Shown here: piece by piece, positions 1-64,000 of the stretch
Numbering within the stretch: position 1 is the stretch's first letter
Layout: every line of letters starts with the position of its first letter
From: a virus
Virus record (IMG/VR): IMGVR_UViG_3300034106_006471
Location: 1-64,000 of that record
DNA length: 64,000 nt
Strand: one strand, 5' to 3'
Position numbers and translations under genes: made by a program
The notes under the pieces: model-generated
What the model saw: only the letters and a program-made list of their open reading frames with translations
Database searches by the model: none
What the model was told of the DNA's origin: nothing

Positions 1-1
1 T

Positions 2-3000
2 AATCTTTATATTAATAATATTCCAGTAAGCGTTAGCGGACACGATCATTTATCAAGTAATATAACAGATTTCAATAGTAGCGTAAGTGGATTATTACCA
101 TCGATTACAGGAACAGGATATGTAAATACTTTATTCAATAATAGTACTTATTCTATTAGTGTTAGCGGATTACAACCAAGCGGAAACTATAGCGTTGAAG
201 GTCATACTCACGACAGATTAACTAATAATGATAAAGAAGTTGTGCTTAGTAGCAGCGGTTCTTTAACATTCCCAAGCGGAAGTATCCTAAGTGAAACAAA
301 TAATACACTATCCATAGCTCCTCCAACAGCAGCTTCTGGACAGAGCTTAGTTATTAGACCAACAGTAGCAACCTGGGGCTTAACTTCAAGCGGATATATA
401 GTATATGGTAGTCCAATTACTATTTCAGTTACTCTAAATAGCTGGGCTTATTTTGGAACAGTAAACTATACAATCTCTGGCTCTGGAGTTACTCCACAAT
501 CATTAGGTCGAGCATTAACTGGTAAATTAACTTTCGTAAGCACATCTGCTCCAGATACAGAAACTATTACTTGGACCATACCAGCTAATAGCAATATCTC
601 TGAATTTACTCTAACGCTAACAAGCGTTGATGGAACATTATCGACCGATCCACAGACCCAAAATGATCCAGAACTATATTACAATTTTGAATATAATGGT
701 ATGCCAACTGGTCAATTTATTACTGTGACTAATGATGGAATGTCTAATTCGGAGCATAGTCATGTTCATCTTGTGGCAGGGGATCCATCAATAGTTGACA
801 TTTATTTAGGTGATGACGACCAATATATCAAGATTGAAAAAAATGGTGGAGATGTGATTATTGGCACGGATTTAAATAATAATCAATGGGTCTTTGATAA
901 TACTGGTGGATTAACACTTCCCAATGGCACTAATATAGATGTCCCCTTTGGACAACCCCGCACCGGCGCCATAGCTATAACAAATTCCACAGAATTATTA
1001 ATTGAAACTAATAGTGATACCACTAACAACCTATGGACATTTGGCATAGACGGTAGCACAATACTTCCTGAGAATACTTTAAAAGGTTATTCTTTTACTG
1101 CTACTAATACTGTTACTAACTATATTCCGCAAGCAGCGCAGTTTTTATATACCGATAATCCAATACTAGGTTTAATATCAACAATAGGTGGAGTGTGGTA
1201 TATCAAAGGTCCGGGATTGGTGGGATGGAAACAGATAACCGCAGCACAGGACAATAGTGGAGTTGCTTTAATTTTAAGAATTGGTAGCGGGAATACTCCA
1301 TTGCCAGACGGTTCAGAATTTCCTTCGGGCGGTGGCAATGTTTATACCATAAGCCAATACCTTGAATTTGATCTCAAAGTTGCTGACAAGACTTGGATAT
1401 TTAAACAAGATGGTAATCTAACAATTCCAAGTGGAATAGTTTTTGTAGATAATACTATTCAAACAACCGCTTGGTCTGGAGCCGTATCAATAAATGAGAT
1501 TACTGATTTTGCTAGCGGAGTTAGTGGTTTGCTTCCAACCGTTAGTGGAACTGGTTATGCTGTAACGTCTTTTAATAATAATGTTTACACAGTTAGCGTA
1601 ACCGGTTTACAGCCTAGTGGCAACTATAGTTTAGATGGTCACAATCATATTATAGCAGATGTGAGTGGCTTACAAACCGCTTTGGACAACAAACAGCCTA
1701 GCGGAATATATGCCAGTGGAATTCATTCTCATGTTAGTAATGACATAACGGATTTTGCTATTTCTGTGAGCGGATTGTTGCCGGTTAAAAATATTCTGGC
1801 TGGTTATGATATTAATATTACTAATAATAACGGCGTTTATACCGTCGCTTCTACAAACTTAGTCCATGTTGATAGTCAACAGCCTCAAGGGTTTATCAAT
1901 AGAACTGATAGTAGAATTAGTGTTAGTGGTAATATTTTTACAATAGAACCCACAGGAAGCTCATATAGTTATTATAATAAAGGTATCAAAGTTGTTAAAA
2001 CTAGTGGTGATAGTTTAACTATACCAAATCTTACTCAAATTAATTATATTCATTTTGATACTATTAATAATCAAATATCAAATAAAACTACGGGTTTTGA
2101 TTTTTCTACTGATATTCCTATCGCATATATAGCTTGGAACAGTGGAGTTGGTCCTAGTGGACAAATGACTTTCTTTGCTGAAGAACGTCATGGTATTGTG
2201 ATGGACACTAGCACTCACAAGTGGATTCATACTACTTTTGGCGCACAATATGTTGGCGGTTTAAGTATTGGTAATTATGTTTTAGGTGGAGATGGGTCTA
2301 GTAATAGTCATGCAACTATATCAATTGGTAATGGTACTCTTTATCAAGAAGATATTGAAATAAATATTACTGATAGTTCTAGTACCGATCCGTTCTGTCA
2401 AGAGTTAAGCCCGATTGCTCAAATTCCCGTTTATTATCACCAAGGAACTACTGGTCAGTGGGTTAAGAATACTGCCACGGACTATCCTGTTAAATATGGT
2501 GCTAATGGACCACAATATAACTTATTAACTGGTAACAACTGGACAATTCCCGATGTTAGCCCCGGTGGACAAACAAGATATTTTGCGATGTGGATTCTTG
2601 CAACTAATCAGATTGATGATCCTATAATCAGCATTATGGGTCAGAGGATAGACAGCAATCAAGGATCGGCTGAGAACAATAATTCTTGGGGCGATATTAA
2701 TCTTACTAATTTGCCATTAAGTGAAGTTAAACCTCTTTATAGACTAATATTTGCTGGCGATAGCGATTATACAAATGTTCCTAAATGTAGGTTACTTAGT
2801 ATTCTTGATATACGAGTAGCCGTAATTAGCACTATTGCTGGAGTTACTCAAAATGATCACGGAAGTTTGTTCGGGTTAGGTGATGATGATCACTCTCAAT
2901 ATTTACATGTGGATAATAATCGAACAGTTAATGCAATTCATAATTTTATTAATGGATTAACTGTTAATGGTACTAGTGTAAGTGTAAGTGGTCATTCTCA

Positions 3001-3433
3001 TACATCTTCTGATATCACGGATTTTAACTCTAGTGTTAGTGGACTGTTGCCAGTAACAAATATAGTTGGCGGCTCTAATGTGTCTATTAGTTCATCAGGA
3101 TCAATTTATACAGTAGCAGTAACAGGCTCATTAGGACTAACTACAGAAGAGGTTGATGATAGAGTTAGTAGTTTATTAGTGGCCGGTACTGGTATAGCTT
3201 TATCTTATAATGATAATGCTAATACTTTGACAGTATCAACTACTAAAAATATAATATTATCTGATGTGGTTAGCGACACTAACTATATTGGAATAGCACC
3301 AGCCAACACCCTGGTAAGTGCGTCTTCATGGAAAATCAAAAGAACAATTTATAGCACTAGTGGTACGATTAGCAGTACTGGTGTTGCAAATAATGTTGCT
3401 TGGAATGATAGATTAACAGCTTCGTATTCATAA
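2..3433 (+). CDS. Tail/head fibre-like structural protein, 5' end outside window
   Basis: The frame is open from base 2, so the gene starts left of the window; the GTG at 242 is only an internal codon. About 1143 residues are visible. The protein is built of fibre modules: three copies of a motif with H-x-H, then D/E-ITDF and VSGLLP (near bases 40, 1490-1790 and 2990-3050), three W-x-F...G...LP-N/S modules (about 880, 1030, 1390), a DDDHSQYLHVD segment near 2880, and a TTEEVDDRVSSLLVAGTGI segment near 3140. These are known from phage fibre and virion-decoration proteins. The HxH motifs suggest metal ions inside a trimeric stalk (inference). Its place ahead of neck genes makes a head or neck fibre as likely as a tail fibre. 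Receptor and exact location are unknown. Confidence 0.75.
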   Translation, partial: NLYINNIPVSVSGHDHLSSNITDFNSSVSGLLPSITGTGYVNTLFNNSTYSISVSGLQPSGNYSVEGHTHDRLTNNDKEVVLSSSGSLTFPSGSILSETNNTLSIAPPTAASGQSLVIRPTVATWGLTSSGYIVYGSPITISVTLNSWAYFGTVNYTISGSGVTPQSLGRALTGKLTFVSTSAPDTETITWTIPANSNISEFTLTLTSVDGTLSTDPQTQNDPELYYNFEYNGMPTGQFITVTNDGMSNSEHSHVHLVAGDPSIVDIYLGDDDQYIKIEKNGGDVIIGTDLNNNQWVFDNTGGLTLPNGTNIDVPFGQPRTGAIAITNSTELLIETNSDTTNNLWTFGIDGSTILPENTLKGYSFTATNTVTNYIPQAAQFLYTDNPILGLISTIGGVWYIKGPGLVGWKQITAAQDNSGVALILRIGSGNTPLPDGSEFPSGGGNVYTISQYLEFDLKVADKTWIFKQDGNLTIPSGIVFVDNTIQTTAWSGAVSINEITDFASGVSGLLPTVSGTGYAVTSFNNNVYTVSVTGLQPSGNYSLDGHNHIIADVSGLQTALDNKQPSGIYASGIHSHVSNDITDFAISVSGLLPVKNILAGYDINITNNNGVYTVASTNLVHVDSQQPQGFINRTDSRISVSGNIFTIEPTGSSYSYYNKGIKVVKTSGDSLTIPNLTQINYIHFDTINNQISNKTTGFDFSTDIPIAYIAWNSGVGPSGQMTFFAEERHGIVMDTSTHKWIHTTFGAQYVGGLSIGNYVLGGDGSSNSHATISIGNGTLYQEDIEINITDSSSTDPFCQELSPIAQIPVYYHQGTTGQWVKNTATDYPVKYGANGPQYNLLTGNNWTIPDVSPGGQTRYFAMWILATNQIDDPIISIMGQRIDSNQGSAENNNSWGDINLTNLPLSEVKPLYRLIFAGDSDYTNVPKCRLLSILDIRVAVISTIAGVTQNDHGSLFGLGDDDHSQYLHVDNNRTVNAIHNFINGLTVNGTSVSVSGHSHTSSDITDFNSSVSGLLPVTNIVGGSNVSISSSGSIYTVAVTGSLGLTTEEVDDRVSSLLVAGTGIALSYNDNANTLTVSTTKNIILSDVVSDTNYIGIAPANTLVSASSWKIKRTIYSTSGTISSTGVANNVAWNDRLTASYS

Positions 3434-3443
3434 GGAGAATATA

Positions 3444-3731
3444 ATGAATAGTTCTAATCCAATTACTATTGATGATCAAGTATACGACAAATTAACAGTA
3501 AATCTTGCTGTTACTACTAGTTATAATGCCAGTGGTGACAGAGATATGAGCATAGCTATGAGAGTAATTCCTACTAGAATAGATCCTATTAGCGGTCCAC
3601 AAACTGCTGATAGTGCAGCATACACTGTATATAGAGGTAGATTAGCTGAACTACAAAACGAGTCAGAACAAAGTTGTGTTTTAGCTATGACACAGGCTCT
3701 ACAACAATTTATAAGTAGCAAGGGGTGGTAG
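3444..3731 (+). CDS. Small phage protein, full-length copy A of a duplicated cassette
   Basis: A 95-residue protein with a strong ribosome site (TAAGGAG) seven bases before the ATG. I do not recognise a family. The first 33 residues are Asn/Thr/Asp-rich; the rest (VIPTRIDPISGPQTADSAAY and following) is soluble, with a helical C-terminus ending SSKGW. The C-terminal 62 residues are repeated almost unchanged in the downstream 61-residue gene. The next gene begins one base after this stop, so the two are probably co-translated. It may be a partner or chaperone of the fibre-like protein that follows, because the pair was duplicated together; that is inference only. Confidence 0.7.
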   Translation: MNSSNPITIDDQVYDKLTVNLAVTTSYNASGDRDMSIAMRVIPTRIDPISGPQTADSAAYTVYRGRLAELQNESEQSCVLAMTQALQQFISSKGW

Positions 3732-3732
3732 T

Positions 3733-4890
3733 ATGGCTATTTATTATGCGCGCAAAGCTGGTAACGTGAATGCGACGGACGTGTGGGCAACCACGCAGGG
3801 CGGTACGGCGAGCGATCTGTTCCCGTCGTTCACGAGCGCAGACACACTGATGTCGAACAGTTTTACTGTTACCCTTAATGTGAACACTACTGTAGCCGAA
3901 GTGAGAAACGATAATACTGGAGGGGCTACCGCCGGTGGGAATTTTGCTTTGAGTAACGGTGTTATTCTGACAGCAAACGTGATTTGTGGAGCCAATGCTT
4001 CTTGTGTCACTTTTAGTTTGGCATCCCCAAATTCTGCATCTATTGTTGGAAATATATCGAATGCAGCTAATTCGCTACAATCGGCTGCTACCAACGGATC
4101 AAGTGGCACATTGAACATCACGGGGAACTGTACTGGAGGTCCCGCTAATTTAACTAATGGGGTATCCAATTCGAGTTCCGGAACAGTCAACATCACAGGA
4201 ATTTGTACCGGCGGGGCTAACAATGCTCATGGAGCTTATAATTCAAGTATTGGCACAATTAATATTGTTGGGTCTGCTGTTGGAGGTCCAGCTTCGAATT
4301 CTTTTGGAGCGCAAAATGCAAGTATAGGCACCATTAATATTATAGGAACTGCCACAGGTTCCTCCATAGCTATTGGAGCCAATAATAATAGCACAGGAAC
4401 TATGACAGTAACAAGAGCTAAAGGAAATGGATTTGGTAATGGTAGTGTGGGCTTATCTGCGGTTGTTGGAGTTAATGCGGCTCAAAATAGTGCGACTAGA
4501 GTTTACGAAATAGAATATGGTGACCTGGGTATGTCGCCAACTTCTGGGCCAATTATTTTATTAGATGATACTAGTAATGTTGCTTTATTTTATCGCACTT
4601 CTGGTGGCAAGAAAACACTAATAGATAGTTCGGCATCTGCTGGTCATCCAGCAATTACTAATGTGCGTAGCGGAATCTCGTATGCTAATGGCAACTTAAC
4701 AGGAACTTGTGCTGTTCCATCCGCTGGAAGCGTTGCTTTAGGAGTTGCTGTTGATAATACCACTGGCACAGCAATTTTAACACAAGCCGATGTTGAAACA
4801 GCTTTGGCTTCTTTTTCTTCTGGAAGATTAAGTAATTGTGCGACAGTGGCTAGTGTTGGTCAACAAATTATAATGCTGGCGGAGGCATGA
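3733..4890 (+). CDS. Beta-solenoid-like virion decoration/fibre protein, copy 1
   Basis: A 385-residue protein. The N-terminus (MAIYYARKAGNVNATDVWAT) is a conserved virion-protein leader. The middle has short repeats of the type G-T-hydrophobic-N-I-x-G-x-x-x-G-G, each about 18-23 residues, as expected of a right-handed beta-helix (family-level inference). The C-terminal part (from about residue 255) contains VYEIEYGD, SGPIILLDDTSN, VRSGISYANGNLTGTCAVP and ATVASVGQQ, a module I associate with environmental phage structural proteins. The gene ends in IIMLAEA, unlike copy 2, because the end was replaced at a recombination junction. Its stop overlaps the next ATG (ATGA). The first 110 bases are GC-rich (40 of 60 bases at 3781-3840), unlike the surrounding genes, which suggests acquisition from another phage. 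Confidence 0.7.
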   Translation: MAIYYARKAGNVNATDVWATTQGGTASDLFPSFTSADTLMSNSFTVTLNVNTTVAEVRNDNTGGATAGGNFALSNGVILTANVICGANASCVTFSLASPNSASIVGNISNAANSLQSAATNGSSGTLNITGNCTGGPANLTNGVSNSSSGTVNITGICTGGANNAHGAYNSSIGTINIVGSAVGGPASNSFGAQNASIGTINIIGTATGSSIAIGANNNSTGTMTVTRAKGNGFGNGSVGLSAVVGVNAAQNSATRVYEIEYGDLGMSPTSGPIILLDDTSNVALFYRTSGGKKTLIDSSASAGHPAITNVRSGISYANGNLTGTCAVPSAGSVALGVAVDNTTGTAILTQADVETALASFSSGRLSNCATVASVGQQIIMLAEA

Positions 4891-5072
4891 GCATGGCTAT
4901 GAAAGTTATTCCTACTAGAATAGATCCTATTAGCGGTCCACAAACTGCTGATAGTGCAGCATACGCCGTGTATAGAGGCAGATTATCTAAATTACGAAAC
5001 GATCCAGAACAAAATTGCGCATTGGCTATGACACAAGCTTTACAACAATTTATAAGTAGTAAGGAATGGTAA
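4887..5072 (+). CDS. N-terminally truncated copy A' of the small cassette protein
   Basis: A 61-residue protein closely matching residues 34-95 of the 95-residue gene upstream. In its own frame the bases before the ATG read NYNAGGG then MSMAM, matching SYNASGDRD-MSIAM of the full copy. The loss of the N-terminus is therefore a duplication breakpoint and not a wrong start. GGAGG four bases upstream of the ATG gives it a good ribosome site. The ATG overlaps the stop of copy 1 (ATGA). It may be functional in short form or be decaying; the reading frame is intact. Confidence 0.65.
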   Translation: MSMAMKVIPTRIDPISGPQTADSAAYAVYRGRLSKLRNDPEQNCALAMTQALQQFISSKEW

Positions 5073-5073
5073 T

Positions 5074-6243
5074 ATGGCGATTTATTATGCGCGCAAAGCT
5101 GGCAACGTGAATGCGACGGACGTGTGGGCGACAACGCCAAGCGGTACGGCGTCCAATTTGTTTTCATCATTCACTAGTGCGGATACGCTTTACGCTAACG
5201 GTTTCTCTGTTACGCTGAATGTAAACACCACGGTTCTTGACGTTCGCACCGACAATACAAACTCCGCAACGGCTGGTGGCGCCTTTACACTTAGCGATGG
5301 AGTAACGCTCACAGCTAACGTTGTCGCAGGATCAAACAACGGTTGCGTTGGGTATTCCGGGAATGGATTAAACTCTGCAACGATTGTTGGTTCTGTGACG
5401 GGTGGTACTGGAACGAGTGCCAGCGGTGCAGTTCTAATGAGCGGAACCGGAACATTGAACATTGTTGGAAATGTTACAGCAGGCTCGACTTCACAATCCT
5501 CCGGTGTGCAGTTTCAGTCAGGCAATGGAACAATAAACATTACTGGAAACGTAACTGGGGGTGGCTCAGGAAATGCATACGGAGTGTTTGTTAATCTCGG
5601 AACAGCACAGACGCTCAATATCACCGGCATCGTAACTGGAGGTTCTGCTGGCGTGGGAGTGCTTGCTAATGTGGCTTATACCTTAAACCTCACCGGCACG
5701 GCTGTTGGAGGTGTTGTCTCGGCCGGAATAAGCGTGACCGGATCTGCCACCGTCACGGCGACCCGTGCCAAGGGAAACGGATTTGGAAACGGATCATCAG
5801 GCTTGTCGGCGGCTGTTGGTATTTCCGTGACTGTACAGACCAGCAATACGAGAGTTTACGAAGTTGAATATGGAGATCGAGGACAGTCGCCAACATCTGG
5901 TCCTATTATTTTATTAAATGATACTAGCAATGTGGTGCTGTTCTACCGAACAAGCGGTGGCAAGAAAACACTAATAGACAGTTCGGCATCTGCTGGTCAT
6001 CCATCAATTACTAATGTTCGTAGTGGTATAGCATATGCTAATAATAATTTAACAGGAACTTGTGCTGTTCCAGCAGCCAGTAGTGTTACTGTTGGAGTTG
6101 CTGTTGATAATACCACTGGTACAGCAGTTTTAACACAAGCCGATGTTGAAACAGCCTTGGCTTCTTTTTCTTCTGGAAGATTAAGTAATTGTGCTACTGT
6201 TGCTACTGTTGGCCAACAGTTGTCAGACGCTTTGAGTGGATAA
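5074..6243 (+). CDS. Beta-solenoid-like virion decoration/fibre protein, copy 2
   Basis: A 389-residue paralogue of the 385-residue protein. It has the same leader (MAIYYARKAGNVNATDVWAT), the same repeat type (GTLNIVGNVTAG, GTINITGNVTGG), and a nearly identical C-terminal 130 residues ending VGQQLSDALSG, which appears to be the native end. The central repeats differ strongly from copy 1. DNA is GC-rich from about 5080 to 5880 (37 of 60 bases at 5101-5160) and then becomes AT-rich and close to copy 1, so the gene is a mosaic. Likely role: surface or fibre decoration of the virion. It is the last gene before a promoter and the neck genes. Confidence 0.7.
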   Translation: MAIYYARKAGNVNATDVWATTPSGTASNLFSSFTSADTLYANGFSVTLNVNTTVLDVRTDNTNSATAGGAFTLSDGVTLTANVVAGSNNGCVGYSGNGLNSATIVGSVTGGTGTSASGAVLMSGTGTLNIVGNVTAGSTSQSSGVQFQSGNGTINITGNVTGGGSGNAYGVFVNLGTAQTLNITGIVTGGSAGVGVLANVAYTLNLTGTAVGGVVSAGISVTGSATVTATRAKGNGFGNGSSGLSAAVGISVTVQTSNTRVYEVEYGDRGQSPTSGPIILLNDTSNVVLFYRTSGGKKTLIDSSASAGHPSITNVRSGIAYANNNLTGTCAVPAASSVTVGVAVDNTTGTAVLTQADVETALASFSSGRLSNCATVATVGQQLSDALSG

Positions 6244-6273
6244 TAGATTCCGAGAAGCATCTAATTTATGATC

Positions 6274-6302
6274 TTGATAACAACCCCATAATAGTGTATA
6301 AT
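6274..6302 (+). promoter_or_regulatory. Sigma70-type promoter ahead of the neck genes
   Basis: TTGATA at 6274-6279 and TATAAT at 6297-6302 are separated by 17 bases. That is one mismatch from the bacterial -35 consensus, a perfect -10 and ideal spacing. It lies in a 96-base gap, and start of transcription would fall near 6309. An AAAGG ribosome site (6327-6331) and the ATG at 6340 follow. It is the best promoter match I found in the window and implies use of the host's main sigma factor at this point. Confidence 0.6.
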
Positions 6303-6339
6303 TATACAGATAAAGTAGTTTTAAAGAAAGGCCATATTT

Positions 6340-6849
6340 ATGAGCTGGCAGATTGAAATACCTATTATAGTACGTACATTAATTAATGATTTATCAGATC
6401 AGCCAGTTTATAGCGATGATAGATTATTACAAGTTATAGCTGTTTCAGCTAAATATGTGCAATTTGATGTTAGTTTGGATACTAAATATATAGTAGATGT
6501 GGCCAATCCTAATATTAGTCCAGACCCTACCAATAGTAGAGATGAAATATTTATTAGTTTGGTTAGTTTGAAAGCTGCTTGTATTATTGATCAAAGTAGC
6601 CTACGAACTCAAGCAGCTATGGAAGGAGTAAGAGCATCACTAGGTCCAGCAAGTTTGTCTGTTAGTAATAGCTTACAAGGAGCTTTAGCTATTTTAGACA
6701 AAGGAGCGTGCGCAGCATATGACGAATTAACCAGTCATTGGGATGTAGCCCAAGCTACTACTGCCAAAGCTATACTCAGTCCATTTGTTGGTAATAAATT
6801 TGATCCACGAGCTATACGTAATTCTTATGGTAATAGAGATTTTTTTTAA
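6340..6849 (+). CDS. Probable head-tail connector (neck) protein
   Basis: A 169-residue, mostly helical, soluble protein with a ribosome site eight bases before its ATG. The N-terminus (VRTLINDLSDQPVYSDDRL) and the alanine-rich helices that follow resemble connector/adaptor proteins, which bind the portal ring, but there is no diagnostic motif. It is the first gene of a tight cluster running to the tail tube gene. That is where neck proteins are encoded in siphoviruses, and position is the main argument. An internal scaffold or decoration role remains possible. Confidence 0.45.
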   Translation: MSWQIEIPIIVRTLINDLSDQPVYSDDRLLQVIAVSAKYVQFDVSLDTKYIVDVANPNISPDPTNSRDEIFISLVSLKAACIIDQSSLRTQAAMEGVRASLGPASLSVSNSLQGALAILDKGACAAYDELTSHWDVAQATTAKAILSPFVGNKFDPRAIRNSYGNRDFF

Positions 6850-6863
6850 TAGGATAATACATT

Positions 6864-7994
6864 ATGTCATCTGCAATTCATAATTTTTTTATAGAACAAG
6901 GTAGTAGCTTTGAAATAATATTTGAATACTTGGACGAAAATGGATCTCCTATACCTATAGATCCTAATGATTGTGTTAGATTAAAATTAAAAACAAATAA
7001 CAATGAATACGCAGTATGGAGAAACGCAGGATTAACTGATGGTACTGGCTTACTAACATCTCAGAATGACTCATCTTTATCCAGTAATCAAATTAAATGG
7101 AAATTATCTTCTATAATAACAAAAACATATAATTTTGACACAGCATCATATGCTCTAGATATTATTGTTGGAGGATCTCCAGAAACTAACACCATTAAAT
7201 TAGCTACTGGTCAAATAGCATTAATAAAAGATATTTTTCTAACAGAGTGTTTAACTAACGAAGCTCTTAAAACTTGTAAAGATTGTACTGATGTTACAGC
7301 TTCAGATGCGTCTATAACTCCTGACCCTAATCTTACTCCGACTCCTAGTAGTACTTTAGGTTCTTTTATTACGCCTACTCCAACACCGTCTGTTGGATCT
7401 AGTATGCAAATACAGGATAACTTGTGTGATTATTTGTGTAGGGGTCTGGATATTTTTGCTCAACTATATACTGGATCAGGTATTAATATTTCTGATGCTA
7501 TTATGAATAATGGATCAGGAATAGCACAAAACTCAAATAATACTATTACAGTACTTAATACCGGAGTAGCAACTAATATCGAGTTATATATAGATAGTTT
7601 AACTCATGAAAATCCCAGCGATTTAACTTTATTCTTAACTCCACCTACAGGAACACCTATATTATTATCTCATAGGAATAAAATTAATAATTATAGTCCT
7701 ATTAGCGGAGTTAGTTTTTCATTTTCTAACAAAGCATTGCCTGGTACATATTTATATAACAAAAGTAATAGTAATGATTTACACGTTAATATTCTAAAAA
7801 ATAGCGGAGTCACACCACCTTCCCCATATAATAGTACATATGCATATAATTTTGATCATTTATTTAACAGTAGCGTGAGTGGTAATTGGACCCTTAATGT
7901 GCTTGATAATGATCCGGGAGCAACGGGCTATATCAAAGGATGGAATCTTGTTATAACGTATTTACCACCAGAAACATATATTGAAAATACATAA
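6864..7994 (+). CDS. Virion protein with baseplate-upper-like N-domain and P-domain
   Basis: A 376-residue protein. Residues 1-130 (FFIEQGSSFEIIFEYLDENG...) match the beta-sandwich pattern at the start of many phage baseplate or appendage proteins, beginning with EQG-x-F. A Thr/Pro-rich linker (about 150-175) follows. Residues about 210-370 look like a proprotein-convertase P-domain: a start with short N/S-rich strands, then DLTLFLTPPTGTPILLSHR, and finally SGNWTLNVLDNDPGATGYIK and GWNLVI, the family's closing signature. P-domains fold as jelly-roll sandwiches and often bind calcium or aid adhesion. No protease domain is present, so here it is probably a binding or stabilising module on the neck or tail. 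Confidence 0.65.
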   Translation: MSSAIHNFFIEQGSSFEIIFEYLDENGSPIPIDPNDCVRLKLKTNNNEYAVWRNAGLTDGTGLLTSQNDSSLSSNQIKWKLSSIITKTYNFDTASYALDIIVGGSPETNTIKLATGQIALIKDIFLTECLTNEALKTCKDCTDVTASDASITPDPNLTPTPSSTLGSFITPTPTPSVGSSMQIQDNLCDYLCRGLDIFAQLYTGSGINISDAIMNNGSGIAQNSNNTITVLNTGVATNIELYIDSLTHENPSDLTLFLTPPTGTPILLSHRNKINNYSPISGVSFSFSNKALPGTYLYNKSNSNDLHVNILKNSGVTPPSPYNSTYAYNFDHLFNSSVSGNWTLNVLDNDPGATGYIKGWNLVITYLPPETYIENT

Positions 7995-7996
7995 TA

Positions 7997-8206
7997 ATGA
8001 ATATTATAGCTCTTAATAGGTCTCAATCTTTTGTTAAGGCCACTGTTCCATACAATTTATTTATTGTTAGAAAAGATGGACAAAATGCATCTTTTCAAAA
8101 TACTACATTATTTCAAACTTTATCATCATCGAATCAAGAAAAAGTTACTATTCAAAATAGTCCCATGCTTTTAGCTCAAATATTTAGAGATACCAATAAA
8201 ATATGA
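7997..8206 (+). CDS. Small hypothetical protein in the neck cluster
   Basis: A 69-residue protein of unknown family, starting two bases after the previous stop and sharing ATGA with the next gene. The composition is ordinary for this genome, with a hydrophobic first half (ATVPYNLFIVRKDGQNASF) and a Gln/Ser-rich second half. It has no signal peptide or membrane segment. Translational coupling on both sides supports it being real; a minor structural or assembly role in the neck is inferred from place only. Confidence 0.5.
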   Translation: MNIIALNRSQSFVKATVPYNLFIVRKDGQNASFQNTTLFQTLSSSNQEKVTIQNSPMLLAQIFRDTNKI

Positions 8207-8706
8207 TTTTTAATCAAAATTTAAAAAATACATATAAAAAAATGATTGATCAAATTCTTAGTCAAGAAGGATTGACTAATCAATGCACTTTATATTTTGA
8301 TAATAATATAACATCATATTGTAATAATTGTTTATTCGATAAATCTACAGAAATGTCCAGTAATATATACAATGGTAATGGACCTAATCCATTTCCTGAT
8401 TATACAACATGTCCTATTTGTATGGGTAGTGGTAAAACATTATTAAATTCAATAACTAAACAATTATATTTAGCAGTTATTTTTGATACCAAGTCTTTTA
8501 TGAATATGACTTCTACAAAATTAGTAAATATTCCTGATGGAACTATACAAATTATATGCTCTAAAAATTATGCTACTGATCTTAGATCATGTTCTTATTT
8601 GACTATTAATAGTTATCCAGAAATTAAATATGAAAAATTAACAGATATTAATCCTGTAGGATTTGGTGACTTAGATTATATTTTTATGAACTGGAGAAGA
8701 GTATGA
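8203..8706 (+). CDS. Zinc-knuckle neck/tail-completion protein
   Basis: A 167-residue protein with two CxxC pairs (C40/C43 and C70/C73). The second lies in TTCPICMGSGK, a DnaJ-type C-x-x-C-x-G-x-G knuckle, so one zinc ion is very likely bound. The remainder is a beta-rich domain (VNIPDGTIQIICSKNYATDL...) ending GFGDLDYIFMNWRRV. Similar small CxxC proteins are encoded between connector and tail tube genes in other phages, suggesting a head-closure or tail-completion protein. It overlaps both neighbours by ATGA. Confidence 0.5.
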   Translation: MIFNQNLKNTYKKMIDQILSQEGLTNQCTLYFDNNITSYCNNCLFDKSTEMSSNIYNGNGPNPFPDYTTCPICMGSGKTLLNSITKQLYLAVIFDTKSFMNMTSTKLVNIPDGTIQIICSKNYATDLRSCSYLTINSYPEIKYEKLTDINPVGFGDLDYIFMNWRRV

Positions 8707-9344
8707 AATTTTCTCTTTCTCTATTAGACAAAAATAGTGAAATAAGATCTGAAATTCTCAAAGCAATGAAAGAACATTTAGAATCTTCATTAACAAAAAC
8801 TATAAACTATATAGAGCCTAAAATTAGAATTTTAGTTAGACAAGCTATACACAATGAACCAGAATACTCTTCTTTGATCTCTGGAGATTTAAGAAAAGAA
8901 TTTGGTATCGCTGATGTTTCTAATGTTGATGTTGTAATTAATAAAGTAATCAACTCAATGAATATTAACAAAAAAAATATTAAAATTAATAATAGTGGAC
9001 TATCAGGAGGTATAACTTTAACAATTGTCCCTAGTGATTTTGCTGGTATTATTGATAACCCTAGCGCTTTTGTAATAGACAATGAAAGAGGATATAGCTT
9101 ACCTTGGTTAGAATGGCTTTTATTAAAAGGTGGAGAAATTATTGTAAGAAGTTTTGAGGTAGAATATGGGTCAAATCCTAAATCCAGATCAGGAGAGGCT
9201 CTAATGGTTAGTAGTAGTAAAAATTGGAGAGTTCCCGCACAATTTAGTGGAACTATCAGAAATAATTGGATAACAAGAGCCCTATCAACAACAGAAGATA
9301 AAATTTTACAAATTATACGATCAGGATTGGAGAATAGTTTATGA
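8703..9344 (+). CDS. Probable tail-completion/neck protein
   Basis: A 213-residue protein. The N-terminal third is a charged amphipathic helix (LKAMKEHLESSLTKTINYIE), followed by an alpha/beta middle with LPWLEWLLLKGGEIIVRSF at about 137-155 and a basic C-terminal helix. The pattern of long N-terminal helix plus mixed domain, encoded two genes before the tube, resembles HK97 gp10-type tail-completion proteins. The similarity is by layout and not by a signature. It overlaps its neighbours by four bases each. Confidence 0.45.
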   Translation: MKFSLSLLDKNSEIRSEILKAMKEHLESSLTKTINYIEPKIRILVRQAIHNEPEYSSLISGDLRKEFGIADVSNVDVVINKVINSMNINKKNIKINNSGLSGGITLTIVPSDFAGIIDNPSAFVIDNERGYSLPWLEWLLLKGGEIIVRSFEVEYGSNPKSRSGEALMVSSSKNWRVPAQFSGTIRNNWITRALSTTEDKILQIIRSGLENSL

Positions 9345-10279
9345 TAGGATTTCAACACATAGATAATATTAATGAAAAAAATGTTATTTCTTTACTTGAA
9401 GATAATATAAAGAGTTTTTTGGACTATAGCTTTTTAAAGGTTGGAGGATTTGTTAATTTAAATACTCCTACTAGTGGGTTATATTCCAATAGTTTTAATA
9501 AAATGGCCGTAGCATATGATCCTGTAAGGCCAAGCGGTTCGGTATGGGAGACATTTAGAAAAGATTGGGTTTATGAAACCGACATATGTCACAGTGGCAG
9601 ATGTCCAACAGCTATATCTGGCATTTTTCTAAATAATACATTTTTACCAGCTCCAACAGGAAATGGATCAAATTCTTATTTTATAGATTATCCTAATGGT
9701 AATATAGTTTTTTCAAGTCCAAAAGCTTCATCTTCAAATTTAGCCCTTAATTATTCATACCGAAATATTCAAGTTTATAAAGCTAATGAAAGTTCTTGGT
9801 GGACCGAATTACAAAGATATCACTATGACAGCTCAAACATGAATAAAACTAGTGGCCAACTAAAAATAGGAAATCACAAGATCCAGCTACCGTGCATAAT
9901 AATAGAAACTACTAATAGAACCTCTCAAGAAGCTTATGAATTAGGAAATACTAAAAATATTATTAATCAAGATCTGCTATTACATATTTACTCTGAAAAT
10001 TTAATACAACGTAATAATATTGTTGATATTTTAATACTACAAAAAGATAATCAAAATTATTTATATAATCTTAATAAAATTATAAAAGATCAAAAATGGC
10101 CATTAAATAATAATGGATCTATTAATCCTAGTGGCTTAGATTATGATCAAATATTGTCTGACACTAATTACTTAGCTAATACTTATTATATTAGTAATTC
10201 TATTATAGGAGATATTGGTAGCATAAGTTCATTATTGCACTATGCTGTAGTTAGATGGACATTAAAAATATATCCATAA
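9341..10279 (+). CDS. Neck or tail-terminator-like structural protein
   Basis: A 312-residue protein. It has a segment rich in aromatic and Gly/Ser residues (SGSVWETFRKDWVYETDICH at about 66-85, then NGNIVFSSPKASSSNLALNYSY) typical of virion beta-structure, and an alpha/beta C-terminal half. I do not recognise a family by motif. As the last gene before the tail tube it could be the tail terminator, which caps the tube at the head side. It overlaps the upstream stop by ATGA and is followed by a 67-base gap, so a transcript or translation unit may end here. Confidence 0.4.
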   Translation: MIGFQHIDNINEKNVISLLEDNIKSFLDYSFLKVGGFVNLNTPTSGLYSNSFNKMAVAYDPVRPSGSVWETFRKDWVYETDICHSGRCPTAISGIFLNNTFLPAPTGNGSNSYFIDYPNGNIVFSSPKASSSNLALNYSYRNIQVYKANESSWWTELQRYHYDSSNMNKTSGQLKIGNHKIQLPCIIIETTNRTSQEAYELGNTKNIINQDLLLHIYSENLIQRNNIVDILILQKDNQNYLYNLNKIIKDQKWPLNNNGSINPSGLDYDQILSDTNYLANTYYISNSIIGDIGSISSLLHYAVVRWTLKIYP

Positions 10280-10346
10280 TTTGAATTAAAAAGGTGTATA
10301 CGTTCTTTAGATAATCGTACAATCTTAATTTCTAATGGAGATAACC

Positions 10347-11408
10347 ATGGCACAGAATAAGAGAATTTTTTATGCAACACAGGGCGTTAAGCTAACTCCA
10401 GTTAACGAAGCCGGAACAGCAGATAGTACAGCTATAATTCCTGGCGGCTTACAAAGTGCCGGCGTTAACACTAATTTTAATCTTGAAAAGATTTTTCAAC
10501 TAGGCCAACTTGAACTATATGATAGTATTGAAAATAATCCAGAAGTTGAAGTTACACTTAACAAAGTATTTGACGGTACAAAACCATTATTTCTTATCAC
10601 AATGGGTGGCACAACCGCTGTGACTAGTGGTAATCTTATTCAATTTCAAAATAATAGAGTAAACATGGATTTGTTTATTCACAAAGATACTAGTCAAGGA
10701 ACTGCTAGCACTACTGGAGTATCTAAGGTTAGTTGCACAGGATTATATGCTAGTAATTTTAGCTATACATTTCCAACAGATGGTAATGCCACAGAAGAAG
10801 TAACTCTACTAGGCACTAATAAAACTTGGACAGCTAATCCAACTAGTGCTAATCTTTTTGACTCACCAGCAACTAGTAAAGGTACTGCTAGACGTTGGAA
10901 GTTTGATAGAAGTCAGTGTGTATTTCCAGAAGGTGACGGAGCTATGCCAATTGGTTCTCCTTTAACTAACGTGACAGTTAGTTTTGATCTTGGTCGTGAA
11001 GCTGTTTATACTCTTGGCCAATATGAACCATATATGAGAAATGTTAATTTCCCAGTAGAAATTAGTACAGAAATTACCAGTTTGGCAATGGACGGAGACT
11101 TTATCAGTGTTAATGATGTTTTATATTCTTGCACAGGCACATCTGCTGTTAAGAACAAAGCTATTAAGCTTGTTGTTTGTGGTAGTGGTACTGGTGATAA
11201 ATTAGTAATTGATCTTGGAAATAAGAATAAGCTACAATCAGTTAATTATAGTGGTGGAGATACTGGTGGTGGTAATGTTGAGATTAGTTATAGCTTTACC
11301 ACAGATAATAGTTTCACCATGATCGCTAGTGGAACTTTCCGAACTGACGCTGTAGCCACCGCACTATCAACATTAGAACCAGTTCCATATACTTTTGATA
11401 ACAACTGA
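10347..11408 (+). CDS. Major tail tube protein
   Basis: A 353-residue protein starting at the ATG at 10347; GGAG at 10337-10340 is six bases upstream. An in-frame ATG at 10335 has no ribosome site. The start (MAQNKRIFYATQGVKLTPVN), the regular pattern of strands with Gly/Thr turns, and segments such as VTLNKVFDGTKPLFLITMGG and ASNFSYTFPTDGNATEEVTL fit a tail tube beta-barrel with an Ig-like addition near the C-terminus. It is encoded right after the neck genes and before the chaperones and tape measure, where the tube gene belongs. It would polymerise as stacked hexamers. No sheath gene precedes it, arguing for a non-contractile tail. Confidence 0.7.
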   Translation: MAQNKRIFYATQGVKLTPVNEAGTADSTAIIPGGLQSAGVNTNFNLEKIFQLGQLELYDSIENNPEVEVTLNKVFDGTKPLFLITMGGTTAVTSGNLIQFQNNRVNMDLFIHKDTSQGTASTTGVSKVSCTGLYASNFSYTFPTDGNATEEVTLLGTNKTWTANPTSANLFDSPATSKGTARRWKFDRSQCVFPEGDGAMPIGSPLTNVTVSFDLGREAVYTLGQYEPYMRNVNFPVEISTEITSLAMDGDFISVNDVLYSCTGTSAVKNKAIKLVVCGSGTGDKLVIDLGNKNKLQSVNYSGGDTGGGNVEISYSFTTDNSFTMIASGTFRTDAVATALSTLEPVPYTFDNN

Positions 11409-11465
11409 TTGTATTGATTAATAGTTAAAAGACAATTTATATTTAGGATTTTAGGAAATTATATT

Positions 11466-11618
11466 ATGGAAGAGTTATATTTGACGATAGGGAAATTATA
11501 TATGGATATACTTCATGCTCAGAAGTATATAGAAGCTCTTCAGAGCAGTATTAAAGAAAAGGATTCTACTATAGCGGATTTACGATTAGAACTTAAGAAT
11601 AATGCTAACCAGCAATGA
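11466..11618 (+). CDS. Small coiled-coil-like protein (50 residues)
   Basis: An intact short frame (MEELYLTIGKLYMDILHAQK and on) with AGGA nine bases before its ATG. It is almost entirely helical with Leu/Ile heptad spacing and a charged second half (IKEKDSTIADLRLELK). It fills most of the gap between the tube gene and the next gene and overlaps the latter by 17 bases. The good ribosome site, lack of any other gene here and coiled-coil composition support it being expressed. Function unknown; a small tail-assembly factor would fit the place. Confidence 0.55.
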   Translation: MEELYLTIGKLYMDILHAQKYIEALQSSIKEKDSTIADLRLELKNNANQQ

Positions 11619-12645
11619 TAAAGAAATTTTATTATATAGGATTTTATCTGGGGATAGTATATTTTGGTTTAATAATGAAAAATATATACTAAAATCACCA
11701 TCATTGGAAATTAGATATGAAGCATGTTTAATTTATGATACTATTATTAATGATGAAAAATTTCATGATTGGTTTAGAGAAGATAATGCTGAATTAATAA
11801 TGATGAGTTTAGGAATTTGGAATAACGAGACAAATAAAAATCTTAAAATGTTAGAACAAAAACTAGACAATCTTAAGGTTGATTTATTTACTAATTTTAT
11901 GATACCATCAAAAACTAAAAATATAAAAAGAGATATTAAAAACACTAAAAATAGTATTTATAAAATACATTCTACTAAGCAAAATTTTATATCTAATACA
12001 TTAGAAGGTTATGCTAATAGTATAAAAAATGAATATATTATATGCAATACTTTATATAAAAATTATAAATTAGTATTTGATAAAAAACAAAATTATCGAT
12101 CATTTAGTTTATTTAATAGCTTGGTACAAGAGATTGATAAGATTATGATTACTACAGAACAATTTAAAGAATTAGCAAGAGACAATATTTGGAAAAACTA
12201 TTGGAATAGCCATAAAGATAATAATTTATTTCAAGCTTCTATTATCGAATTAAGCGATGAGCAAAGAGCATTAATTAATATTAGTAAAATGTATGATAAT
12301 GTTTACGAGCATCCTGAGTGTCCTAGAGAAGCTATCATAAATGATGACGATGCTTTAGAAGGCTGGATGATTGTGCAGAGACGAAAGAATGAAGCAGCAA
12401 AGAAACAGAATGCTTTTGATAGTAATAATAATAATACTATGAAAAAAGCTGGTGAAGTATTTGTTATGGCAGAATCAGATGGTGATGTTGAGTCTATATT
12501 GGATATGAATACTATGGAGTCTCGCGCAAAATTAAATGAAAAATTAAAACATATCGATAGAGTTGGTGAAATTAATGATGGAGAGTTACCAGATGTACAA
12601 AGAGATATTCAACAAAGTATCAGAGAGGCTAATAAAAGGAAATAA
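11602..12645 (+). CDS. Tail-assembly-chaperone-like protein
   Basis: A 347-residue protein. Residues about 27-95 contain YILKSPSLEIRYEACLIYD and LGIWNNETNKNLKMLEQKL. They line up with EFLVKSPSLDNQREAQKVY and QGLWNSEKQAKFTTLQKEL of the 290-residue gene 0.3 kb downstream, so the two are paralogues. The middle is helical and Lys/Asn-rich; DDALEGWMIVQRRKNEAAKK at about 249-268 begins an acidic/basic C-terminal tail. In siphoviruses, genes between the tube and tape measure encode chaperones that bind the tape measure protein during tail assembly. The weak ribosome site suggests coupling to the overlapping 50-residue gene. Confidence 0.5.
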   Translation: MLTSNDKEILLYRILSGDSIFWFNNEKYILKSPSLEIRYEACLIYDTIINDEKFHDWFREDNAELIMMSLGIWNNETNKNLKMLEQKLDNLKVDLFTNFMIPSKTKNIKRDIKNTKNSIYKIHSTKQNFISNTLEGYANSIKNEYIICNTLYKNYKLVFDKKQNYRSFSLFNSLVQEIDKIMITTEQFKELARDNIWKNYWNSHKDNNLFQASIIELSDEQRALINISKMYDNVYEHPECPREAIINDDDALEGWMIVQRRKNEAAKKQNAFDSNNNNTMKKAGEVFVMAESDGDVESILDMNTMESRAKLNEKLKHIDRVGEINDGELPDVQRDIQQSIREANKRK

Positions 12646-12647
12646 TT

Positions 12648-12947
12648 ATGAATCAATATGAAAATAAACTAATCAAAGATATAGAAAAAAAGTGTACTAC
12701 TATAATGATAGGATCAATAGCAAGATTTGAAAAAATGTTTGGATATTTATGGGAAGATGACACAGAACAGTCTGATAAATATTATGATATGTGGCAGCAT
12801 GCACGACAGGATATATTGAATTTTGGAAACCATCATATCAGAGAAGCTATTGAGAATCTTTATAAACACTTTATGAACAATAAAGACAATAAGGAATATT
12901 CATACGAATTTCGTTTTAAAAATGATCAAAATCAGGAGAAAAAATAA
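12648..12947 (+). CDS. Small hypothetical protein between the chaperone genes
   Basis: A 99-residue, strongly charged helical protein (IARFEKMFGYLWEDDTEQSD in the middle, a Lys/Glu/Asn-rich end). AAAAGGAAA lies just upstream of its ATG, and its stop codon shares one base with the next ATG (TAATG). No family recognised. A tail-assembly accessory role is inferred from position. Confidence 0.5.
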   Translation: MNQYENKLIKDIEKKCTTIMIGSIARFEKMFGYLWEDDTEQSDKYYDMWQHARQDILNFGNHHIREAIENLYKHFMNNKDNKEYSYEFRFKNDQNQEKK

Positions 12948-13819
12948 TGAAGACCAAAACTTTTAAGGCTACTATTGACGGCGTAGAAAAAGAATTTTTA
13001 GTTAAGAGTCCTAGTTTAGATAATCAAAGGGAAGCTCAAAAGGTTTATAATCAAGCTTTTACTGATGCTATTAAAAGTAAGAGTGTTGTTAGGGCTAAAC
13101 TAGATGATTTACTGGAAGATCAAGGATTATGGAATAGTGAAAAACAGGCCAAGTTTACCACATTACAAAAAGAATTATTAGATGGTGAAAAAAGATTGGC
13201 CAAAGGCGGTTTTAGTCTTAATGAAGCTAAAGACCTGGCTATCAGAATGAAGCAAGTTAGGGATGAGATTAGAGATTTAATTAGCGTACGAACCAGCTTG
13301 GATAATCATAGTGCCGAAGGACAAGCGGATAATAATAGGTTTAATTATTTAGTTAGTGTTTGTGTGGTGTATAATGATACTAAAGAGCCTTATTTTAACA
13401 ATCTTGAGGATTACCTAAATAAATCCACAGAAGAGGTTGCTATTAAAGGCGCACAAAATTTGGCCAACATGCTTTATGGTCTGGATAATGATTATGAGAG
13501 TAATCTTCCGGAAAATAAGTTTTTGAAAAAGTATAAATTTATTGATGATAAGCTACGTCTAGTCGATAAAAAAGGAAGATTGATAGATAAAGAAGGAAGA
13601 CTTATCGACGAAAGCGGGCGCTTTATTGATGACAATGGTAATTTTGTTGATAAATACGGTAATCCTGTTGATAAAGATGGAGACTACATTGTTGAACAAC
13701 AACCATTCCTTGATGACAGCGGCAATCCTATAGTTTTGGACGAGGATAAAAAAGCAGATGACCAACCAAAAGAATCAGCAAAGACAGAAACCAAATCTGA
13801 CACAGAGGTTGTTGAGTAG
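12947..13819 (+). CDS. Tail-assembly-chaperone-like protein with aspartate/glycine heptads
   Basis: A 290-residue protein with a good AGGAGA site. Residues 15-110 share the KSPSL...EA..VY...LWN-S-E pattern with the 347-residue paralogue, and helices continue to about 190. Residues 199-247 are seven consecutive seven-residue units of the form (I/V)-D-x-x-G-x-x, e.g. LIDKEGR, FIDDNGN. The tail is acidic (DEDKKADDQPKES). Likely job: chaperone for the giant tape measure protein encoded next. The aspartate/glycine repeats could bind calcium or form a small beta-solenoid; which of these cannot be told from sequence. Confidence 0.55.
   Translation: MKTKTFKATIDGVEKEFLVKSPSLDNQREAQKVYNQAFTDAIKSKSVVRAKLDDLLEDQGLWNSEKQAKFTTLQKELLDGEKRLAKGGFSLNEAKDLAIRMKQVRDEIRDLISVRTSLDNHSAEGQADNNRFNYLVSVCVVYNDTKEPYFNNLEDYLNKSTEEVAIKGAQNLANMLYGLDNDYESNLPENKFLKKYKFIDDKLRLVDKKGRLIDKEGRLIDESGRFIDDNGNFVDKYGNPVDKDGDYIVEQQPFLDDSGNPIVLDEDKKADDQPKESAKTETKSDTEVVE
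13541..13687 (+). repeat. Seven 21-base units coding (I/V)D-x-x-G-x-x
   Basis: Seven in-frame units of 21 bases. The coding pattern is kept while synonymous positions vary (GGA/GGG/GGT, GAT/GAC), so this is an old repeat held by protein selection and not a recent slippage product. The first unit lacks the Gly, and later units gain Asn/Asp/Tyr. Confidence 0.7.
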
Positions 13820-13856
13820 TTTTAGTTGTTGTTTTGTTTTTTATTATTTTTTCTAT

Positions 13857-13894
13857 ATAATCCCTAGTCTTTCTTGCGAGAGATTAGGGATTAT
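13857..13894 (+). terminator. Strong hairpin just before the tape measure gene
   Basis: ATAATCCCTAGTCT (13857-13870) pairs with AGATTAGGGATTAT (13881-13894). That is a 14-bp stem with one G-U pair and a 10-base loop. A moderately U-rich stretch (TTATTTATTA) follows, and the upstream side is very T-rich. It could be a leaky terminator, an RNA-processing or stability hairpin, or a control on tape measure translation, since the AGGA site begins only six bases after the stem. A TATAAT at 13856-13861 with TTGTTT 16 bases upstream could be a weak promoter overlapping the left arm. Confidence 0.55.
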
Positions 13895-13912
13895 TTATTA
13901 GGATATATTTAT

Positions 13913-16900
13913 ATGGCAGCAGCATTTAATTTAACAGCTCAGCTTAATCTTAGAGGACCGAATAATGTAAATAAGATAGTATCCGACATTAGAAGACAAT
14001 TAGGAACTGTTAAGGGCGAGATTGATTTCAAGATTAATGCTACGGCAGCTAAAAATGTTACTCAATTAAATGCCGCAATTAAAAATTTAAATTCATCCTT
14101 GTTGGAAACGAGAAGTAATGCTGTCGCAGCAACAACAGCAATATCTGCATTTACCAATGTAGCATCATCAATAAACAATACTGCTTCTAAAACAGCCACA
14201 AATATTAGTAAAGCTTCTGTTGCTGTAAATAATTTATCTTCTTCAAGCAAAAAAGCTAAAGATGATTTGAGTGAGACTCGTACAGAAATGGAAGAGTTCG
14301 GTCGTCAAAGTGCTTTGGCGATTAGAAGATTTGCTGCTTTTACTGGAGTTACTAGCGTTATTTTTGGTTTGAGCAATGCTTTTAAACAAGCTTTTGGAGC
14401 ATTTGTAGAATTCGATAAAGCATTTATTAAATTACAACAAGTTACAGACAAAAGTGGAGCTGAACTACAAAGTCTATCTAAAGAAGTAACATCATTATCT
14501 GTTGGGCTTGGAATTGCCTCGTCAGACTTAATAGATGTTGCTCAAACATTAGCGCAAGCAGGATTAAGTGCCAAAGATACAGAGAAAGCTCTTAGAGCTT
14601 TGGCCTTAAGCGATTTAGCTCCTAGCTTTGATAGCATGAATGATACTGTAGAAGGTAGTATCGCTCTTATGAGACAGTTCGGGATTAGTGCTGGAGAATT
14701 AGAAAAAGTTTTAGGTAGTGTTAATGCTGTTGCTGCTGGTTTTGCTGTTGAGGCTAGCGATATTATCGCTGCTATTCAACGTACTGGTGGTGTGTTTGCT
14801 GCTGCTAGTAAAGGTGTTAGCGAAGGGTCTGATGCTCTTAATGAATTTATCGCTGTATTTACCAGTGTTCGCGCTACAACTCGTGAAAGCGCAGAAACTA
14901 TTGCTACAGGTTTGAGAACTATTTTTACTAGAATTCAAAGAGAAGGAACAATAGAAGCTCTTAGGGAGTTTGGAGTTACACTAACTGATGCAGAAGGTAA
15001 ATTCGTCGGAGCATATAAAGCAGTACAATTATTAAGTGAAGGATTATCTAGACTAGATCCCAGAGATATAAGATTTAGTCAGATAGTAGAGGAACTTGGC
15101 GGATTCCGTCAAATCGGTAAAGTTATTCCTCTTATCCAACAATTCGCAACTGCTCAAGAGGCTCTTAAAGTTGCTCAAGCAGGACAAGGAAGTTTAGCTA
15201 GTGATGCTATTAAAGCTCAGCTTAGTTTAGCTAATCAAATAAGTAAAGTGAGAGAAGAATTTTTAGCATTTGTAAGAGATATAGGAGGTAGTGATACGTT
15301 TCAAACTTTGGCTAAAACAACACTAGGGTTTGCTAGTGGGCTTATCAAAGTTGCATCTGCATTAAAAGGAGTATTACCAGTATTAGCTATACTTGGCCTA
15401 GGTAAAGCCGGTTCTGCTTTAACACAATTTGGAAGTGGTTTTATTGGAGGTCTTAAAAAGACTAAACCTGACAGTGCTATTCAATCACAAACAGGATCCT
15501 CTTCAGTTCTAGGATCAAGATCAGCAAGTTCTTCATCAAGAAATCAATCTATAGATTTTAGTCAAATAAATAATTCATTAAATAGTTTAGGAAATACTAT
15601 AGATAGTTTAATTTCTTCTCTTAATTCTTTAAATGGTTTATCGTCTGAATTAACAAATAACACAGCTTCATTAATAGCAAATACTGCTAGTATAGAATCT
15701 CTTACACAAGCTATTTCATCCATGAACTTGGGAGGAAGTAGTACATTGAGTAATGGTGGAAAAGTTTTAGGTTTTAATAAAGGAGGTATAGTTCCAGGCA
15801 GTGGCAGAGGAGATAAAGTTCCTGCTATGTTGGAACCGGGTGAGGTTGTTATGAGCAACCAAGCTGTCCAAAAATATGGAAGATCTAATTTAAACAGAAT
15901 GAATAGATTCGCTGGGGGAGGTAAAGTTATAATAGATTATCCAGAAGAGGAGGCTATAAGAACCCAATCTATAGATTCATCACTAGCAACAGCTATTAAT
16001 AGCGTTGGTAGTCAGCTATATCCTAAAACAAAAAAGATCAAAGGAACAACTGCTCAAAGTATGCCAAATTATGCTGGTGTAGTTGGTTCTATTTTTGAGG
16101 CCGGATTGGCGAGAGCCTCTGAGGAACCGTTTAAAGATGATAGAAAATTTTTCGATTTTCCAAAAGGAATAGATAACGTAAAAACATATAGTAGCTTGAC
16201 CGGTATAACCTCTGATGCTAAAAGAAATTTCGATAAAAATAAACCATTTTATGTAAATAATATTTTAAATAAAATTGGTAATACCCTAGGAGACAACATA
16301 AACTCATCTGCTCAAAACTTTGGTGTGGCAGTAATGAATAAAGGAGAAGATACAACATTTGATTGGACAGCTGATATGGTTAAAAATGCCCAAATTGATA
16401 AAAAATATTTGGGAGGAAAAATACAAAAATTTATGGCCGGATCACCGGGAGGAGTTAGAGTTGGTAGCGGCAAAGGAAGAGGAAAAACTGGAGCTAAAGG
16501 AGCTAGAGATATAATAGAACCTATTAGTAGCGAAACATACTTAAGGTGGGCAAAAGGAATATATGATGAATATGACGCTGATCCATCTTTAGTAATGTCT
16601 ATTGATGAATTGGGAGCAAGACTTCCCCCCGAAATAGCATTAGCTAATAGATTATTAAGTCAATATGCTCTAGAAACAGGAGGAGCAGGATTGAAGGTTG
16701 GTCAAAGATTTGTTAGAACGCCAAAAGAATTAATTACCGAAGACCTGAAGCCTTATCTTATCCCAGACCCCAACGATTCTTCTGAATTAGGATTTTATGA
16801 AGATATTATTGCTCGTATTGGTAAGGCCAAAGCTAAATCAGCAGCAGCTACAGCTAAATTAGGTAAACAAGCAGCATTAGGAGCAGCATCATCTCGCATA

Positions 16901-19900
16901 GCCTCTTATGAAAATGCTGAAAACGCAATATCAGAGTTTAAACAAAGTGGCATATTGAATATAGATCCTAATATTATGAGCTATATTTCTAGTTCTATAG
17001 CTAATCCAACTAGCCTTCCATTACCAAAAAATATAATAACTTCAATACAATCAAAGCTAACTCCAACTAATTTGGAGGCATTTAAAGCATTAACTGGAAA
17101 GGATAGAATTCCCGTCAAAGTACAGGGACAAAGAACTAAACTATCAGAAGTTTTTAATACTATCTTAGAAACATATGGTAGTGATGTTTCTGATCTCGAA
17201 ATAGATAGTATTATTCGTGGTGTTGGTTCTAAGATGATGAATAAGAGTACTGGTGGATTGATACAAAAATTTATGGCTGGATCCACAGGATCAGGGGGTG
17301 TACAGTCGCAGACTGATCCAATAGCTCAAGATATATTAGATAAGCTACAACAGGTTGGAGGAGCTGGTCGAGCAAGACAATTATTAACTTTACCAGCAAT
17401 AGAAAAAGCCATAGCTAAAGTACAAACATCTGGTAAAAGACCTCGTTCCGCAAGTGGTGTTTTTGATAAACCTTTCTTAACAAGCTCAGACGCAACACCA
17501 TTTTTATCAACACTATCTAGTTTAGCAGATCAGGCTATTACATTATATTCAGGAACATCTGCTGCTGATTTTGACCTTACTCCAGAACAAATTGCAGCTG
17601 CCCGAGATGTTGCTATCGCCGGTTTAAGAACAGACATGAAAGATTTGGCACCGTATTACAGACTCAGAAAAGGATTTCCCTTACGTGTTCATACAGGAAT
17701 AGTATCTCCTGATAAATATTCTATCATAGATAAGCTTTTAGAACAACAACACATGGCCCAAGTTGAGGCAGCTAGAGCATTGGCTCCAAATGAGACCATA
17801 AGTCCTTTATCTAAAGAAGATCGTCAAAAATTTGGTGAAGATAATTTAGGTGGATATAATTTAGAAGCTTTATTAGCATTATTTGGTTCTGGTAATGGTA
17901 AAAAAACAACTCAGGATGCTATAGATTTTGCGAGCGGTCTAACTCCTTTGGCCGCTTCGATTTTTGGCGTTCCAGCAGGAATACCAACACAAGCTAAACT
18001 AACAGTTAGTAGTAGCAATGTTACCAAAGCACTAGATGGTATAATTAAAACTTTTGCTCTTGGTGGATTAGCTGAAGCTACTGAAGAAATGTCTGGACTA
18101 ATGAAGAATCTTTATGGTAATAGATCATCAGAAGATAAACCAGCTCAAAAGAAAGAAAAGCAGTTTGGTAAAATAGCATTAAGAAATGATGGATCCACCA
18201 TCACCGCAACTTATTTTAAACAAGGAGCACAAGCATTATTATCCGGCTCCGAGATGAGGTCTGGACAAGTAACAGCATCTAAAATCGATAGTAATTTATA
18301 CGCTGTCGGGCTATCGGCAGCAACCAAAGGATATGGTCCAAGATTATACGATGCTGTAATGGAAGCTGCTACAGAAAATGGTGGCATGCTAACTTCTGAT
18401 CGTAATACTGTTAGTGGTGATGCTAAAAAAGTTTGGGAATACTATTTTAAAAATAGAGGAGACGTTAAGAAAACACCACTAAAACCATCTAACTGGACAA
18501 AGAACCAAGCAAATATTGATCCTAAGCTATATGGCAATGAAGATACATGGCCACCAGCCACTGATCCAGCATGGGTACTACAAAGTGGATATAGTAAGAG
18601 TCCAAACTTAATTAATGATTCTAATAGTGTTGTTAGAATGGATAAACAAGCACAAAGTAGTGCATTAACCGCTCTTGAGTTTTTCCAATCAAAAACAAAG
18701 CTAGCTAGCGGAGGATCTTTAAAAAGAACAGTTCCTGCTATGGTTAGCTCTGGAGAAGCTTATATACCTCCAGAAACTGCTAAAAAGATAGGATACTCTA
18801 AATTAAACCGAATGAATCAGGCTGATCGTAATGGTATGAGAGGTTTCTCTGGTGGTGGAATTAGTGTATTTAATGGTCCTGGTAGTGGAACTAGTGATAG
18901 TATTGGTCCAGTAGGCTTACCAGAAGGTAGTTATGTTATAAGAGCAAAAGCTACAAAAGCTTTAGGATTAAATAAAGGAGGTATTGTTGGTAGTAGTATT
19001 AAAAAATTTGCTGGAGGAGGAATGTCGAGATCTCAAATTGAAGAGAGATTTCAAATAGATAGAAACATAAATATAGATCAATTAAAAAAGGCTGCTGATC
19101 AAGCTGGTATGAGCATAGTTGAGTTTGCTAAAGCTCTTATAAATGCTAGAGATACAGCTAAACAGACAGCACTGGATCAAGGTAAAAGCTTGGAACAAGC
19201 AGCAGAAGCTGGGCGCCAGGCAGCTGCAAAATTTGCTGGAATAGAACTAGATCCTAATGTAATAAGTCCTAAACAAAGAAAAGCTATAGATAGAGGAGTT
19301 CTTACGGAAAAAGAAGCTAGAGAAGCTAATGTAGGAAATCTAGCAAATCAAGAGTCATCTTTAATTCAATTATTGGGATCATCATCAGGAATTAATAGAA
19401 ATATTGAAGAAAATAAACAAATAACTTCAACTTCTATTGATCCAAGAGATATTCTTGAGATGGCCACTCAAGCAAGATCTGATGCTGCAACCAAAGTATA
19501 TGAATCTTCAGTTAGAGTTGGAGAAGAGAATCCTATAAATAGAACAAGAGCAGTTATGAAAGCTGCTGGATCTAGCGTAACAGGAGATATACTAAGACAA
19601 ACTATAGGAAATAAAGCTTTAACAGCAGCAGATTTAAATAATGCTTTAAAAGGATTAGCTTCTAGAAGACAAGAATTACAAAGCAAAAAAGATACTGGAG
19701 ATAACAGCTTTGATAGTTCTGCTATGGTTGAGCTTGATATGCTTAATCAGCTAGCTCCACAGATAGAAGCAAAACTTCAAGATGTTCTTAGTTCCGCTAT
19801 ACAAAATACAGATGTGGCAGCATCCGCTCCGCCAGATAAACCAAAACCTGTTGGATCGATAAATACAAAAGATCAGGCGATAAATGCACAAAATGAATTA

Positions 19901-22900
19901 GATATTCGACGCAAAGATTTTACAGCACAAACCTCTGATTTACAAACGAGACAAAGAGAAGCAGCATCCCCAATAGAGTCGGCTATTATTCAAAAACAAA
20001 TAGACTCATTAGCTACTGAATTTGCTACATATGAAACCGAGTTCAATACAGCCAAAACAAAATATTTAGAAGGATTTGATAATTTAACACAAACTATAAA
20101 CGATAGCCGTCAAGCTGAAGTTAAAGCTAAGGAAGATAGAGATAAAGCATATCAGGAACTTGTAACAGCCGCTCAAAATCAAACTGCTAATTGGAATAAT
20201 TTAAGTACTGAGGAACAAACAGCAAAAGTTGATGAACTAAAACGTGGAAGTTCCGGAGATGCTGTAAGAGATGCTGAAAGTAGACTAGCTCAAGCATCAT
20301 CAGTACGAACCGAAGCAGAAACCAAAAAAGCAGCAGAATACGGAGACGCTACTTCTAGACAAGATGTAGAAAAATCAGTGGATGCTGGAACAACAAGCGG
20401 AGTACTTAAAGCAGCAGAGACTGCGGCTGCTGCTAGAGCTGCTGCGTCCATCAAGGTAGCAGATGCTGAAAAATATATGGCGCTTATGGCTCAACAGAGT
20501 GGCAAAACGCTGTCTCAATATACCAAACAGCTTAAACAAGATATTGGTTCAACTTTCATGAAGTTGAAAGAAGAAGTACCAAAAGCTGTTGGAGCAGCAC
20601 GAGCAAATATTATTCAAAGTAGAGATAAATTAACTGGCACAGATGAGAAGGAAAGAGATAGTGCCAAAGAAGGTATCAAATCATCGTTACGTTCTGCTAT
20701 AGGATCAGCAGAGGTATCGGGTGTGGATACGGCTAAATTAGACGCTATGGTTAATCAATTAGCAACTAAATTACAAGATGCTTCAGTATCCTATGAGGAA
20801 GCTATAGCTAGCGTTGATGGATTACAACAAGCTTTAACAGAAGCTAATAGTGCAGAAAGACTCAAAGCACGAGCGGTTGAGGAAGTTGCAGCAGCTAGCG
20901 GAGTAGCTAAAGAAAAACTAGGCGAGCTTGGAGACGAAGCTATTAAAGCGGCTCAAAATATGGATTCTAATAAGAAATTTAGTGATAAATTACAAAAAGC
21001 AGCATTGGTAGTCGCTGCTTTAGGATCAGCAGCAGAATTTGCTATTAAAGAATTAGGAGGAACAGAAAGTAAAGGAGGAGCAGTAGCATCTGCTGTTGTG
21101 GGGAATGCAACTCAAACAGTAGGAGCCGGAGCTGCTCTCGCTAAACAAGCATTAACATCTTTACCGCCCCCGTTTAATCTGTTTGCAGCGGCTGCTGTTG
21201 CTATTGGAACAGCAGCGGTAACAATTGCTGGAGCGTTTAAAGATGCTCATAATGCAGCTAGGGAATTTGATAAAGCATTAGCTTCTAAAAATGTAGAAAA
21301 TAGTATGGATAGAGTAGCTAGAGCTTTTGATGATTTTGAGAAAAATATAAAAAATCTCAACCTTTTAGACACCATACAACAAGAATTAACTTTTGCTGGT
21401 CAAAATGTAGCTGAAGGAATAAGAATTGATGCTGAAGTTCCAAAAGCATTTTGGGTTAATATGTTTGATGCTCTGAGCGGAGGTAGTGAAGCTGCTCAAA
21501 GAAGTCAAATATTAGAAAAGAAGGGTTTTGGAGCATATATGGAATCTAGTGCATTTGGTCAAAATCCTTTGGGAATGATGGCCAATGCCACATTAGGAGG
21601 AATACCAGACGCAGCATATCAAGCAGCGACCGGCGGAGAAAGTATGTTCAAAGGATCAATGGATCAAGCAGATATTAACAGAAATAATATTATGGCCTCT
21701 ATGGCCCCTCAAATGGCTAAGGAACAGTCTGCTCAATTTAAACCTGTTGCTGAACAAACGTTAAGACTATTTGAAAGCAAGCTTAAAACTGGCACCAGCA
21801 TGGAAGATGTAATGAAAGAACTTAAAGATTCTAGTGGTGCTCCAACTCAATTAGCTGAAAATATAGCAAGATCAAATACTGCTGTTCAAGAACAAATACT
21901 AAATATTCGTGCTAGTAATAGTCTGGGTCCAGAAGAAAAAAGAGTTGCAGAACAAAATATTATCGCAGAAGAGGCCGCGTATAGAACCACACTAGAATTA
22001 AATAATGCTTTAAGACAATTAGAGATGGATAAGCTAGATAAAGCTATTAAAGGTATGACAGTTAGTTTGGAAAGAATGTTTAATCAAATGGATCAAGCTA
22101 TTGGTAAAGTTAGTTTCGAATTAGATTCATTAACCAGATCAGCAGAATTAAGTTCTTTAGCACTAAGCGGACAAGCTCAAGCAGGACAAGTTTCACTTAA
22201 GAGTATTAATGTATTACAAAATCAAAGAGCATATTCTGATACTGAAAATAATATGGCCGCAACTCAAGGGGCCGAAATGTTTGGGTCTCAAGCTAAAACT
22301 ATAGCACCATTATTAGGATTAGGGAATAAGCTTGAAGATACTGTGCTATCAACGATAAATAGAGTTAGAAAAGATAGTCCTGATGCTAGTAATGAAAAAA
22401 TAGCAACTAATATAAGATTTGAATTGAATAAATCTTTAAATGGATTAGGTTTACCAAGCAACATAACAGACAAACTAAGCAAAGAAGTAGGACGAGCATT
22501 TAGCGACATTACCGCTAAAGGAGATACAGAATTAAGTTTTGACGAAATAGTAGAAAGAGTACCAGGTTTTGCCAAAGCTATAGATTCTGCACGAAGAGCA
22601 CAGGAAATGGCTAATAAGGCTTTAGAATTCTGGCAAAAAAATCTCAATGATTATGCTCAAGCTATGAATACTAATGTTGGATTACAAATAGAGGCTAATG
22701 CTAATTTTAGAAAAGCAGCAAGCATACAATATCAAGGACAATTAGAACTTAAAAAAGCTTTTGGTAAAAGTATTTCTTTAGACGAAAGCCGTAAAGCAGC
22801 AACTATGGATATTAAAAGTCAAACAGGAGGATTGACTGATCCTAGAGATATTGGACGAAATATTAATAGATTAGAGGATACAAGAAGATCTCAGCAAGCA

Positions 22901-25900
22901 CTATCAGATAGTGCTGCTAATAGAGGATCATCAGGACGCAATGAATTTATGGTTATGCAGAATAATCTTGGTAGAACTAATTTAGCGCTAAGAGAAAATT
23001 ATGCCGCACTTAAACAATTAGCAGATAGTGGAGAATTAGCAGGAGCGGCTCTGTCCAAAATCAATGAGATACAACAAAAAAGACAAGCTGGAGCTAATGT
23101 TATAGAAAAACTAGCTACTAGCAATCCTGAAGAATTAAATAATTTTCGTAATGCTATGGCCAGAATGCAAAATAATATGGCTGGTAATGTTAATGCTGGA
23201 AGCACATCTGAACAAAGAAGTGAAAGCTTACAAGCATTTAATATGATAGCTCCTATGCTAGGAGATCAACAAGGAGCTATGAGAGCTAATATGTTAGAGG
23301 CTATGTTAAAAGAAAGTAATGTTGGCATAGATCCTATGATGCAGGAGGTGCTGGATAGCTTAAGGGATCCAGAAGGAGATCCTCAAATGGCAGAAGCTAT
23401 AGCAACATATAGAGAGGGAGTAGCTCTACAAACTGAAGCTAATAGAGTTTTAGGAGAACTTAATCAAAGCATAGCAGACAATAACGCAGAAGTTGCTGCT
23501 AAAAAATTAGCCACAGCTATAGCTGGAGTTAAATTAAGTTTTGAAAGTCAAACTCTTAGTGATATTAATCTTGGAATACAAGCTTTAGTCAGCATTGCTA
23601 AAGAAAAAGGAGTACCAGGAGTAGCGGCCGGTAAAAGCAGAGGAGGAGTAGTATATGCTAGTGCTGGAGAATTAATTAATTTTCAGCCAAAAGGAACAGA
23701 TACTGTACCAGCTATGTTAACTCCTGGAGAGTTTGTTATCAACAGAGCTGCTACACAAAAACATTTGCCATTGCTGAAAAATATTAATAGTGGAAATTAT
23801 AGTAGTGGTGGAAAAGTTAAATATTATGAAGACGGCGGTTTGGTTGGATATTGGGCAGAACGCGGGGGCTGGTATACAAATACGAATGCTAATAAAGCAA
23901 AATCAAGTAATAGAGATAATAATTTAGAAACTACAGAAAAAGATTTTATACAATTTAAAGATATCAATAACGTTAATGAAAATGCATTTTCCCCATCAAC
24001 TCCTTTGTATAAAGTTCCTAATGCAGCATATGCCGTTGGAAGAGGAGAAAATCCAATAGAATTAGGATCTATAAAGTCTTCTTTTGGGGTAGGAAATGAA
24101 AGTTTCATACAGAGAGAGGGCATACTCCTAAATAATTTCACCGGAACTACTCCTGCTGGACCAAATTTTAGAAAAACACTAAAACCATTTATAAGTATTC
24201 CAGATCTTGATAAGATAAGTAAAGAGATAGACATCAATTCTAAAAAAGCATTATCAAAAAATCAAACAGACGTATATCTTAACTTGATTAATAAAATTTT
24301 AGATAAATGGACGAATATATCAGATCAAAAAACTAAAAATTTAATGCCAGAATCACCATTAACTCCACCAGAACTAACTCCTAAAATTACGTCACAAAAA
24401 ACCCTAAATGATGGAGATGAATATAAAGTATCTGGATTAAGTAAAATAGATAATAGTAGCGGATTTTTAGTTGATAATTTATCTTCAGTTATACCTAATA
24501 GAGGAGGAGAAGTAAGTAACATTGTAGGATGGCAAAAAGGATATTTTTCAGGAACCAAAAAATTAGCTTCTGGTTTATCAAATATTGATGATCCAAACTG
24601 GACATTAGAAGATGTTATTCCTTTCGATCCTATTTTTACAAGAGCAAAAACCTATTTATATCCTAAATTAGCAACTATTAATCAACTAAAATTAGATTTT
24701 GAAAACTATAAAAAAAATCTAAAAAAATATATTGGCTCTGGAGATTCTTCATTCTCAGAATCTGAGAGACTGAGTCAGACAAAACTAGATTTTACCAATT
24801 TAGATGCTTTGTATAAGAAAAGAATTTTTAAAACCACAATCACAGACTCCGTAGGTTCTGTATTACACAATAATACAATTACTGACTGGCCAGTAACTCT
24901 CTATAATATTCCAGAAGATTGGTTTAGTAATACTGTGCCTAAATTAAAAGAAGCTTTTCCTGGAGGGGCCGGAAAATCTTATTCAGCAACTGCTGATCAA
25001 CTATTAAGTTTACTGCCATACAATATTGACACAAATAAACAAGTTGGAGGGGGCGCTAAATCTTTTGCTTGGACATCAGCACAAACTTCTAGGAGCCCTT
25101 TGCTAGAAAAACAATTAGCATCAGCACAAGCATCATTTAGCGACAACAATGCGCCTCCAATAAAGGTTGTTGCACAAGCTAAAACAGACGACCCAAGATT
25201 TCAATTTAGCTATAGCGAAGTAGAAGCCCCACTCTTTGATCCTAATTCTAGAAATTTAGGAAACGACATCAACAAGTATATAATGATATCTGCTGCTAAA
25301 GGATCTGAAGCTACTAATCCATTCTCGTTAATTCCTGAAAATAAAAAAATATACGCTCAAAATATAGATTCTGTTATAGAGATGTTAAATAATAATATGC
25401 CTAATGGAGAAGAATTACAAAAAAGAATAGACTCTGGCGAAGATATGAAAAATTTAGCATTTTCTTTTCCATTAACTGGAGATAATTTAGGATTATCATT
25501 TATACCTTCCGATGCTTTGAATTTATTTAAAACAACATCAATTGGACAATCATTAGGAGATAATATTAACTTTTTAGCACCAGGATCTGGTACCAAACCA
25601 ACTTTAGAAAATTTTACTCTATCAGGAGAATTAACTAAAGCATATACACAAGCTAGATTAGATAGAATTAAAAAGAGGGGAAGTGAAATATCACAAATTA
25701 AAACAGAAAAAGCAGAAGGATTTGATAAAATTAAAGATGTAAAAACAGACTTTGAAGTTGAAGAAGTAAGAATAGCTATAGCCAAAGTTGCTCAAAGACT
25801 AGCCCTAAAAGAATTTCAAAATGCTAATTTACCAGTATCATTAAAAGACCCAAACAGCTTAGCAGATGTTGGTGGTTTAGCTAGTGGTATTTTTAGTATA

Positions 25901-27325
25901 CAGCCAAAATTTGATAATAGAGGAGCATCATACTTATTATTAGATTCTTGGAGAGGTATATTTTCAACTCTTTATAAACCAGACAATGCACAAAAAGAAT
26001 CATTATATTTCAAGTCATCTGGCATAGATTTAAGTAGTGCAGCAGCAGCAGCTAGCACAGCAGAATCTGGTTTATCAGACCTGATAAGAAGAGAAAAAAC
26101 TATTAGACAAGCTAAAAATAGTAATGTTAGCACAGCACTAACATCACAACAAAAAGAAAGCTTAGAATTTGAAGGAGGTAAATTATATACCATAGGAGCA
26201 GACGGTAAAAAAACAGAAACTAGTCCAGAAGCTAGAGAAAGTCCAACAACAGTAGCTCAAGTAGAAAAAATAGCACTAGTACCAGAAAATATTTTTCCTG
26301 AACAAAAAACTAGACAAAATTATTTAGATGTATTAATAGACTATTATAATAAAGCTAAACTTAGTGATGCAGCTAAGAGCGCGATGGCTCTAAAAACTTG
26401 GTACGGCGCTCAAGATAATTATTTAAATACAAGCTTATCGCCAGAACAGCTATCAAGTAATATACCAAAAGTTGAACAAGATATTACACTAAATGATAGA
26501 GATAGTTTTCAAAAATCTCACTTTTTATTAGCCGGGCAGAAGTACGGAGAACTACCAACAATACCTAAAATAGTTGAACTAATTAAGGTTAGAGCAGAAG
26601 AAAAAGCTAAAGAGCCAGAAAAGAAGGAGACAAGCGCTGGTGCAGACATTGCGAATAATTATGCTACTGGAGGTTTAGTATATGCTAGTAAGGGTAAACT
26701 AATTAATTTTCAACCACGAGGAACAGACACTGTTCCTGCCATGTTAACTCCTGGAGAATTTGTGATCAATAGAGAATCTACAAATAAATATAAGCCAGTT
26801 TTAGAGGCTATTAATAGTGGTAATTATAATCAAGGAGGTATAGTTAAATATTTGAATAATGGTGGAATAGTATTCCCTAATTATTATCAAGATGCTGGAA
26901 ATGTATCTGGTAGAAATGCCTCATTTGATTTTGCTGGCTTTATGCAAAATCTTACTGGAAAGCTTATTAGTACTATTCCGGAAGCTATAAAACAAGCTTT
27001 TAGTGGCTCCTCAACCACAACCCAAACAACCACAAATGGTGTATCATCTATTGATAGTGGAGCTTTGGATAAATTAAATCAGTTTACAAATAGACTAAAG
27101 AGTGTGGCTGATACTTTGGCCGGTTTACAAGCTATTCCTTCAGAAATTAATATTACAGGAAAACATGATCTCAATATTATTATCAATGGAGATAGCGCAT
27201 TGAATCAACTAAAGCCAGATTTACAAAATATAGTATTATCTAAAATGAGAGATGCTTTTAAATCATTAATAGATAAAAATACACAAAGTGGTGGATTACT
27301 TAAGAATATGCCGGATTTAATTTAA
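13913..27325 (+). CDS. Giant tail tape measure protein
   Basis: About 4470 residues from the ATG at 13913 (AGGA nine bases upstream); the frame extends to a TTG at 13874 inside the hairpin, which is not a credible start. Residues about 130-500 are the phage tape-measure core (ALRALALSDLAPSFDSMNDT, GLRTIFTRIQREG, IVEELGGFRQIGKV). Five Gly-rich/VPAML-PGE-(F/V)VI segments recur at about 620-665, 1605-1630, 1656-1685, 3243-3308 and 4250-4322. Residues about 1416-1575 resemble a GNAT acetyltransferase-type fold. A hydrophobic stretch lies at about 2363-2445, and long Ala/Gln/Glu-rich helices fill 1700-3240. It sets tail length and is normally ejected into the host. By the rule of about 0.15 nm per residue it implies a tail near 0.6-0.7 micrometres, less if the globular inserts do not count. 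Confidence 0.9.
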   Translation: MAAAFNLTAQLNLRGPNNVNKIVSDIRRQLGTVKGEIDFKINATAAKNVTQLNAAIKNLNSSLLETRSNAVAATTAISAFTNVASSINNTASKTATNISKASVAVNNLSSSSKKAKDDLSETRTEMEEFGRQSALAIRRFAAFTGVTSVIFGLSNAFKQAFGAFVEFDKAFIKLQQVTDKSGAELQSLSKEVTSLSVGLGIASSDLIDVAQTLAQAGLSAKDTEKALRALALSDLAPSFDSMNDTVEGSIALMRQFGISAGELEKVLGSVNAVAAGFAVEASDIIAAIQRTGGVFAAASKGVSEGSDALNEFIAVFTSVRATTRESAETIATGLRTIFTRIQREGTIEALREFGVTLTDAEGKFVGAYKAVQLLSEGLSRLDPRDIRFSQIVEELGGFRQIGKVIPLIQQFATAQEALKVAQAGQGSLASDAIKAQLSLANQISKVREEFLAFVRDIGGSDTFQTLAKTTLGFASGLIKVASALKGVLPVLAILGLGKAGSALTQFGSGFIGGLKKTKPDSAIQSQTGSSSVLGSRSASSSSRNQSIDFSQINNSLNSLGNTIDSLISSLNSLNGLSSELTNNTASLIANTASIESLTQAISSMNLGGSSTLSNGGKVLGFNKGGIVPGSGRGDKVPAMLEPGEVVMSNQAVQKYGRSNLNRMNRFAGGGKVIIDYPEEEAIRTQSIDSSLATAINSVGSQLYPKTKKIKGTTAQSMPNYAGVVGSIFEAGLARASEEPFKDDRKFFDFPKGIDNVKTYSSLTGITSDAKRNFDKNKPFYVNNILNKIGNTLGDNINSSAQNFGVAVMNKGEDTTFDWTADMVKNAQIDKKYLGGKIQKFMAGSPGGVRVGSGKGRGKTGAKGARDIIEPISSETYLRWAKGIYDEYDADPSLVMSIDELGARLPPEIALANRLLSQYALETGGAGLKVGQRFVRTPKELITEDLKPYLIPDPNDSSELGFYEDIIARIGKAKAKSAAATAKLGKQAALGAASSRIASYENAENAISEFKQSGILNIDPNIMSYISSSIANPTSLPLPKNIITSIQSKLTPTNLEAFKALTGKDRIPVKVQGQRTKLSEVFNTILETYGSDVSDLEIDSIIRGVGSKMMNKSTGGLIQKFMAGSTGSGGVQSQTDPIAQDILDKLQQVGGAGRARQLLTLPAIEKAIAKVQTSGKRPRSASGVFDKPFLTSSDATPFLSTLSSLADQAITLYSGTSAADFDLTPEQIAAARDVAIAGLRTDMKDLAPYYRLRKGFPLRVHTGIVSPDKYSIIDKLLEQQHMAQVEAARALAPNETISPLSKEDRQKFGEDNLGGYNLEALLALFGSGNGKKTTQDAIDFASGLTPLAASIFGVPAGIPTQAKLTVSSSNVTKALDGIIKTFALGGLAEATEEMSGLMKNLYGNRSSEDKPAQKKEKQFGKIALRNDGSTITATYFKQGAQALLSGSEMRSGQVTASKIDSNLYAVGLSAATKGYGPRLYDAVMEAATENGGMLTSDRNTVSGDAKKVWEYYFKNRGDVKKTPLKPSNWTKNQANIDPKLYGNEDTWPPATDPAWVLQSGYSKSPNLINDSNSVVRMDKQAQSSALTALEFFQSKTKLASGGSLKRTVPAMVSSGEAYIPPETAKKIGYSKLNRMNQADRNGMRGFSGGGISVFNGPGSGTSDSIGPVGLPEGSYVIRAKATKALGLNKGGIVGSSIKKFAGGGMSRSQIEERFQIDRNINIDQLKKAADQAGMSIVEFAKALINARDTAKQTALDQGKSLEQAAEAGRQAAAKFAGIELDPNVISPKQRKAIDRGVLTEKEAREANVGNLANQESSLIQLLGSSSGINRNIEENKQITSTSIDPRDILEMATQARSDAATKVYESSVRVGEENPINRTRAVMKAAGSSVTGDILRQTIGNKALTAADLNNALKGLASRRQELQSKKDTGDNSFDSSAMVELDMLNQLAPQIEAKLQDVLSSAIQNTDVAASAPPDKPKPVGSINTKDQAINAQNELDIRRKDFTAQTSDLQTRQREAASPIESAIIQKQIDSLATEFATYETEFNTAKTKYLEGFDNLTQTINDSRQAEVKAKEDRDKAYQELVTAAQNQTANWNNLSTEEQTAKVDELKRGSSGDAVRDAESRLAQASSVRTEAETKKAAEYGDATSRQDVEKSVDAGTTSGVLKAAETAAAARAAASIKVADAEKYMALMAQQSGKTLSQYTKQLKQDIGSTFMKLKEEVPKAVGAARANIIQSRDKLTGTDEKERDSAKEGIKSSLRSAIGSAEVSGVDTAKLDAMVNQLATKLQDASVSYEEAIASVDGLQQALTEANSAERLKARAVEEVAAASGVAKEKLGELGDEAIKAAQNMDSNKKFSDKLQKAALVVAALGSAAEFAIKELGGTESKGGAVASAVVGNATQTVGAGAALAKQALTSLPPPFNLFAAAAVAIGTAAVTIAGAFKDAHNAAREFDKALASKNVENSMDRVARAFDDFEKNIKNLNLLDTIQQELTFAGQNVAEGIRIDAEVPKAFWVNMFDALSGGSEAAQRSQILEKKGFGAYMESSAFGQNPLGMMANATLGGIPDAAYQAATGGESMFKGSMDQADINRNNIMASMAPQMAKEQSAQFKPVAEQTLRLFESKLKTGTSMEDVMKELKDSSGAPTQLAENIARSNTAVQEQILNIRASNSLGPEEKRVAEQNIIAEEAAYRTTLELNNALRQLEMDKLDKAIKGMTVSLERMFNQMDQAIGKVSFELDSLTRSAELSSLALSGQAQAGQVSLKSINVLQNQRAYSDTENNMAATQGAEMFGSQAKTIAPLLGLGNKLEDTVLSTINRVRKDSPDASNEKIATNIRFELNKSLNGLGLPSNITDKLSKEVGRAFSDITAKGDTELSFDEIVERVPGFAKAIDSARRAQEMANKALEFWQKNLNDYAQAMNTNVGLQIEANANFRKAASIQYQGQLELKKAFGKSISLDESRKAATMDIKSQTGGLTDPRDIGRNINRLEDTRRSQQALSDSAANRGSSGRNEFMVMQNNLGRTNLALRENYAALKQLADSGELAGAALSKINEIQQKRQAGANVIEKLATSNPEELNNFRNAMARMQNNMAGNVNAGSTSEQRSESLQAFNMIAPMLGDQQGAMRANMLEAMLKESNVGIDPMMQEVLDSLRDPEGDPQMAEAIATYREGVALQTEANRVLGELNQSIADNNAEVAAKKLATAIAGVKLSFESQTLSDINLGIQALVSIAKEKGVPGVAAGKSRGGVVYASAGELINFQPKGTDTVPAMLTPGEFVINRAATQKHLPLLKNINSGNYSSGGKVKYYEDGGLVGYWAERGGWYTNTNANKAKSSNRDNNLETTEKDFIQFKDINNVNENAFSPSTPLYKVPNAAYAVGRGENPIELGSIKSSFGVGNESFIQREGILLNNFTGTTPAGPNFRKTLKPFISIPDLDKISKEIDINSKKALSKNQTDVYLNLINKILDKWTNISDQKTKNLMPESPLTPPELTPKITSQKTLNDGDEYKVSGLSKIDNSSGFLVDNLSSVIPNRGGEVSNIVGWQKGYFSGTKKLASGLSNIDDPNWTLEDVIPFDPIFTRAKTYLYPKLATINQLKLDFENYKKNLKKYIGSGDSSFSESERLSQTKLDFTNLDALYKKRIFKTTITDSVGSVLHNNTITDWPVTLYNIPEDWFSNTVPKLKEAFPGGAGKSYSATADQLLSLLPYNIDTNKQVGGGAKSFAWTSAQTSRSPLLEKQLASAQASFSDNNAPPIKVVAQAKTDDPRFQFSYSEVEAPLFDPNSRNLGNDINKYIMISAAKGSEATNPFSLIPENKKIYAQNIDSVIEMLNNNMPNGEELQKRIDSGEDMKNLAFSFPLTGDNLGLSFIPSDALNLFKTTSIGQSLGDNINFLAPGSGTKPTLENFTLSGELTKAYTQARLDRIKKRGSEISQIKTEKAEGFDKIKDVKTDFEVEEVRIAIAKVAQRLALKEFQNANLPVSLKDPNSLADVGGLASGIFSIQPKFDNRGASYLLLDSWRGIFSTLYKPDNAQKESLYFKSSGIDLSSAAAAASTAESGLSDLIRREKTIRQAKNSNVSTALTSQQKESLEFEGGKLYTIGADGKKTETSPEARESPTTVAQVEKIALVPENIFPEQKTRQNYLDVLIDYYNKAKLSDAAKSAMALKTWYGAQDNYLNTSLSPEQLSSNIPKVEQDITLNDRDSFQKSHFLLAGQKYGELPTIPKIVELIKVRAEEKAKEPEKKETSAGADIANNYATGGLVYASKGKLINFQPRGTDTVPAMLTPGEFVINRESTNKYKPVLEAINSGNYNQGGIVKYLNNGGIVFPNYYQDAGNVSGRNASFDFAGFMQNLTGKLISTIPEAIKQAFSGSSTTTQTTTNGVSSIDSGALDKLNQFTNRLKSVADTLAGLQAIPSEINITGKHDLNIIINGDSALNQLKPDLQNIVLSKMRDAFKSLIDKNTQSGGLLKNMPDLI

Positions 27326-27348
27326 TATCACAAACATAGGTTTATATA

Positions 27349-30300
27349 ATGAAAATATTTGATAATGTTGGTTGTGAATTTATTTATAACAGTAATAATA
27401 CTTTTACGTTATTAGGTCCTCTCTCAGGATATGCATCATTATCAATACAAGACTATGGATTTTCTATTCCTTATTTGGCTAGAAATATTGATGGTAAAAA
27501 TATAGAATATGAATTAGGAGTAGGATATTTAGATAAAGTTGATAATAAATTAGTTTTAAAAGATAAAAAAATATCAGTTTCTTCAAACAATAATCAACAC
27601 GTAGACTTTAGCAAAAATGGAAACAAACAATTCTACATTTTTGTACATAATGTAAACTTTAATAATGCTTTTAATAATGTATTTATCTGCAATAAAGATT
27701 TTAATATCGAACCGCGTAAAAGCGTTTATATAGTTGATGTTTCTAGCGGTTATGTTACAGCATCCCTTCCAGACCCAGTTCTATGTGAAGCTGTAGAGCT
27801 AGAATTTAAAACTTTAGGAGATTCTGGAGTTCTAAGCCTAAACTGCGAAGAGTTTAAACTAGCTATAGATAGTAATAAATATACAAAATTAGTATCTACG
27901 GGTAAAGATTGGATTGAATTAAAAGATAATAATACTAATAATATATCATCATTATCTTTATCAACTGATGACTCTTCTTTTCGGGTTTTGGGCGATCCAA
28001 CAGGAGCGGATAGATCTTTACAATTTAATAATAATGGTTCTTTTGATGATTCATCACTATATCAAGGGAATAATGACAAATTACTTTTCGGATCTAGTAC
28101 AGAATCAGCCGCTAAAAATATTATTCCTAGTAGTGGAGATCATGATTTAATATTAAATCAAACAAAAGACGGATCTAATTTTATAGTTTATGGCACCGGA
28201 AATGCTCCGGGCTATCCAGCTAAAAACTTATACTTTAGTTATGACGGAAGACTAGGCATTAATATGCCATCAGGAGTAAATACAGGATCTATAGTAAAAC
28301 CATCAACAATATTACACGTATTTAATACATTATGTAGAGAAGGTATTCGTTTAGAGAACAGAGCTAATTGTTATCCAGCTGATATTACTCTATATGATAA
28401 CCCCTTCACATCTCCTAGATCAAATGGTAGTAGTATAGCCAGAATAGTTTTTGCTGGAAAAGATAATGCTTCTAATAAAATAGATTTTGCTACCATAGAA
28501 ACTAAAATAAAATCAGCTTCATCTAAATTAGGACAGCTGGATATTTCTGTATCTAATGGCGCCTCATCTAAAACAACAATATCAACCAGCTCTGATAGAA
28601 CAAAAATAGAATCTAATAATGCATTAATAGACGTTAATACTTCATCAATTAGACTAAGTGGAACACACATCAGTATTACTGGAACCAATGTAGGAATAGC
28701 TGCCTTATCAAGCGTTAATTTAACAGGTACAGCTATTGTTAGCACAAGTCTTAGATTACCATATATATCGTCAGTAAATTCATTACTATCTATTGATTCT
28801 TCTAATAGAGTTATAGCAGCTACAGGTTTTAAAATCCCTGGATTAAGTGGCGGTTCCGAAGAAAGACTATTAAGCGTTAAAACAGATGGCACTGTTGTTG
28901 GACAAATACCAAAAGATGGAGTTTGGCCCTATGAGACAGGACAAAAAATAGGCGGCAAAGATGTGATTTGGGATAGGTATCCTTATAGAACCGCCCAGGT
29001 TTGCTTAAATAAAATAACACAAGAGATTGAAATAGAAAATACTCCTCTGGAGGAATTTAGTATTGGTGATCAAATAGCTATTTTAAATTTGTCAAACAAT
29101 ACTACTATTTATAGAAGAATTAGAGATTTAACAATCAATAATGATATTATCACTAGAATCTTAATAGATCAAGATGTTTTATTTACTGGATCAACCGTAA
29201 ATCTCAAAGTATATTCAGTATCCAAAGGTGGAATATTAACCAATACAATATATACCTCCGAAACCATATCAGACGCTACTGCTATAGTTTTAAGTTCTAG
29301 ACCACAAGCTAATACGGTATTTAATACTAAAAAGAAAAATATTGATTTTACAGTATTTGGTTCCGAAGATAAGCCTGCTTTTAATATATTAGCTAATGTA
29401 GGAAGTAATCAAAATATTACCGGAGCTTACTTTAAGTACGCCACTCATGTATCAGGCTCTCCACCTACCCAGTCCAAGATAGATTCGGATGGAAATGGCT
29501 CTATTAATAGTTCAGCTAATAATTCAGCTAATTTTGCCGATGCTGCTGATCCTGTTTGGTCTGGAAAAGTTACTGTGGTTGGGAATAATGGAAAGCCTAG
29601 TTATTATAAAACATTTGATCAAAATGGGAATGTTGCAGAGTGGGTGGAAGATGAGAATAAACAGTATTCATATGCTAGCTATCAATATGTTTGTGGCGGC
29701 TCTTGGAGAACAGCCAATAATAATAGTTTAAGAGGATATATTGCAACGCCAAGATATAGTGGTTTGGACGATATTGGATTTAGAATTTGTTCCAAAGCAG
29801 GATATTCTCACAATTTAGAAAATGCTTTATCAATAGATTTTGTTAGAGTTGATGATATTAATAATCCTTCCGATACTAGCCCTATATATGAAGAAGCTTG
29901 GACAAACAGATTTAATGATACTAACGACGACCCGTTACCTATTACAAAATCTGATCTGGGTGTAGTTTCATATCCATTCAGAATTAGCTCATATGAAGTT
30001 ACTAATGGTCAGTATTTAGCATTTTTAAACAGTGTGGCGACAGGAGTATCTTCAATTAGTGGATTATATAAGTCAAGTATGACTTCTAGTCCAGTTGGAG
30101 GAATATCAGTTTCTGGTAATGGAACATCAATACCGTTCACTTATTATGTTAAAAATAATATGGAGAGTATGCCTGTCGTATTCGTGGACTATGTAAGCTG
30201 TATCAGATATATAAATTGGTTAAGCAATGGAGCCCCAACCGGCAATAACATATTGCCTGGAATTACAGAATTTGGTGCATACAGCATACAGTCTGGTCCA

Positions 30301-33189
30301 GGAGGCACCGATCAAATTACTAAAAATAGAGATCAAAATTATTGGTTACCTAGCTTAAACGAATGGCATAAAGCAGCATATTACTATCCAGCTAATGAAG
30401 AAAACTCCTCCCCTTACTCTGCTATTACTATTAGAACAGATACTCCATTTGAGTACAAGCAAGCAGAGCCTTTTGTGTCAGGAACAGGACAAATAGCTTC
30501 TGTAACAATTAGTGGTTTACTTTATGCTGATTATTTAAAGATTAATCCTCTTGTTATAAAAGATTTAGATAGGAATTATACAACAGCTATTGATCCGACA
30601 GAAACGGTTGTTTCTGTAAAAGGCTTAACATATTTTATTAATCAGACAGGAGAAGATACTGGTAGATTGATCTTAAGGCCAGACAAAACAGTATTTACTC
30701 AACCAGTATTAGTAACTACAGGAGTAGCAAGCACAGTTGATAAATCTGCTGGGATACTAATAGAATCTAGTGGGATTAGTTATGTAGACAGTCAAGGCAA
30801 AAAAATTCCTGGAGGCTTATTTCCAGGGCCAAACGGTGGCTACTTATTTAAGGATCCCAATGGCAGTAATATAATATCTTCCTCTGGCAATTTGATATCT
30901 AAATCCGTTAGTGGAGAATATTTAGCATCTATAACCAGTATTCCTAATAATAGCATTGTTTATCAAGACAATAGATCCGTTTTAGTTGGAAGCTCTTGGT
31001 TTAGTGTTGGTAATCCTCCATCTAATTTAAAATTCGAAGGAGGAGATAAAGTTGTAACGATATCGTCGTCCTCAACATCAGAATCAACAACAGAACAATC
31101 TGAAGAAGATCAAAAACAAAAAGTATTATTATATACCGATAATTTAGCCATCGGCCCTGTTTTAGAGTCATATTCTGGCAGCTTATTAACTCATGGAGGT
31201 TCTAATATTGCTTATTGGCAACCAAATGAATTTTTAAGATTACCAGGAGCGATTTGGGAAAAATATCCTAGACGAGCAATAGAGTTTAGTCTAGATCCTG
31301 AATCAGATTATACCCAAATTGATTCTTTTAGATTTGTTGATATAGAACCATCAGATGGAGGAACAGGACCAGTAACTGTTGGTGAACTTAAAAATGAATT
31401 TGCTATTAATGAGACTATAGCTATATATAATCAAAAGAGAAATGTAATATATGTTAAAATATCTAATAAAGGATTAGTAGATTCTAGAGGTAGAGTAGTA
31501 AATAGTGGATTATTTACTGATGAAAGTAATTTGGTAATGAATGTTTGTCCACCAATACCAGCAGATTTTGCAAGACAATCTAAATTAGAATTGGCACCAG
31601 ATAATACAAATGATGGTAGACTAATAGCGTATGCTTTTTCTGTTCAAAAGGGTGGTTATTTGGATATGCTCATGGAGCCACAGGCTACTGGAGTTTTTTC
31701 TTGCGAAGGACTAATTACATCTCCCACAACCACATCTGAATACAAATTTAAACCAGGAACATCTAATACTATTAGTTTGCGTCCAGAGATCCACACAGCC
31801 TTCAATAAGCTTGCTGAGAATATAGACTTTGTTGTGTATGGACATAGACCAACTTTATTTACCAGATATGAAAATGACTGGTTTGATAAAGATAAGTCTG
31901 GATTGCCCACAGGATTGACTCCAGCATTTAGAATTAATACAAAAATAAATAACAGCGTAATTGGATCGTTAGAGAGTGGCGTTCTGGTTCAAACCATAGG
32001 AGAAACAAGCTCTATAGCAACTGGTATACTTCCTGATTTTAATCCTAAAATAACAATAAATACTAAAGAACCATATAGAATAGCCACACTAAATAATATT
32101 AAACAGGGTATTTTGCTACCTAATAGTAATCCAGCCTTAAATTTGGAACTTGAAAAAACGTATGGAACTACAATTCCTATAACCGGTGTTGCAATATCAG
32201 GTACGAAAGATTTATCAAATTATGCTGATTTGACTATCGGAGGAACAACATATACTGATCAATTAATTACAAAAGATGTAGTATTAGGTCCATTATGGAA
32301 GGGAGTGATTCCTATACCATATGAATTATCATTAACTCAAAAAGTTTATGCTCCTAATTATCCTTTGACAATTAATAATCTTGGTCAAATTGTTTCACTA
32401 ATACCTCCTCCAGCACCAACAGCGCCATCTGCTCCCTTAGACTTAGTAGCAAATCCAAAAAATAATTCAGTAATACTAACATGGAATCCCCCTGAGAATG
32501 ACGGTGGAGAGCCAATTATTGGTTATGTGGTTGAATTCTCTATTGACGATGGAAATGTTTGGATAATTGCTGATCAAATAGACGAACAAACATTATTGCC
32601 CAATAATCCTGATAAAAATACTATAAGAATATTAAATAGTCCAACTGTTACTAACAATATAGGCTATATATTTAGAGTAAGATCTTATAATAGTATTGGT
32701 TTTGGTGCATACTCTCAAATTTCTACTAGCGTTACCCCATCATCTTCTTTATCCCCAGCTTCTGTTAATAATTTAAGAATCTCTCAGGGAGAAGATTTTG
32801 ACGGCATAAGAAATTCTACTAATATAGTATTGTCTTGGGACCCAGTTGTTTCATTACCAGATGACACAACTCTTCAAAATTATATTGTAGAATATTGGAT
32901 CTATAATACATTAGATAATAAAGATCTAAAATTAGCAACCTGGACAACAGCAGCCAATAGCCCTGTTAGTCCCACAAGCACATCTATATCAATTGGAGGA
33001 ATAAATACTACATCATTATACTACTTTAGCGTATCTACTCTAGCTTCTAATGGTAGTTCTAGCAGTAGATCATTATATGCTAGTTTAGGTAGCGATCCGG
33101 ATCCAAGACCAATAACTAATCGTCGAATTAGAAATAATCCTAATAGCTACAACTTCGGATCTATTATATTCACAGGATCATGCTCATAA
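27349..33189 (+). CDS. Large tail fibre with permuted lectin-fold domain and two FN3 domains
   Basis: 1946 residues. The N-terminal 500 are fibre-like (ADRSLQFNNNGSFDDSS, NLYFSYDGRLGINMPSG...LHVF). A module at about 525-690 recurs at about 1295-1530: IWDRYPYR / IWEKYPRR, YSVSKGGIL / FSVQKGGYL, FNTKKKNIDFTVFG / FNKLAENIDFVVYG. Between them (about 714-1035) sits a formylglycine-generating-enzyme/C-type-lectin-fold domain whose second half (QNGNVAEW...CGGSW...DIGFRIC) comes before its first half (YEVTNGQYLAFLN...YWLPSLNEWHKAAYY). Two fibronectin type III domains (about 1690-1790 and 1800-1910) close the protein. The GGSW region lacks the catalytic cysteines of true FGE, so binding rather than catalysis is likely. 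Role: distal tail fibre or adhesin (inference from position and domains). Confidence 0.75.
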   Translation: MKIFDNVGCEFIYNSNNTFTLLGPLSGYASLSIQDYGFSIPYLARNIDGKNIEYELGVGYLDKVDNKLVLKDKKISVSSNNNQHVDFSKNGNKQFYIFVHNVNFNNAFNNVFICNKDFNIEPRKSVYIVDVSSGYVTASLPDPVLCEAVELEFKTLGDSGVLSLNCEEFKLAIDSNKYTKLVSTGKDWIELKDNNTNNISSLSLSTDDSSFRVLGDPTGADRSLQFNNNGSFDDSSLYQGNNDKLLFGSSTESAAKNIIPSSGDHDLILNQTKDGSNFIVYGTGNAPGYPAKNLYFSYDGRLGINMPSGVNTGSIVKPSTILHVFNTLCREGIRLENRANCYPADITLYDNPFTSPRSNGSSIARIVFAGKDNASNKIDFATIETKIKSASSKLGQLDISVSNGASSKTTISTSSDRTKIESNNALIDVNTSSIRLSGTHISITGTNVGIAALSSVNLTGTAIVSTSLRLPYISSVNSLLSIDSSNRVIAATGFKIPGLSGGSEERLLSVKTDGTVVGQIPKDGVWPYETGQKIGGKDVIWDRYPYRTAQVCLNKITQEIEIENTPLEEFSIGDQIAILNLSNNTTIYRRIRDLTINNDIITRILIDQDVLFTGSTVNLKVYSVSKGGILTNTIYTSETISDATAIVLSSRPQANTVFNTKKKNIDFTVFGSEDKPAFNILANVGSNQNITGAYFKYATHVSGSPPTQSKIDSDGNGSINSSANNSANFADAADPVWSGKVTVVGNNGKPSYYKTFDQNGNVAEWVEDENKQYSYASYQYVCGGSWRTANNNSLRGYIATPRYSGLDDIGFRICSKAGYSHNLENALSIDFVRVDDINNPSDTSPIYEEAWTNRFNDTNDDPLPITKSDLGVVSYPFRISSYEVTNGQYLAFLNSVATGVSSISGLYKSSMTSSPVGGISVSGNGTSIPFTYYVKNNMESMPVVFVDYVSCIRYINWLSNGAPTGNNILPGITEFGAYSIQSGPGGTDQITKNRDQNYWLPSLNEWHKAAYYYPANEENSSPYSAITIRTDTPFEYKQAEPFVSGTGQIASVTISGLLYADYLKINPLVIKDLDRNYTTAIDPTETVVSVKGLTYFINQTGEDTGRLILRPDKTVFTQPVLVTTGVASTVDKSAGILIESSGISYVDSQGKKIPGGLFPGPNGGYLFKDPNGSNIISSSGNLISKSVSGEYLASITSIPNNSIVYQDNRSVLVGSSWFSVGNPPSNLKFEGGDKVVTISSSSTSESTTEQSEEDQKQKVLLYTDNLAIGPVLESYSGSLLTHGGSNIAYWQPNEFLRLPGAIWEKYPRRAIEFSLDPESDYTQIDSFRFVDIEPSDGGTGPVTVGELKNEFAINETIAIYNQKRNVIYVKISNKGLVDSRGRVVNSGLFTDESNLVMNVCPPIPADFARQSKLELAPDNTNDGRLIAYAFSVQKGGYLDMLMEPQATGVFSCEGLITSPTTTSEYKFKPGTSNTISLRPEIHTAFNKLAENIDFVVYGHRPTLFTRYENDWFDKDKSGLPTGLTPAFRINTKINNSVIGSLESGVLVQTIGETSSIATGILPDFNPKITINTKEPYRIATLNNIKQGILLPNSNPALNLELEKTYGTTIPITGVAISGTKDLSNYADLTIGGTTYTDQLITKDVVLGPLWKGVIPIPYELSLTQKVYAPNYPLTINNLGQIVSLIPPPAPTAPSAPLDLVANPKNNSVILTWNPPENDGGEPIIGYVVEFSIDDGNVWIIADQIDEQTLLPNNPDKNTIRILNSPTVTNNIGYIFRVRSYNSIGFGAYSQISTSVTPSSSLSPASVNNLRISQGEDFDGIRNSTNIVLSWDPVVSLPDDTTLQNYIVEYWIYNTLDNKDLKLATWTTAANSPVSPTSTSISIGGINTTSLYYFSVSTLASNGSSSSRSLYASLGSDPDPRPITNRRIRNNPNSYNFGSIIFTGSCS

Positions 33190-33201
33190 AAGGAGAAGTA
33201 A

Positions 33202-33753
33202 ATGTCAGCACCTCTTATTCTTAAACACTGTTACGAAAATTTAAACGCCCCCAGCCCAGATCAATTAGAGGTTGGCGAACTAGTTATTAATTCTAGAACA
33301 GGGAAATTATATACTAGGTTAGCATTAGATAATAAAAATCCACCAACCCCAGGACCTATTATAGAATTTATTGGTAAGCAAGTTTGCTATGCAAAAATAC
33401 CGTCAATTACATTTGATAGCGTATCCGATTTTTGTTGCAATGAGGATATTCTTAAAGTTAAGGTTATAGATTTACTTAAAGATACTGAATATAGATTCGA
33501 ACTTGAAGATATTAGTGGAAATAATATTGACTATACTATTAATAGCCCCTTATACACTGATTATACTGTTAGTGATTTAGGAAACTCTTCTGTCGAGTTA
33601 AGAGAAGCCGTAATACCTATTACTTTAAAAATATTGGGATCAAAAAATATTACAATACTTAAATTTAAAATTTTAGGCGGCAGTGTTGATATTAATAGAG
33701 AATTAACTAGTAGAACTATAACTATTTCTTGCAATAATTGTGATGGACTATAA
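33202..33753 (+). CDS. Short fibre-type structural protein
   Basis: A 183-residue protein with a strong AAAGGAG site. The first 45 residues (LKHCYENLNAPSPDQLEVGE then LVINSRTGKLYTR) match the collar module that begins many phage fibres: an L-x-x-GELxIN core and a G-K-(L/I)-Y strand. The rest is an Ig-like beta-domain (KVIDLLKDTEYRFELEDI..., VIPITLKILG) with paired cysteines at both ends (FCCNED, CNNCDG). It is much shorter than most fibres and may be a connector or small decorator to which the larger adhesins attach. Its stop overlaps the start region of the next gene. Confidence 0.6.
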   Translation: MSAPLILKHCYENLNAPSPDQLEVGELVINSRTGKLYTRLALDNKNPPTPGPIIEFIGKQVCYAKIPSITFDSVSDFCCNEDILKVKVIDLLKDTEYRFELEDISGNNIDYTINSPLYTDYTVSDLGNSSVELREAVIPITLKILGSKNITILKFKILGGSVDINRELTSRTITISCNNCDGL

Positions 33754-33754
33754 A

Positions 33755-36700
33755 ATGTTTATTCAGGCAAAAAGATATGGAGTATTAGAAGCTGCTTGTG
33801 GAATACAAGTATTTTTTGAAAAAATAATACCAAGACCTACTAAAATAGCAAATATTATTAATGCTACTAGAGTTAATAGCGTATCAACTATAACTTTGAA
33901 TAGACTAATAGAGTCTGTAAGTAAGAATCAGAGAATAACAATAGCACAATCGACTAATGCTCCATCTGACATTATTCCTATACCAGATTCATTTATTGGG
34001 GATTTTACCACTACATCTTCTATAGAGGTAGTAGAGTCTAATAATCTATCATTAACATTTGATCAAAACCTACCTAATACTCAAGGACTATCAGGACAGG
34101 TTATGACAGGAGATCTGTACAAGCAGTCAAACATAGCACCATCTGATCAGTATTTAATACAATTTTTTATAGAAACAAAAACACCTTCTAGCGCTGAAGC
34201 CACAGTAAATCCTTCGTCTTATATTGTTGGAGGTTATGAGAATTTTATTCCCTCAACGGTTCTTAATGTAGTATCAAGATACAGTAAATCTGTAAAAATT
34301 TTATTAAAAATGGTTATCAAAGACTATAAAAGTAATACTCTTCTTAGAACGGAATATCAAGAAATTATAGTATCAGATGCTTCTTCCAAACCATGTGAAA
34401 TTATATACGAAAAACCTATTGATACTAATTTTTATGAATTAAATAAAAAAAATAATTGGAGTTATTTTCATGATGGATATTTGTTAGCAGAATTTATTCC
34501 AGATAAGTATCATAAAGATATTATTATTAAGCTTATTAAAAAAAATAATCGGTTATTACCTAATAGAAGCGACAAAGATAGAATTCGTATTATTGCTGAT
34601 CCTATAAAACTACAAGATAAACAGACTACAATAGATAAAATTAGAAATGCAGTATTAGATATGTATGGTACTATTAGTAATAGTATTGCTATAGCTAATT
34701 TAGGAAATAAATCATACGATATTATCGTAGAAAATAAATTGGCTAAGCCTGAAGACTTTCAAGATCTTATAGTAGATATTGTGCCCCCAGTAACAGGAAC
34801 AAACATTAAATTTTCTGAAGTAGCAACCGCAGAAAACTATACTCAAGATTTAGCTAGTATTCCTAAGATTAGTATATTAAAATGGAATAATTATGGTATT
34901 GGAGAATTACATTATAATAGTAGAATATATGATAATGATAGTATATTAGTTAATATTTCTGGAGATATTACTGCAAGTTTATCCGGAACTATATCTGATA
35001 TTACTAATGGAGTTAATTATTTATCTACATTATATATTCAACCTACTCCTACTCCATCTAATACTACTACTCCTACTGTTACTCCAACCATAACAGCTAC
35101 ATCGACAACTACTCCAACAATTACTCCAACGATCACTCCTACAGAAACAATAACCCCTAGTCCAACAGAAACGATTACTCCTACTCCTACTGAAACGATA
35201 ACTCCGACTCCAACAGAAACTATAACACCAACTCCTACCTCAACAGAATTACCTATTAGTATTAATGTTGTTGTTCATGACGAAAGTAGAGATGGACCGT
35301 TATCAAACTCACCTAATTCGCCTACTTCTGTTTTTCTTATTAGTGGAAATAGTAGAGTAGTAGGATCTGTTGGTGGAAATAGTGATTATTTTAATTTTCA
35401 AATAGATTCAAATCATATATTAAATTCTATTTCCTTAGTAAATTATGTATCTCTTGACAGTATTGCTTGGATAGGTATTCAATCAGGACTATCATGGACG
35501 GCCGGAGATAATCCTAATTTAATGTTGGATCAACAACATTTTGGATCAGATGATATTAATAATAATATTTTAACCAACGCTACTCCGTTAAGCTCTGGAG
35601 TTTATGTTATAAGAATTCAACAACTAGGCTCAGAGGCTTTGTATAATCTTAATTTTGAATTAGTAGCTGCTCCAACTTCTACTCCAACAATCACTCCAAC
35701 CATTACCTCTACTCCCACGACAACATTAACAGTTACCCCAACTAATACAATTAGTCCAAGTTTAACTCCAACAAATACTATTACATCAACACAAACCCCA
35801 ACCAACACACCTACTTTAACAACAACTCCCACCCCTACTACTAGCTCAATGATTAATGTATTGCCTACTGTTACTCCAACTATTACCCCAACCTCTAGCT
35901 TAACAAATACGCCTACGATTACTCTAACAACCACTCCAACCATAACTCCTAGTGTTAGCTCAATAATTTTTAGAACCAGTAATACTGCTAATTATAATAA
36001 TTGTGCTAGTTGGGATAATTTAAGTGGTAATGTAACGTCGGTTGGAACTAATGGAAAAGGATCGTCGTATGGAATTCATGATATGAATGGTAATGTTTGG
36101 GAATGGACAGAAAGATTGTGGAATGCTGGAGCGCGAGGAGTTAAGGGAGGTAGCTGGAATAGTATAGATAACAGATTATTAAGAACATATGAAGGTATTC
36201 AACAGCCAACAACAGTATTAAACCAGATAGGTTTTAGAGTAGGTTCATTTGTATTAAATAATTTAAATAATTTTATTGTAATTTCAGATAGTGAAAATAT
36301 TAATGATGATTCTGGAATAGGTAATGTTGATTATATATATAGTATTGGTAGATTTTTAGTAACAAATAGCGAATATGCTGAATTTTTAAATAATATAGCA
36401 GCACTAGATACTTTTGAAGTATATGATATTAATATGAATGGTAATAGAGGAGGCATAATAAGGTCAGGAATTTCGGGATCATACATTTATACAGTCAAAA
36501 ATAATTATCAAAATAAACCGGTTGTTTTTGTAAATTGGTATAATGCTGCAAGATATTGCAATTGGTTACACAATAGCAAGCCAACAGGAAATCAAAATAA
36601 TAGTACTACAGAGAACGGAGCTTATCAGTTGACAGGAAATACAAATAGTCCAAATAGAACAATAAATGCTCAATTTTTTATACCAAATGGAAACGAGTGG

Positions 36701-36817
36701 CAAAAAGCTGCATTCTATAAAGCAGGCGGAACTAGTTCAGGATATTGGAATTATGCTACAGCTAGTGATTCTTTACCCACTTGTGTTTTATCAAATAGCT
36801 TAGGTAACGGAATTTAA
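33755..36817 (+). CDS. Adhesin with Pro/Thr linkers, PPC-like domain and permuted lectin-fold domain
   Basis: About 1020 residues from the ATG at 33755 (GGA seven bases upstream); GTG 33740 and ATG 33743 are in-frame alternatives. Residues about 1-430 are an unrecognised structural region. A Pro/Thr-rich linker lies at about 430-500. Next is a domain like bacterial pre-peptidase C-terminal (PPC) modules, with SGNSRVVGSVGGNSDYFNFQ, WIGIQSGLSWTAGDNPNLML and SSGVYVIRIQQLGSEALYNL. A second Pro/Thr linker (about 640-735) leads to the C-terminal domain of FGE/C-type-lectin fold in permuted order: GNVTSVGTNGKGSSYGIHD, GNVWEWTE, VKGGSWNS, QIGFRVGS, then FLVTNSEYAEFLNN, KPVVFVNWYNAARYCNWL, FFIPNGNEWQKAAFYKAGG. 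Likely a receptor-binding tail adhesin. The linkers and PPC domain are of a bacterial surface-protein kind. Confidence 0.7.
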   Translation: MFIQAKRYGVLEAACGIQVFFEKIIPRPTKIANIINATRVNSVSTITLNRLIESVSKNQRITIAQSTNAPSDIIPIPDSFIGDFTTTSSIEVVESNNLSLTFDQNLPNTQGLSGQVMTGDLYKQSNIAPSDQYLIQFFIETKTPSSAEATVNPSSYIVGGYENFIPSTVLNVVSRYSKSVKILLKMVIKDYKSNTLLRTEYQEIIVSDASSKPCEIIYEKPIDTNFYELNKKNNWSYFHDGYLLAEFIPDKYHKDIIIKLIKKNNRLLPNRSDKDRIRIIADPIKLQDKQTTIDKIRNAVLDMYGTISNSIAIANLGNKSYDIIVENKLAKPEDFQDLIVDIVPPVTGTNIKFSEVATAENYTQDLASIPKISILKWNNYGIGELHYNSRIYDNDSILVNISGDITASLSGTISDITNGVNYLSTLYIQPTPTPSNTTTPTVTPTITATSTTTPTITPTITPTETITPSPTETITPTPTETITPTPTETITPTPTSTELPISINVVVHDESRDGPLSNSPNSPTSVFLISGNSRVVGSVGGNSDYFNFQIDSNHILNSISLVNYVSLDSIAWIGIQSGLSWTAGDNPNLMLDQQHFGSDDINNNILTNATPLSSGVYVIRIQQLGSEALYNLNFELVAAPTSTPTITPTITSTPTTTLTVTPTNTISPSLTPTNTITSTQTPTNTPTLTTTPTPTTSSMINVLPTVTPTITPTSSLTNTPTITLTTTPTITPSVSSIIFRTSNTANYNNCASWDNLSGNVTSVGTNGKGSSYGIHDMNGNVWEWTERLWNAGARGVKGGSWNSIDNRLLRTYEGIQQPTTVLNQIGFRVGSFVLNNLNNFIVISDSENINDDSGIGNVDYIYSIGRFLVTNSEYAEFLNNIAALDTFEVYDINMNGNRGGIIRSGISGSYIYTVKNNYQNKPVVFVNWYNAARYCNWLHNSKPTGNQNNSTTENGAYQLTGNTNSPNRTINAQFFIPNGNEWQKAAFYKAGGTSSGYWNYATASDSLPTCVLSNSLGNGI
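35041..35252 (+). repeat. First Pro/Thr-rich linker (TPT-type repeats)
   Basis: Degenerate repeats such as TETITPTPTETITPTPT, coding a stiff extended spacer before the PPC-like domain. Such mucin-like segments are common in bacterial surface proteins and can be O-glycosylated (family knowledge). A second, less regular one lies at 35668-35960. Confidence 0.7.
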
Positions 36818-36819
36818 TT

Positions 36820-39800
36820 ATGCAATATAATAACTATGCTCATATAGAATTAAAAATTATTTCTAAAAATAAAAATACTATCGGAAATAGTGCAAATTAT
36901 AAAAATTTAGCAAAATGGAATGATTCGTATGAAGGGAATGTTACTTCTGTAACATCTAATGGAGATCCTAGCTATTATGGATTATATGATATTAGTGGTC
37001 AGGTATATGAATGGACAGAAACTAGTAGCACAGAACATAAAGAATTAAAAATATGCAGAGGAGGATGCTACGCTGACACTAATCCAGCTTCTTTAAGTAA
37101 AAACAATAGAAAGAAATTTCATTATGACAGTATGTTAAATGAAGGATTTTTTGGTTTTAGAGTAGCATCAATCAATACTTCTGATATTAATATATTAAAT
37201 TATTTGGTACCAGTAGCTGATGAACAAAATATTCCTGATAATTGTGCAAATAATTCTATTGGTCAAGTTAATTATACTTATGGAATAAGTAGTCGTTTAA
37301 TTGATAATTCTAGATATTGCGAATTTCTAAATTTTGTAGATCCAGAAGGATCCAATAACTATCAGTTATATGATGAAAGAATGGGATCAAGTCCAATAGG
37401 AGGAATTTTATATATAAAATGTAATGAGATCGGGAATAAGTATATTGTGAAAAGTATGATGACAAATAAACCAGTAACTTTTATTAAATGGAAAATGGCA
37501 GCAAGATATATTAACTGGTTAAACAATGATTTATCCTCTATAAATCTTGATAATGGAACATATAATTTATTATCAGACAATATAGTGCGTAGTCCTGATG
37601 CTAAATATTTTTTACCAAGTGAAGATGAATGGTACAAAGCGGCCTACTATGATCCTAATAAGAATGGACCAAATAAGCCAGGATATTGGAATTATGGAAC
37701 AAAAAGTGATAATGACCCTTTAGCTATTCTGTGTAATGACTACGGAGATCCTACAGGGATAGAAGGTCTTCAGGACTCTGTTAAAACTTTTCCTATATTT
37801 GTTAATAAAAATTATGATATATCTAAAGATAATCTATGTCCCAGTATAAGTATTTCTGGACAAAATATTATACCATCAGGACATATCCATACTGTAAATA
37901 GTACAATTACAAATTTAAAGTATGGTATGGCTTACTCTTATAATTTTGCCTCGTCTTTTGCTAATTGGCCATGCAAAATTACCCCATTATCAGGAATTTT
38001 TACAGCATATGGGGACACTCAAGAGATAAATGCTATTTTAGAATTTTGTCCTAAAAATTATGATGATATAACTATTTGTAATAGTAATTTAGCCTACCAT
38101 AATGTTAATGAAAAAACCAATAATAGTTTAATTAATTTAGAACTTAAAGTTGTTAGTAATAATTGTATTGATGGATCTAGGTCCAACCTATTGATAGAGT
38201 CTAGTGGATTACCATCTATTGTTTCTAGGAATAAATATCTTAATATTAAATTTTTAGATTCTGAAGATAATACAATTACAGTTTCAGGTAACTTATGCTG
38301 TGAACCAATACCTATAGTAGTTAGTATGAGTGGACATAAACCAGGAGATCTATATACTTATGAATTATCATCATCCTCTCCTAGTGTTAAATTAATTCCT
38401 CATACAGGAATAGTTTCTTTTGGTAGCGGAATTGGTAAAATAACATCTTTTGCGATAGGTTTAAATAATAACGTATCGGTACTCTCGGCCAGAGTAAATA
38501 AGAAGAACAGTGCGGATATAGCTAGTTCTGATCAGGTATTATTACAATGCATAAGAGATTGCGCCAAGAGTTGCGATAATCATGCTAATTTTGACAATAA
38601 AGCTAAGTGGGGTATTTGCGTCCCAGATTGTTCTAATGTTTATAATTCTCCAGTAAGAAATTCTGCTAGTGTTACTACTGTAGGGACTAACGGAGGACCT
38701 AGTGAGTATGGAACATACGATATGGATGGTAATGTTTGGGAGGCGGTACATTCAGCAAATCTTAACGCTAATCCTGCTTCTTTTAAACTAAGAGGAGGTC
38801 ATTTTGGCTCATCTCAAATAGGGAAAAATGTTAGTTCAGTATACAACAACCTAAGTGCTGATAATATTAGTTTTAGAGTAGGATCATATACCAATCCTTA
38901 TAATTATGTTAATATGGTTCATGTTGCAGATATAGGAAGTTTACCATCTGGAAATAAACCTGATTCCAATGGTTTTGGTAGTGTTCCATATACATTTAAG
39001 ATGAGCAAGTACCCTGTAACAAATGATGATTATGTATCATTTCTTAATAATGTGGCATCAACAGGAATAACTTTAACTCAATCAAATTATGTTTATGATA
39101 GCGCTATGAGCGGTTGTTATGGAGGTATAAATAGAGTTCCAAATGGGAATAATTTTTCATACTCTGCTCAACCATGTATGGGTAATAAGTCTGTGAGATT
39201 TGTTAATTCATATGGTATTCTTAAATATATTAATTGGTTGAATAATAATAAACCCAACGGATGGAATACTTCCAATAGTGGAACATATTTACTTAATTCT
39301 GATGGAGTAATAACTTCTGGAAACAGATCTACTTGTGCCGAATATTTCTTACCTAGCGAAAATGAATGGTATAAAACAGCTTATTATAAGGGAGGAAATA
39401 CTAATAATACTAATGCTAATTATTGGACTTATGCAACAAGATCTAATGTGGATCCAGAATCTGTAAGAGCTTCTGACTGCGGAGATGGTATCAAAGAAGA
39501 TTGTGAACCCGAACCCATTCCAACAACTACTGTTACTCCAACGAAAACAGAAACCCCAACAGTTACTCCAACAAGAACAGCAACCCCAACAGTTACTCCA
39601 ACAAGAACAGCAACCCCAACAGTTACTCCAACAGTAACGACAACCTCAACAGTTACTCCCACAGTAACGACAACCTCAACAGTTACTCCCACAGTAACGA
39701 CAACCTCAACAGTTACTCCCACAGTAACGACAACCTCAACAGTTACTCCCACAGTAACGACAACCTCAACAGTTACTCCCACAGTAACGACAACCTCAAC

Positions 39801-40566
39801 AGTTACTCCAACAGTAACGACAACTCCAACCAATACTGTTACTCCAACTAAAACGCTAAATTGTAATAATTGTAGTAATAATCTTATATTGAATGGAGAT
39901 TTTGAACAAGGATCTCTAGGAGGTCCTACGGGTATAGGAGGAACAGTAACTAGTTGGTCCCTAAGCGATTATTCTGTAATTCGCTCATTATCCTATAGTC
40001 TTTCACAAGAACCATTAAATAGATGGATAGCCTTGGGCAAGTGTGAATTATTGGTTGTAGCTGATCAAAATCTGGTCCAAATACGAAAGGGATCTATTCA
40101 ACAATCGATAAGTGGTCTTACTACAGGACAATCGTATATTATTAATTTTAAATTAACAGGGTTTCTTTATAGTAACCCAGAACTAAGTGGACCTTATTCA
40201 TCACCACCATCATGTTTACTATCGGTAATAGGAAATAACACAGTAAGTCAAAATTATACTGTTAATTCACCTTGTGGAGTAAGCACGCCGCAATCATATC
40301 AGAGTATGGGTTGGCTTGATAAAAGTTATGTCTTTACAGCAGACAGGTCATTCATAACAATCAAATTTGAAAACTCGAACTCGTGTTCTACTAATTGTGA
40401 TTGTTGCATGCCCGCTATAGACTGTGTTTGTATAACACAAATAACACCAACTGCTACTCCAACTAATAGTGAAACTCCTACTACTACTCCAACTAATACT
40501 CTTACTCCATTTTTAACGCCATCAATTACTCCAACAAATAGTTTGACTCCCACAAAAATAAATTAA
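36820..40566 (+). CDS. Adhesin with two permuted lectin-fold domains, Pro/Thr stalk and galactose-binding-like domain
   Basis: 1248 residues, starting two bases after the previous stop. Permuted FGE/C-type-lectin-fold domain one spans about 20-315 (GNVTSVTSNGDPSYYGLYD, GQVYEWTE, ICRGGCYAD, GFFGFRVAS, then SRYCEFLN, YFLPSEDEWYKAAYYDPNKN). An Ig-like middle follows (about 320-575). Domain two is at about 580-890 (GGPSEYGTYDMDGNVWEAV, LRGGHFGS, ISFRVGS, then YPVTNDDYVSFLNNVA, YFLPSENEWYKTAYYKGG). A Pro/Thr stalk at about 898-1012 is coded by near-identical 30-base repeats. Residues about 1015-1208 begin NLILNGDFEQGS, the signature of galactose-binding-like carbohydrate-binding modules, with a Cys-rich end (CSTNCDCCMPAIDCVC). 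A short Pro/Thr tail ends the protein. Probably a multivalent sugar-binding tail protein. Confidence 0.7.
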   Translation: MQYNNYAHIELKIISKNKNTIGNSANYKNLAKWNDSYEGNVTSVTSNGDPSYYGLYDISGQVYEWTETSSTEHKELKICRGGCYADTNPASLSKNNRKKFHYDSMLNEGFFGFRVASINTSDINILNYLVPVADEQNIPDNCANNSIGQVNYTYGISSRLIDNSRYCEFLNFVDPEGSNNYQLYDERMGSSPIGGILYIKCNEIGNKYIVKSMMTNKPVTFIKWKMAARYINWLNNDLSSINLDNGTYNLLSDNIVRSPDAKYFLPSEDEWYKAAYYDPNKNGPNKPGYWNYGTKSDNDPLAILCNDYGDPTGIEGLQDSVKTFPIFVNKNYDISKDNLCPSISISGQNIIPSGHIHTVNSTITNLKYGMAYSYNFASSFANWPCKITPLSGIFTAYGDTQEINAILEFCPKNYDDITICNSNLAYHNVNEKTNNSLINLELKVVSNNCIDGSRSNLLIESSGLPSIVSRNKYLNIKFLDSEDNTITVSGNLCCEPIPIVVSMSGHKPGDLYTYELSSSSPSVKLIPHTGIVSFGSGIGKITSFAIGLNNNVSVLSARVNKKNSADIASSDQVLLQCIRDCAKSCDNHANFDNKAKWGICVPDCSNVYNSPVRNSASVTTVGTNGGPSEYGTYDMDGNVWEAVHSANLNANPASFKLRGGHFGSSQIGKNVSSVYNNLSADNISFRVGSYTNPYNYVNMVHVADIGSLPSGNKPDSNGFGSVPYTFKMSKYPVTNDDYVSFLNNVASTGITLTQSNYVYDSAMSGCYGGINRVPNGNNFSYSAQPCMGNKSVRFVNSYGILKYINWLNNNKPNGWNTSNSGTYLLNSDGVITSGNRSTCAEYFLPSENEWYKTAYYKGGNTNNTNANYWTYATRSNVDPESVRASDCGDGIKEDCEPEPIPTTTVTPTKTETPTVTPTRTATPTVTPTRTATPTVTPTVTTTSTVTPTVTTTSTVTPTVTTTSTVTPTVTTTSTVTPTVTTTSTVTPTVTTTSTVTPTVTTTPTNTVTPTKTLNCNNCSNNLILNGDFEQGSLGGPTGIGGTVTSWSLSDYSVIRSLSYSLSQEPLNRWIALGKCELLVVADQNLVQIRKGSIQQSISGLTTGQSYIINFKLTGFLYSNPELSGPYSSPPSCLLSVIGNNTVSQNYTVNSPCGVSTPQSYQSMGWLDKSYVFTADRSFITIKFENSNSCSTNCDCCMPAIDCVCITQITPTATPTNSETPTTTPTNTLTPFLTPSITPTNSLTPTKIN
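39541..39810 (+). repeat. 30-base minisatellite coding a Pro/Thr/Val stalk
   Basis: Nine head-to-tail 30-base units, each coding ten residues. The last six (39631-39810) begin ACAGTAACGACAACCTCAAC and are identical except that the final base of the sixth differs. The first three are variants, and a partial unit follows at 39811. Near-perfect identity of six copies means recent expansion, so copy number and stalk length probably vary between relatives. Confidence 0.9.
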
Positions 40567-40572
40567 AATATT

Positions 40573-40677
40573 ATGCATTCTTCTAAAATAAATAAAAATA
40601 ATATATACTATATCAGAGAAGTGAGTACAGATTTTTTGCTAAACAATAGTGATATTGTAACCATGATGATATCATAA
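40573..40677 (+). CDS. Possible 34-residue ORF in the gap before the 619-residue gene
   Basis: ATG at 40573 to TAA at 40675-40677, coding a short peptide (MHSSKINKNNIYYIREVSTD and on). It fills most of the 144-base gap and is in the same frame as both neighbours. There is no ribosome site. The gap also holds a 10-base palindrome, ATGATATCAT (40666-40675). It may equally be untranslated leader or the remains of a once longer neighbour. Listed only because nothing else explains the gap. Confidence 0.2.
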   Translation: MHSSKINKNNIYYIREVSTDFLLNNSDIVTMMIS

Positions 40678-40710
40678 ATATACGAAGAAACCCACACAAG
40701 ATTAAAAAAT

Positions 40711-42570
40711 ATGCATATTAACAATCTACTCAATACTGATACTTTTTTAGATGATTTTTATGCATTCTCGGCTGGAAACAGACCTGTTGAGATTAAGTGG
40801 AATAATACATCTATTCACACTATAACTGGACCAACTCCTTTTGTTGATATTTCTAGAACTTTCGAAGATAGTAGTTCTACAGTTCCTAGTATTGTTATTG
40901 ATAATATTACTTTAAGTGGTAAAATTATCAAAGAGTCTGGAGCTGGTATCTCTTATGTTATGAGCGGTATTAGTGGGTTACAAAATCTATTTAGTGGATG
41001 CCCCACATCAAAATTAGATATTATTTGTGATTCTAATACTTTATTTAGTATAAGTGGAGCTAGAGTAAAGGATATTTCTTTTAGCAAAACAGAAGATAAT
41101 TGGGTTAGAAGTGCTGATTATACTATTTCACTAGAGCGTAGAACAGCAATTAATAGTCAGGAACAAGTAGAAGATAAATCAGAATCTTGGAGTATAGAAC
41201 CACTAGATGATATAATATATACAAATTTTACTAGATCTGTTGATGCTAAAACAGAAAATACTCCAAGTCCTTTTCGTAGTGCGGGCAGTAGTAATGCTGT
41301 TGGAGGAGGTCGTTTTGGGGGTAATTCTTTACAAATATTTAATTTACCACAATACAGAATATCCAGAAGACTATCGGCTAAGGGAATTCCTATCGCAACA
41401 GGATCGAATTGTTCAACTAGTTCTACTGAAGTTCTTAAAGTTGCCCTACAGTCTGCTAAAAAGTGGGTACAACAACAAAGTTCTGGTACATTTAGTGCTA
41501 GTGGTTCTATTTATTTAGTTAATCCATATGCAAATACTTGGCTATATAATCATGTTAGAACCGTAAATGCTGATGTATATAATTCTACTTACGAAATAAA
41601 TGATTCTTGGCTAGCAATGCCGTCTGGCATACCATATACAGAAACTTTTACTATAGATGCTTCAACTGATGCTGAAAATAATAAAACGGTCAGAGTTGCT
41701 GGGAATATTCAAGGATTAAGCTTAATGCCATCCGGAAACATGAACCATTCACCATTAAGCGGCACTAATTCAAATGAGATCAATTTATCTTATAGCATGA
41801 ATGCTGGAACTAGTCAATCTTTATCTTATCCAAATGCTGGGGCAGGAAATAGTCAAATAACAACTATGGATGATTTTAAATACAACAATGCTTTACAGGC
41901 TTGGATGAAAGATATTAAACCATATCTTTATAGACGAGCATGTTCAGCAATAAATAGCGAAGACAGAACATATGAACCTATTAATAATTTGGAACCATCA
42001 AACCCTCCTCCTAATCCAATTTATACCAGAGAATCATTACTAAATGTTACACCAACAAGTACCAGCGAAGGACACGATCCTATTAAAGGAACTATTTCTT
42101 ATAGTCACGAATTTAATAATAAGCTACAATTGATTGCAGGAACCCTTAGCGAAAATATAAGGATAAGTAATACCGCACCCACAGACAGCATACAAGAAAT
42201 ACAAGTAATAGGCAGAGCTTTAGGTCCTATATTATTTAGCGCAGGACGAACAAATGCTAGAAAAACAATTTCGGTGGATATTGTTGTATCTAAACCAACA
42301 GGCATAAAAGGCACATTAATGTCAGAGACTGTTTGCCCTATGTATACTGGAGGTTTTCTTTGGACAACAGTAAATCAATTAATAAGCGGAAATGCTCCAT
42401 TTGCTAATAGAACAACTAGTTTTTTTGATAATGCTACAAGCCAAACAGATGGATCAGTATTTAAGGAAAGTGATAGCGAAGATTGGAGTCCTACAGATGG
42501 AAGATATAGCAGAAGCGTAAGCTGGATTTATCAGCAATGTTCAACAAATAAATTTTATTTAGATCATTAA
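40711..42570 (+). CDS. Large virion structural protein (tail tip/baseplate region)
   Basis: A 619-residue protein. No clear Shine-Dalgarno precedes the ATG (upstream is A-rich), unusual for this cluster. The sequence is beta-rich and Ser/Thr/Asn-rich, with GRFGGNSLQIFNLPQYRISR at about 199-218, ALQSAKKWVQQQSSG at about 245-260, and repeated ISYSHEFNN / INLSYSMNAG strands. The last part (GYSRSVSWIYQQCS-like ending) is aromatic. I do not recognise a family. It lies between the adhesins and the hub-like 1902-residue protein, so a baseplate or distal-tail component is likely. No enzymatic motif is seen. Confidence 0.5.
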   Translation: MHINNLLNTDTFLDDFYAFSAGNRPVEIKWNNTSIHTITGPTPFVDISRTFEDSSSTVPSIVIDNITLSGKIIKESGAGISYVMSGISGLQNLFSGCPTSKLDIICDSNTLFSISGARVKDISFSKTEDNWVRSADYTISLERRTAINSQEQVEDKSESWSIEPLDDIIYTNFTRSVDAKTENTPSPFRSAGSSNAVGGGRFGGNSLQIFNLPQYRISRRLSAKGIPIATGSNCSTSSTEVLKVALQSAKKWVQQQSSGTFSASGSIYLVNPYANTWLYNHVRTVNADVYNSTYEINDSWLAMPSGIPYTETFTIDASTDAENNKTVRVAGNIQGLSLMPSGNMNHSPLSGTNSNEINLSYSMNAGTSQSLSYPNAGAGNSQITTMDDFKYNNALQAWMKDIKPYLYRRACSAINSEDRTYEPINNLEPSNPPPNPIYTRESLLNVTPTSTSEGHDPIKGTISYSHEFNNKLQLIAGTLSENIRISNTAPTDSIQEIQVIGRALGPILFSAGRTNARKTISVDIVVSKPTGIKGTLMSETVCPMYTGGFLWTTVNQLISGNAPFANRTTSFFDNATSQTDGSVFKESDSEDWSPTDGRYSRSVSWIYQQCSTNKFYLDH

Positions 42571-42611
42571 TTAATTTAACTTTATAAAGTATAGTATAAT
42601 AGAGGACAATT

Positions 42612-45600
42612 ATGCCCCAGTGCTCAAATAGCTCTAATAATATTTTAGCTCAACAAATGTTTTTAGGAGCTAGTATTAGTTCTTTTTCTTGTAATAATGG
42701 GTGGGGTGGAAGCACATCATCGTTAAATATTGAACTAGTTAATGATTTTGGATCAGCAGGAATGTGTTATGCAACAAATACAGATATTCCTGATCGAAAT
42801 GTTATTGTAGTTAGTGGATCTGGGTTTGATCAGGATGATCATTTTTATACCTGTGAAGGAGACAATTGTTATGTTGATGAAAAAGGTAACGCTTATGACG
42901 AAAATGCTGGAAGCAAACAGCGTATAATTCCTGGAAAAGTTTATCATTTTTTAGGAGCTGACGGCTTAAAGGCCAGATACTGGCGCAAACATGATCCTGG
43001 TTTTTTTGGAGATGCTACATTAATAGATACAGAAGGAGTATACAATCCTAGTATTCGTAATAATCCATTTAAATATAATATTATAGGAGTTCCAGCTTAT
43101 TTTCGTTATGGATATTTTACATTTGGAGGAATTATTCAATCTTGGGAAAAAACTCTTAATACCGGACCAGGAACATATACTGTTAATTTAGTTTCTGCTG
43201 ATGATCTTCTTAGTCGTTGTTACATGATTTTAGATAATTATATTGGATCTATTTTCAGTAAATTTACTAGCAGTACTGTTAACATACCAGGATTTAGTGC
43301 TGTTCAACCAGGAGTACCTACTAACTATACTGGTAATATGGCAACTTTTCTTGGAAATTTAAAAGAAGGTAATATTCCTAATGTTTTTAATGTATATGGG
43401 TTTTTAGAAAACTATGGTTTTGGAGTTTCAGAAAAAAATGACCAAGGAATTCCTATATCTTTTATTATAAAATCTTTGTCTGTTCTTACATCATCTAATA
43501 ATAAAGATTTGTCTAATCAAGCAGCTTTTTCTCCTTTTGGAAGAATAATAGCTCCTATTCCTTTAACAGACAATGGTAATCCTATTCCTATTGATCAAAC
43601 TTTTAATAATTATGGTTTTGGTATATGTGATATTGTTACTAGCAATGATAACATAAATCGTTGCGAATTTATTCTTGATCTTTCAGAATTACCGGTGCCT
43701 CCCAAAGATGTTAGGTTAGACACTAGCAATACACACATTTCTGTATTAGATTTCATCAGGCAAGTTTGTGATAAGACTGGTAGAGATTTTTATACTACAA
43801 TTATTAGAAAAAATAGTTTAAACGTGATAAAAATCAAAACTATCAATAGAACACAACCAGTACAGTCTAATTCTGTATCTTCTATAATCCAAAGTTTAAC
43901 TAATTCAAATATTCCAACAACAGCAGCATCAGTAGGACAAGAACACAATACAGCAACACCAAAAGTTCTATACATAGGAGCTAAACAGCAAAGATTGTAT
44001 CAGACTAAAAATTATTTGTTGGGATATTTACAGTCTAGCTATGTTTATAATCCAATATCAGGAGATTTTATTAAATACAAAGATATAGGAAGCTGTAAAA
44101 TCCCTTCAGCATATTCTACGAGAAATGTTACTTTATCAGAAAAAATTTTTCAAGATAATCCAGATATATCGAATATTTTTACTCAGGAGCAAAAATTTAC
44201 AGAATCCGATCCTGATCTTAGTGATACTCTATTTTTCGATAACGACGTGTCTGACAACCCTACTGAGCCAAGAGTAGGCAATTATGATGTAACTATAAAA
44301 TATGATGATAATAGTTTATCTTCTGATAGTAATATTAGATATATTCCACTAAATAAAAATAGTATTAGTCCATTTTTTGGCTATACTTTTGATCAGTCTA
44401 TTGATATAGATATGTCAGATGGTAATACTTACAGATTTATTAGGCCAGTATATTATGATATTTGGACAGGACAATTGGCTGTTAATATGTCTATCTCAGA
44501 GTTGCCCGTGTTGTCAATAGGAAGAATGCCACCCGTAGGTACATACCAACAATCTGCTGGTTTACCATCTTCTACAGGTTCTGGAGTGGTAGGAGCAGAA
44601 AATGGACAAGGAATCGCATCAGGCTCAAATCAATTGGATCCACCGTCACAAGACCAAGTTAGAATAGAAGATGATGCAATATCAACAACGCCTTCAAGAA
44701 CAGTAACTCGTCCAGTTATTGATTTTATTATTACAGAAAGCGAAATGAGAGCAGCAATGAAAGGGTGGGAAAATTATTTAGCTTACTGTACCGCAAAATT
44801 AAGTTTTACCAAACCAGACTTATTTTTAATGCTTGTATATACTTATACACGTATGGGTAAGCTTATAGGTCCTACCAATCCTGTTGTTGATATTAATATT
44901 GGTAATGGAGTTCTTGGAAGTAGTTCTCAACCAGTATCAAATCTTAATGTTTCTGGGGAAGCAAAACAACCTTCCGGAAATGATCCTCCAAAATCAACAT
45001 ATAAACAATTGGGAATAAATTTTAATTTGATGTTAAATCATGAATTTATTAAAGATTTGCAAATTATCTCAAATTTTATTGCACAAATAGGAGACGAATA
45101 CTATGGTAAAAAATATTTGGTAAGATTACCAACCGTTAGATCTTATAGAGATAGACAAAATCCTGATATTCAGATTCCTGCTGGGAGCAATAATATTTCT
45201 GTATATCAAGGTAGTGGAAAAATTTATTTTGATTACGAACCAGTAGATGGGGCTTGGGAGGAACATGGTAATTATATAGATGGAGAAATAGAAGTAGGAA
45301 GTGCAAATTATTATAAATTAATAGATAATAATAATCTTATTAAGCCTCTGCTAGGATATAATGCTTCTTATAATAAGGATTTTGCTACAACAGCATGGTG
45401 TAATGTTAGTCTCGAAGATAAGAAAAAGGCTATTTTAGCTTCTATGCTTCCAACAACGCCTCTAGGAGAAGCTATAGCTTTAAGAAATAGAATAGGTCGC
45501 GCTCTCGGAGAATGTGGTACTAAATTAGTTCCTTCATTAAACTTCTCAAATCTATCTGATTATTTATTAACAGATGTTAGTGGAACAGTTAAAGACGCTT

Positions 45601-48320
45601 TTGATGAAGATGTTCCTGATGCCATAAGACAAAAGTTATACTTGCCATGTAGTTTGACAAATCAAATGGCTTTTTTAGATCCTATTAATTTAATTAATCC
45701 TGTAGCAATTATGGATGCTGGACAAGGAATTGATTTATATAGTTCTAGTTATTCTTATACAGAAGATCCTAATTTGACTGTCATATCTAATGCGGCTTCC
45801 GAAGATTTTGCGTACATATCTAAGAATGAGCAGGAAGTGCGCAGATTCTTAAATAAAATTCCAAATAGCAATATCAATATCGATAAACTTAAAGAAATTT
45901 TATTAAATAGTATTATCCCTATTAATAGTCAAGGATATCTGGTATCGGAAGGAGATACTAGCAATCAACAAAGAAAACACATAATGATTAGTCCTAAAAA
46001 AGCCCACCCAATTTATGCTGGCGTCCCTTTAAAATCGAATGTGAATTGCTACGGTCCTTGGACAAATTATCCATCTCTAGCGGATCAAACTGTTTTATTT
46101 CCTGGTATCAACGATACAAACAATCTTTTAGAGCATATGATATCTGATGTAAAAATAGAACAAAAAGATGATTTAAATCCTTGGACTTATGGAGGCATGG
46201 CATTTTTAGATAAGGTTGTGGTTTATGATATAATTAATAATTTAACATATCAAACTAGATTAGAACAGGGTTCGTTGTCTGTAGCATCTTTACCTATTTT
46301 TGGTTTGGCTGGCAATCTTAGTATTCAACAAACAGATAGTGATTTTCATACTCTAAATAATACAAACACGTTTTTGGGATATGAATACTCAACTATAGAT
46401 GCTCCATCGTATAATGGATTAGTAATTTCTAGTTTAAATATTAGTGTTTCTAGCAATACTCTTAGTACATCATATACATTTAGAACATATTCTCCAAAAT
46501 TAGGTTTATTTAGCAAAGAAAATTCTGACAGGGTTAAGAATTTTACAAATTCTATTTCTGTTGTTAATCGTAAAATAGCTCAAACTACTAAAAATCTAGA
46601 AAATTCTGTTCGAAAACAATTAAGTAGTATTATCGAAAGCTCTAAAACCAATAGAAAATCTACTAGTCTTTCGGAATATGAATCTAAAATTTACGCGGCT
46701 AGTCCTACACAATTACTTATTGGAAAAGCATCACATTATATTCCAAATCAAACAGGAGTTATTAACAATACTGGTATCTCCACTAGTTGGGCGGGAATGT
46801 TTGTTCCTGATGAAGCTCTATCTGAGCTAAGTAAACAATATAGTTCGAAGGCCGTTATGAGTATGGATGGCTTGTTTTCTCCCGTGTCTTTATATCCTAC
46901 AGAAGATAATTCAACTTTTGCAATATCTTCTCGTGCAATAACATCTAATTTAGCATCAAGATCTATTACTTGTCCAAGATGCAATAATACTGGGAAAATT
47001 ACTGGAAGCAAAAAGTCTATAAATATAGCAGGACAGCCTACTGATATAGAATACCCTTGCCCATTATGTTCTAAAAGTAAAGTATTTGGAGAAAAACCAT
47101 CCGGTTCGGTCGATACTAATAATTCTAGTCCTATTATTAATTTAATAACATTAAATCCGTTATGTTTATCCAGTGGAGAATTTAGAAATTTTAATTCACA
47201 ATCTGGAGATCCTAGTAGATATAATATTAGAGTTGTTGGAAGATCGGATATTATGCCAACAGGAACAGATCATAGTTTAGATAGCTTTCTTAATATTAAT
47301 AGTCCAGAGATAACAGATTTAAATTTTGGAGAAGAGGATAAGGCTTATCAACAGATATACTCTAGTGGTAGCAATACAATAAAAATATTAAATAATCATA
47401 GATTTTTTGCTCATAGAGGACCACTAATGCTTCACGGATGGGGCTACGACCAGGATGGATATCCAATTCCTAATGAAGCGGATGAGGTAAAAGAAGTAGA
47501 TGGTGAAGGTAGGCCAAAAAGATTCTTTTTGACAACATCAGGAACAAATGATCTTACTCTTGATGGTGGTTTTCTTCCAACATCTACTCAAAAACTAGGA
47601 GATATTATAGGTAAAGGATGGAAAAAAGAAAATGGCCAATGGACAAGAAAGCCGTCTAAGAAATTTTATATGAATTGGTCAGAAAGACCGGATTTATGGC
47701 CAATAGGTCCGGTTGATCTTAGGTGGGATTATGAGAATAAAATTTGGACGGGAGGCGGAGGAGGTTGTAATAATGCCGATCCGCCATATATTATTGCTTC
47801 TGGTACTAATAATAGTATTTTATCAGAATTTATATCTGAAGCTAGTACTCCTAAAAAGAAATGCTCTTATAAAATGGTCTATGGTATTTTAGAACAAGAT
47901 TTAGTTAAAATAGATAATTATATGGAAACTTCACCAACACGAGCATTTTTAGATGATTTAGAATATGGTTTAAAACCATTGCCAGAAAATATTAGAAGAT
48001 TAATATATATTGTTGATAGAACAGGATATAGTGCTCCTAGAGGAGCAAAAATGTTATTGAGATACAACACAGATACTGGATTTTATGAACCAGTTAGTAA
48101 ACAACAATACATAGTATTTGGAACCATCAACAGTAATAATTCTGCTACGGTAGAATTTAATTATATGCCAGGATTTAGAGCAGGAGATGCCACATACCGA
48201 GGAATAATAAATTATGCGAACCCCCTAAATCTGCAACAGACTAGTAATGCGACAGGATCAACAAGGCGCGGTGCTTTTATGTATGATAATTCTAGATGGA
48301 ATTTAATAGCTATAGGATAA
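42612..48320 (+). CDS. Baseplate hub/tail-tip protein, very large
   Basis: 1902 residues with a GAGG site ten bases upstream. The first 500 residues have hub-like features: YFRYGYFTFGGIIQSWEKTL (about 160-180), TVNLVSADDLLSRCYMILDN, and HISVLDFIRQVCDKTGRDFY at about 375. These are typical of hub proteins, where a ring domain is followed by a reference to a local frame. A zinc knuckle is present at about 1454-1485 (CPRCNNTGK ... CPLCSK). The rest is beta-rich, Ser/Asn-rich and unrecognised, with GYSAPRGAKMLLRYNT near the C-terminus. By position and size it is probably the central tail-tip protein on which the tube starts. It is much longer than common hub proteins. Confidence 0.55.
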   Translation: MPQCSNSSNNILAQQMFLGASISSFSCNNGWGGSTSSLNIELVNDFGSAGMCYATNTDIPDRNVIVVSGSGFDQDDHFYTCEGDNCYVDEKGNAYDENAGSKQRIIPGKVYHFLGADGLKARYWRKHDPGFFGDATLIDTEGVYNPSIRNNPFKYNIIGVPAYFRYGYFTFGGIIQSWEKTLNTGPGTYTVNLVSADDLLSRCYMILDNYIGSIFSKFTSSTVNIPGFSAVQPGVPTNYTGNMATFLGNLKEGNIPNVFNVYGFLENYGFGVSEKNDQGIPISFIIKSLSVLTSSNNKDLSNQAAFSPFGRIIAPIPLTDNGNPIPIDQTFNNYGFGICDIVTSNDNINRCEFILDLSELPVPPKDVRLDTSNTHISVLDFIRQVCDKTGRDFYTTIIRKNSLNVIKIKTINRTQPVQSNSVSSIIQSLTNSNIPTTAASVGQEHNTATPKVLYIGAKQQRLYQTKNYLLGYLQSSYVYNPISGDFIKYKDIGSCKIPSAYSTRNVTLSEKIFQDNPDISNIFTQEQKFTESDPDLSDTLFFDNDVSDNPTEPRVGNYDVTIKYDDNSLSSDSNIRYIPLNKNSISPFFGYTFDQSIDIDMSDGNTYRFIRPVYYDIWTGQLAVNMSISELPVLSIGRMPPVGTYQQSAGLPSSTGSGVVGAENGQGIASGSNQLDPPSQDQVRIEDDAISTTPSRTVTRPVIDFIITESEMRAAMKGWENYLAYCTAKLSFTKPDLFLMLVYTYTRMGKLIGPTNPVVDINIGNGVLGSSSQPVSNLNVSGEAKQPSGNDPPKSTYKQLGINFNLMLNHEFIKDLQIISNFIAQIGDEYYGKKYLVRLPTVRSYRDRQNPDIQIPAGSNNISVYQGSGKIYFDYEPVDGAWEEHGNYIDGEIEVGSANYYKLIDNNNLIKPLLGYNASYNKDFATTAWCNVSLEDKKKAILASMLPTTPLGEAIALRNRIGRALGECGTKLVPSLNFSNLSDYLLTDVSGTVKDAFDEDVPDAIRQKLYLPCSLTNQMAFLDPINLINPVAIMDAGQGIDLYSSSYSYTEDPNLTVISNAASEDFAYISKNEQEVRRFLNKIPNSNINIDKLKEILLNSIIPINSQGYLVSEGDTSNQQRKHIMISPKKAHPIYAGVPLKSNVNCYGPWTNYPSLADQTVLFPGINDTNNLLEHMISDVKIEQKDDLNPWTYGGMAFLDKVVVYDIINNLTYQTRLEQGSLSVASLPIFGLAGNLSIQQTDSDFHTLNNTNTFLGYEYSTIDAPSYNGLVISSLNISVSSNTLSTSYTFRTYSPKLGLFSKENSDRVKNFTNSISVVNRKIAQTTKNLENSVRKQLSSIIESSKTNRKSTSLSEYESKIYAASPTQLLIGKASHYIPNQTGVINNTGISTSWAGMFVPDEALSELSKQYSSKAVMSMDGLFSPVSLYPTEDNSTFAISSRAITSNLASRSITCPRCNNTGKITGSKKSINIAGQPTDIEYPCPLCSKSKVFGEKPSGSVDTNNSSPIINLITLNPLCLSSGEFRNFNSQSGDPSRYNIRVVGRSDIMPTGTDHSLDSFLNINSPEITDLNFGEEDKAYQQIYSSGSNTIKILNNHRFFAHRGPLMLHGWGYDQDGYPIPNEADEVKEVDGEGRPKRFFLTTSGTNDLTLDGGFLPTSTQKLGDIIGKGWKKENGQWTRKPSKKFYMNWSERPDLWPIGPVDLRWDYENKIWTGGGGGCNNADPPYIIASGTNNSILSEFISEASTPKKKCSYKMVYGILEQDLVKIDNYMETSPTRAFLDDLEYGLKPLPENIRRLIYIVDRTGYSAPRGAKMLLRYNTDTGFYEPVSKQQYIVFGTINSNNSATVEFNYMPGFRAGDATYRGIINYANPLNLQQTSNATGSTRRGAFMYDNSRWNLIAIG

Positions 48321-48321
48321 T

Positions 48322-51300
48322 ATGAGCGTATCTCACTCTTGTACATTTTACGATAGATTTTTTTTAGAAGACTTACAACCATATTCTATCATTAGTGAAA
48401 ATTCAGATTATTATATTAAATATGATAATCAATTATCTAGAAAACCAATAACTATAAATCTACACAATATCGATCTAGCTCCGGCTCAATTAGATAATAA
48501 TATTTGGCAACCGATAATAGTAGATTTACCAACAGTAGAATCTTCTAGAGCGGTTTCTAGTAAATATATATTTGGTAGAGGTTCTAGCAATTCTCCTAAT
48601 CTAGGCATAGAAAATGTTTTATTTTTTGAACCACAATTACAAAATTGGACTATTAATGGTTCCGTTACTATGTCTACAGATTGGATACTAACATCGGTAC
48701 TCACACCCTTTCTTGCTCAATATGGTATATTGTGTTGGTCAAAACCTTCTTTTAATTATTCCTCAAATAGTAATTCTTTAGATAAAATTCCTTATAATAC
48801 TGTTGTATATTCTCAACAATCATGGTCATATACTATTGATAATCAAACCATATCAATAGGCCCTGGTACTAAATTACTAAAAAAAACAGATAATGTTTTA
48901 TTGATTCTAGATAATGACAAAGTTATTAATAATAGCTCAAATATATTTCCAAATACTCAAAATAAATATTTTATATTGGACGATTTAATTCGATATGGTA
49001 ATTCTTCTAGCACATTAACTAGAGATAGTATTTTATTTTCTTTAGATAATACCACTAATTCATATATCACACATATTTCTATGGGAGAAGCTTATTCCTA
49101 CTTCGATTCTGAAGGATCAAAAATCATAGATTTACAAAATGGGGTTTATTCAAAAACCTATTTATCGCCAGTATTAAATAATATTTATAGAGAAATTTAT
49201 CATCATTTAACCTTACGCTATCCCAAAAAAATTAATACTGATACAAAATTACCACAACCTTTATTTACAAGAAAACAAGGAAGAAGGTTTAAAAAGCTAT
49301 GTTATTTTTTAGCAACTCATCCTCAAATAGATAGAACAACAGTTTCTATTCTACAACATCCGGGGATATATGATATAGTAAATGAATATATTAATAATTC
49401 TGCTGTTAGCATTAGTATATCGGATGAGATAAATGAAATAAAAAATACTTTAAGTCAGATTGGAAACTATTTCAAAGATATATTAATTGATGATACTATC
49501 TATTATGATAAAACATATTTACCAAAAAAACTTATAGAAAAATATGGAACAAAATTAAGATTTACCGGAGATGCGTCATTAATATATAATGCGCCATTAC
49601 CTAATGGACCTCATGTTAAAGTATCTTCTGATATTAGATCTTTGGTAGATAAAAATATTACAAATTCAGTAGTATATAATAATACTAAAATAAATGTTGG
49701 TCTATTTATTGCTGAAACAATTATTACTAATGATAATTCACAACTCAAATTAAGTAGTACGCTTTCAGAAAATAATGATTCTAATATAATTCCTTTATGG
49801 GATATTTCTAAAAAAGAATTAATAAATGCTGAGCTTAAATTTAGTCTTGGTCCTGATATCACTGTGAATTTTAATAATCCTAGACCAGGAGAAGGTTTTG
49901 ATGTTATAAAAAAAACTTTTACTAAAAGAATATCAGAAGAACTAACTGATACAATAGAAGAACTAACTATTACATTAAGAAATGCAAAATTTAGTATTGA
50001 TCCGCAACTATCTGTACTGAGAGATACTGATATTTCTTTTGCCTGGTCCGTTTTACAAGGATCCAGGTGTTTAAAATTTAGCGATAGTAGCGCTTTTAAT
50101 CCAGCAGATGGTTTAGAAGCTGCTGGAGAGGAAGTTAGGTTTAATACTAGTCAGGACGAATCACCAAATATATACATACAATCTCCGGGCAAATATATAG
50201 TTCAGTGTGTTTTAACAACACAATATGGTGTTTTTGCTGATACTCTTATTATATATGTTACTGGCAGCAATTCGGATGTTTCATATAATAAACCAACAAC
50301 TGAACCTGTTAGATCAATTAGAAATATAAATCTGATACCAGAAGATAGAAATGCTACTATGGTAGCAAACATAAAAGAATTTGCTATTGGTAAACAGGGA
50401 ATTTTTTGGCCAATATATAGCGATCTGAATATTTTAACACCAAAAATAGGCAGACTTAGATTAGCTAGAGTACCAACTGTTCAGCCTTTTGGTTTTATGT
50501 CAGATAAATATTTAATTCCATTTAATCAAGATGATCCAGAATATATCTCGCAGATAGAGACTCAGGATCATTATTTTTCATTTTCTTTTAAATGTAATAA
50601 TACTATTATTGAGATAGGAAAAATTGCTTTAACTAATTTATATAGCGATAATTATCCTAATTGTCAATCCCTTTATAAAGAAGCTATAGACTACGAGGGT
50701 GTGGATGTAGAATTAGGACAGACCAAAGTTATAATAGATCCTATATCTGGAAATCAAGTTGAGATAAGACGAGCACGAAATAACGTAGCTGTTAAAAATC
50801 TAAACCTAGACAGTCCTCCAGCATCAGGATTGTCTGAAATTATATTAAATAGCTCTGAATCTTTAAATTTTCCAGATTATACATATAATGGAGATATATA
50901 TTCATTATATGCTGGTGAAGGGTTGAGCACCTCTTCTGTGCCGGTTGTTTGTTATGAACATATTCCTAATTCTACCAAATTAACTGAACTGAATAATTCT
51001 ATTACTGTTAATATGAAAAAGGGTTATTTTCATCCTCATTCTGGTTGGTTGGACCAATCCCTTATTGCTACTAATTCTAATCTTAATAATAGAACATCTA
51101 TTATGATAGGAGATAGTTCTAAAAGATATCACAAAACATTTAGAGGTTTAGGATTTAGTGAATTATCTAATGATTTTTCAGACGAAAACGTAAAGATATA
51201 TAGTAGTAGCATTGTTTTGTCAATGGCTGGTGAAGCCCACGATTATGTTACCAAAGAGGGGGTTGATAATAGAGCTCGTAAAAAAGAACACGAAAAAAAA

Positions 51301-54300
51301 GAAGCAAATGATCATATTAGTCTCTATGGATATAGAGATCTTAATTCCTTACCTACACATGTTTATAGATATAACGATGAATATATGCAGTCTGTCAGCT
51401 CTTTTGGTGAAACATCTACATCTGTAAGTCCACTAGAATATTGTAAATATGCTGATCCACTATCTATCGATTCCGAACAAAACGTAACAATGGTTTATGC
51501 ATATCCTAAACCAGGCCCAATCAAAGCTGTTAATGGAGATATCTTTAGAGAAGAAAGATTTGATAGAACATATGGTAGAAATCTTGGAGATCTTTCTGTT
51601 GATTTAAGATTTTTAAATTATATAAACCCTAAAGAATTAGTAGTGTGGCTAGAAATTAACCCCTGCACAGAAGTAGCTGCTAGGACGAATCCGGATCCAG
51701 AGCAAAGAAAAGCTCCTGCCGATCCTTATGATTTTAATGGTAAAACAATAGCATTGGCTCAGGATTGGATTGATAGCCTATTAAATATTGAAACTAAAAA
51801 TTATTTTCAAAAATTATTAAATTTAAATAAAAATACAAAAATAAATAAGACAAGATTTAATCCTACTTATTATTTATATTTATTAAATCAGGATTATATA
51901 AATTTTTCTAATTTTAATAATATTATTAAATTTACAGACCACACTCAAAATACTAATAATTTAAATATATCAAAATACATTAATAATGACATAGAATATG
52001 CTCGACCAAGAAATTCAATAATAGAATTAAAACCAACAATATCAGCACCAGACGCCAGCGATATAGATGTAAGTAAATATTATCAGATTATAAAAACCAA
52101 TAATTTACAACCCCATATTAGATGCGATTTTAGTAAATTTAGTGGATTACCATTATTTAAACCATATGTTGATCCACAATCAGCTCCATCACCTCCTGAA
52201 AATAGCTCAAGTACCACATTCACTTTAAAAATTGCAATTGTATCAGAATCTGACGATGGAAAATCATATGATAGATTATTTACTACAGACAATAATTTGG
52301 GGTTAAACGATATTACTAATAAATCTTTATCAAATATTACAAGTAATAGTTTGTGTTCTTGGGATTTAAATATTAGTAACGGTTCTAGTAATTTAAATTT
52401 TGACGATAAAGACGCTCTTGGAAAAATTGATTATACGAACAATCCGCCTATATGGGAAGGATATAATTTTATTAGTCAAATTCCATCTCATATTATTCCT
52501 CCTATTAATTTAAATGCGCCTAATATATCTGTTGTTGGTCAATCTCAAACCCCATGTTTCTATGCGTCAGAAGCATTAACTGTTCCTAAAGCAACACTAC
52601 TTGATGTTCCGACACTATATACTCCTCCATTCATACCACCTGACTTACCAACGTTTTTAGGAGACTGGAGGAATGTTGGAGCTTATGGTACTGACGTTTA
52701 TGCTTATTTTAATGTTTTGGCTACTCAAAGAAGAAAAGAAGCTTATTATAAAGAAATTTATTTACCTAATTTTGAAAGAAACGGAACTGGTAGACCAGAT
52801 AAAGCATTAGTTAGCATATCTAAAGACAATAAATTATGGTTTAAGTTAGAAGCTGGTATATGTAGGTATAATAACTGTCCAGTATTAAAAAATAAAAAAT
52901 ACTCATATAAACACATTCATTACCAAAATGAATTTGCAGATTTAGCAAAGTTGAATCTGTCCAACATTGAAAATATTTTTGAATTAATAAAATCAAAAGA
53001 AATAATTACTATAAATTCAGAAATTGTATCAGAATATAATTTATCTGCTAACGATATATTAAATAATATTTTTCAACATAAAAATAATGCATTAGTAGAA
53101 TTAGTAAAACAAAAACTATCAAGTCTAAAAATAAGGATTGATAATCTAAATGAACAAATAAAACAGCAAAATCCACCTCAGCAAACATCTTCAAATGAAC
53201 TACAAGAACTCAATAAATTATATAATCAATATGAAACAATATATTCTAGCATAGGGCCAGAAGGATTACAAGAGGACGATATTATATTGTTAGCATCTTC
53301 GTATTATACTATCACAAGACAAAATTTAGTCAATGATGAAGAAGATGAGACTAGCGACAGTAATTTAATTACACAAGAATTTACCAATAACATTTCTATA
53401 CTATTAAAATATAATAAATTTCTATTAATTAATAATAATTTATTAAATACTACTGAATATCTAACTGGGGCAAGTGTAGGATATCTTGTTACTACTGAAA
53501 GTGTAAGAGCATATTCTATATATAATAAAGATGACTATGTAGAAACTTGTTCACCTAATAATAATTTGACAGAGCGTGATAGACTAAACTTGTCTCGTCT
53601 TAAAGAGCAGTTACAATCATATCAAAACGACCTAGCTAAAGAATTAGCTAAATCTAAAGAAGATCAGTCTAAAGTAAGTATTTCAATTTTTAAAGAACAA
53701 ATCACAGATAAATCCAATGAAATTTTTTCAACAGAGCATATTTTCATCAGGAATAAGATATTAGCTAAGGGAGTTATTTTTGATGGTAAAAACTATAAAA
53801 CACTATTTGTATTAGAACAACCAAATCCAGAGAATTCAATTTTGTTAATAACTCCATCTCAAAACAGATATATAATCTGTGATACAAGCTATATTAACGA
53901 AGTAGACAAGAAATATAATCCTTGGGGGTTTTCTAGTGAACAAATAAAACTAGATGAAGGAATTTCTTTAGACAGCAAAACCATCTTCAATAATGGACTA
54001 TACGGCACAGGCATTGTTCATAATAATCCCAAAATAACATATAGTCCTGATGTAGTAAATTACATTAAAGGTTTTATGCAATATTTACGAGATGAAATAT
54101 TAAATAACCAGGATTTATCTATATCTGGAACCATATTTAAACCAGAGAACGACGATGCTGCTATTAACAATAACGAAGAAAAGAAGATTGATGTGAGTAG
54201 GATTTATTCTTTTGATGTAATTAAAGACTTTGTAGTTAAATATAATAATATTATTTACATAAATCCATCAAACAGCAACTCTGCTATACTCAAAAATATC

Positions 54301-55647
54301 ATGAATTATGATGAATATAATGCATATATTAGAAAGCATAATCTAAAATTTATTTTAGAGGGTTCATTTTCTCCAGGTAAAATTAGCGATCCTGCAATAT
54401 CCGATGAGTGGGATAATGGAAAAATATTTTTAAATAATAATATAATTACTTCTACAATCTATGGACTAAAAGATAAAACTAAATTATCTCTTTTATTTTC
54501 TAGATTATCAGCTATACAGAATAATATTACTAATTTACAAGATCAAATCAAAACAATACAAGACCAGAATACTAATGCTACTAATCCTAATTCAAATTAT
54601 ATAAATGAAATTAATAGTCGCAAACGAGACATTAATAAACTACATACAGAATATAATCAAATTTATTTTTATTTAGACAAACTGAATGTTAATTTTGCTA
54701 CCCAAAGCTTAATCGAACCGGACATTTTACCACATATATCTTTGGATGTTAATCTAAACGGAGAAGTATTAAGCATTCAAGAGGTAGTCAATAACGATTA
54801 TTACATTCTAAATATAGACGCTGAACAGGGGTGTTCTATTGATGATGATTTATCTCCAAAAATCTTATGGAAAATAGTATACTACTGTTTACCAACGATT
54901 AATAATGCTACTCAATATTATGTTGCTCCTCATAGATTTTGTGGAGAAAATCCCAACTTCTTTGCTCCTTTAATGTCTAGACAATTTTCTTTAGGAGATT
55001 TATATAATGTAGATATTAATAAATCTCCTCGTGAAATTACATATGAAATGCCACAAGAAAAGATTTTAGAATTACAACAACAATATAATAATATTAATGG
55101 CTTATTTTGGACAGACTCTGGCGGAAATTATAATGGAAAACTAGTAGAGAGAACATTTATGTTGGGAGGTAATGGTACCACAAAATCCGGCATTGTTAAA
55201 GCAGAGTACCATTATATTATAGCAAATTATAGAGATCCATTATCAAGATCTCCAGAAGGAGATATGAAGAATAAAGTTAAAGATATATTTAATCTAAAAA
55301 ATACTAATGATTTATTTATTAGGTTTAAAATTATACCTCGCAACATTAGAGAATCTGACAGATATCATGATACATATGCTTTTAATCCCGATGGAACCCC
55401 GATAAAAATTGAGCTTCGTAGAACCACAGGAACGGTGGACTCAACATTCAAAACCTGGAAGTGCTATAACTTGAAAACTGGACAAAATATGAACTTGCCT
55501 AAAAATTTTAAATGGGTAAATCTAATGAAATATTTAGCACACTACAATAAATATTTAATTAATAATACAATATTTGATATAAATCATAATTCGATAGATA
55601 TAAAAGTTAGGGATGACCTAGGATTAATACCATATGATTACAAATGA
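48322..55647 (+). CDS. Giant tail-tip/baseplate structural protein
   Basis: 2441 residues, one base after the previous stop; AGGA lies just before the ATG. Recognisable parts are few. An Ig/PKD-like segment is at about 575-650 (ISFAWSVLQGSRCLKFSD ... YIVQCVLTTQYGVFADTL). Two charged coiled-coil stretches are at about 1750-1800 (RLNLSRLKEQLQSYQNDL) and 2060-2115 (RLSAIQNNITNLQDQIKTI). A proline-rich stretch (LYTPPFIPPDLPTFLGDW) is near 1432-1450. The remainder is Asn/Ile/Ser-rich beta-structure. No lysin or protease motif is seen. It is probably a virion protein of the tail tip. Its 3' end overlaps the next gene by 14 bases. Confidence 0.5.
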   Translation: MSVSHSCTFYDRFFLEDLQPYSIISENSDYYIKYDNQLSRKPITINLHNIDLAPAQLDNNIWQPIIVDLPTVESSRAVSSKYIFGRGSSNSPNLGIENVLFFEPQLQNWTINGSVTMSTDWILTSVLTPFLAQYGILCWSKPSFNYSSNSNSLDKIPYNTVVYSQQSWSYTIDNQTISIGPGTKLLKKTDNVLLILDNDKVINNSSNIFPNTQNKYFILDDLIRYGNSSSTLTRDSILFSLDNTTNSYITHISMGEAYSYFDSEGSKIIDLQNGVYSKTYLSPVLNNIYREIYHHLTLRYPKKINTDTKLPQPLFTRKQGRRFKKLCYFLATHPQIDRTTVSILQHPGIYDIVNEYINNSAVSISISDEINEIKNTLSQIGNYFKDILIDDTIYYDKTYLPKKLIEKYGTKLRFTGDASLIYNAPLPNGPHVKVSSDIRSLVDKNITNSVVYNNTKINVGLFIAETIITNDNSQLKLSSTLSENNDSNIIPLWDISKKELINAELKFSLGPDITVNFNNPRPGEGFDVIKKTFTKRISEELTDTIEELTITLRNAKFSIDPQLSVLRDTDISFAWSVLQGSRCLKFSDSSAFNPADGLEAAGEEVRFNTSQDESPNIYIQSPGKYIVQCVLTTQYGVFADTLIIYVTGSNSDVSYNKPTTEPVRSIRNINLIPEDRNATMVANIKEFAIGKQGIFWPIYSDLNILTPKIGRLRLARVPTVQPFGFMSDKYLIPFNQDDPEYISQIETQDHYFSFSFKCNNTIIEIGKIALTNLYSDNYPNCQSLYKEAIDYEGVDVELGQTKVIIDPISGNQVEIRRARNNVAVKNLNLDSPPASGLSEIILNSSESLNFPDYTYNGDIYSLYAGEGLSTSSVPVVCYEHIPNSTKLTELNNSITVNMKKGYFHPHSGWLDQSLIATNSNLNNRTSIMIGDSSKRYHKTFRGLGFSELSNDFSDENVKIYSSSIVLSMAGEAHDYVTKEGVDNRARKKEHEKKEANDHISLYGYRDLNSLPTHVYRYNDEYMQSVSSFGETSTSVSPLEYCKYADPLSIDSEQNVTMVYAYPKPGPIKAVNGDIFREERFDRTYGRNLGDLSVDLRFLNYINPKELVVWLEINPCTEVAARTNPDPEQRKAPADPYDFNGKTIALAQDWIDSLLNIETKNYFQKLLNLNKNTKINKTRFNPTYYLYLLNQDYINFSNFNNIIKFTDHTQNTNNLNISKYINNDIEYARPRNSIIELKPTISAPDASDIDVSKYYQIIKTNNLQPHIRCDFSKFSGLPLFKPYVDPQSAPSPPENSSSTTFTLKIAIVSESDDGKSYDRLFTTDNNLGLNDITNKSLSNITSNSLCSWDLNISNGSSNLNFDDKDALGKIDYTNNPPIWEGYNFISQIPSHIIPPINLNAPNISVVGQSQTPCFYASEALTVPKATLLDVPTLYTPPFIPPDLPTFLGDWRNVGAYGTDVYAYFNVLATQRRKEAYYKEIYLPNFERNGTGRPDKALVSISKDNKLWFKLEAGICRYNNCPVLKNKKYSYKHIHYQNEFADLAKLNLSNIENIFELIKSKEIITINSEIVSEYNLSANDILNNIFQHKNNALVELVKQKLSSLKIRIDNLNEQIKQQNPPQQTSSNELQELNKLYNQYETIYSSIGPEGLQEDDIILLASSYYTITRQNLVNDEEDETSDSNLITQEFTNNISILLKYNKFLLINNNLLNTTEYLTGASVGYLVTTESVRAYSIYNKDDYVETCSPNNNLTERDRLNLSRLKEQLQSYQNDLAKELAKSKEDQSKVSISIFKEQITDKSNEIFSTEHIFIRNKILAKGVIFDGKNYKTLFVLEQPNPENSILLITPSQNRYIICDTSYINEVDKKYNPWGFSSEQIKLDEGISLDSKTIFNNGLYGTGIVHNNPKITYSPDVVNYIKGFMQYLRDEILNNQDLSISGTIFKPENDDAAINNNEEKKIDVSRIYSFDVIKDFVVKYNNIIYINPSNSNSAILKNIMNYDEYNAYIRKHNLKFILEGSFSPGKISDPAISDEWDNGKIFLNNNIITSTIYGLKDKTKLSLLFSRLSAIQNNITNLQDQIKTIQDQNTNATNPNSNYINEINSRKRDINKLHTEYNQIYFYLDKLNVNFATQSLIEPDILPHISLDVNLNGEVLSIQEVVNNDYYILNIDAEQGCSIDDDLSPKILWKIVYYCLPTINNATQYYVAPHRFCGENPNFFAPLMSRQFSLGDLYNVDINKSPREITYEMPQEKILELQQQYNNINGLFWTDSGGNYNGKLVERTFMLGGNGTTKSGIVKAEYHYIIANYRDPLSRSPEGDMKNKVKDIFNLKNTNDLFIRFKIIPRNIRESDRYHDTYAFNPDGTPIKIELRRTTGTVDSTFKTWKCYNLKTGQNMNLPKNFKWVNLMKYLAHYNKYLINNTIFDINHNSIDIKVRDDLGLIPYDYK

Positions 55648-55996
55648 TATATTCTGTGAATTTAAACTAGTATCTGAGAATCAGTACGTATGCATTAAAT
55701 GTAATACAATAATAGAATCTATAGATAGTATAAATGATATACCGATATTTCCATGTTTAAATCCTTTTGGGGATTCCATTGATTTAGATAAATTAAAATC
55801 TCAAATTTCCATAGAAGAAGACGAAGGTGATTTATGCTCGGATCAAGAAATAGAACATAGATATTCTATATGCTCTTCTTGTGAGTTTTTTCAAAATCAA
55901 TCTTGTTCTAAATGCGGGTGCTTATTGCAAAGAAGCAGAGTTTATATGAATAAGCTGGCTATTAAACAAGAAAAGTGTCCTGAAAAGAAGTGGTAA
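55634..55996 (+). CDS. Small Cys-rich zinc-binding protein
   Basis: A 120-residue protein starting inside the end of the preceding giant gene. The C-terminal 45 residues hold C80, C83, C91, C94, C96 and C115 in the pattern C-x2-C-x7-C-x2-C-G-C ... C-P-E-K-K-W. That pattern recurs in small uncharacterised phage and bacterial proteins. The N-terminus adds a CIKC pair (C20/C23). It probably binds one or two zinc ions. Function unknown. It is the last plus-strand gene; the opposite-strand gene stops at the very next base, with no terminator hairpin between them. Confidence 0.6.
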   Translation: MITNDIFCEFKLVSENQYVCIKCNTIIESIDSINDIPIFPCLNPFGDSIDLDKLKSQISIEEDEGDLCSDQEIEHRYSICSSCEFFQNQSCSKCGCLLQRSRVYMNKLAIKQEKCPEKKW

Positions 55997-56320
55997 TTAC
56001 TCATCTTTCTTTTGATATTTATGCCATCCCTTATTTGGTAGATAATTTCCGTTATCATCTTTTCTCTTTGGAAATAATGTTCCACCTTTTTTATGCTGTC
56101 CAAATGCTAAAACAGCACCGCAATCCATACATCTAAGCTCATAGTAATCATTGCCTTCTACGCTTCTAACAATAAATCTTAAATTTGTGCTTTTGCACAA
56201 ACCGCATTTTTCTTCTCCAAAAATTTCTTGAATAAGAGCAAGTTCTTTAAAAATCTCTTTTTGTCCGCTTCCTTCAAGTTCGAAACTCAATTTATCATTA
56301 GCTTTGTATGTTACTTTCAT
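55997..56320 (-). CDS. Conserved zinc-ribbon phage protein, recombination-gene neighbour
   Basis: 107 residues from the ATG at 56320 (GGA eight bases upstream); a frame-compatible ATG at 56332 lies inside the upstream gene. The N-terminus (MKVTYKANDKLSFELEGSGQ) is followed by C39-x2-C42 and C64-x2-C67, a zinc ribbon, then LAFGQHKKGGTLFPKR and GWHKY at the end. I recall this combination as a conserved small phage protein usually encoded beside a putative annealing/recombination gene, as here. A DNA-binding accessory role is likely but unproven. Confidence 0.6.
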   Translation of the reverse strand: MKVTYKANDKLSFELEGSGQKEIFKELALIQEIFGEEKCGLCKSTNLRFIVRSVEGNDYYELRCMDCGAVLAFGQHKKGGTLFPKRKDDNGNYLPNKGWHKYQKKDE

Positions 56321-56322
56321 AA

Positions 56323-57060
56323 TTATTTCCATTCATTTGAGTATCCAAATACTTCTGCTGGTATTTCAGAAGGATTGGCTTGGTACTTTGATAACATTCT
56401 TATTATATCAACAGCTTTGTCATGAGTCAAACTATAAATATCTTTAGTTTCGATATTATTTGTTTCTAATAATTTATTGATATTAATATTAAGTCTCTGA
56501 GATATTACATCCATAAAATTAAGTTGATTATTGGTAATTTTATTTACCGTATTAGCATCTGGATGATCGTCGATCTCACTAGCCATTTCTTCAGCGGCGA
56601 CTACTTTTCTAAGTCTTAAAGCTCTTCGCAAAGCTCTGCCTTCTGCTCTTGTTTCGGCCACCGCAACGGGATGATTTCTATAGATTTTATCGCAGTTACC
56701 CCAATAAACGTCTGCGGAGCCATCTACAGTATAGATATTTAAATCATTGGTATCTGACCCCTCAGACTTTAAACCATATGACAATGAATGTATAACCGTT
56801 GCTCTTTTTTCGTTATCTGGACTAGGAGATTGTACAACATTAGATGTTGATGATATTAATTTACAGTTTAGTACAACCTCAAAAATTCTTCTCAACCCAT
56901 CTGTTGTTGGATTTCCTTTAATTCTTTCATCTTCTGATAATAAGCTTAAAACATAGTCGGTCCACTCTAAATCATGAATAGTTGGTACAGATTGAATTTG
57001 GTCACTTTCTGTCTCTATATTTGTTTTGACAACAATTTCTTCTTTTTTGGGTCTTGGCAT
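56323..57060 (-). CDS. Putative phage recombination/single-strand annealing-type protein
   Basis: 245 residues from the ATG at 57060 (MPRPKKEE...), with AGGA nine bases upstream; the longer frame uses a TTG. The central part (GNPTTDGLRRIFEVVLN, ADVYWGNCDKIYRNHPVAVA, ETRAEGRALRRALRLRKVVA, AAEEM) has the pattern of a phage family I associate with Rad52/Erf-like single-strand annealing proteins, although I cannot confirm the fold. The Arg-rich segment fits DNA contact. The C-terminal 90 residues resemble the helical tail of such proteins (ITNNQLNFMDVISQRLNINI). It would take part in phage DNA recombination or replication. It shares the operon with the zinc-ribbon gene downstream. Confidence 0.45.
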   Translation of the reverse strand: MPRPKKEEIVVKTNIETESDQIQSVPTIHDLEWTDYVLSLLSEDERIKGNPTTDGLRRIFEVVLNCKLISSTSNVVQSPSPDNEKRATVIHSLSYGLKSEGSDTNDLNIYTVDGSADVYWGNCDKIYRNHPVAVAETRAEGRALRRALRLRKVVAAEEMASEIDDHPDANTVNKITNNQLNFMDVISQRLNININKLLETNNIETKDIYSLTHDKAVDIIRMLSKYQANPSEIPAEVFGYSNEWK

Positions 57061-57062
57061 AA

Positions 57063-57866
57063 TCAAAAATCCTTAATAGTAATTTTAAAATCGGTAGTTT
57101 TATCGTCTTGTAAAGTACGAATACTGTGTAATAATTTTGAATAAATCAAAGATGCTCTAGTGTTAGAAAAATCTTTCTCTTGCTTAATCCTTATCAATTT
57201 CCAACCTTTTCCTAATATCAACCCCTCCTTTTTTGCATCATATTTTTTATTTCTTTTTAGAGATTCAGAACCCCAAACCGGTTCGAAATGACTAGGACCA
57301 TCAACTTCTATGGCTATATTAGATTCTGGTAAAAAAAGATCAATCTGTAATTTTGTATTGAGTAGTGTTTGTTCTTTATGGAATTGAACTTTGATATTAT
57401 CTTTTATTAAAGCATTTAGTAAATATTTTTCTAATTTGGAACCAGTTTTGCTACTAGCTCTTACAGCATCGTTGGCTTTTTTCAAAATCAATTCTTGATC
57501 ATCAGGATTCATAGATTCCCATCTTTCCCTACTTTGATTTTTTCTTTTTTCTAGTTCGTCGTCAGACATATTGTCCCATGATTTCATAACGGAATTACCT
57601 ATCTTATCCTTAACGCTTTGCGGTCTAGATTTTCCTTTGGTTGGGTGTTTATGAGATCCTGTTTGTATAGCATTTTTTTGAGCTTCGCTTTTGTCTCTAA
57701 TTTTTATACCAAATTTCGTAGCATCTCTTCTAAGCTTATTGGAATATGTATTATATTTTTCTGCTATACTAGCAAAACTTAATTTATTGATTATATATAA
57801 TTTCTCTAGTAATTTTTTTTTGTCTATATCAGATAGATTATTGTACGAATTTACTGAACTGCTCAT
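57063..57866 (-). CDS. Free-standing homing-endonuclease-like protein (Vsr/DUF559-type nuclease)
   Basis: 267 residues from the ATG at 57866 (AGGA eight bases upstream). Layout: a helix-turn-helix-like segment at 30-56 (SFASIAEKYNTYSNKLRRDA), a NUMOD3-like basic region at about 76-115 (GKSRPQSVKDKIGNSVMKSW), then a nuclease domain at about 143-235. The domain's core, QIDLFLPESNIAIEVDGPSH, gives D176, E187 and D189, followed by G-W-K-L-I-R-I, the Vsr/DUF559 version of the PD-(D/E)xK fold. That domain with NUMOD-type DNA-binding segments is typical of phage homing endonucleases. It sits between a sugar operon and recombination genes and overlaps the gene before it by 29 bases. No intron is evident. 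Confidence 0.65.
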   Translation of the reverse strand: MSSSVNSYNNLSDIDKKKLLEKLYIINKLSFASIAEKYNTYSNKLRRDATKFGIKIRDKSEAQKNAIQTGSHKHPTKGKSRPQSVKDKIGNSVMKSWDNMSDDELEKRKNQSRERWESMNPDDQELILKKANDAVRASSKTGSKLEKYLLNALIKDNIKVQFHKEQTLLNTKLQIDLFLPESNIAIEVDGPSHFEPVWGSESLKRNKKYDAKKEGLILGKGWKLIRIKQEKDFSNTRASLIYSKLLHSIRTLQDDKTTDFKITIKDF

Positions 57867-58293
57867 AATTAATATCCTCACATATGCCGATAGAATTATT
57901 CCATACCATATTATATATCTCATGCAGATAAGTGCTGTTTGCGATCACTTTTAATTTATCGTGTTTCATGATATTTTTCCAGTCAGAATAGTGACTATAT
58001 GATATTTGCCACGGTATATTTTGAGCATAGAAATATAGATTTTTACATTTTATAGATCCTTCTGCTATTAATAGTGACTGTATATCAAATACGACTAAAG
58101 AACCATCAAAATATTTTGAATGACTAAGTGGTAATATTGGTATATTTTTTGTATCTATTTTTTCTGAATATTGATTAAATAGTACTATATGTTGTTTGGG
58201 ATGATTTTTAATATAAGAACCCAAAGTATCGCATAATTTTTCATGGAGCTGTATGTTCTCTAGTGTAATTGCAAAAAATCCAAGATCATTCAT
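57838..58293 (-). CDS. Glycosyltransferase-associated protein of the sugar operon
   Basis: A 151-residue alpha/beta protein. Alternating hydrophobic strands (IVLFNQYS, GSLVVFDIQSLLIA, NLYFYAQNIPW) and KLKVIANSTYLHEIYNMVWN, which resembles the strand-helix signature of GT-B glycosyltransferases, suggest a small or split sugar-transfer protein. It lacks a full catalytic domain by length. The start shares ATGA with the upstream gene; the 3' end runs 29 bases into the homing-endonuclease-like gene, as if that gene was inserted against it. Function inferred from fold pattern and neighbours only. Confidence 0.35.
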   Translation of the reverse strand: MNDLGFFAITLENIQLHEKLCDTLGSYIKNHPKQHIVLFNQYSEKIDTKNIPILPLSHSKYFDGSLVVFDIQSLLIAEGSIKCKNLYFYAQNIPWQISYSHYSDWKNIMKHDKLKVIANSTYLHEIYNMVWNNSIGICEDINYEQFSKFVQ

Positions 58294-59015
58294 ATAAATA
58301 ATTCCTTTAAAAAGCTAGCATAATCTATAATCTCTTCTGAGATCTTTTTATTGATATTGGTATTATAATTTTTTATTTGATCCTGAATACTTTCTTTCGA
58401 ATCTATATTTAGACACTTACAGCCAGCTATGACAGCTTCTCCTAAGTAGCTAGAATTATCCCCATGCAAATAATACTCTGATTCGTATAATATATCTTTT
58501 TTATCATACTCATTGACAAAACCCAGATTCAAAGGGTGTTCGAAATCAATACTGTTAAAAATTTTAATAGGTAAATTAGTTTTTGGATATAAAAGCTCGC
58601 TGATTTTATTTAAAGTTTCAGTATCTTTTTCATAAAAATATACAATTTGATTAGCTTTATTTAAATTAGATTGGGAATATAATTCAGTATTAATTAAATA
58701 TTTAGGCAATTCAATATATTTGACGAAAGTATTCTGTAAAATATCTTTATTAAATAAGCTATCTATTAGAATATAAATCGGTAATCTGTTTCCTATGAAA
58801 CTAATAAAATTATTAATTTCTTCATTTATTATAGAAGAATTAAAAATAAAAATAGAGTTATTAGTTATATCATTACTATAGACATATTTATATATGCTAT
58901 AATTATTTGGAATAATTTTTATATCAAAATGTCTAGATTTTAATATTTCTAAATTTTGATTAAATTTATTACTGAGAAGATACAGATTTATATTTTTTAT
59001 AATATTTTTTTGCAT
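58290..59015 (-). CDS. Probable glycosyltransferase-like protein of the sugar operon
   Basis: A 241-residue, very AT-rich gene (for example 9 G/C of 60 bases at 58861-58920). The protein alternates strands and helices (NSIFIFNSSIINEEINNFIS; RLPIYILIDSLFN) and ends with YYLHGDNSSYLGEAVIAGCK, which is like the donor-binding end of GT-B enzymes, where GEA-x-x-x-G is usual. That suggests a sugar-transfer role. The start overlaps the upstream gene by 47 bases and shares ATGA downstream. No catalytic residue can be assigned with certainty. Confidence 0.4.
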   Translation of the reverse strand: MQKNIIKNINLYLLSNKFNQNLEILKSRHFDIKIIPNNYSIYKYVYSNDITNNSIFIFNSSIINEEINNFISFIGNRLPIYILIDSLFNKDILQNTFVKYIELPKYLINTELYSQSNLNKANQIVYFYEKDTETLNKISELLYPKTNLPIKIFNSIDFEHPLNLGFVNEYDKKDILYESEYYLHGDNSSYLGEAVIAGCKCLNIDSKESIQDQIKNYNTNINKKISEEIIDYASFLKELFI

Positions 59016-59682
59016 ATGCTAAATCTTTTAAAGAATTAATTTTTATGGGACACATATCTTGAGATTGTAGTTGAATAAATTGTAATTTATCATTCGCTGA
59101 CTTTATATGATTAATTAATTCAAATAAAAATAACTTTGATAAAGATTGTATATTTTTTGCCTCACATAAGAAATTAGTATCTTGCTTTTCTAAAAAAAGC
59201 AGCTCAACCCACTTATAGTAAAGATCATAAAATAAATATCCATCTTTCTCTATATTATTACTACCAATATCAAAATAGTTTCTACGATTTTTATTATCTA
59301 TAAAATATGTACAAGAATGATTTTGTAGTTTAATTTTCTCGAAAAGCAATAACCCATTAGTTAATACTAAGGTATTGTTAGGATTAAATTCTTTAAGACA
59401 CTTGATCAATGATCCTGCTTGATTATCATTAGTATAATTATCATTACAATAATATTGTATATTTTTATATTTTTTAGTTTTTTGTGTAATTTTTTCATGA
59501 TCAAAACCAGTACATAAAATAATCTCTATAGGATTATAATTTTTTTTTAGATATTGAATCTGATGATCTATGACTGTTATATTATCCTCAATAGGCAACA
59601 AGCTTTTGGATCCAATAGATTTCATACCCTTTGTTATTTCTGATACTAATATTATGGCTGTTTCTGGTTTAGTATATTTCAT
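58969..59682 (-). CDS. Sugar-nucleotidyltransferase-like protein (GT-A fold)
   Basis: A 237-residue protein. Residues 18-30 (KGMKSIGSKSLLP) match the G-x-x-x-R/S-x-x-x-x-K-x-L-x-P nucleotide-binding signature of sugar-1-phosphate nucleotidyltransferases and MobA-like enzymes. ITVIDHQIQYLKK and IEIILCTGFDHEKI follow, as in that family. They activate sugars as NDP- or CMP-sugars for transferases. The usual acidic metal site is not clear (NTLVLTNGLLLF replaces an expected Asp), so activity may be altered. Its start overlaps the upstream stop by 14 bases. It is the best functional anchor for the operon. Confidence 0.55.
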   Translation of the reverse strand: MKYTKPETAIILVSEITKGMKSIGSKSLLPIEDNITVIDHQIQYLKKNYNPIEIILCTGFDHEKITQKTKKYKNIQYYCNDNYTNDNQAGSLIKCLKEFNPNNTLVLTNGLLLFEKIKLQNHSCTYFIDNKNRRNYFDIGSNNIEKDGYLFYDLYYKWVELLFLEKQDTNFLCEAKNIQSLSKLFLFELINHIKSANDKLQFIQLQSQDMCPIKINSLKDLAYAKKYYKKYKSVSSQ

Positions 59683-60427
59683 ATGGCTGTAAATTAATAT
59701 CCTTCATTATTTTTATTCCATTTAGTATATTATTAGATACTACGCTAGTTAAATACTTATATAATCCACAATTAAGACATAAGCCATGTAAACTATCGTC
59801 ATTTATAAATCCTAAATTTGTAGACTGCTGAATGATAATTTTTTGATGCAGATAGTCTGTGATGTTTGTTAAATTTAGTGTTGGGTTATTATTTTGTCTT
59901 TTAGATCCATCATAAAATAAAACGCACCATGAATCACAAGTAGATAAATTAGTATCTAAAATAATATTTATACAGTCGTTAAAAGATATAGAGTTAATAT
60001 ATACATGTATAGTCCATTTTTCGCACGAAATATTTTTTCTTAATAATTGATAAAAGTTTTCTGATCTGTTGGGATCTATGATAATTGAGAGTTTTTTGGG
60101 CTTGATGTTAGAATTGTTAATATCGTCTATGATGGATGGAAGTTCGGAATCTTTGGCTTCTCTAGCGTCAATTAGCAAATAGTATTTTAGATTAGCTTTC
60201 TTTCTAACTAGTTCTGATATCTCTATAGATTCTAAATCTTGAATATTAGCATTATATTGATTTTTACTGAATCCATATAAACAATTGTAATTATTAATTA
60301 TGTTATAGTTATTATTAACAATTATTTCCTTATGTTGTTTTATTTGATTAGGAATATCAAAATAACAATTTGGTTCTTCTGATACTGGTTGACTGAAAAT
60401 ACATTTATTGCAGTTAGTCTGTGTCAT
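59669..60427 (-). CDS. Glycosyltransferase-like protein with N-terminal CxxC
   Basis: A 252-residue protein. C6, C9 and C21 at the N-terminus (CNKCIF ... NC) suggest a small metal site. The middle has the strand/helix order of a GT-A (family 2-like) fold: YYLLIDAREAKDSELPSIID, KKLSIIIDPNRSENF, then SWCVLFYDGSKRQ, where a D-G-S replaces the expected D-x-D. A Cys-rich C-terminal motif (HGLCLNCGLYKYL) adds another CxxC. Assignment as a sugar transferase is by fold pattern and operon membership. Confidence 0.4.
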   Translation of the reverse strand: MTQTNCNKCIFSQPVSEEPNCYFDIPNQIKQHKEIIVNNNYNIINNYNCLYGFSKNQYNANIQDLESIEISELVRKKANLKYYLLIDAREAKDSELPSIIDDINNSNIKPKKLSIIIDPNRSENFYQLLRKNISCEKWTIHVYINSISFNDCINIILDTNLSTCDSWCVLFYDGSKRQNNNPTLNLTNITDYLHQKIIIQQSTNLGFINDDSLHGLCLNCGLYKYLTSVVSNNILNGIKIMKDINLQPYEIY

Positions 60428-60428
60428 A

Positions 60429-60845
60429 TTATTTATTTTTAGTTATTGTAATAAAATGTATATATTCTTGATCATAATTAATATCAATTACATCTATGTG
60501 ATTATTTTTATCTATATATTCCAAAATATCATCAAGCCCAATATGATTATGAATATTTTTTATATAATCAAAAAAATCTTTATTATTGATCTTTTTAGAT
60601 AAGAAGTCTGAACATATTTTATTTAAACTCGCTACCCCAATAATAAGTTGTCCGTTCGGTCTAATTTTATCTATTAAGAGATCCAAGGCTTTTTCAGCAT
60701 CGTGCTCCTCAAATATATTAAAATATTTACATACTAATAGTTCGCACGAATATGGGAAAATATTATTTATATTTTGTATGTTGATATTTTCTAAAGAATC
60801 TATTTTTTGTAAATCGCTACTAATTAAATTAATTTTTTGATTCAT
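60429..60845 (-). CDS. Short methyltransferase-like protein, probably truncated
   Basis: A 138-residue protein with AEKALDLLIDKIRPNGQLII, the post-motif strand and turn typical of class I SAM-dependent methyltransferases (usually L-x-P-G-G-x-L-I). The SAM-binding motif I (G-x-G-x-G) is absent, because the protein begins where that fold's second half would be. It may be a decayed or partner-dependent methyltransferase, or a structural leftover. Coupled within the operon: the next gene starts one base after its stop. Confidence 0.4.
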   Translation of the reverse strand: MNQKINLISSDLQKIDSLENINIQNINNIFPYSCELLVCKYFNIFEEHDAEKALDLLIDKIRPNGQLIIGVASLNKICSDFLSKKINNKDFFDYIKNIHNHIGLDDILEYIDKNNHIDVIDINYDQEYIHFITITKNK

Positions 60846-60854
60846 ATTATCTTT

Positions 60855-61703
60855 CTATTTTAGTATTTCGTCTATGATTTGCTTTATAGAATTATTAAAT
60901 TTATCAAATGGATATTTATTAGTAATAGAATCATGGTTAGCTATGAATGTTTCTTTAGTTAGATTTGGTACTATACTATCCAGTAACCCTAACAACTCCG
61001 TACTACTACTTACGACATAGTGATTAGCAATATCAGCTTGGTGTTTGGATGATATTGTTATGCATCCTTTTGATGCTGCTAACAATGTATTATATTCAGA
61101 ATAAAAGTTAATACATATCTTATAATTGATTAATTGATTAGTAATATAATTATTATTATTTTTAGCTACTAATATATCGGCATCTGGATATTTTTGTTTT
61201 ATCTGAGAGAAAATAATATTATCAAAATTCTTTTCTTCTGCAATAAATAAAATAGATTTATTTTTATTAGTTATAGTATCAGAATTAATTTGTTTAAAAC
61301 CATAAGATATATCATAAATATTTGAGATTATATTTTTTAGCGATGGAATAAAACTATATTTTTTGTAATTTTTAATTTTGGTATTGAATAAATAGAGGTC
61401 CTCTTTTTTCATAGTTACTATAGATTCATCATGAAAAAATAACACCTTTGGAATATAATGCAAAAATTTATTTTGTATTTGGGAATATTCTACTGGATTA
61501 TTAATAAAATATAAATTCGGATAAATAGGAACATCATCACCTATGCTATCAGATATAAAATTAAATAAATTATCGGTAATACTATTCAACGAATCAGTGT
61601 ACCAATCTCCAGATTGGGTATAGTAAATATTAATAGGAGCAAGGCTATTCTTATATAATAAGTCTCTATACAATCTTGAGATTTGCTTATTCTTTATTTG
61701 CAT
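60855..61703 (-). CDS. Probable glycosyltransferase-like protein
   Basis: A 282-residue protein. The N-terminal part has strands and Tyr/Trp segments (NIYYTQSGDWYTDSLNSIT), the middle KNKSILFIAEEKNFDN as in the first strand of a GT-B C-domain, and YNTLLAASKGCITISSKHQA near residues 204-225, like the donor-side G-x-x-x-S region. The signature E-x(7)-E is not evident. It may be a divergent capsule-type sugar transferase or polymerase partner. The start overlaps the upstream gene by ten bases. Confidence 0.35.
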   Translation of the reverse strand: MQIKNKQISRLYRDLLYKNSLAPINIYYTQSGDWYTDSLNSITDNLFNFISDSIGDDVPIYPNLYFINNPVEYSQIQNKFLHYIPKVLFFHDESIVTMKKEDLYLFNTKIKNYKKYSFIPSLKNIISNIYDISYGFKQINSDTITNKNKSILFIAEEKNFDNIIFSQIKQKYPDADILVAKNNNNYITNQLINYKICINFYSEYNTLLAASKGCITISSKHQADIANHYVVSSSTELLGLLDSIVPNLTKETFIANHDSITNKYPFDKFNNSIKQIIDEILK

Positions 61704-62695
61704 AATAAACTATCTAATGTTGGAGTATTGTCATTATTGCGAATTGGTCTAGTATTAATACTACTGCTCATTTTTTCTGATAAATCAGATATATTTATTC
61801 CAGAATATATATTGTCTATATCCCAGATGTTATCTTCTACATTAAGATCTTGATTGATATCCATATTATCATTAGATATAATGCTATTATTATATAATTT
61901 TGGAAGATCAGAATTTAGGCCATAATTGGTAAATCTTCTAAAATCTAGACAACAATCAAATGCTTCGTGAACACCAAGAATCTCAGACTCGAAACAATTA
62001 ATAACCAAAGGCTTTATATAATTATTCATATAATATAATTTAGTACTTTGTTGTAGCAAACTTATGTGTTTATTGATTTCCTGTACTATGTTTTTATCAT
62101 AACAAACCATAAAAAGCATTGATAAATTAATTTTCTTTTTTAACAGAATAAATGCTGAGATGTACCTCTTAATATCCTGTATATTTTCTTTGCTAATAAA
62201 TGTATAAAATTTATATTTTTTATTTTTTATTAACTTCTCCGGTTTGGTTGCATCTGTTATAGTTTCAGAATATCTAAAAGATTTAATGTTTTTACTATTT
62301 AAGTTTGTATTATTTTTAATAAAAGTGCTATCGTACTGACTGTCAAATAAAATCATATTAAAAGTTTTAAGCACTCTACTGTATGTAGTATTCATATAAT
62401 TATTTTTTATATATGGAATAATTGGAATACAATAGTTTTTATTAGATACTAAGTTAAAAGGTATGATATAATCGATAGGGGCGTATTGAACAATAAAATC
62501 ATATTTTTTTCTTAAAAAGATTTTTTGTTCTAGATCTAATAATTCTTGATCAATTTCGGGTATTGTGACATTATCAGATAAAAAAATAGGTCTAATAGTC
62601 AAAGAGCATTTATTTCTAAGAGAATAAATATGATTCCTAGAAGATAAACCCAGAATAGATTTTTCTCGATACGGACCTATATATAAAGCATTCAT
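61694..62695 (-). CDS. Glycosyltransferase-like protein (GT-B type, family 1/4-related)
   Basis: A 333-residue protein beginning MNALYIGPYREKSILGLSSR, a strand-loop opening common to GT-B enzymes. KKYDFIVQYAPIDYIIPFN and MILFDSQYDSTFIKNN resemble the acceptor-domain strands; FYTFISKENIQDIKRYISAF fits the start of the donor domain. VHEAFDCCLDFRRFTNYGLN near residue 243-262 is at the position of the E-G-F-G/E-x(7)-E region but diverges. The long N/D-rich C-terminus is unusual. It shares ATGA with the upstream glycosyltransferase. Sugar specificity cannot be told. Confidence 0.45.
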   Translation of the reverse strand: MNALYIGPYREKSILGLSSRNHIYSLRNKCSLTIRPIFLSDNVTIPEIDQELLDLEQKIFLRKKYDFIVQYAPIDYIIPFNLVSNKNYCIPIIPYIKNNYMNTTYSRVLKTFNMILFDSQYDSTFIKNNTNLNSKNIKSFRYSETITDATKPEKLIKNKKYKFYTFISKENIQDIKRYISAFILLKKKINLSMLFMVCYDKNIVQEINKHISLLQQSTKLYYMNNYIKPLVINCFESEILGVHEAFDCCLDFRRFTNYGLNSDLPKLYNNSIISNDNMDINQDLNVEDNIWDIDNIYSGINISDLSEKMSSSINTRPIRNNDNTPTLDSLLCK

Positions 62696-64000
62696 AAGCT
62701 GGCCTTTAATTTGGCATATTGAATAAAGTCATCATCAAATGAGATATTATTAGCTCTGACATATTCTATTTGATTATGATTATTAATCATGGTATTTAGA
62801 TTTCTAATTAATTCTGAATCTCCGAATGCATCAAAAGATGTTCCAGATTGCGTAAATCCATAGCTGGTATCTCTACACATATCTAAAAATGGTAGTGATT
62901 TTATCAAATCAATATTATTCATATGATTGCCGCAAATATTGATCATTTCATTAATAACATACTTTGGATTGTCTATCTTTTTATCATAGGAGCGCATTAA
63001 ATTTGGAGCATCATTCCAAGACTTTTTGGAGGTAAATAGCCAAGGAGAGGAGTCGAAGAAATTTTCCCATTTATCTGCTATTTTATCCCAAGAATAATGT
63101 AATTCTGTTAAGTATCTTATTCTTTTAGATTTGTTTAATTTTTCAATTTCTGGAAGATGGATATGGTTATGAATTATATCTACTAAACTAGTATTGCTTG
63201 GATAAACTCTAATAGCTTTAGTCTCTAATTCTTTAAAGTACGATCCTATTTCAATAGGATATGCTTCTAGTTTATTAATAATATCAACCATAGCACTATA
63301 ATTAACTGTTGCTACGGGAATTCCACAAGCCCCGGCTTCTATTTGCGGTAATCCAAACCCCTCGCATATAGAATACTGAACATATAAATCAAATAAGTTA
63401 TATATATCTGATAAAGCTTCATTTGAAACACCAGCAGAAACGCTGATAAATCTACTAGAAAAACCAAAACACTTATTACATATCTTATTAGGACCAGTAT
63501 AAAAACATGTTGATACATTATCGCATTTATTACACTTATATGTAAAGAGCGTCCTATTGCTCATTCTTGTTTCTTTTAGTAGTTCTGGTATGTCCCATCC
63601 AGCATCCGGGTAGCTGGTATGCAGATATAAATATATCTTATTCGCAAGAGGAGACTCTTCTTCATAAAGTCTATCTATAAGTTGTCTTACAGATGAAAGT
63701 AGTTCCGGTATTAACTTGCGCTTTTGATTACGCATAACAGAACCTATAATTATTGCATCGTTTGGTATATTGTATTTATTCCTTAATTCTTTTTTATTCT
63801 TAGGAATAAAAGTATTTAAATCAACACCTGGAGAAACAGTATCAATGTAATTAATCTGATTGTCGCTTTGTTTTTTCAGAACATCTGCCGCCCAATCAGA
63901 ATACGTAAAAATAGCATCAGCACCTATAAAGGTTTCTATCCACTGTTCTTGCTGAGGGGCCGAGTCTACTGTAGGCATTAAAACCCAATTAAAAAATGGT
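62692..64000 (-). CDS. Glycosyltransferase family 4 with zinc insertion, 5' end outside window
   Basis: At least 435 residues are visible. The ATG at 63978 is preceded by an open frame reading PFFNWVL, so the gene begins beyond the right edge. Numbering from that Met: SPGVDLNTFIP at about 49-59 is the family's inter-domain loop, and CEGFGLPQIEAGACGIPVAT at 205-224 is the donor-site signature E-G-F-G-x(4)-E. A zinc-ribbon-like insertion (C149, C152, C167, C170) sits in the donor domain, a feature I would call unusual for the family. A retaining sugar transferase using an NDP-sugar is expected. It heads the visible part of the operon; the C-terminal 100 residues are unassigned. Confidence 0.7.
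   Translation of the reverse strand, partial: PFFNWVLMPTVDSAPQQEQWIETFIGADAIFTYSDWAADVLKKQSDNQINYIDTVSPGVDLNTFIPKNKKELRNKYNIPNDAIIIGSVMRNQKRKLIPELLSSVRQLIDRLYEEESPLANKIYLYLHTSYPDAGWDIPELLKETRMSNRTLFTYKCNKCDNVSTCFYTGPNKICNKCFGFSSRFISVSAGVSNEALSDIYNLFDLYVQYSICEGFGLPQIEAGACGIPVATVNYSAMVDIINKLEAYPIEIGSYFKELETKAIRVYPSNTSLVDIIHNHIHLPEIEKLNKSKRIRYLTELHYSWDKIADKWENFFDSSPWLFTSKKSWNDAPNLMRSYDKKIDNPKYVINEMINICGNHMNNIDLIKSLPFLDMCRDTSYGFTQSGTSFDAFGDSELIRNLNTMINNHNQIEYVRANNISFDDDFIQYAKLKASL

Follow-up and report, generated by a model that had tools for sequence, protein, structure and literature searches.

Small-domain duplications in the tail-fibre adhesin of phage T4 were reportedly connected with an expansion of host range, as the title of a 1996 study by Tetart has it. 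At the locus described here, a putative adhesin region is likewise duplicated, although the unit in T4 was a small domain within a protein and here it is a pair of genes. For the dmd-tifA locus of phage T4, a tandem amplification driven by microhomology has been reported (PMC9391042), and for phage EfV12-phi1, duplications in tandem have been described within its tail-fibre gene (PMC6365445). The tailspike gene clusters of the Ackermannviridae are described as containing several tailspike genes, the domains of which are exchanged by recombination (PMC11414711).

The DNA analyzed here, referred to as the window, comprises the first 64,000 nucleotides of an 88,924-base viral record (IMG/VR IMGVR_UViG_3300034106_006471). 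A small gene, A, and a larger gene, B, are each present twice, in the order A1-B1-a2-B2 and as four tightly packed frames over positions 3444-6243 (Table 1). As reported for T4 dmd-tifA, the duplication is head to tail with one short common sequence between the repeats; that sequence is typically 6-10 bp in T4 and probably about 4 bp in the window, and the T4 copies are described as fresh, numerous, made in the laboratory and carrying an anti-toxin gene, whereas those in the window are old, two in number, diverged and located beside a tail-fibre-like gene (PMC9391042). As in the account of EfV12-phi1, a host-recognition region of a phage is affected, here a putative one, but the duplications described there are in-frame inside one gene and under coevolution, while whole genes were duplicated in the window and the join lies between genes (PMC6365445). 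The likeness to the Ackermannviridae clusters, by their description, is that several genes swap domains (PMC11414711); A and B themselves match no Pfam, PHROG or PDB sequence. The type of event is known from the T4 amplification and the EfV12-phi1 duplications, and is an ordinary kind of genome change that is well documented at this locus. The unusual feature is that the joint is legible to within a few bases.

Table 1. Features of the duplicated locus and its neighbours (window positions).
Feature	Position	Strand	Remarks
Tail-fibre-like gene, upstream of cassette	242..3433	+	5' part beyond window; 1366-aa ORF in L003
A1, complete copy of A, 95 aa	3444..3731	+	AGGAG 6 nt upstream of ATG; A family alignment
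TTATAATGC inside A1 (SYNA codons)	3521..3529	+	
B1, predicted beta-helix protein, 385 aa	3733..4890	+	Final 7 residues, IIMLAEA, from A-derived DNA in a different frame
Portion of B1 unlike B1 of L003, swapped module	3733..4430	+	Identity in 90-column blocks
ACAA, putative microhomology where B-derived and A-derived DNA meet	4863..4866	+	From L006 B end GGCCAACAACTG and L006 A ACTACAAATTATA
TTATAATGC, A-derived flank to the right of the join	4868..4876	+	
GGAGG, SD-like	4881..4885	+	1 nt from ATG 4887, 7 nt from ATG 4893
a2, second A copy, lacking the first 34 residues of A	4887..5072	+	61 aa, or 59 if the start is 4893; ATGA overlap with B1 stop
B2, complete B, 389 aa	5074..6243	+	Ends in GQQLSDALSG, also found in L006
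Gene after B2	6340..6849	+	Homologue comes after the single B in L006

Alignment of one copy to the other bore out the cassette duplication proposed in the initial annotation: the A1 and a2 copies at the A/B border (3533-3832 against 4874-5173) align at 85%, and the B1 and B2 copies near the end of B (4495-4794 against 5848-6147) at 83%, over 300 bases each. The bases before ATG 4887, said in that annotation to read like the intact copy, do so when translated in the a2 frame (TNYNAGGG-MSMAM against TTSYNASGDRD-MSIAM in A1). The N terminus of a2 is indeed shortened and the C terminus of B1 indeed replaced, as B1 tracks B2 to GQQ and then diverges (GQQ-IIMLAEA in B1, GQQ-LSDALSG in B2).

The nine bases TTATAATGC occur only at their two tabulated positions in the whole window, both strands included, but the count expected from base composition is 0.78 per strand, and thus the 9-mer by itself proves little. 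An anchored test was based on the 30 bases before 4887, which were aligned, end-anchored, to the stretches upstream in A1 and in the A gene of a relative termed L006, with random 30-mers drawn from window positions 5400-64000. The score against A1 and L006 jointly was equalled or exceeded by 23 of 50,000 random 30-mers, while 111 of the same 50,000 reached the score against A1 alone and 71 that against L006 alone. In a first version of the test, against A1 alone, the score was reached by 75 of 20,000 random 30-mers, and of 1170 ATGs no fewer than three unrelated ones (10944, 6455 and 30782) scored equally well against A1, so that evidence for the join from within the window is moderate.

The strongest confirmation of the scar is the identical join in a second phage. 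L003, a contig of 34,557 bases whose second B runs off the contig end, is identical to the window across 4843-4911. The end of B1 nevertheless differs between the two at 27 of 405 sites and a2 at 20 of 183, and the window and L003 are therefore not copies of one sequence. It could be argued, from the expected frequency of the 9-mer and from the unrelated ATGs that are equally similar upstream, that the resemblance at 4868 is due to chance or that the join is an artefact of metagenome assembly. However, the joint similarity to A1 and L006 was so rarely reached by random 30-mers, and L003 is a separate contig that carries the same join between its own diverged copies; such an explanation is extremely improbable, and the tandem duplication scar is a real observation.

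Relatives were collected in three family searches, in which 80 of 308, 30 of 30 and 80 of 221 confirmed relatives were kept, and overlapping records were merged into 117 contig groups with flanks of 4-5 kb where the contig allowed. The initial annotation had suggested searching relatives for a single-copy ancestor and for the same junction; a single-copy relative was found in L006 and the junction in L003. In L006 a single A-B pair lies at the same place (fibre end-A-B-6340 homologue, against fibre-A1-B1-a2-B2-6340 gene in the window), and B is present once in the whole 51,807-base record, compared with twice in the record of the window and twice in that of L003. Since the homologue of the 6340 gene follows the single B of L006, B2 retains the ancestral downstream neighbour. 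The two copies in the window are in direct orientation, the outer flanks match those of the single-copy L006, and the novel joint links two non-homologous points and is common by descent to the window and L003.

A single A-B pair was present in 109 of the 117 groups, 106 of them printed in that order and three printed as B-A because the open frame of B begins before A. The remainder consisted of three A-B-B groups, two A-B-a-B groups, one with a shortened A before B (L224), one inverted repeat (L141) and one B at a contig edge (L159). Among these groups, the arrangement A-B-a-B was confined to the window and L003. Two intact A genes in tandem were seen in none of the 117 groups, within the stretches and flanks available, and nor was a relative with an intact second small gene and no junction. 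A degenerate pattern of the joint at the codon level matched two viral contigs, that of L003 and L225, the latter without A or B; an earlier, looser junction pattern matched 101 viral stretches, all of which were tested, and only the contig of L003 carries A or B. Two pattern scans of bacterial genomes (45 and 85 matches) gave no confirmed relative, and no named phage matched B2 or A1. A fibre end was found within 500 bases upstream of A in 48 of 85 contig groups by phmmer (20 of 85 in a stricter motif search), and is thus a common context, shown for those 48 groups. The Pfam PTR match of the tail-fibre-like gene in the window is weak and under the cut-off of that family.

Other arrangements were also noted in the survey. 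In L203 (5322-7773) and L126 (5001-7512) there is a separate doubling of B alone (A-B-B), with the second B starting 1 nt after the stop of the first and no A between; the joints have nearly the same sequence, and the two were counted as one event. L168 was rejected as a further recent duplication of B, its second copy being a diverged gene with a different N terminus. The single-copy A of L224 (4995-5222, on a contig shared with L008) lacks about 16 N-terminal residues at an unduplicated locus, and in L141 (1-7462) the pair is present as an inverted repeat (B-A ... A-B) that may be a palindrome created by assembly.

The A-B pair is widespread and is matched by no family library searched: at E 0.01, searches of Pfam and PHROGs with 38 B and 58 A sequences gave no match, and PDB sequences were matched by neither the A nor the B profile at E 0.1. 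No description of the pair was found in the literature, which is not searchable by sequence. The structural model of B, which has a mean pLDDT of 83 and is less certain towards the C terminus, is a beta-helix in which short strands repeat every ~25 residues, and the DNA contains repeats of 72-75 nt. The matches of this fold in the PDB were beta-helix proteins, the best being the TSP3 tailspike of phage CBA120 at E 0.019 and none being under E 0.001, so that by sequence (Pfam, PHROG, PDB) or by fold B has no significant match to a known tailspike. The best match among viral models (BFVD) was A0A6J5NS31, an uncharacterised protein (E 9.5e-8). The fold search with A gave no significant match. Taken with its place and mosaic history, the fold suggests that B is a receptor-binding or tailspike-like protein.

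One interpretation of these data, which we consider highly probable, is that the common ancestor of the window phage and the L003 phage had a single A-B pair, flanked by the tail-fibre-like gene and the 6340 gene, and that this pair was duplicated head to tail, by an illegitimate join that was followed by gene conversion and module swaps. One DNA end would have been ~24 bases before the end of B and the other inside A, ~26-30 bases before the MSIAM codons, and the ends would have been joined by illegitimate recombination, probably aided by about four shared bases (ACAA). With L006 as the guide to the parental ends, the end of B is GGCCAACAACTG and A is ACTACAAATTATA, while the join reads GGTCAACAAATTATAATGC; comparison of the three places the likeliest edge at the common ACAA. 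The microhomology between the parental ends would then be ~4 bp at most, an estimate in which L006 stands in for the ancestor and from which the window's own A1 and B2 bases differ. The initial annotation had described an unequal recombination marked by TTATAATGC. The tandem junction, from the 3' end of B to the inside of A, stands, but the points joined are non-homologous; the 9-mer is present at both positions, but is A-derived flank, with the edge a few bases to its left. As a recombining repeat it was rejected, being present only in the two A copies and absent from the end of B2.

After joining, the B reading frame would have run into A out of frame and halted at the TGA within A's own ATGAGC, and in-frame Met codons of A could have initiated the shortened a2. 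A contains ATATGAGC, the +1-frame TGA of which terminates B1. Because ATATGAGC was already in A, a frame entering in this phase stops at that TGA and the ATGA overlap needs no later mutation; the overlap had been read as a product of the event, but the TGA was ready-made. An ATGA-type overlap of 4 bases is also found in three of the 13 other neighbouring gene pairs listed. The ribosome site that was also credited to the event is better placed for ATG 4893 than for ATG 4887, and the spacing of GGAGG (Table 1) makes 4893 the likelier start of a2. At a later stage, the ends of the copies may have been partly homogenised by gene conversion and the beta-helix parts of B1 and B2 replaced by different modules. 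Selection may have kept the doubling of B, with its putative role in receptor binding or as a tailspike, and a2 is probably a decaying by-product that is perhaps still translated.

Trees and divergence estimates were used to place the event. In a combined tree of the A core and the C-terminal part of B, copy 1 and copy 2 grouped together with L006 outside (98/99), with AU p values of 0.021 and 0.022 for the two alternative topologies, and a DNA tree of the B ends alone joined B2 to the B1 pair (90/94). The A core tree alone left A1, the A of L006 and the a2 pair without a resolved order, and the protein tree of B ends did not separate the order among B2, L117 (= L006), L118 and the B1 pair. 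The dS between the window and L003 was 0.26 both at the B1 end and in a2, compared with 0.65 between B1 and B2 and 0.86 between B1 and L006, an order that fits duplication before the window and L003 split. Note, however, that dS between the A1 genes of the window and L003 was only 0.05, out of line with 0.26, and a later exchange of the upstream part would be needed to account for it.

Within A, the two copies are united by 19 sites, copy 1 and L006 by 18, and copy 2 and L006 by four; the corresponding numbers in B are 39, 41 and 24, and for sites polarised with L007 they are 4, 4 and 1 in A and 17, 12 and 8 in B. The copy-joining sites are clustered, with 14 of 19 in the first 80 bases of the A core and 16 of 39 in the last 125 columns of the B end, as partial gene conversion would give. 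B is a mosaic gene in its N-terminal and middle parts, as seen from block identities, shifts in G+C and different nearest relatives: in blocks of 90 columns, the B1 genes of the window and L003 share 47-67% identity to ~4430 and at least 90% beyond; G+C falls from 50% over the initial 267 bases of B1 to 43% in the middle of that gene, is 51-52% across about 800 bases at the start of B2 and is 41% in both B ends, against 32.5% for the window; and the N-terminal domain of B2 is nearest to L224 (87%), while its C-terminal part is nearest to L117 (85%). Upstream of the cassette, positions 900-1393 of the fibre-like gene were not aligned to L003 by blastn, although the stretches on either side are 92% and 96% identical to it; this segment is perhaps a swapped fibre module.

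It could be that a2-B2, or the first B1, was instead imported from a related phage by illegitimate recombination, the tandem then being the insertion of a homologous cassette. The patchy site patterns, split between groupings, would allow one half to have come from a related phage, and the two nearest relatives of B2 and the difference between the B1 genes of the window and L003 across their first ~60% point the same way. Against this, the combined tree unites the copies with its alternatives at AU p 0.02, the DNA tree of B ends places B2 with the B1 pair, A1 and a2 share 57 consecutive identical bases, and later module swaps account for the mosaic equally well. Import is accordingly quite improbable, and ancestral duplication of a single A-B pair with later swaps is the preferred reading.

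The state of a2 was assessed from its divergence. The window and L003 differ by 12 nonsynonymous and 8 synonymous changes in a2 (dN/dS 0.33) and by 4 and 23 at the B1 end (dN/dS 0.05), with the same dS (Fisher p 0.0019); the contrast was not significant against A1-L006 (7 and 17; p 0.066) or A1-L003 A1 (0 and 2; p 0.19). The strands predicted at residues 2-9 and 12-27 in the model of A (mean pLDDT 90) are both missing from a2, and both a2 copies carry E in place of G94, a residue conserved in at least 90% of the 58 A sequences in the alignment. After 20 simulated random substitutions the a2 frame was still open in 40% of draws. Together, these comparisons suggest that a2 is relaxed and weakly constrained at most. 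The claim that both genes stayed translatable holds in that the frames are open, but translatable does not mean functional.

A functional a2, maintained by selection as an additional A protein of a novel, short form, would be consistent with the frame being open in both phages, with the SD-like site 7 nt upstream of ATG 4893, with nonsynonymous changes being slightly fewer than under neutrality (12 of 20, p 0.03) and with the late-starting A gene in L224. The lost strands, the change at G94, the high dN at equal dS and the survival of an open frame in simulation all speak against it, and we regard such a protein as doubtful. The ATG of B lies 0-3 nt past the stop of A in 86 of 86 A genes (85 contig groups), and translation of a2 could thus still feed B2, although the A-B-B order of L203 and L126 indicates that the second B need not be preceded by an A frame. 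At the a2 start and at four B starts, no RNA structure that would hide the start was detected (z-scores from 0.06 to 1.10). A broader proposal is that A-B is an undescribed, widespread phage pair whose locus repeatedly doubles B beside a single working A (A-B-B; A-B-a-B), and that a2 was kept as a translated bridge rather than as a protein, carrying ribosomes from the B1 stop to the B2 start, with coupling across the four frames through intervals of 1, -4 and 1 nt; this is speculative and rather unlikely.

The locus preserves an old phage duplication joint that can be read to a few bases, has been confirmed by a second phage and can be compared with a single-copy relative. A Met codon inside A and an out-of-frame stop already in place would have let a crude join leave every gene readable. 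The locus also draws attention to a widespread gene pair for which the libraries searched gave no match. In more than one lineage, the predicted beta-helix partner of this pair has been duplicated and rearranged.

Two further observations concern other parts of the window. A structural-region protein (6864-7994) has a Proprotein convertase P-domain at its end (Pfam PF01483, E 8.9e-10). Between 27349 and 40566, three large genes (27349, 33740 and 36820) contain FGE-sulfatase (SUMF1-like) domains; in genes 33740 and 36820 the best stretch corresponds to the C-terminal half of the profile, and a second stretch was not placed.
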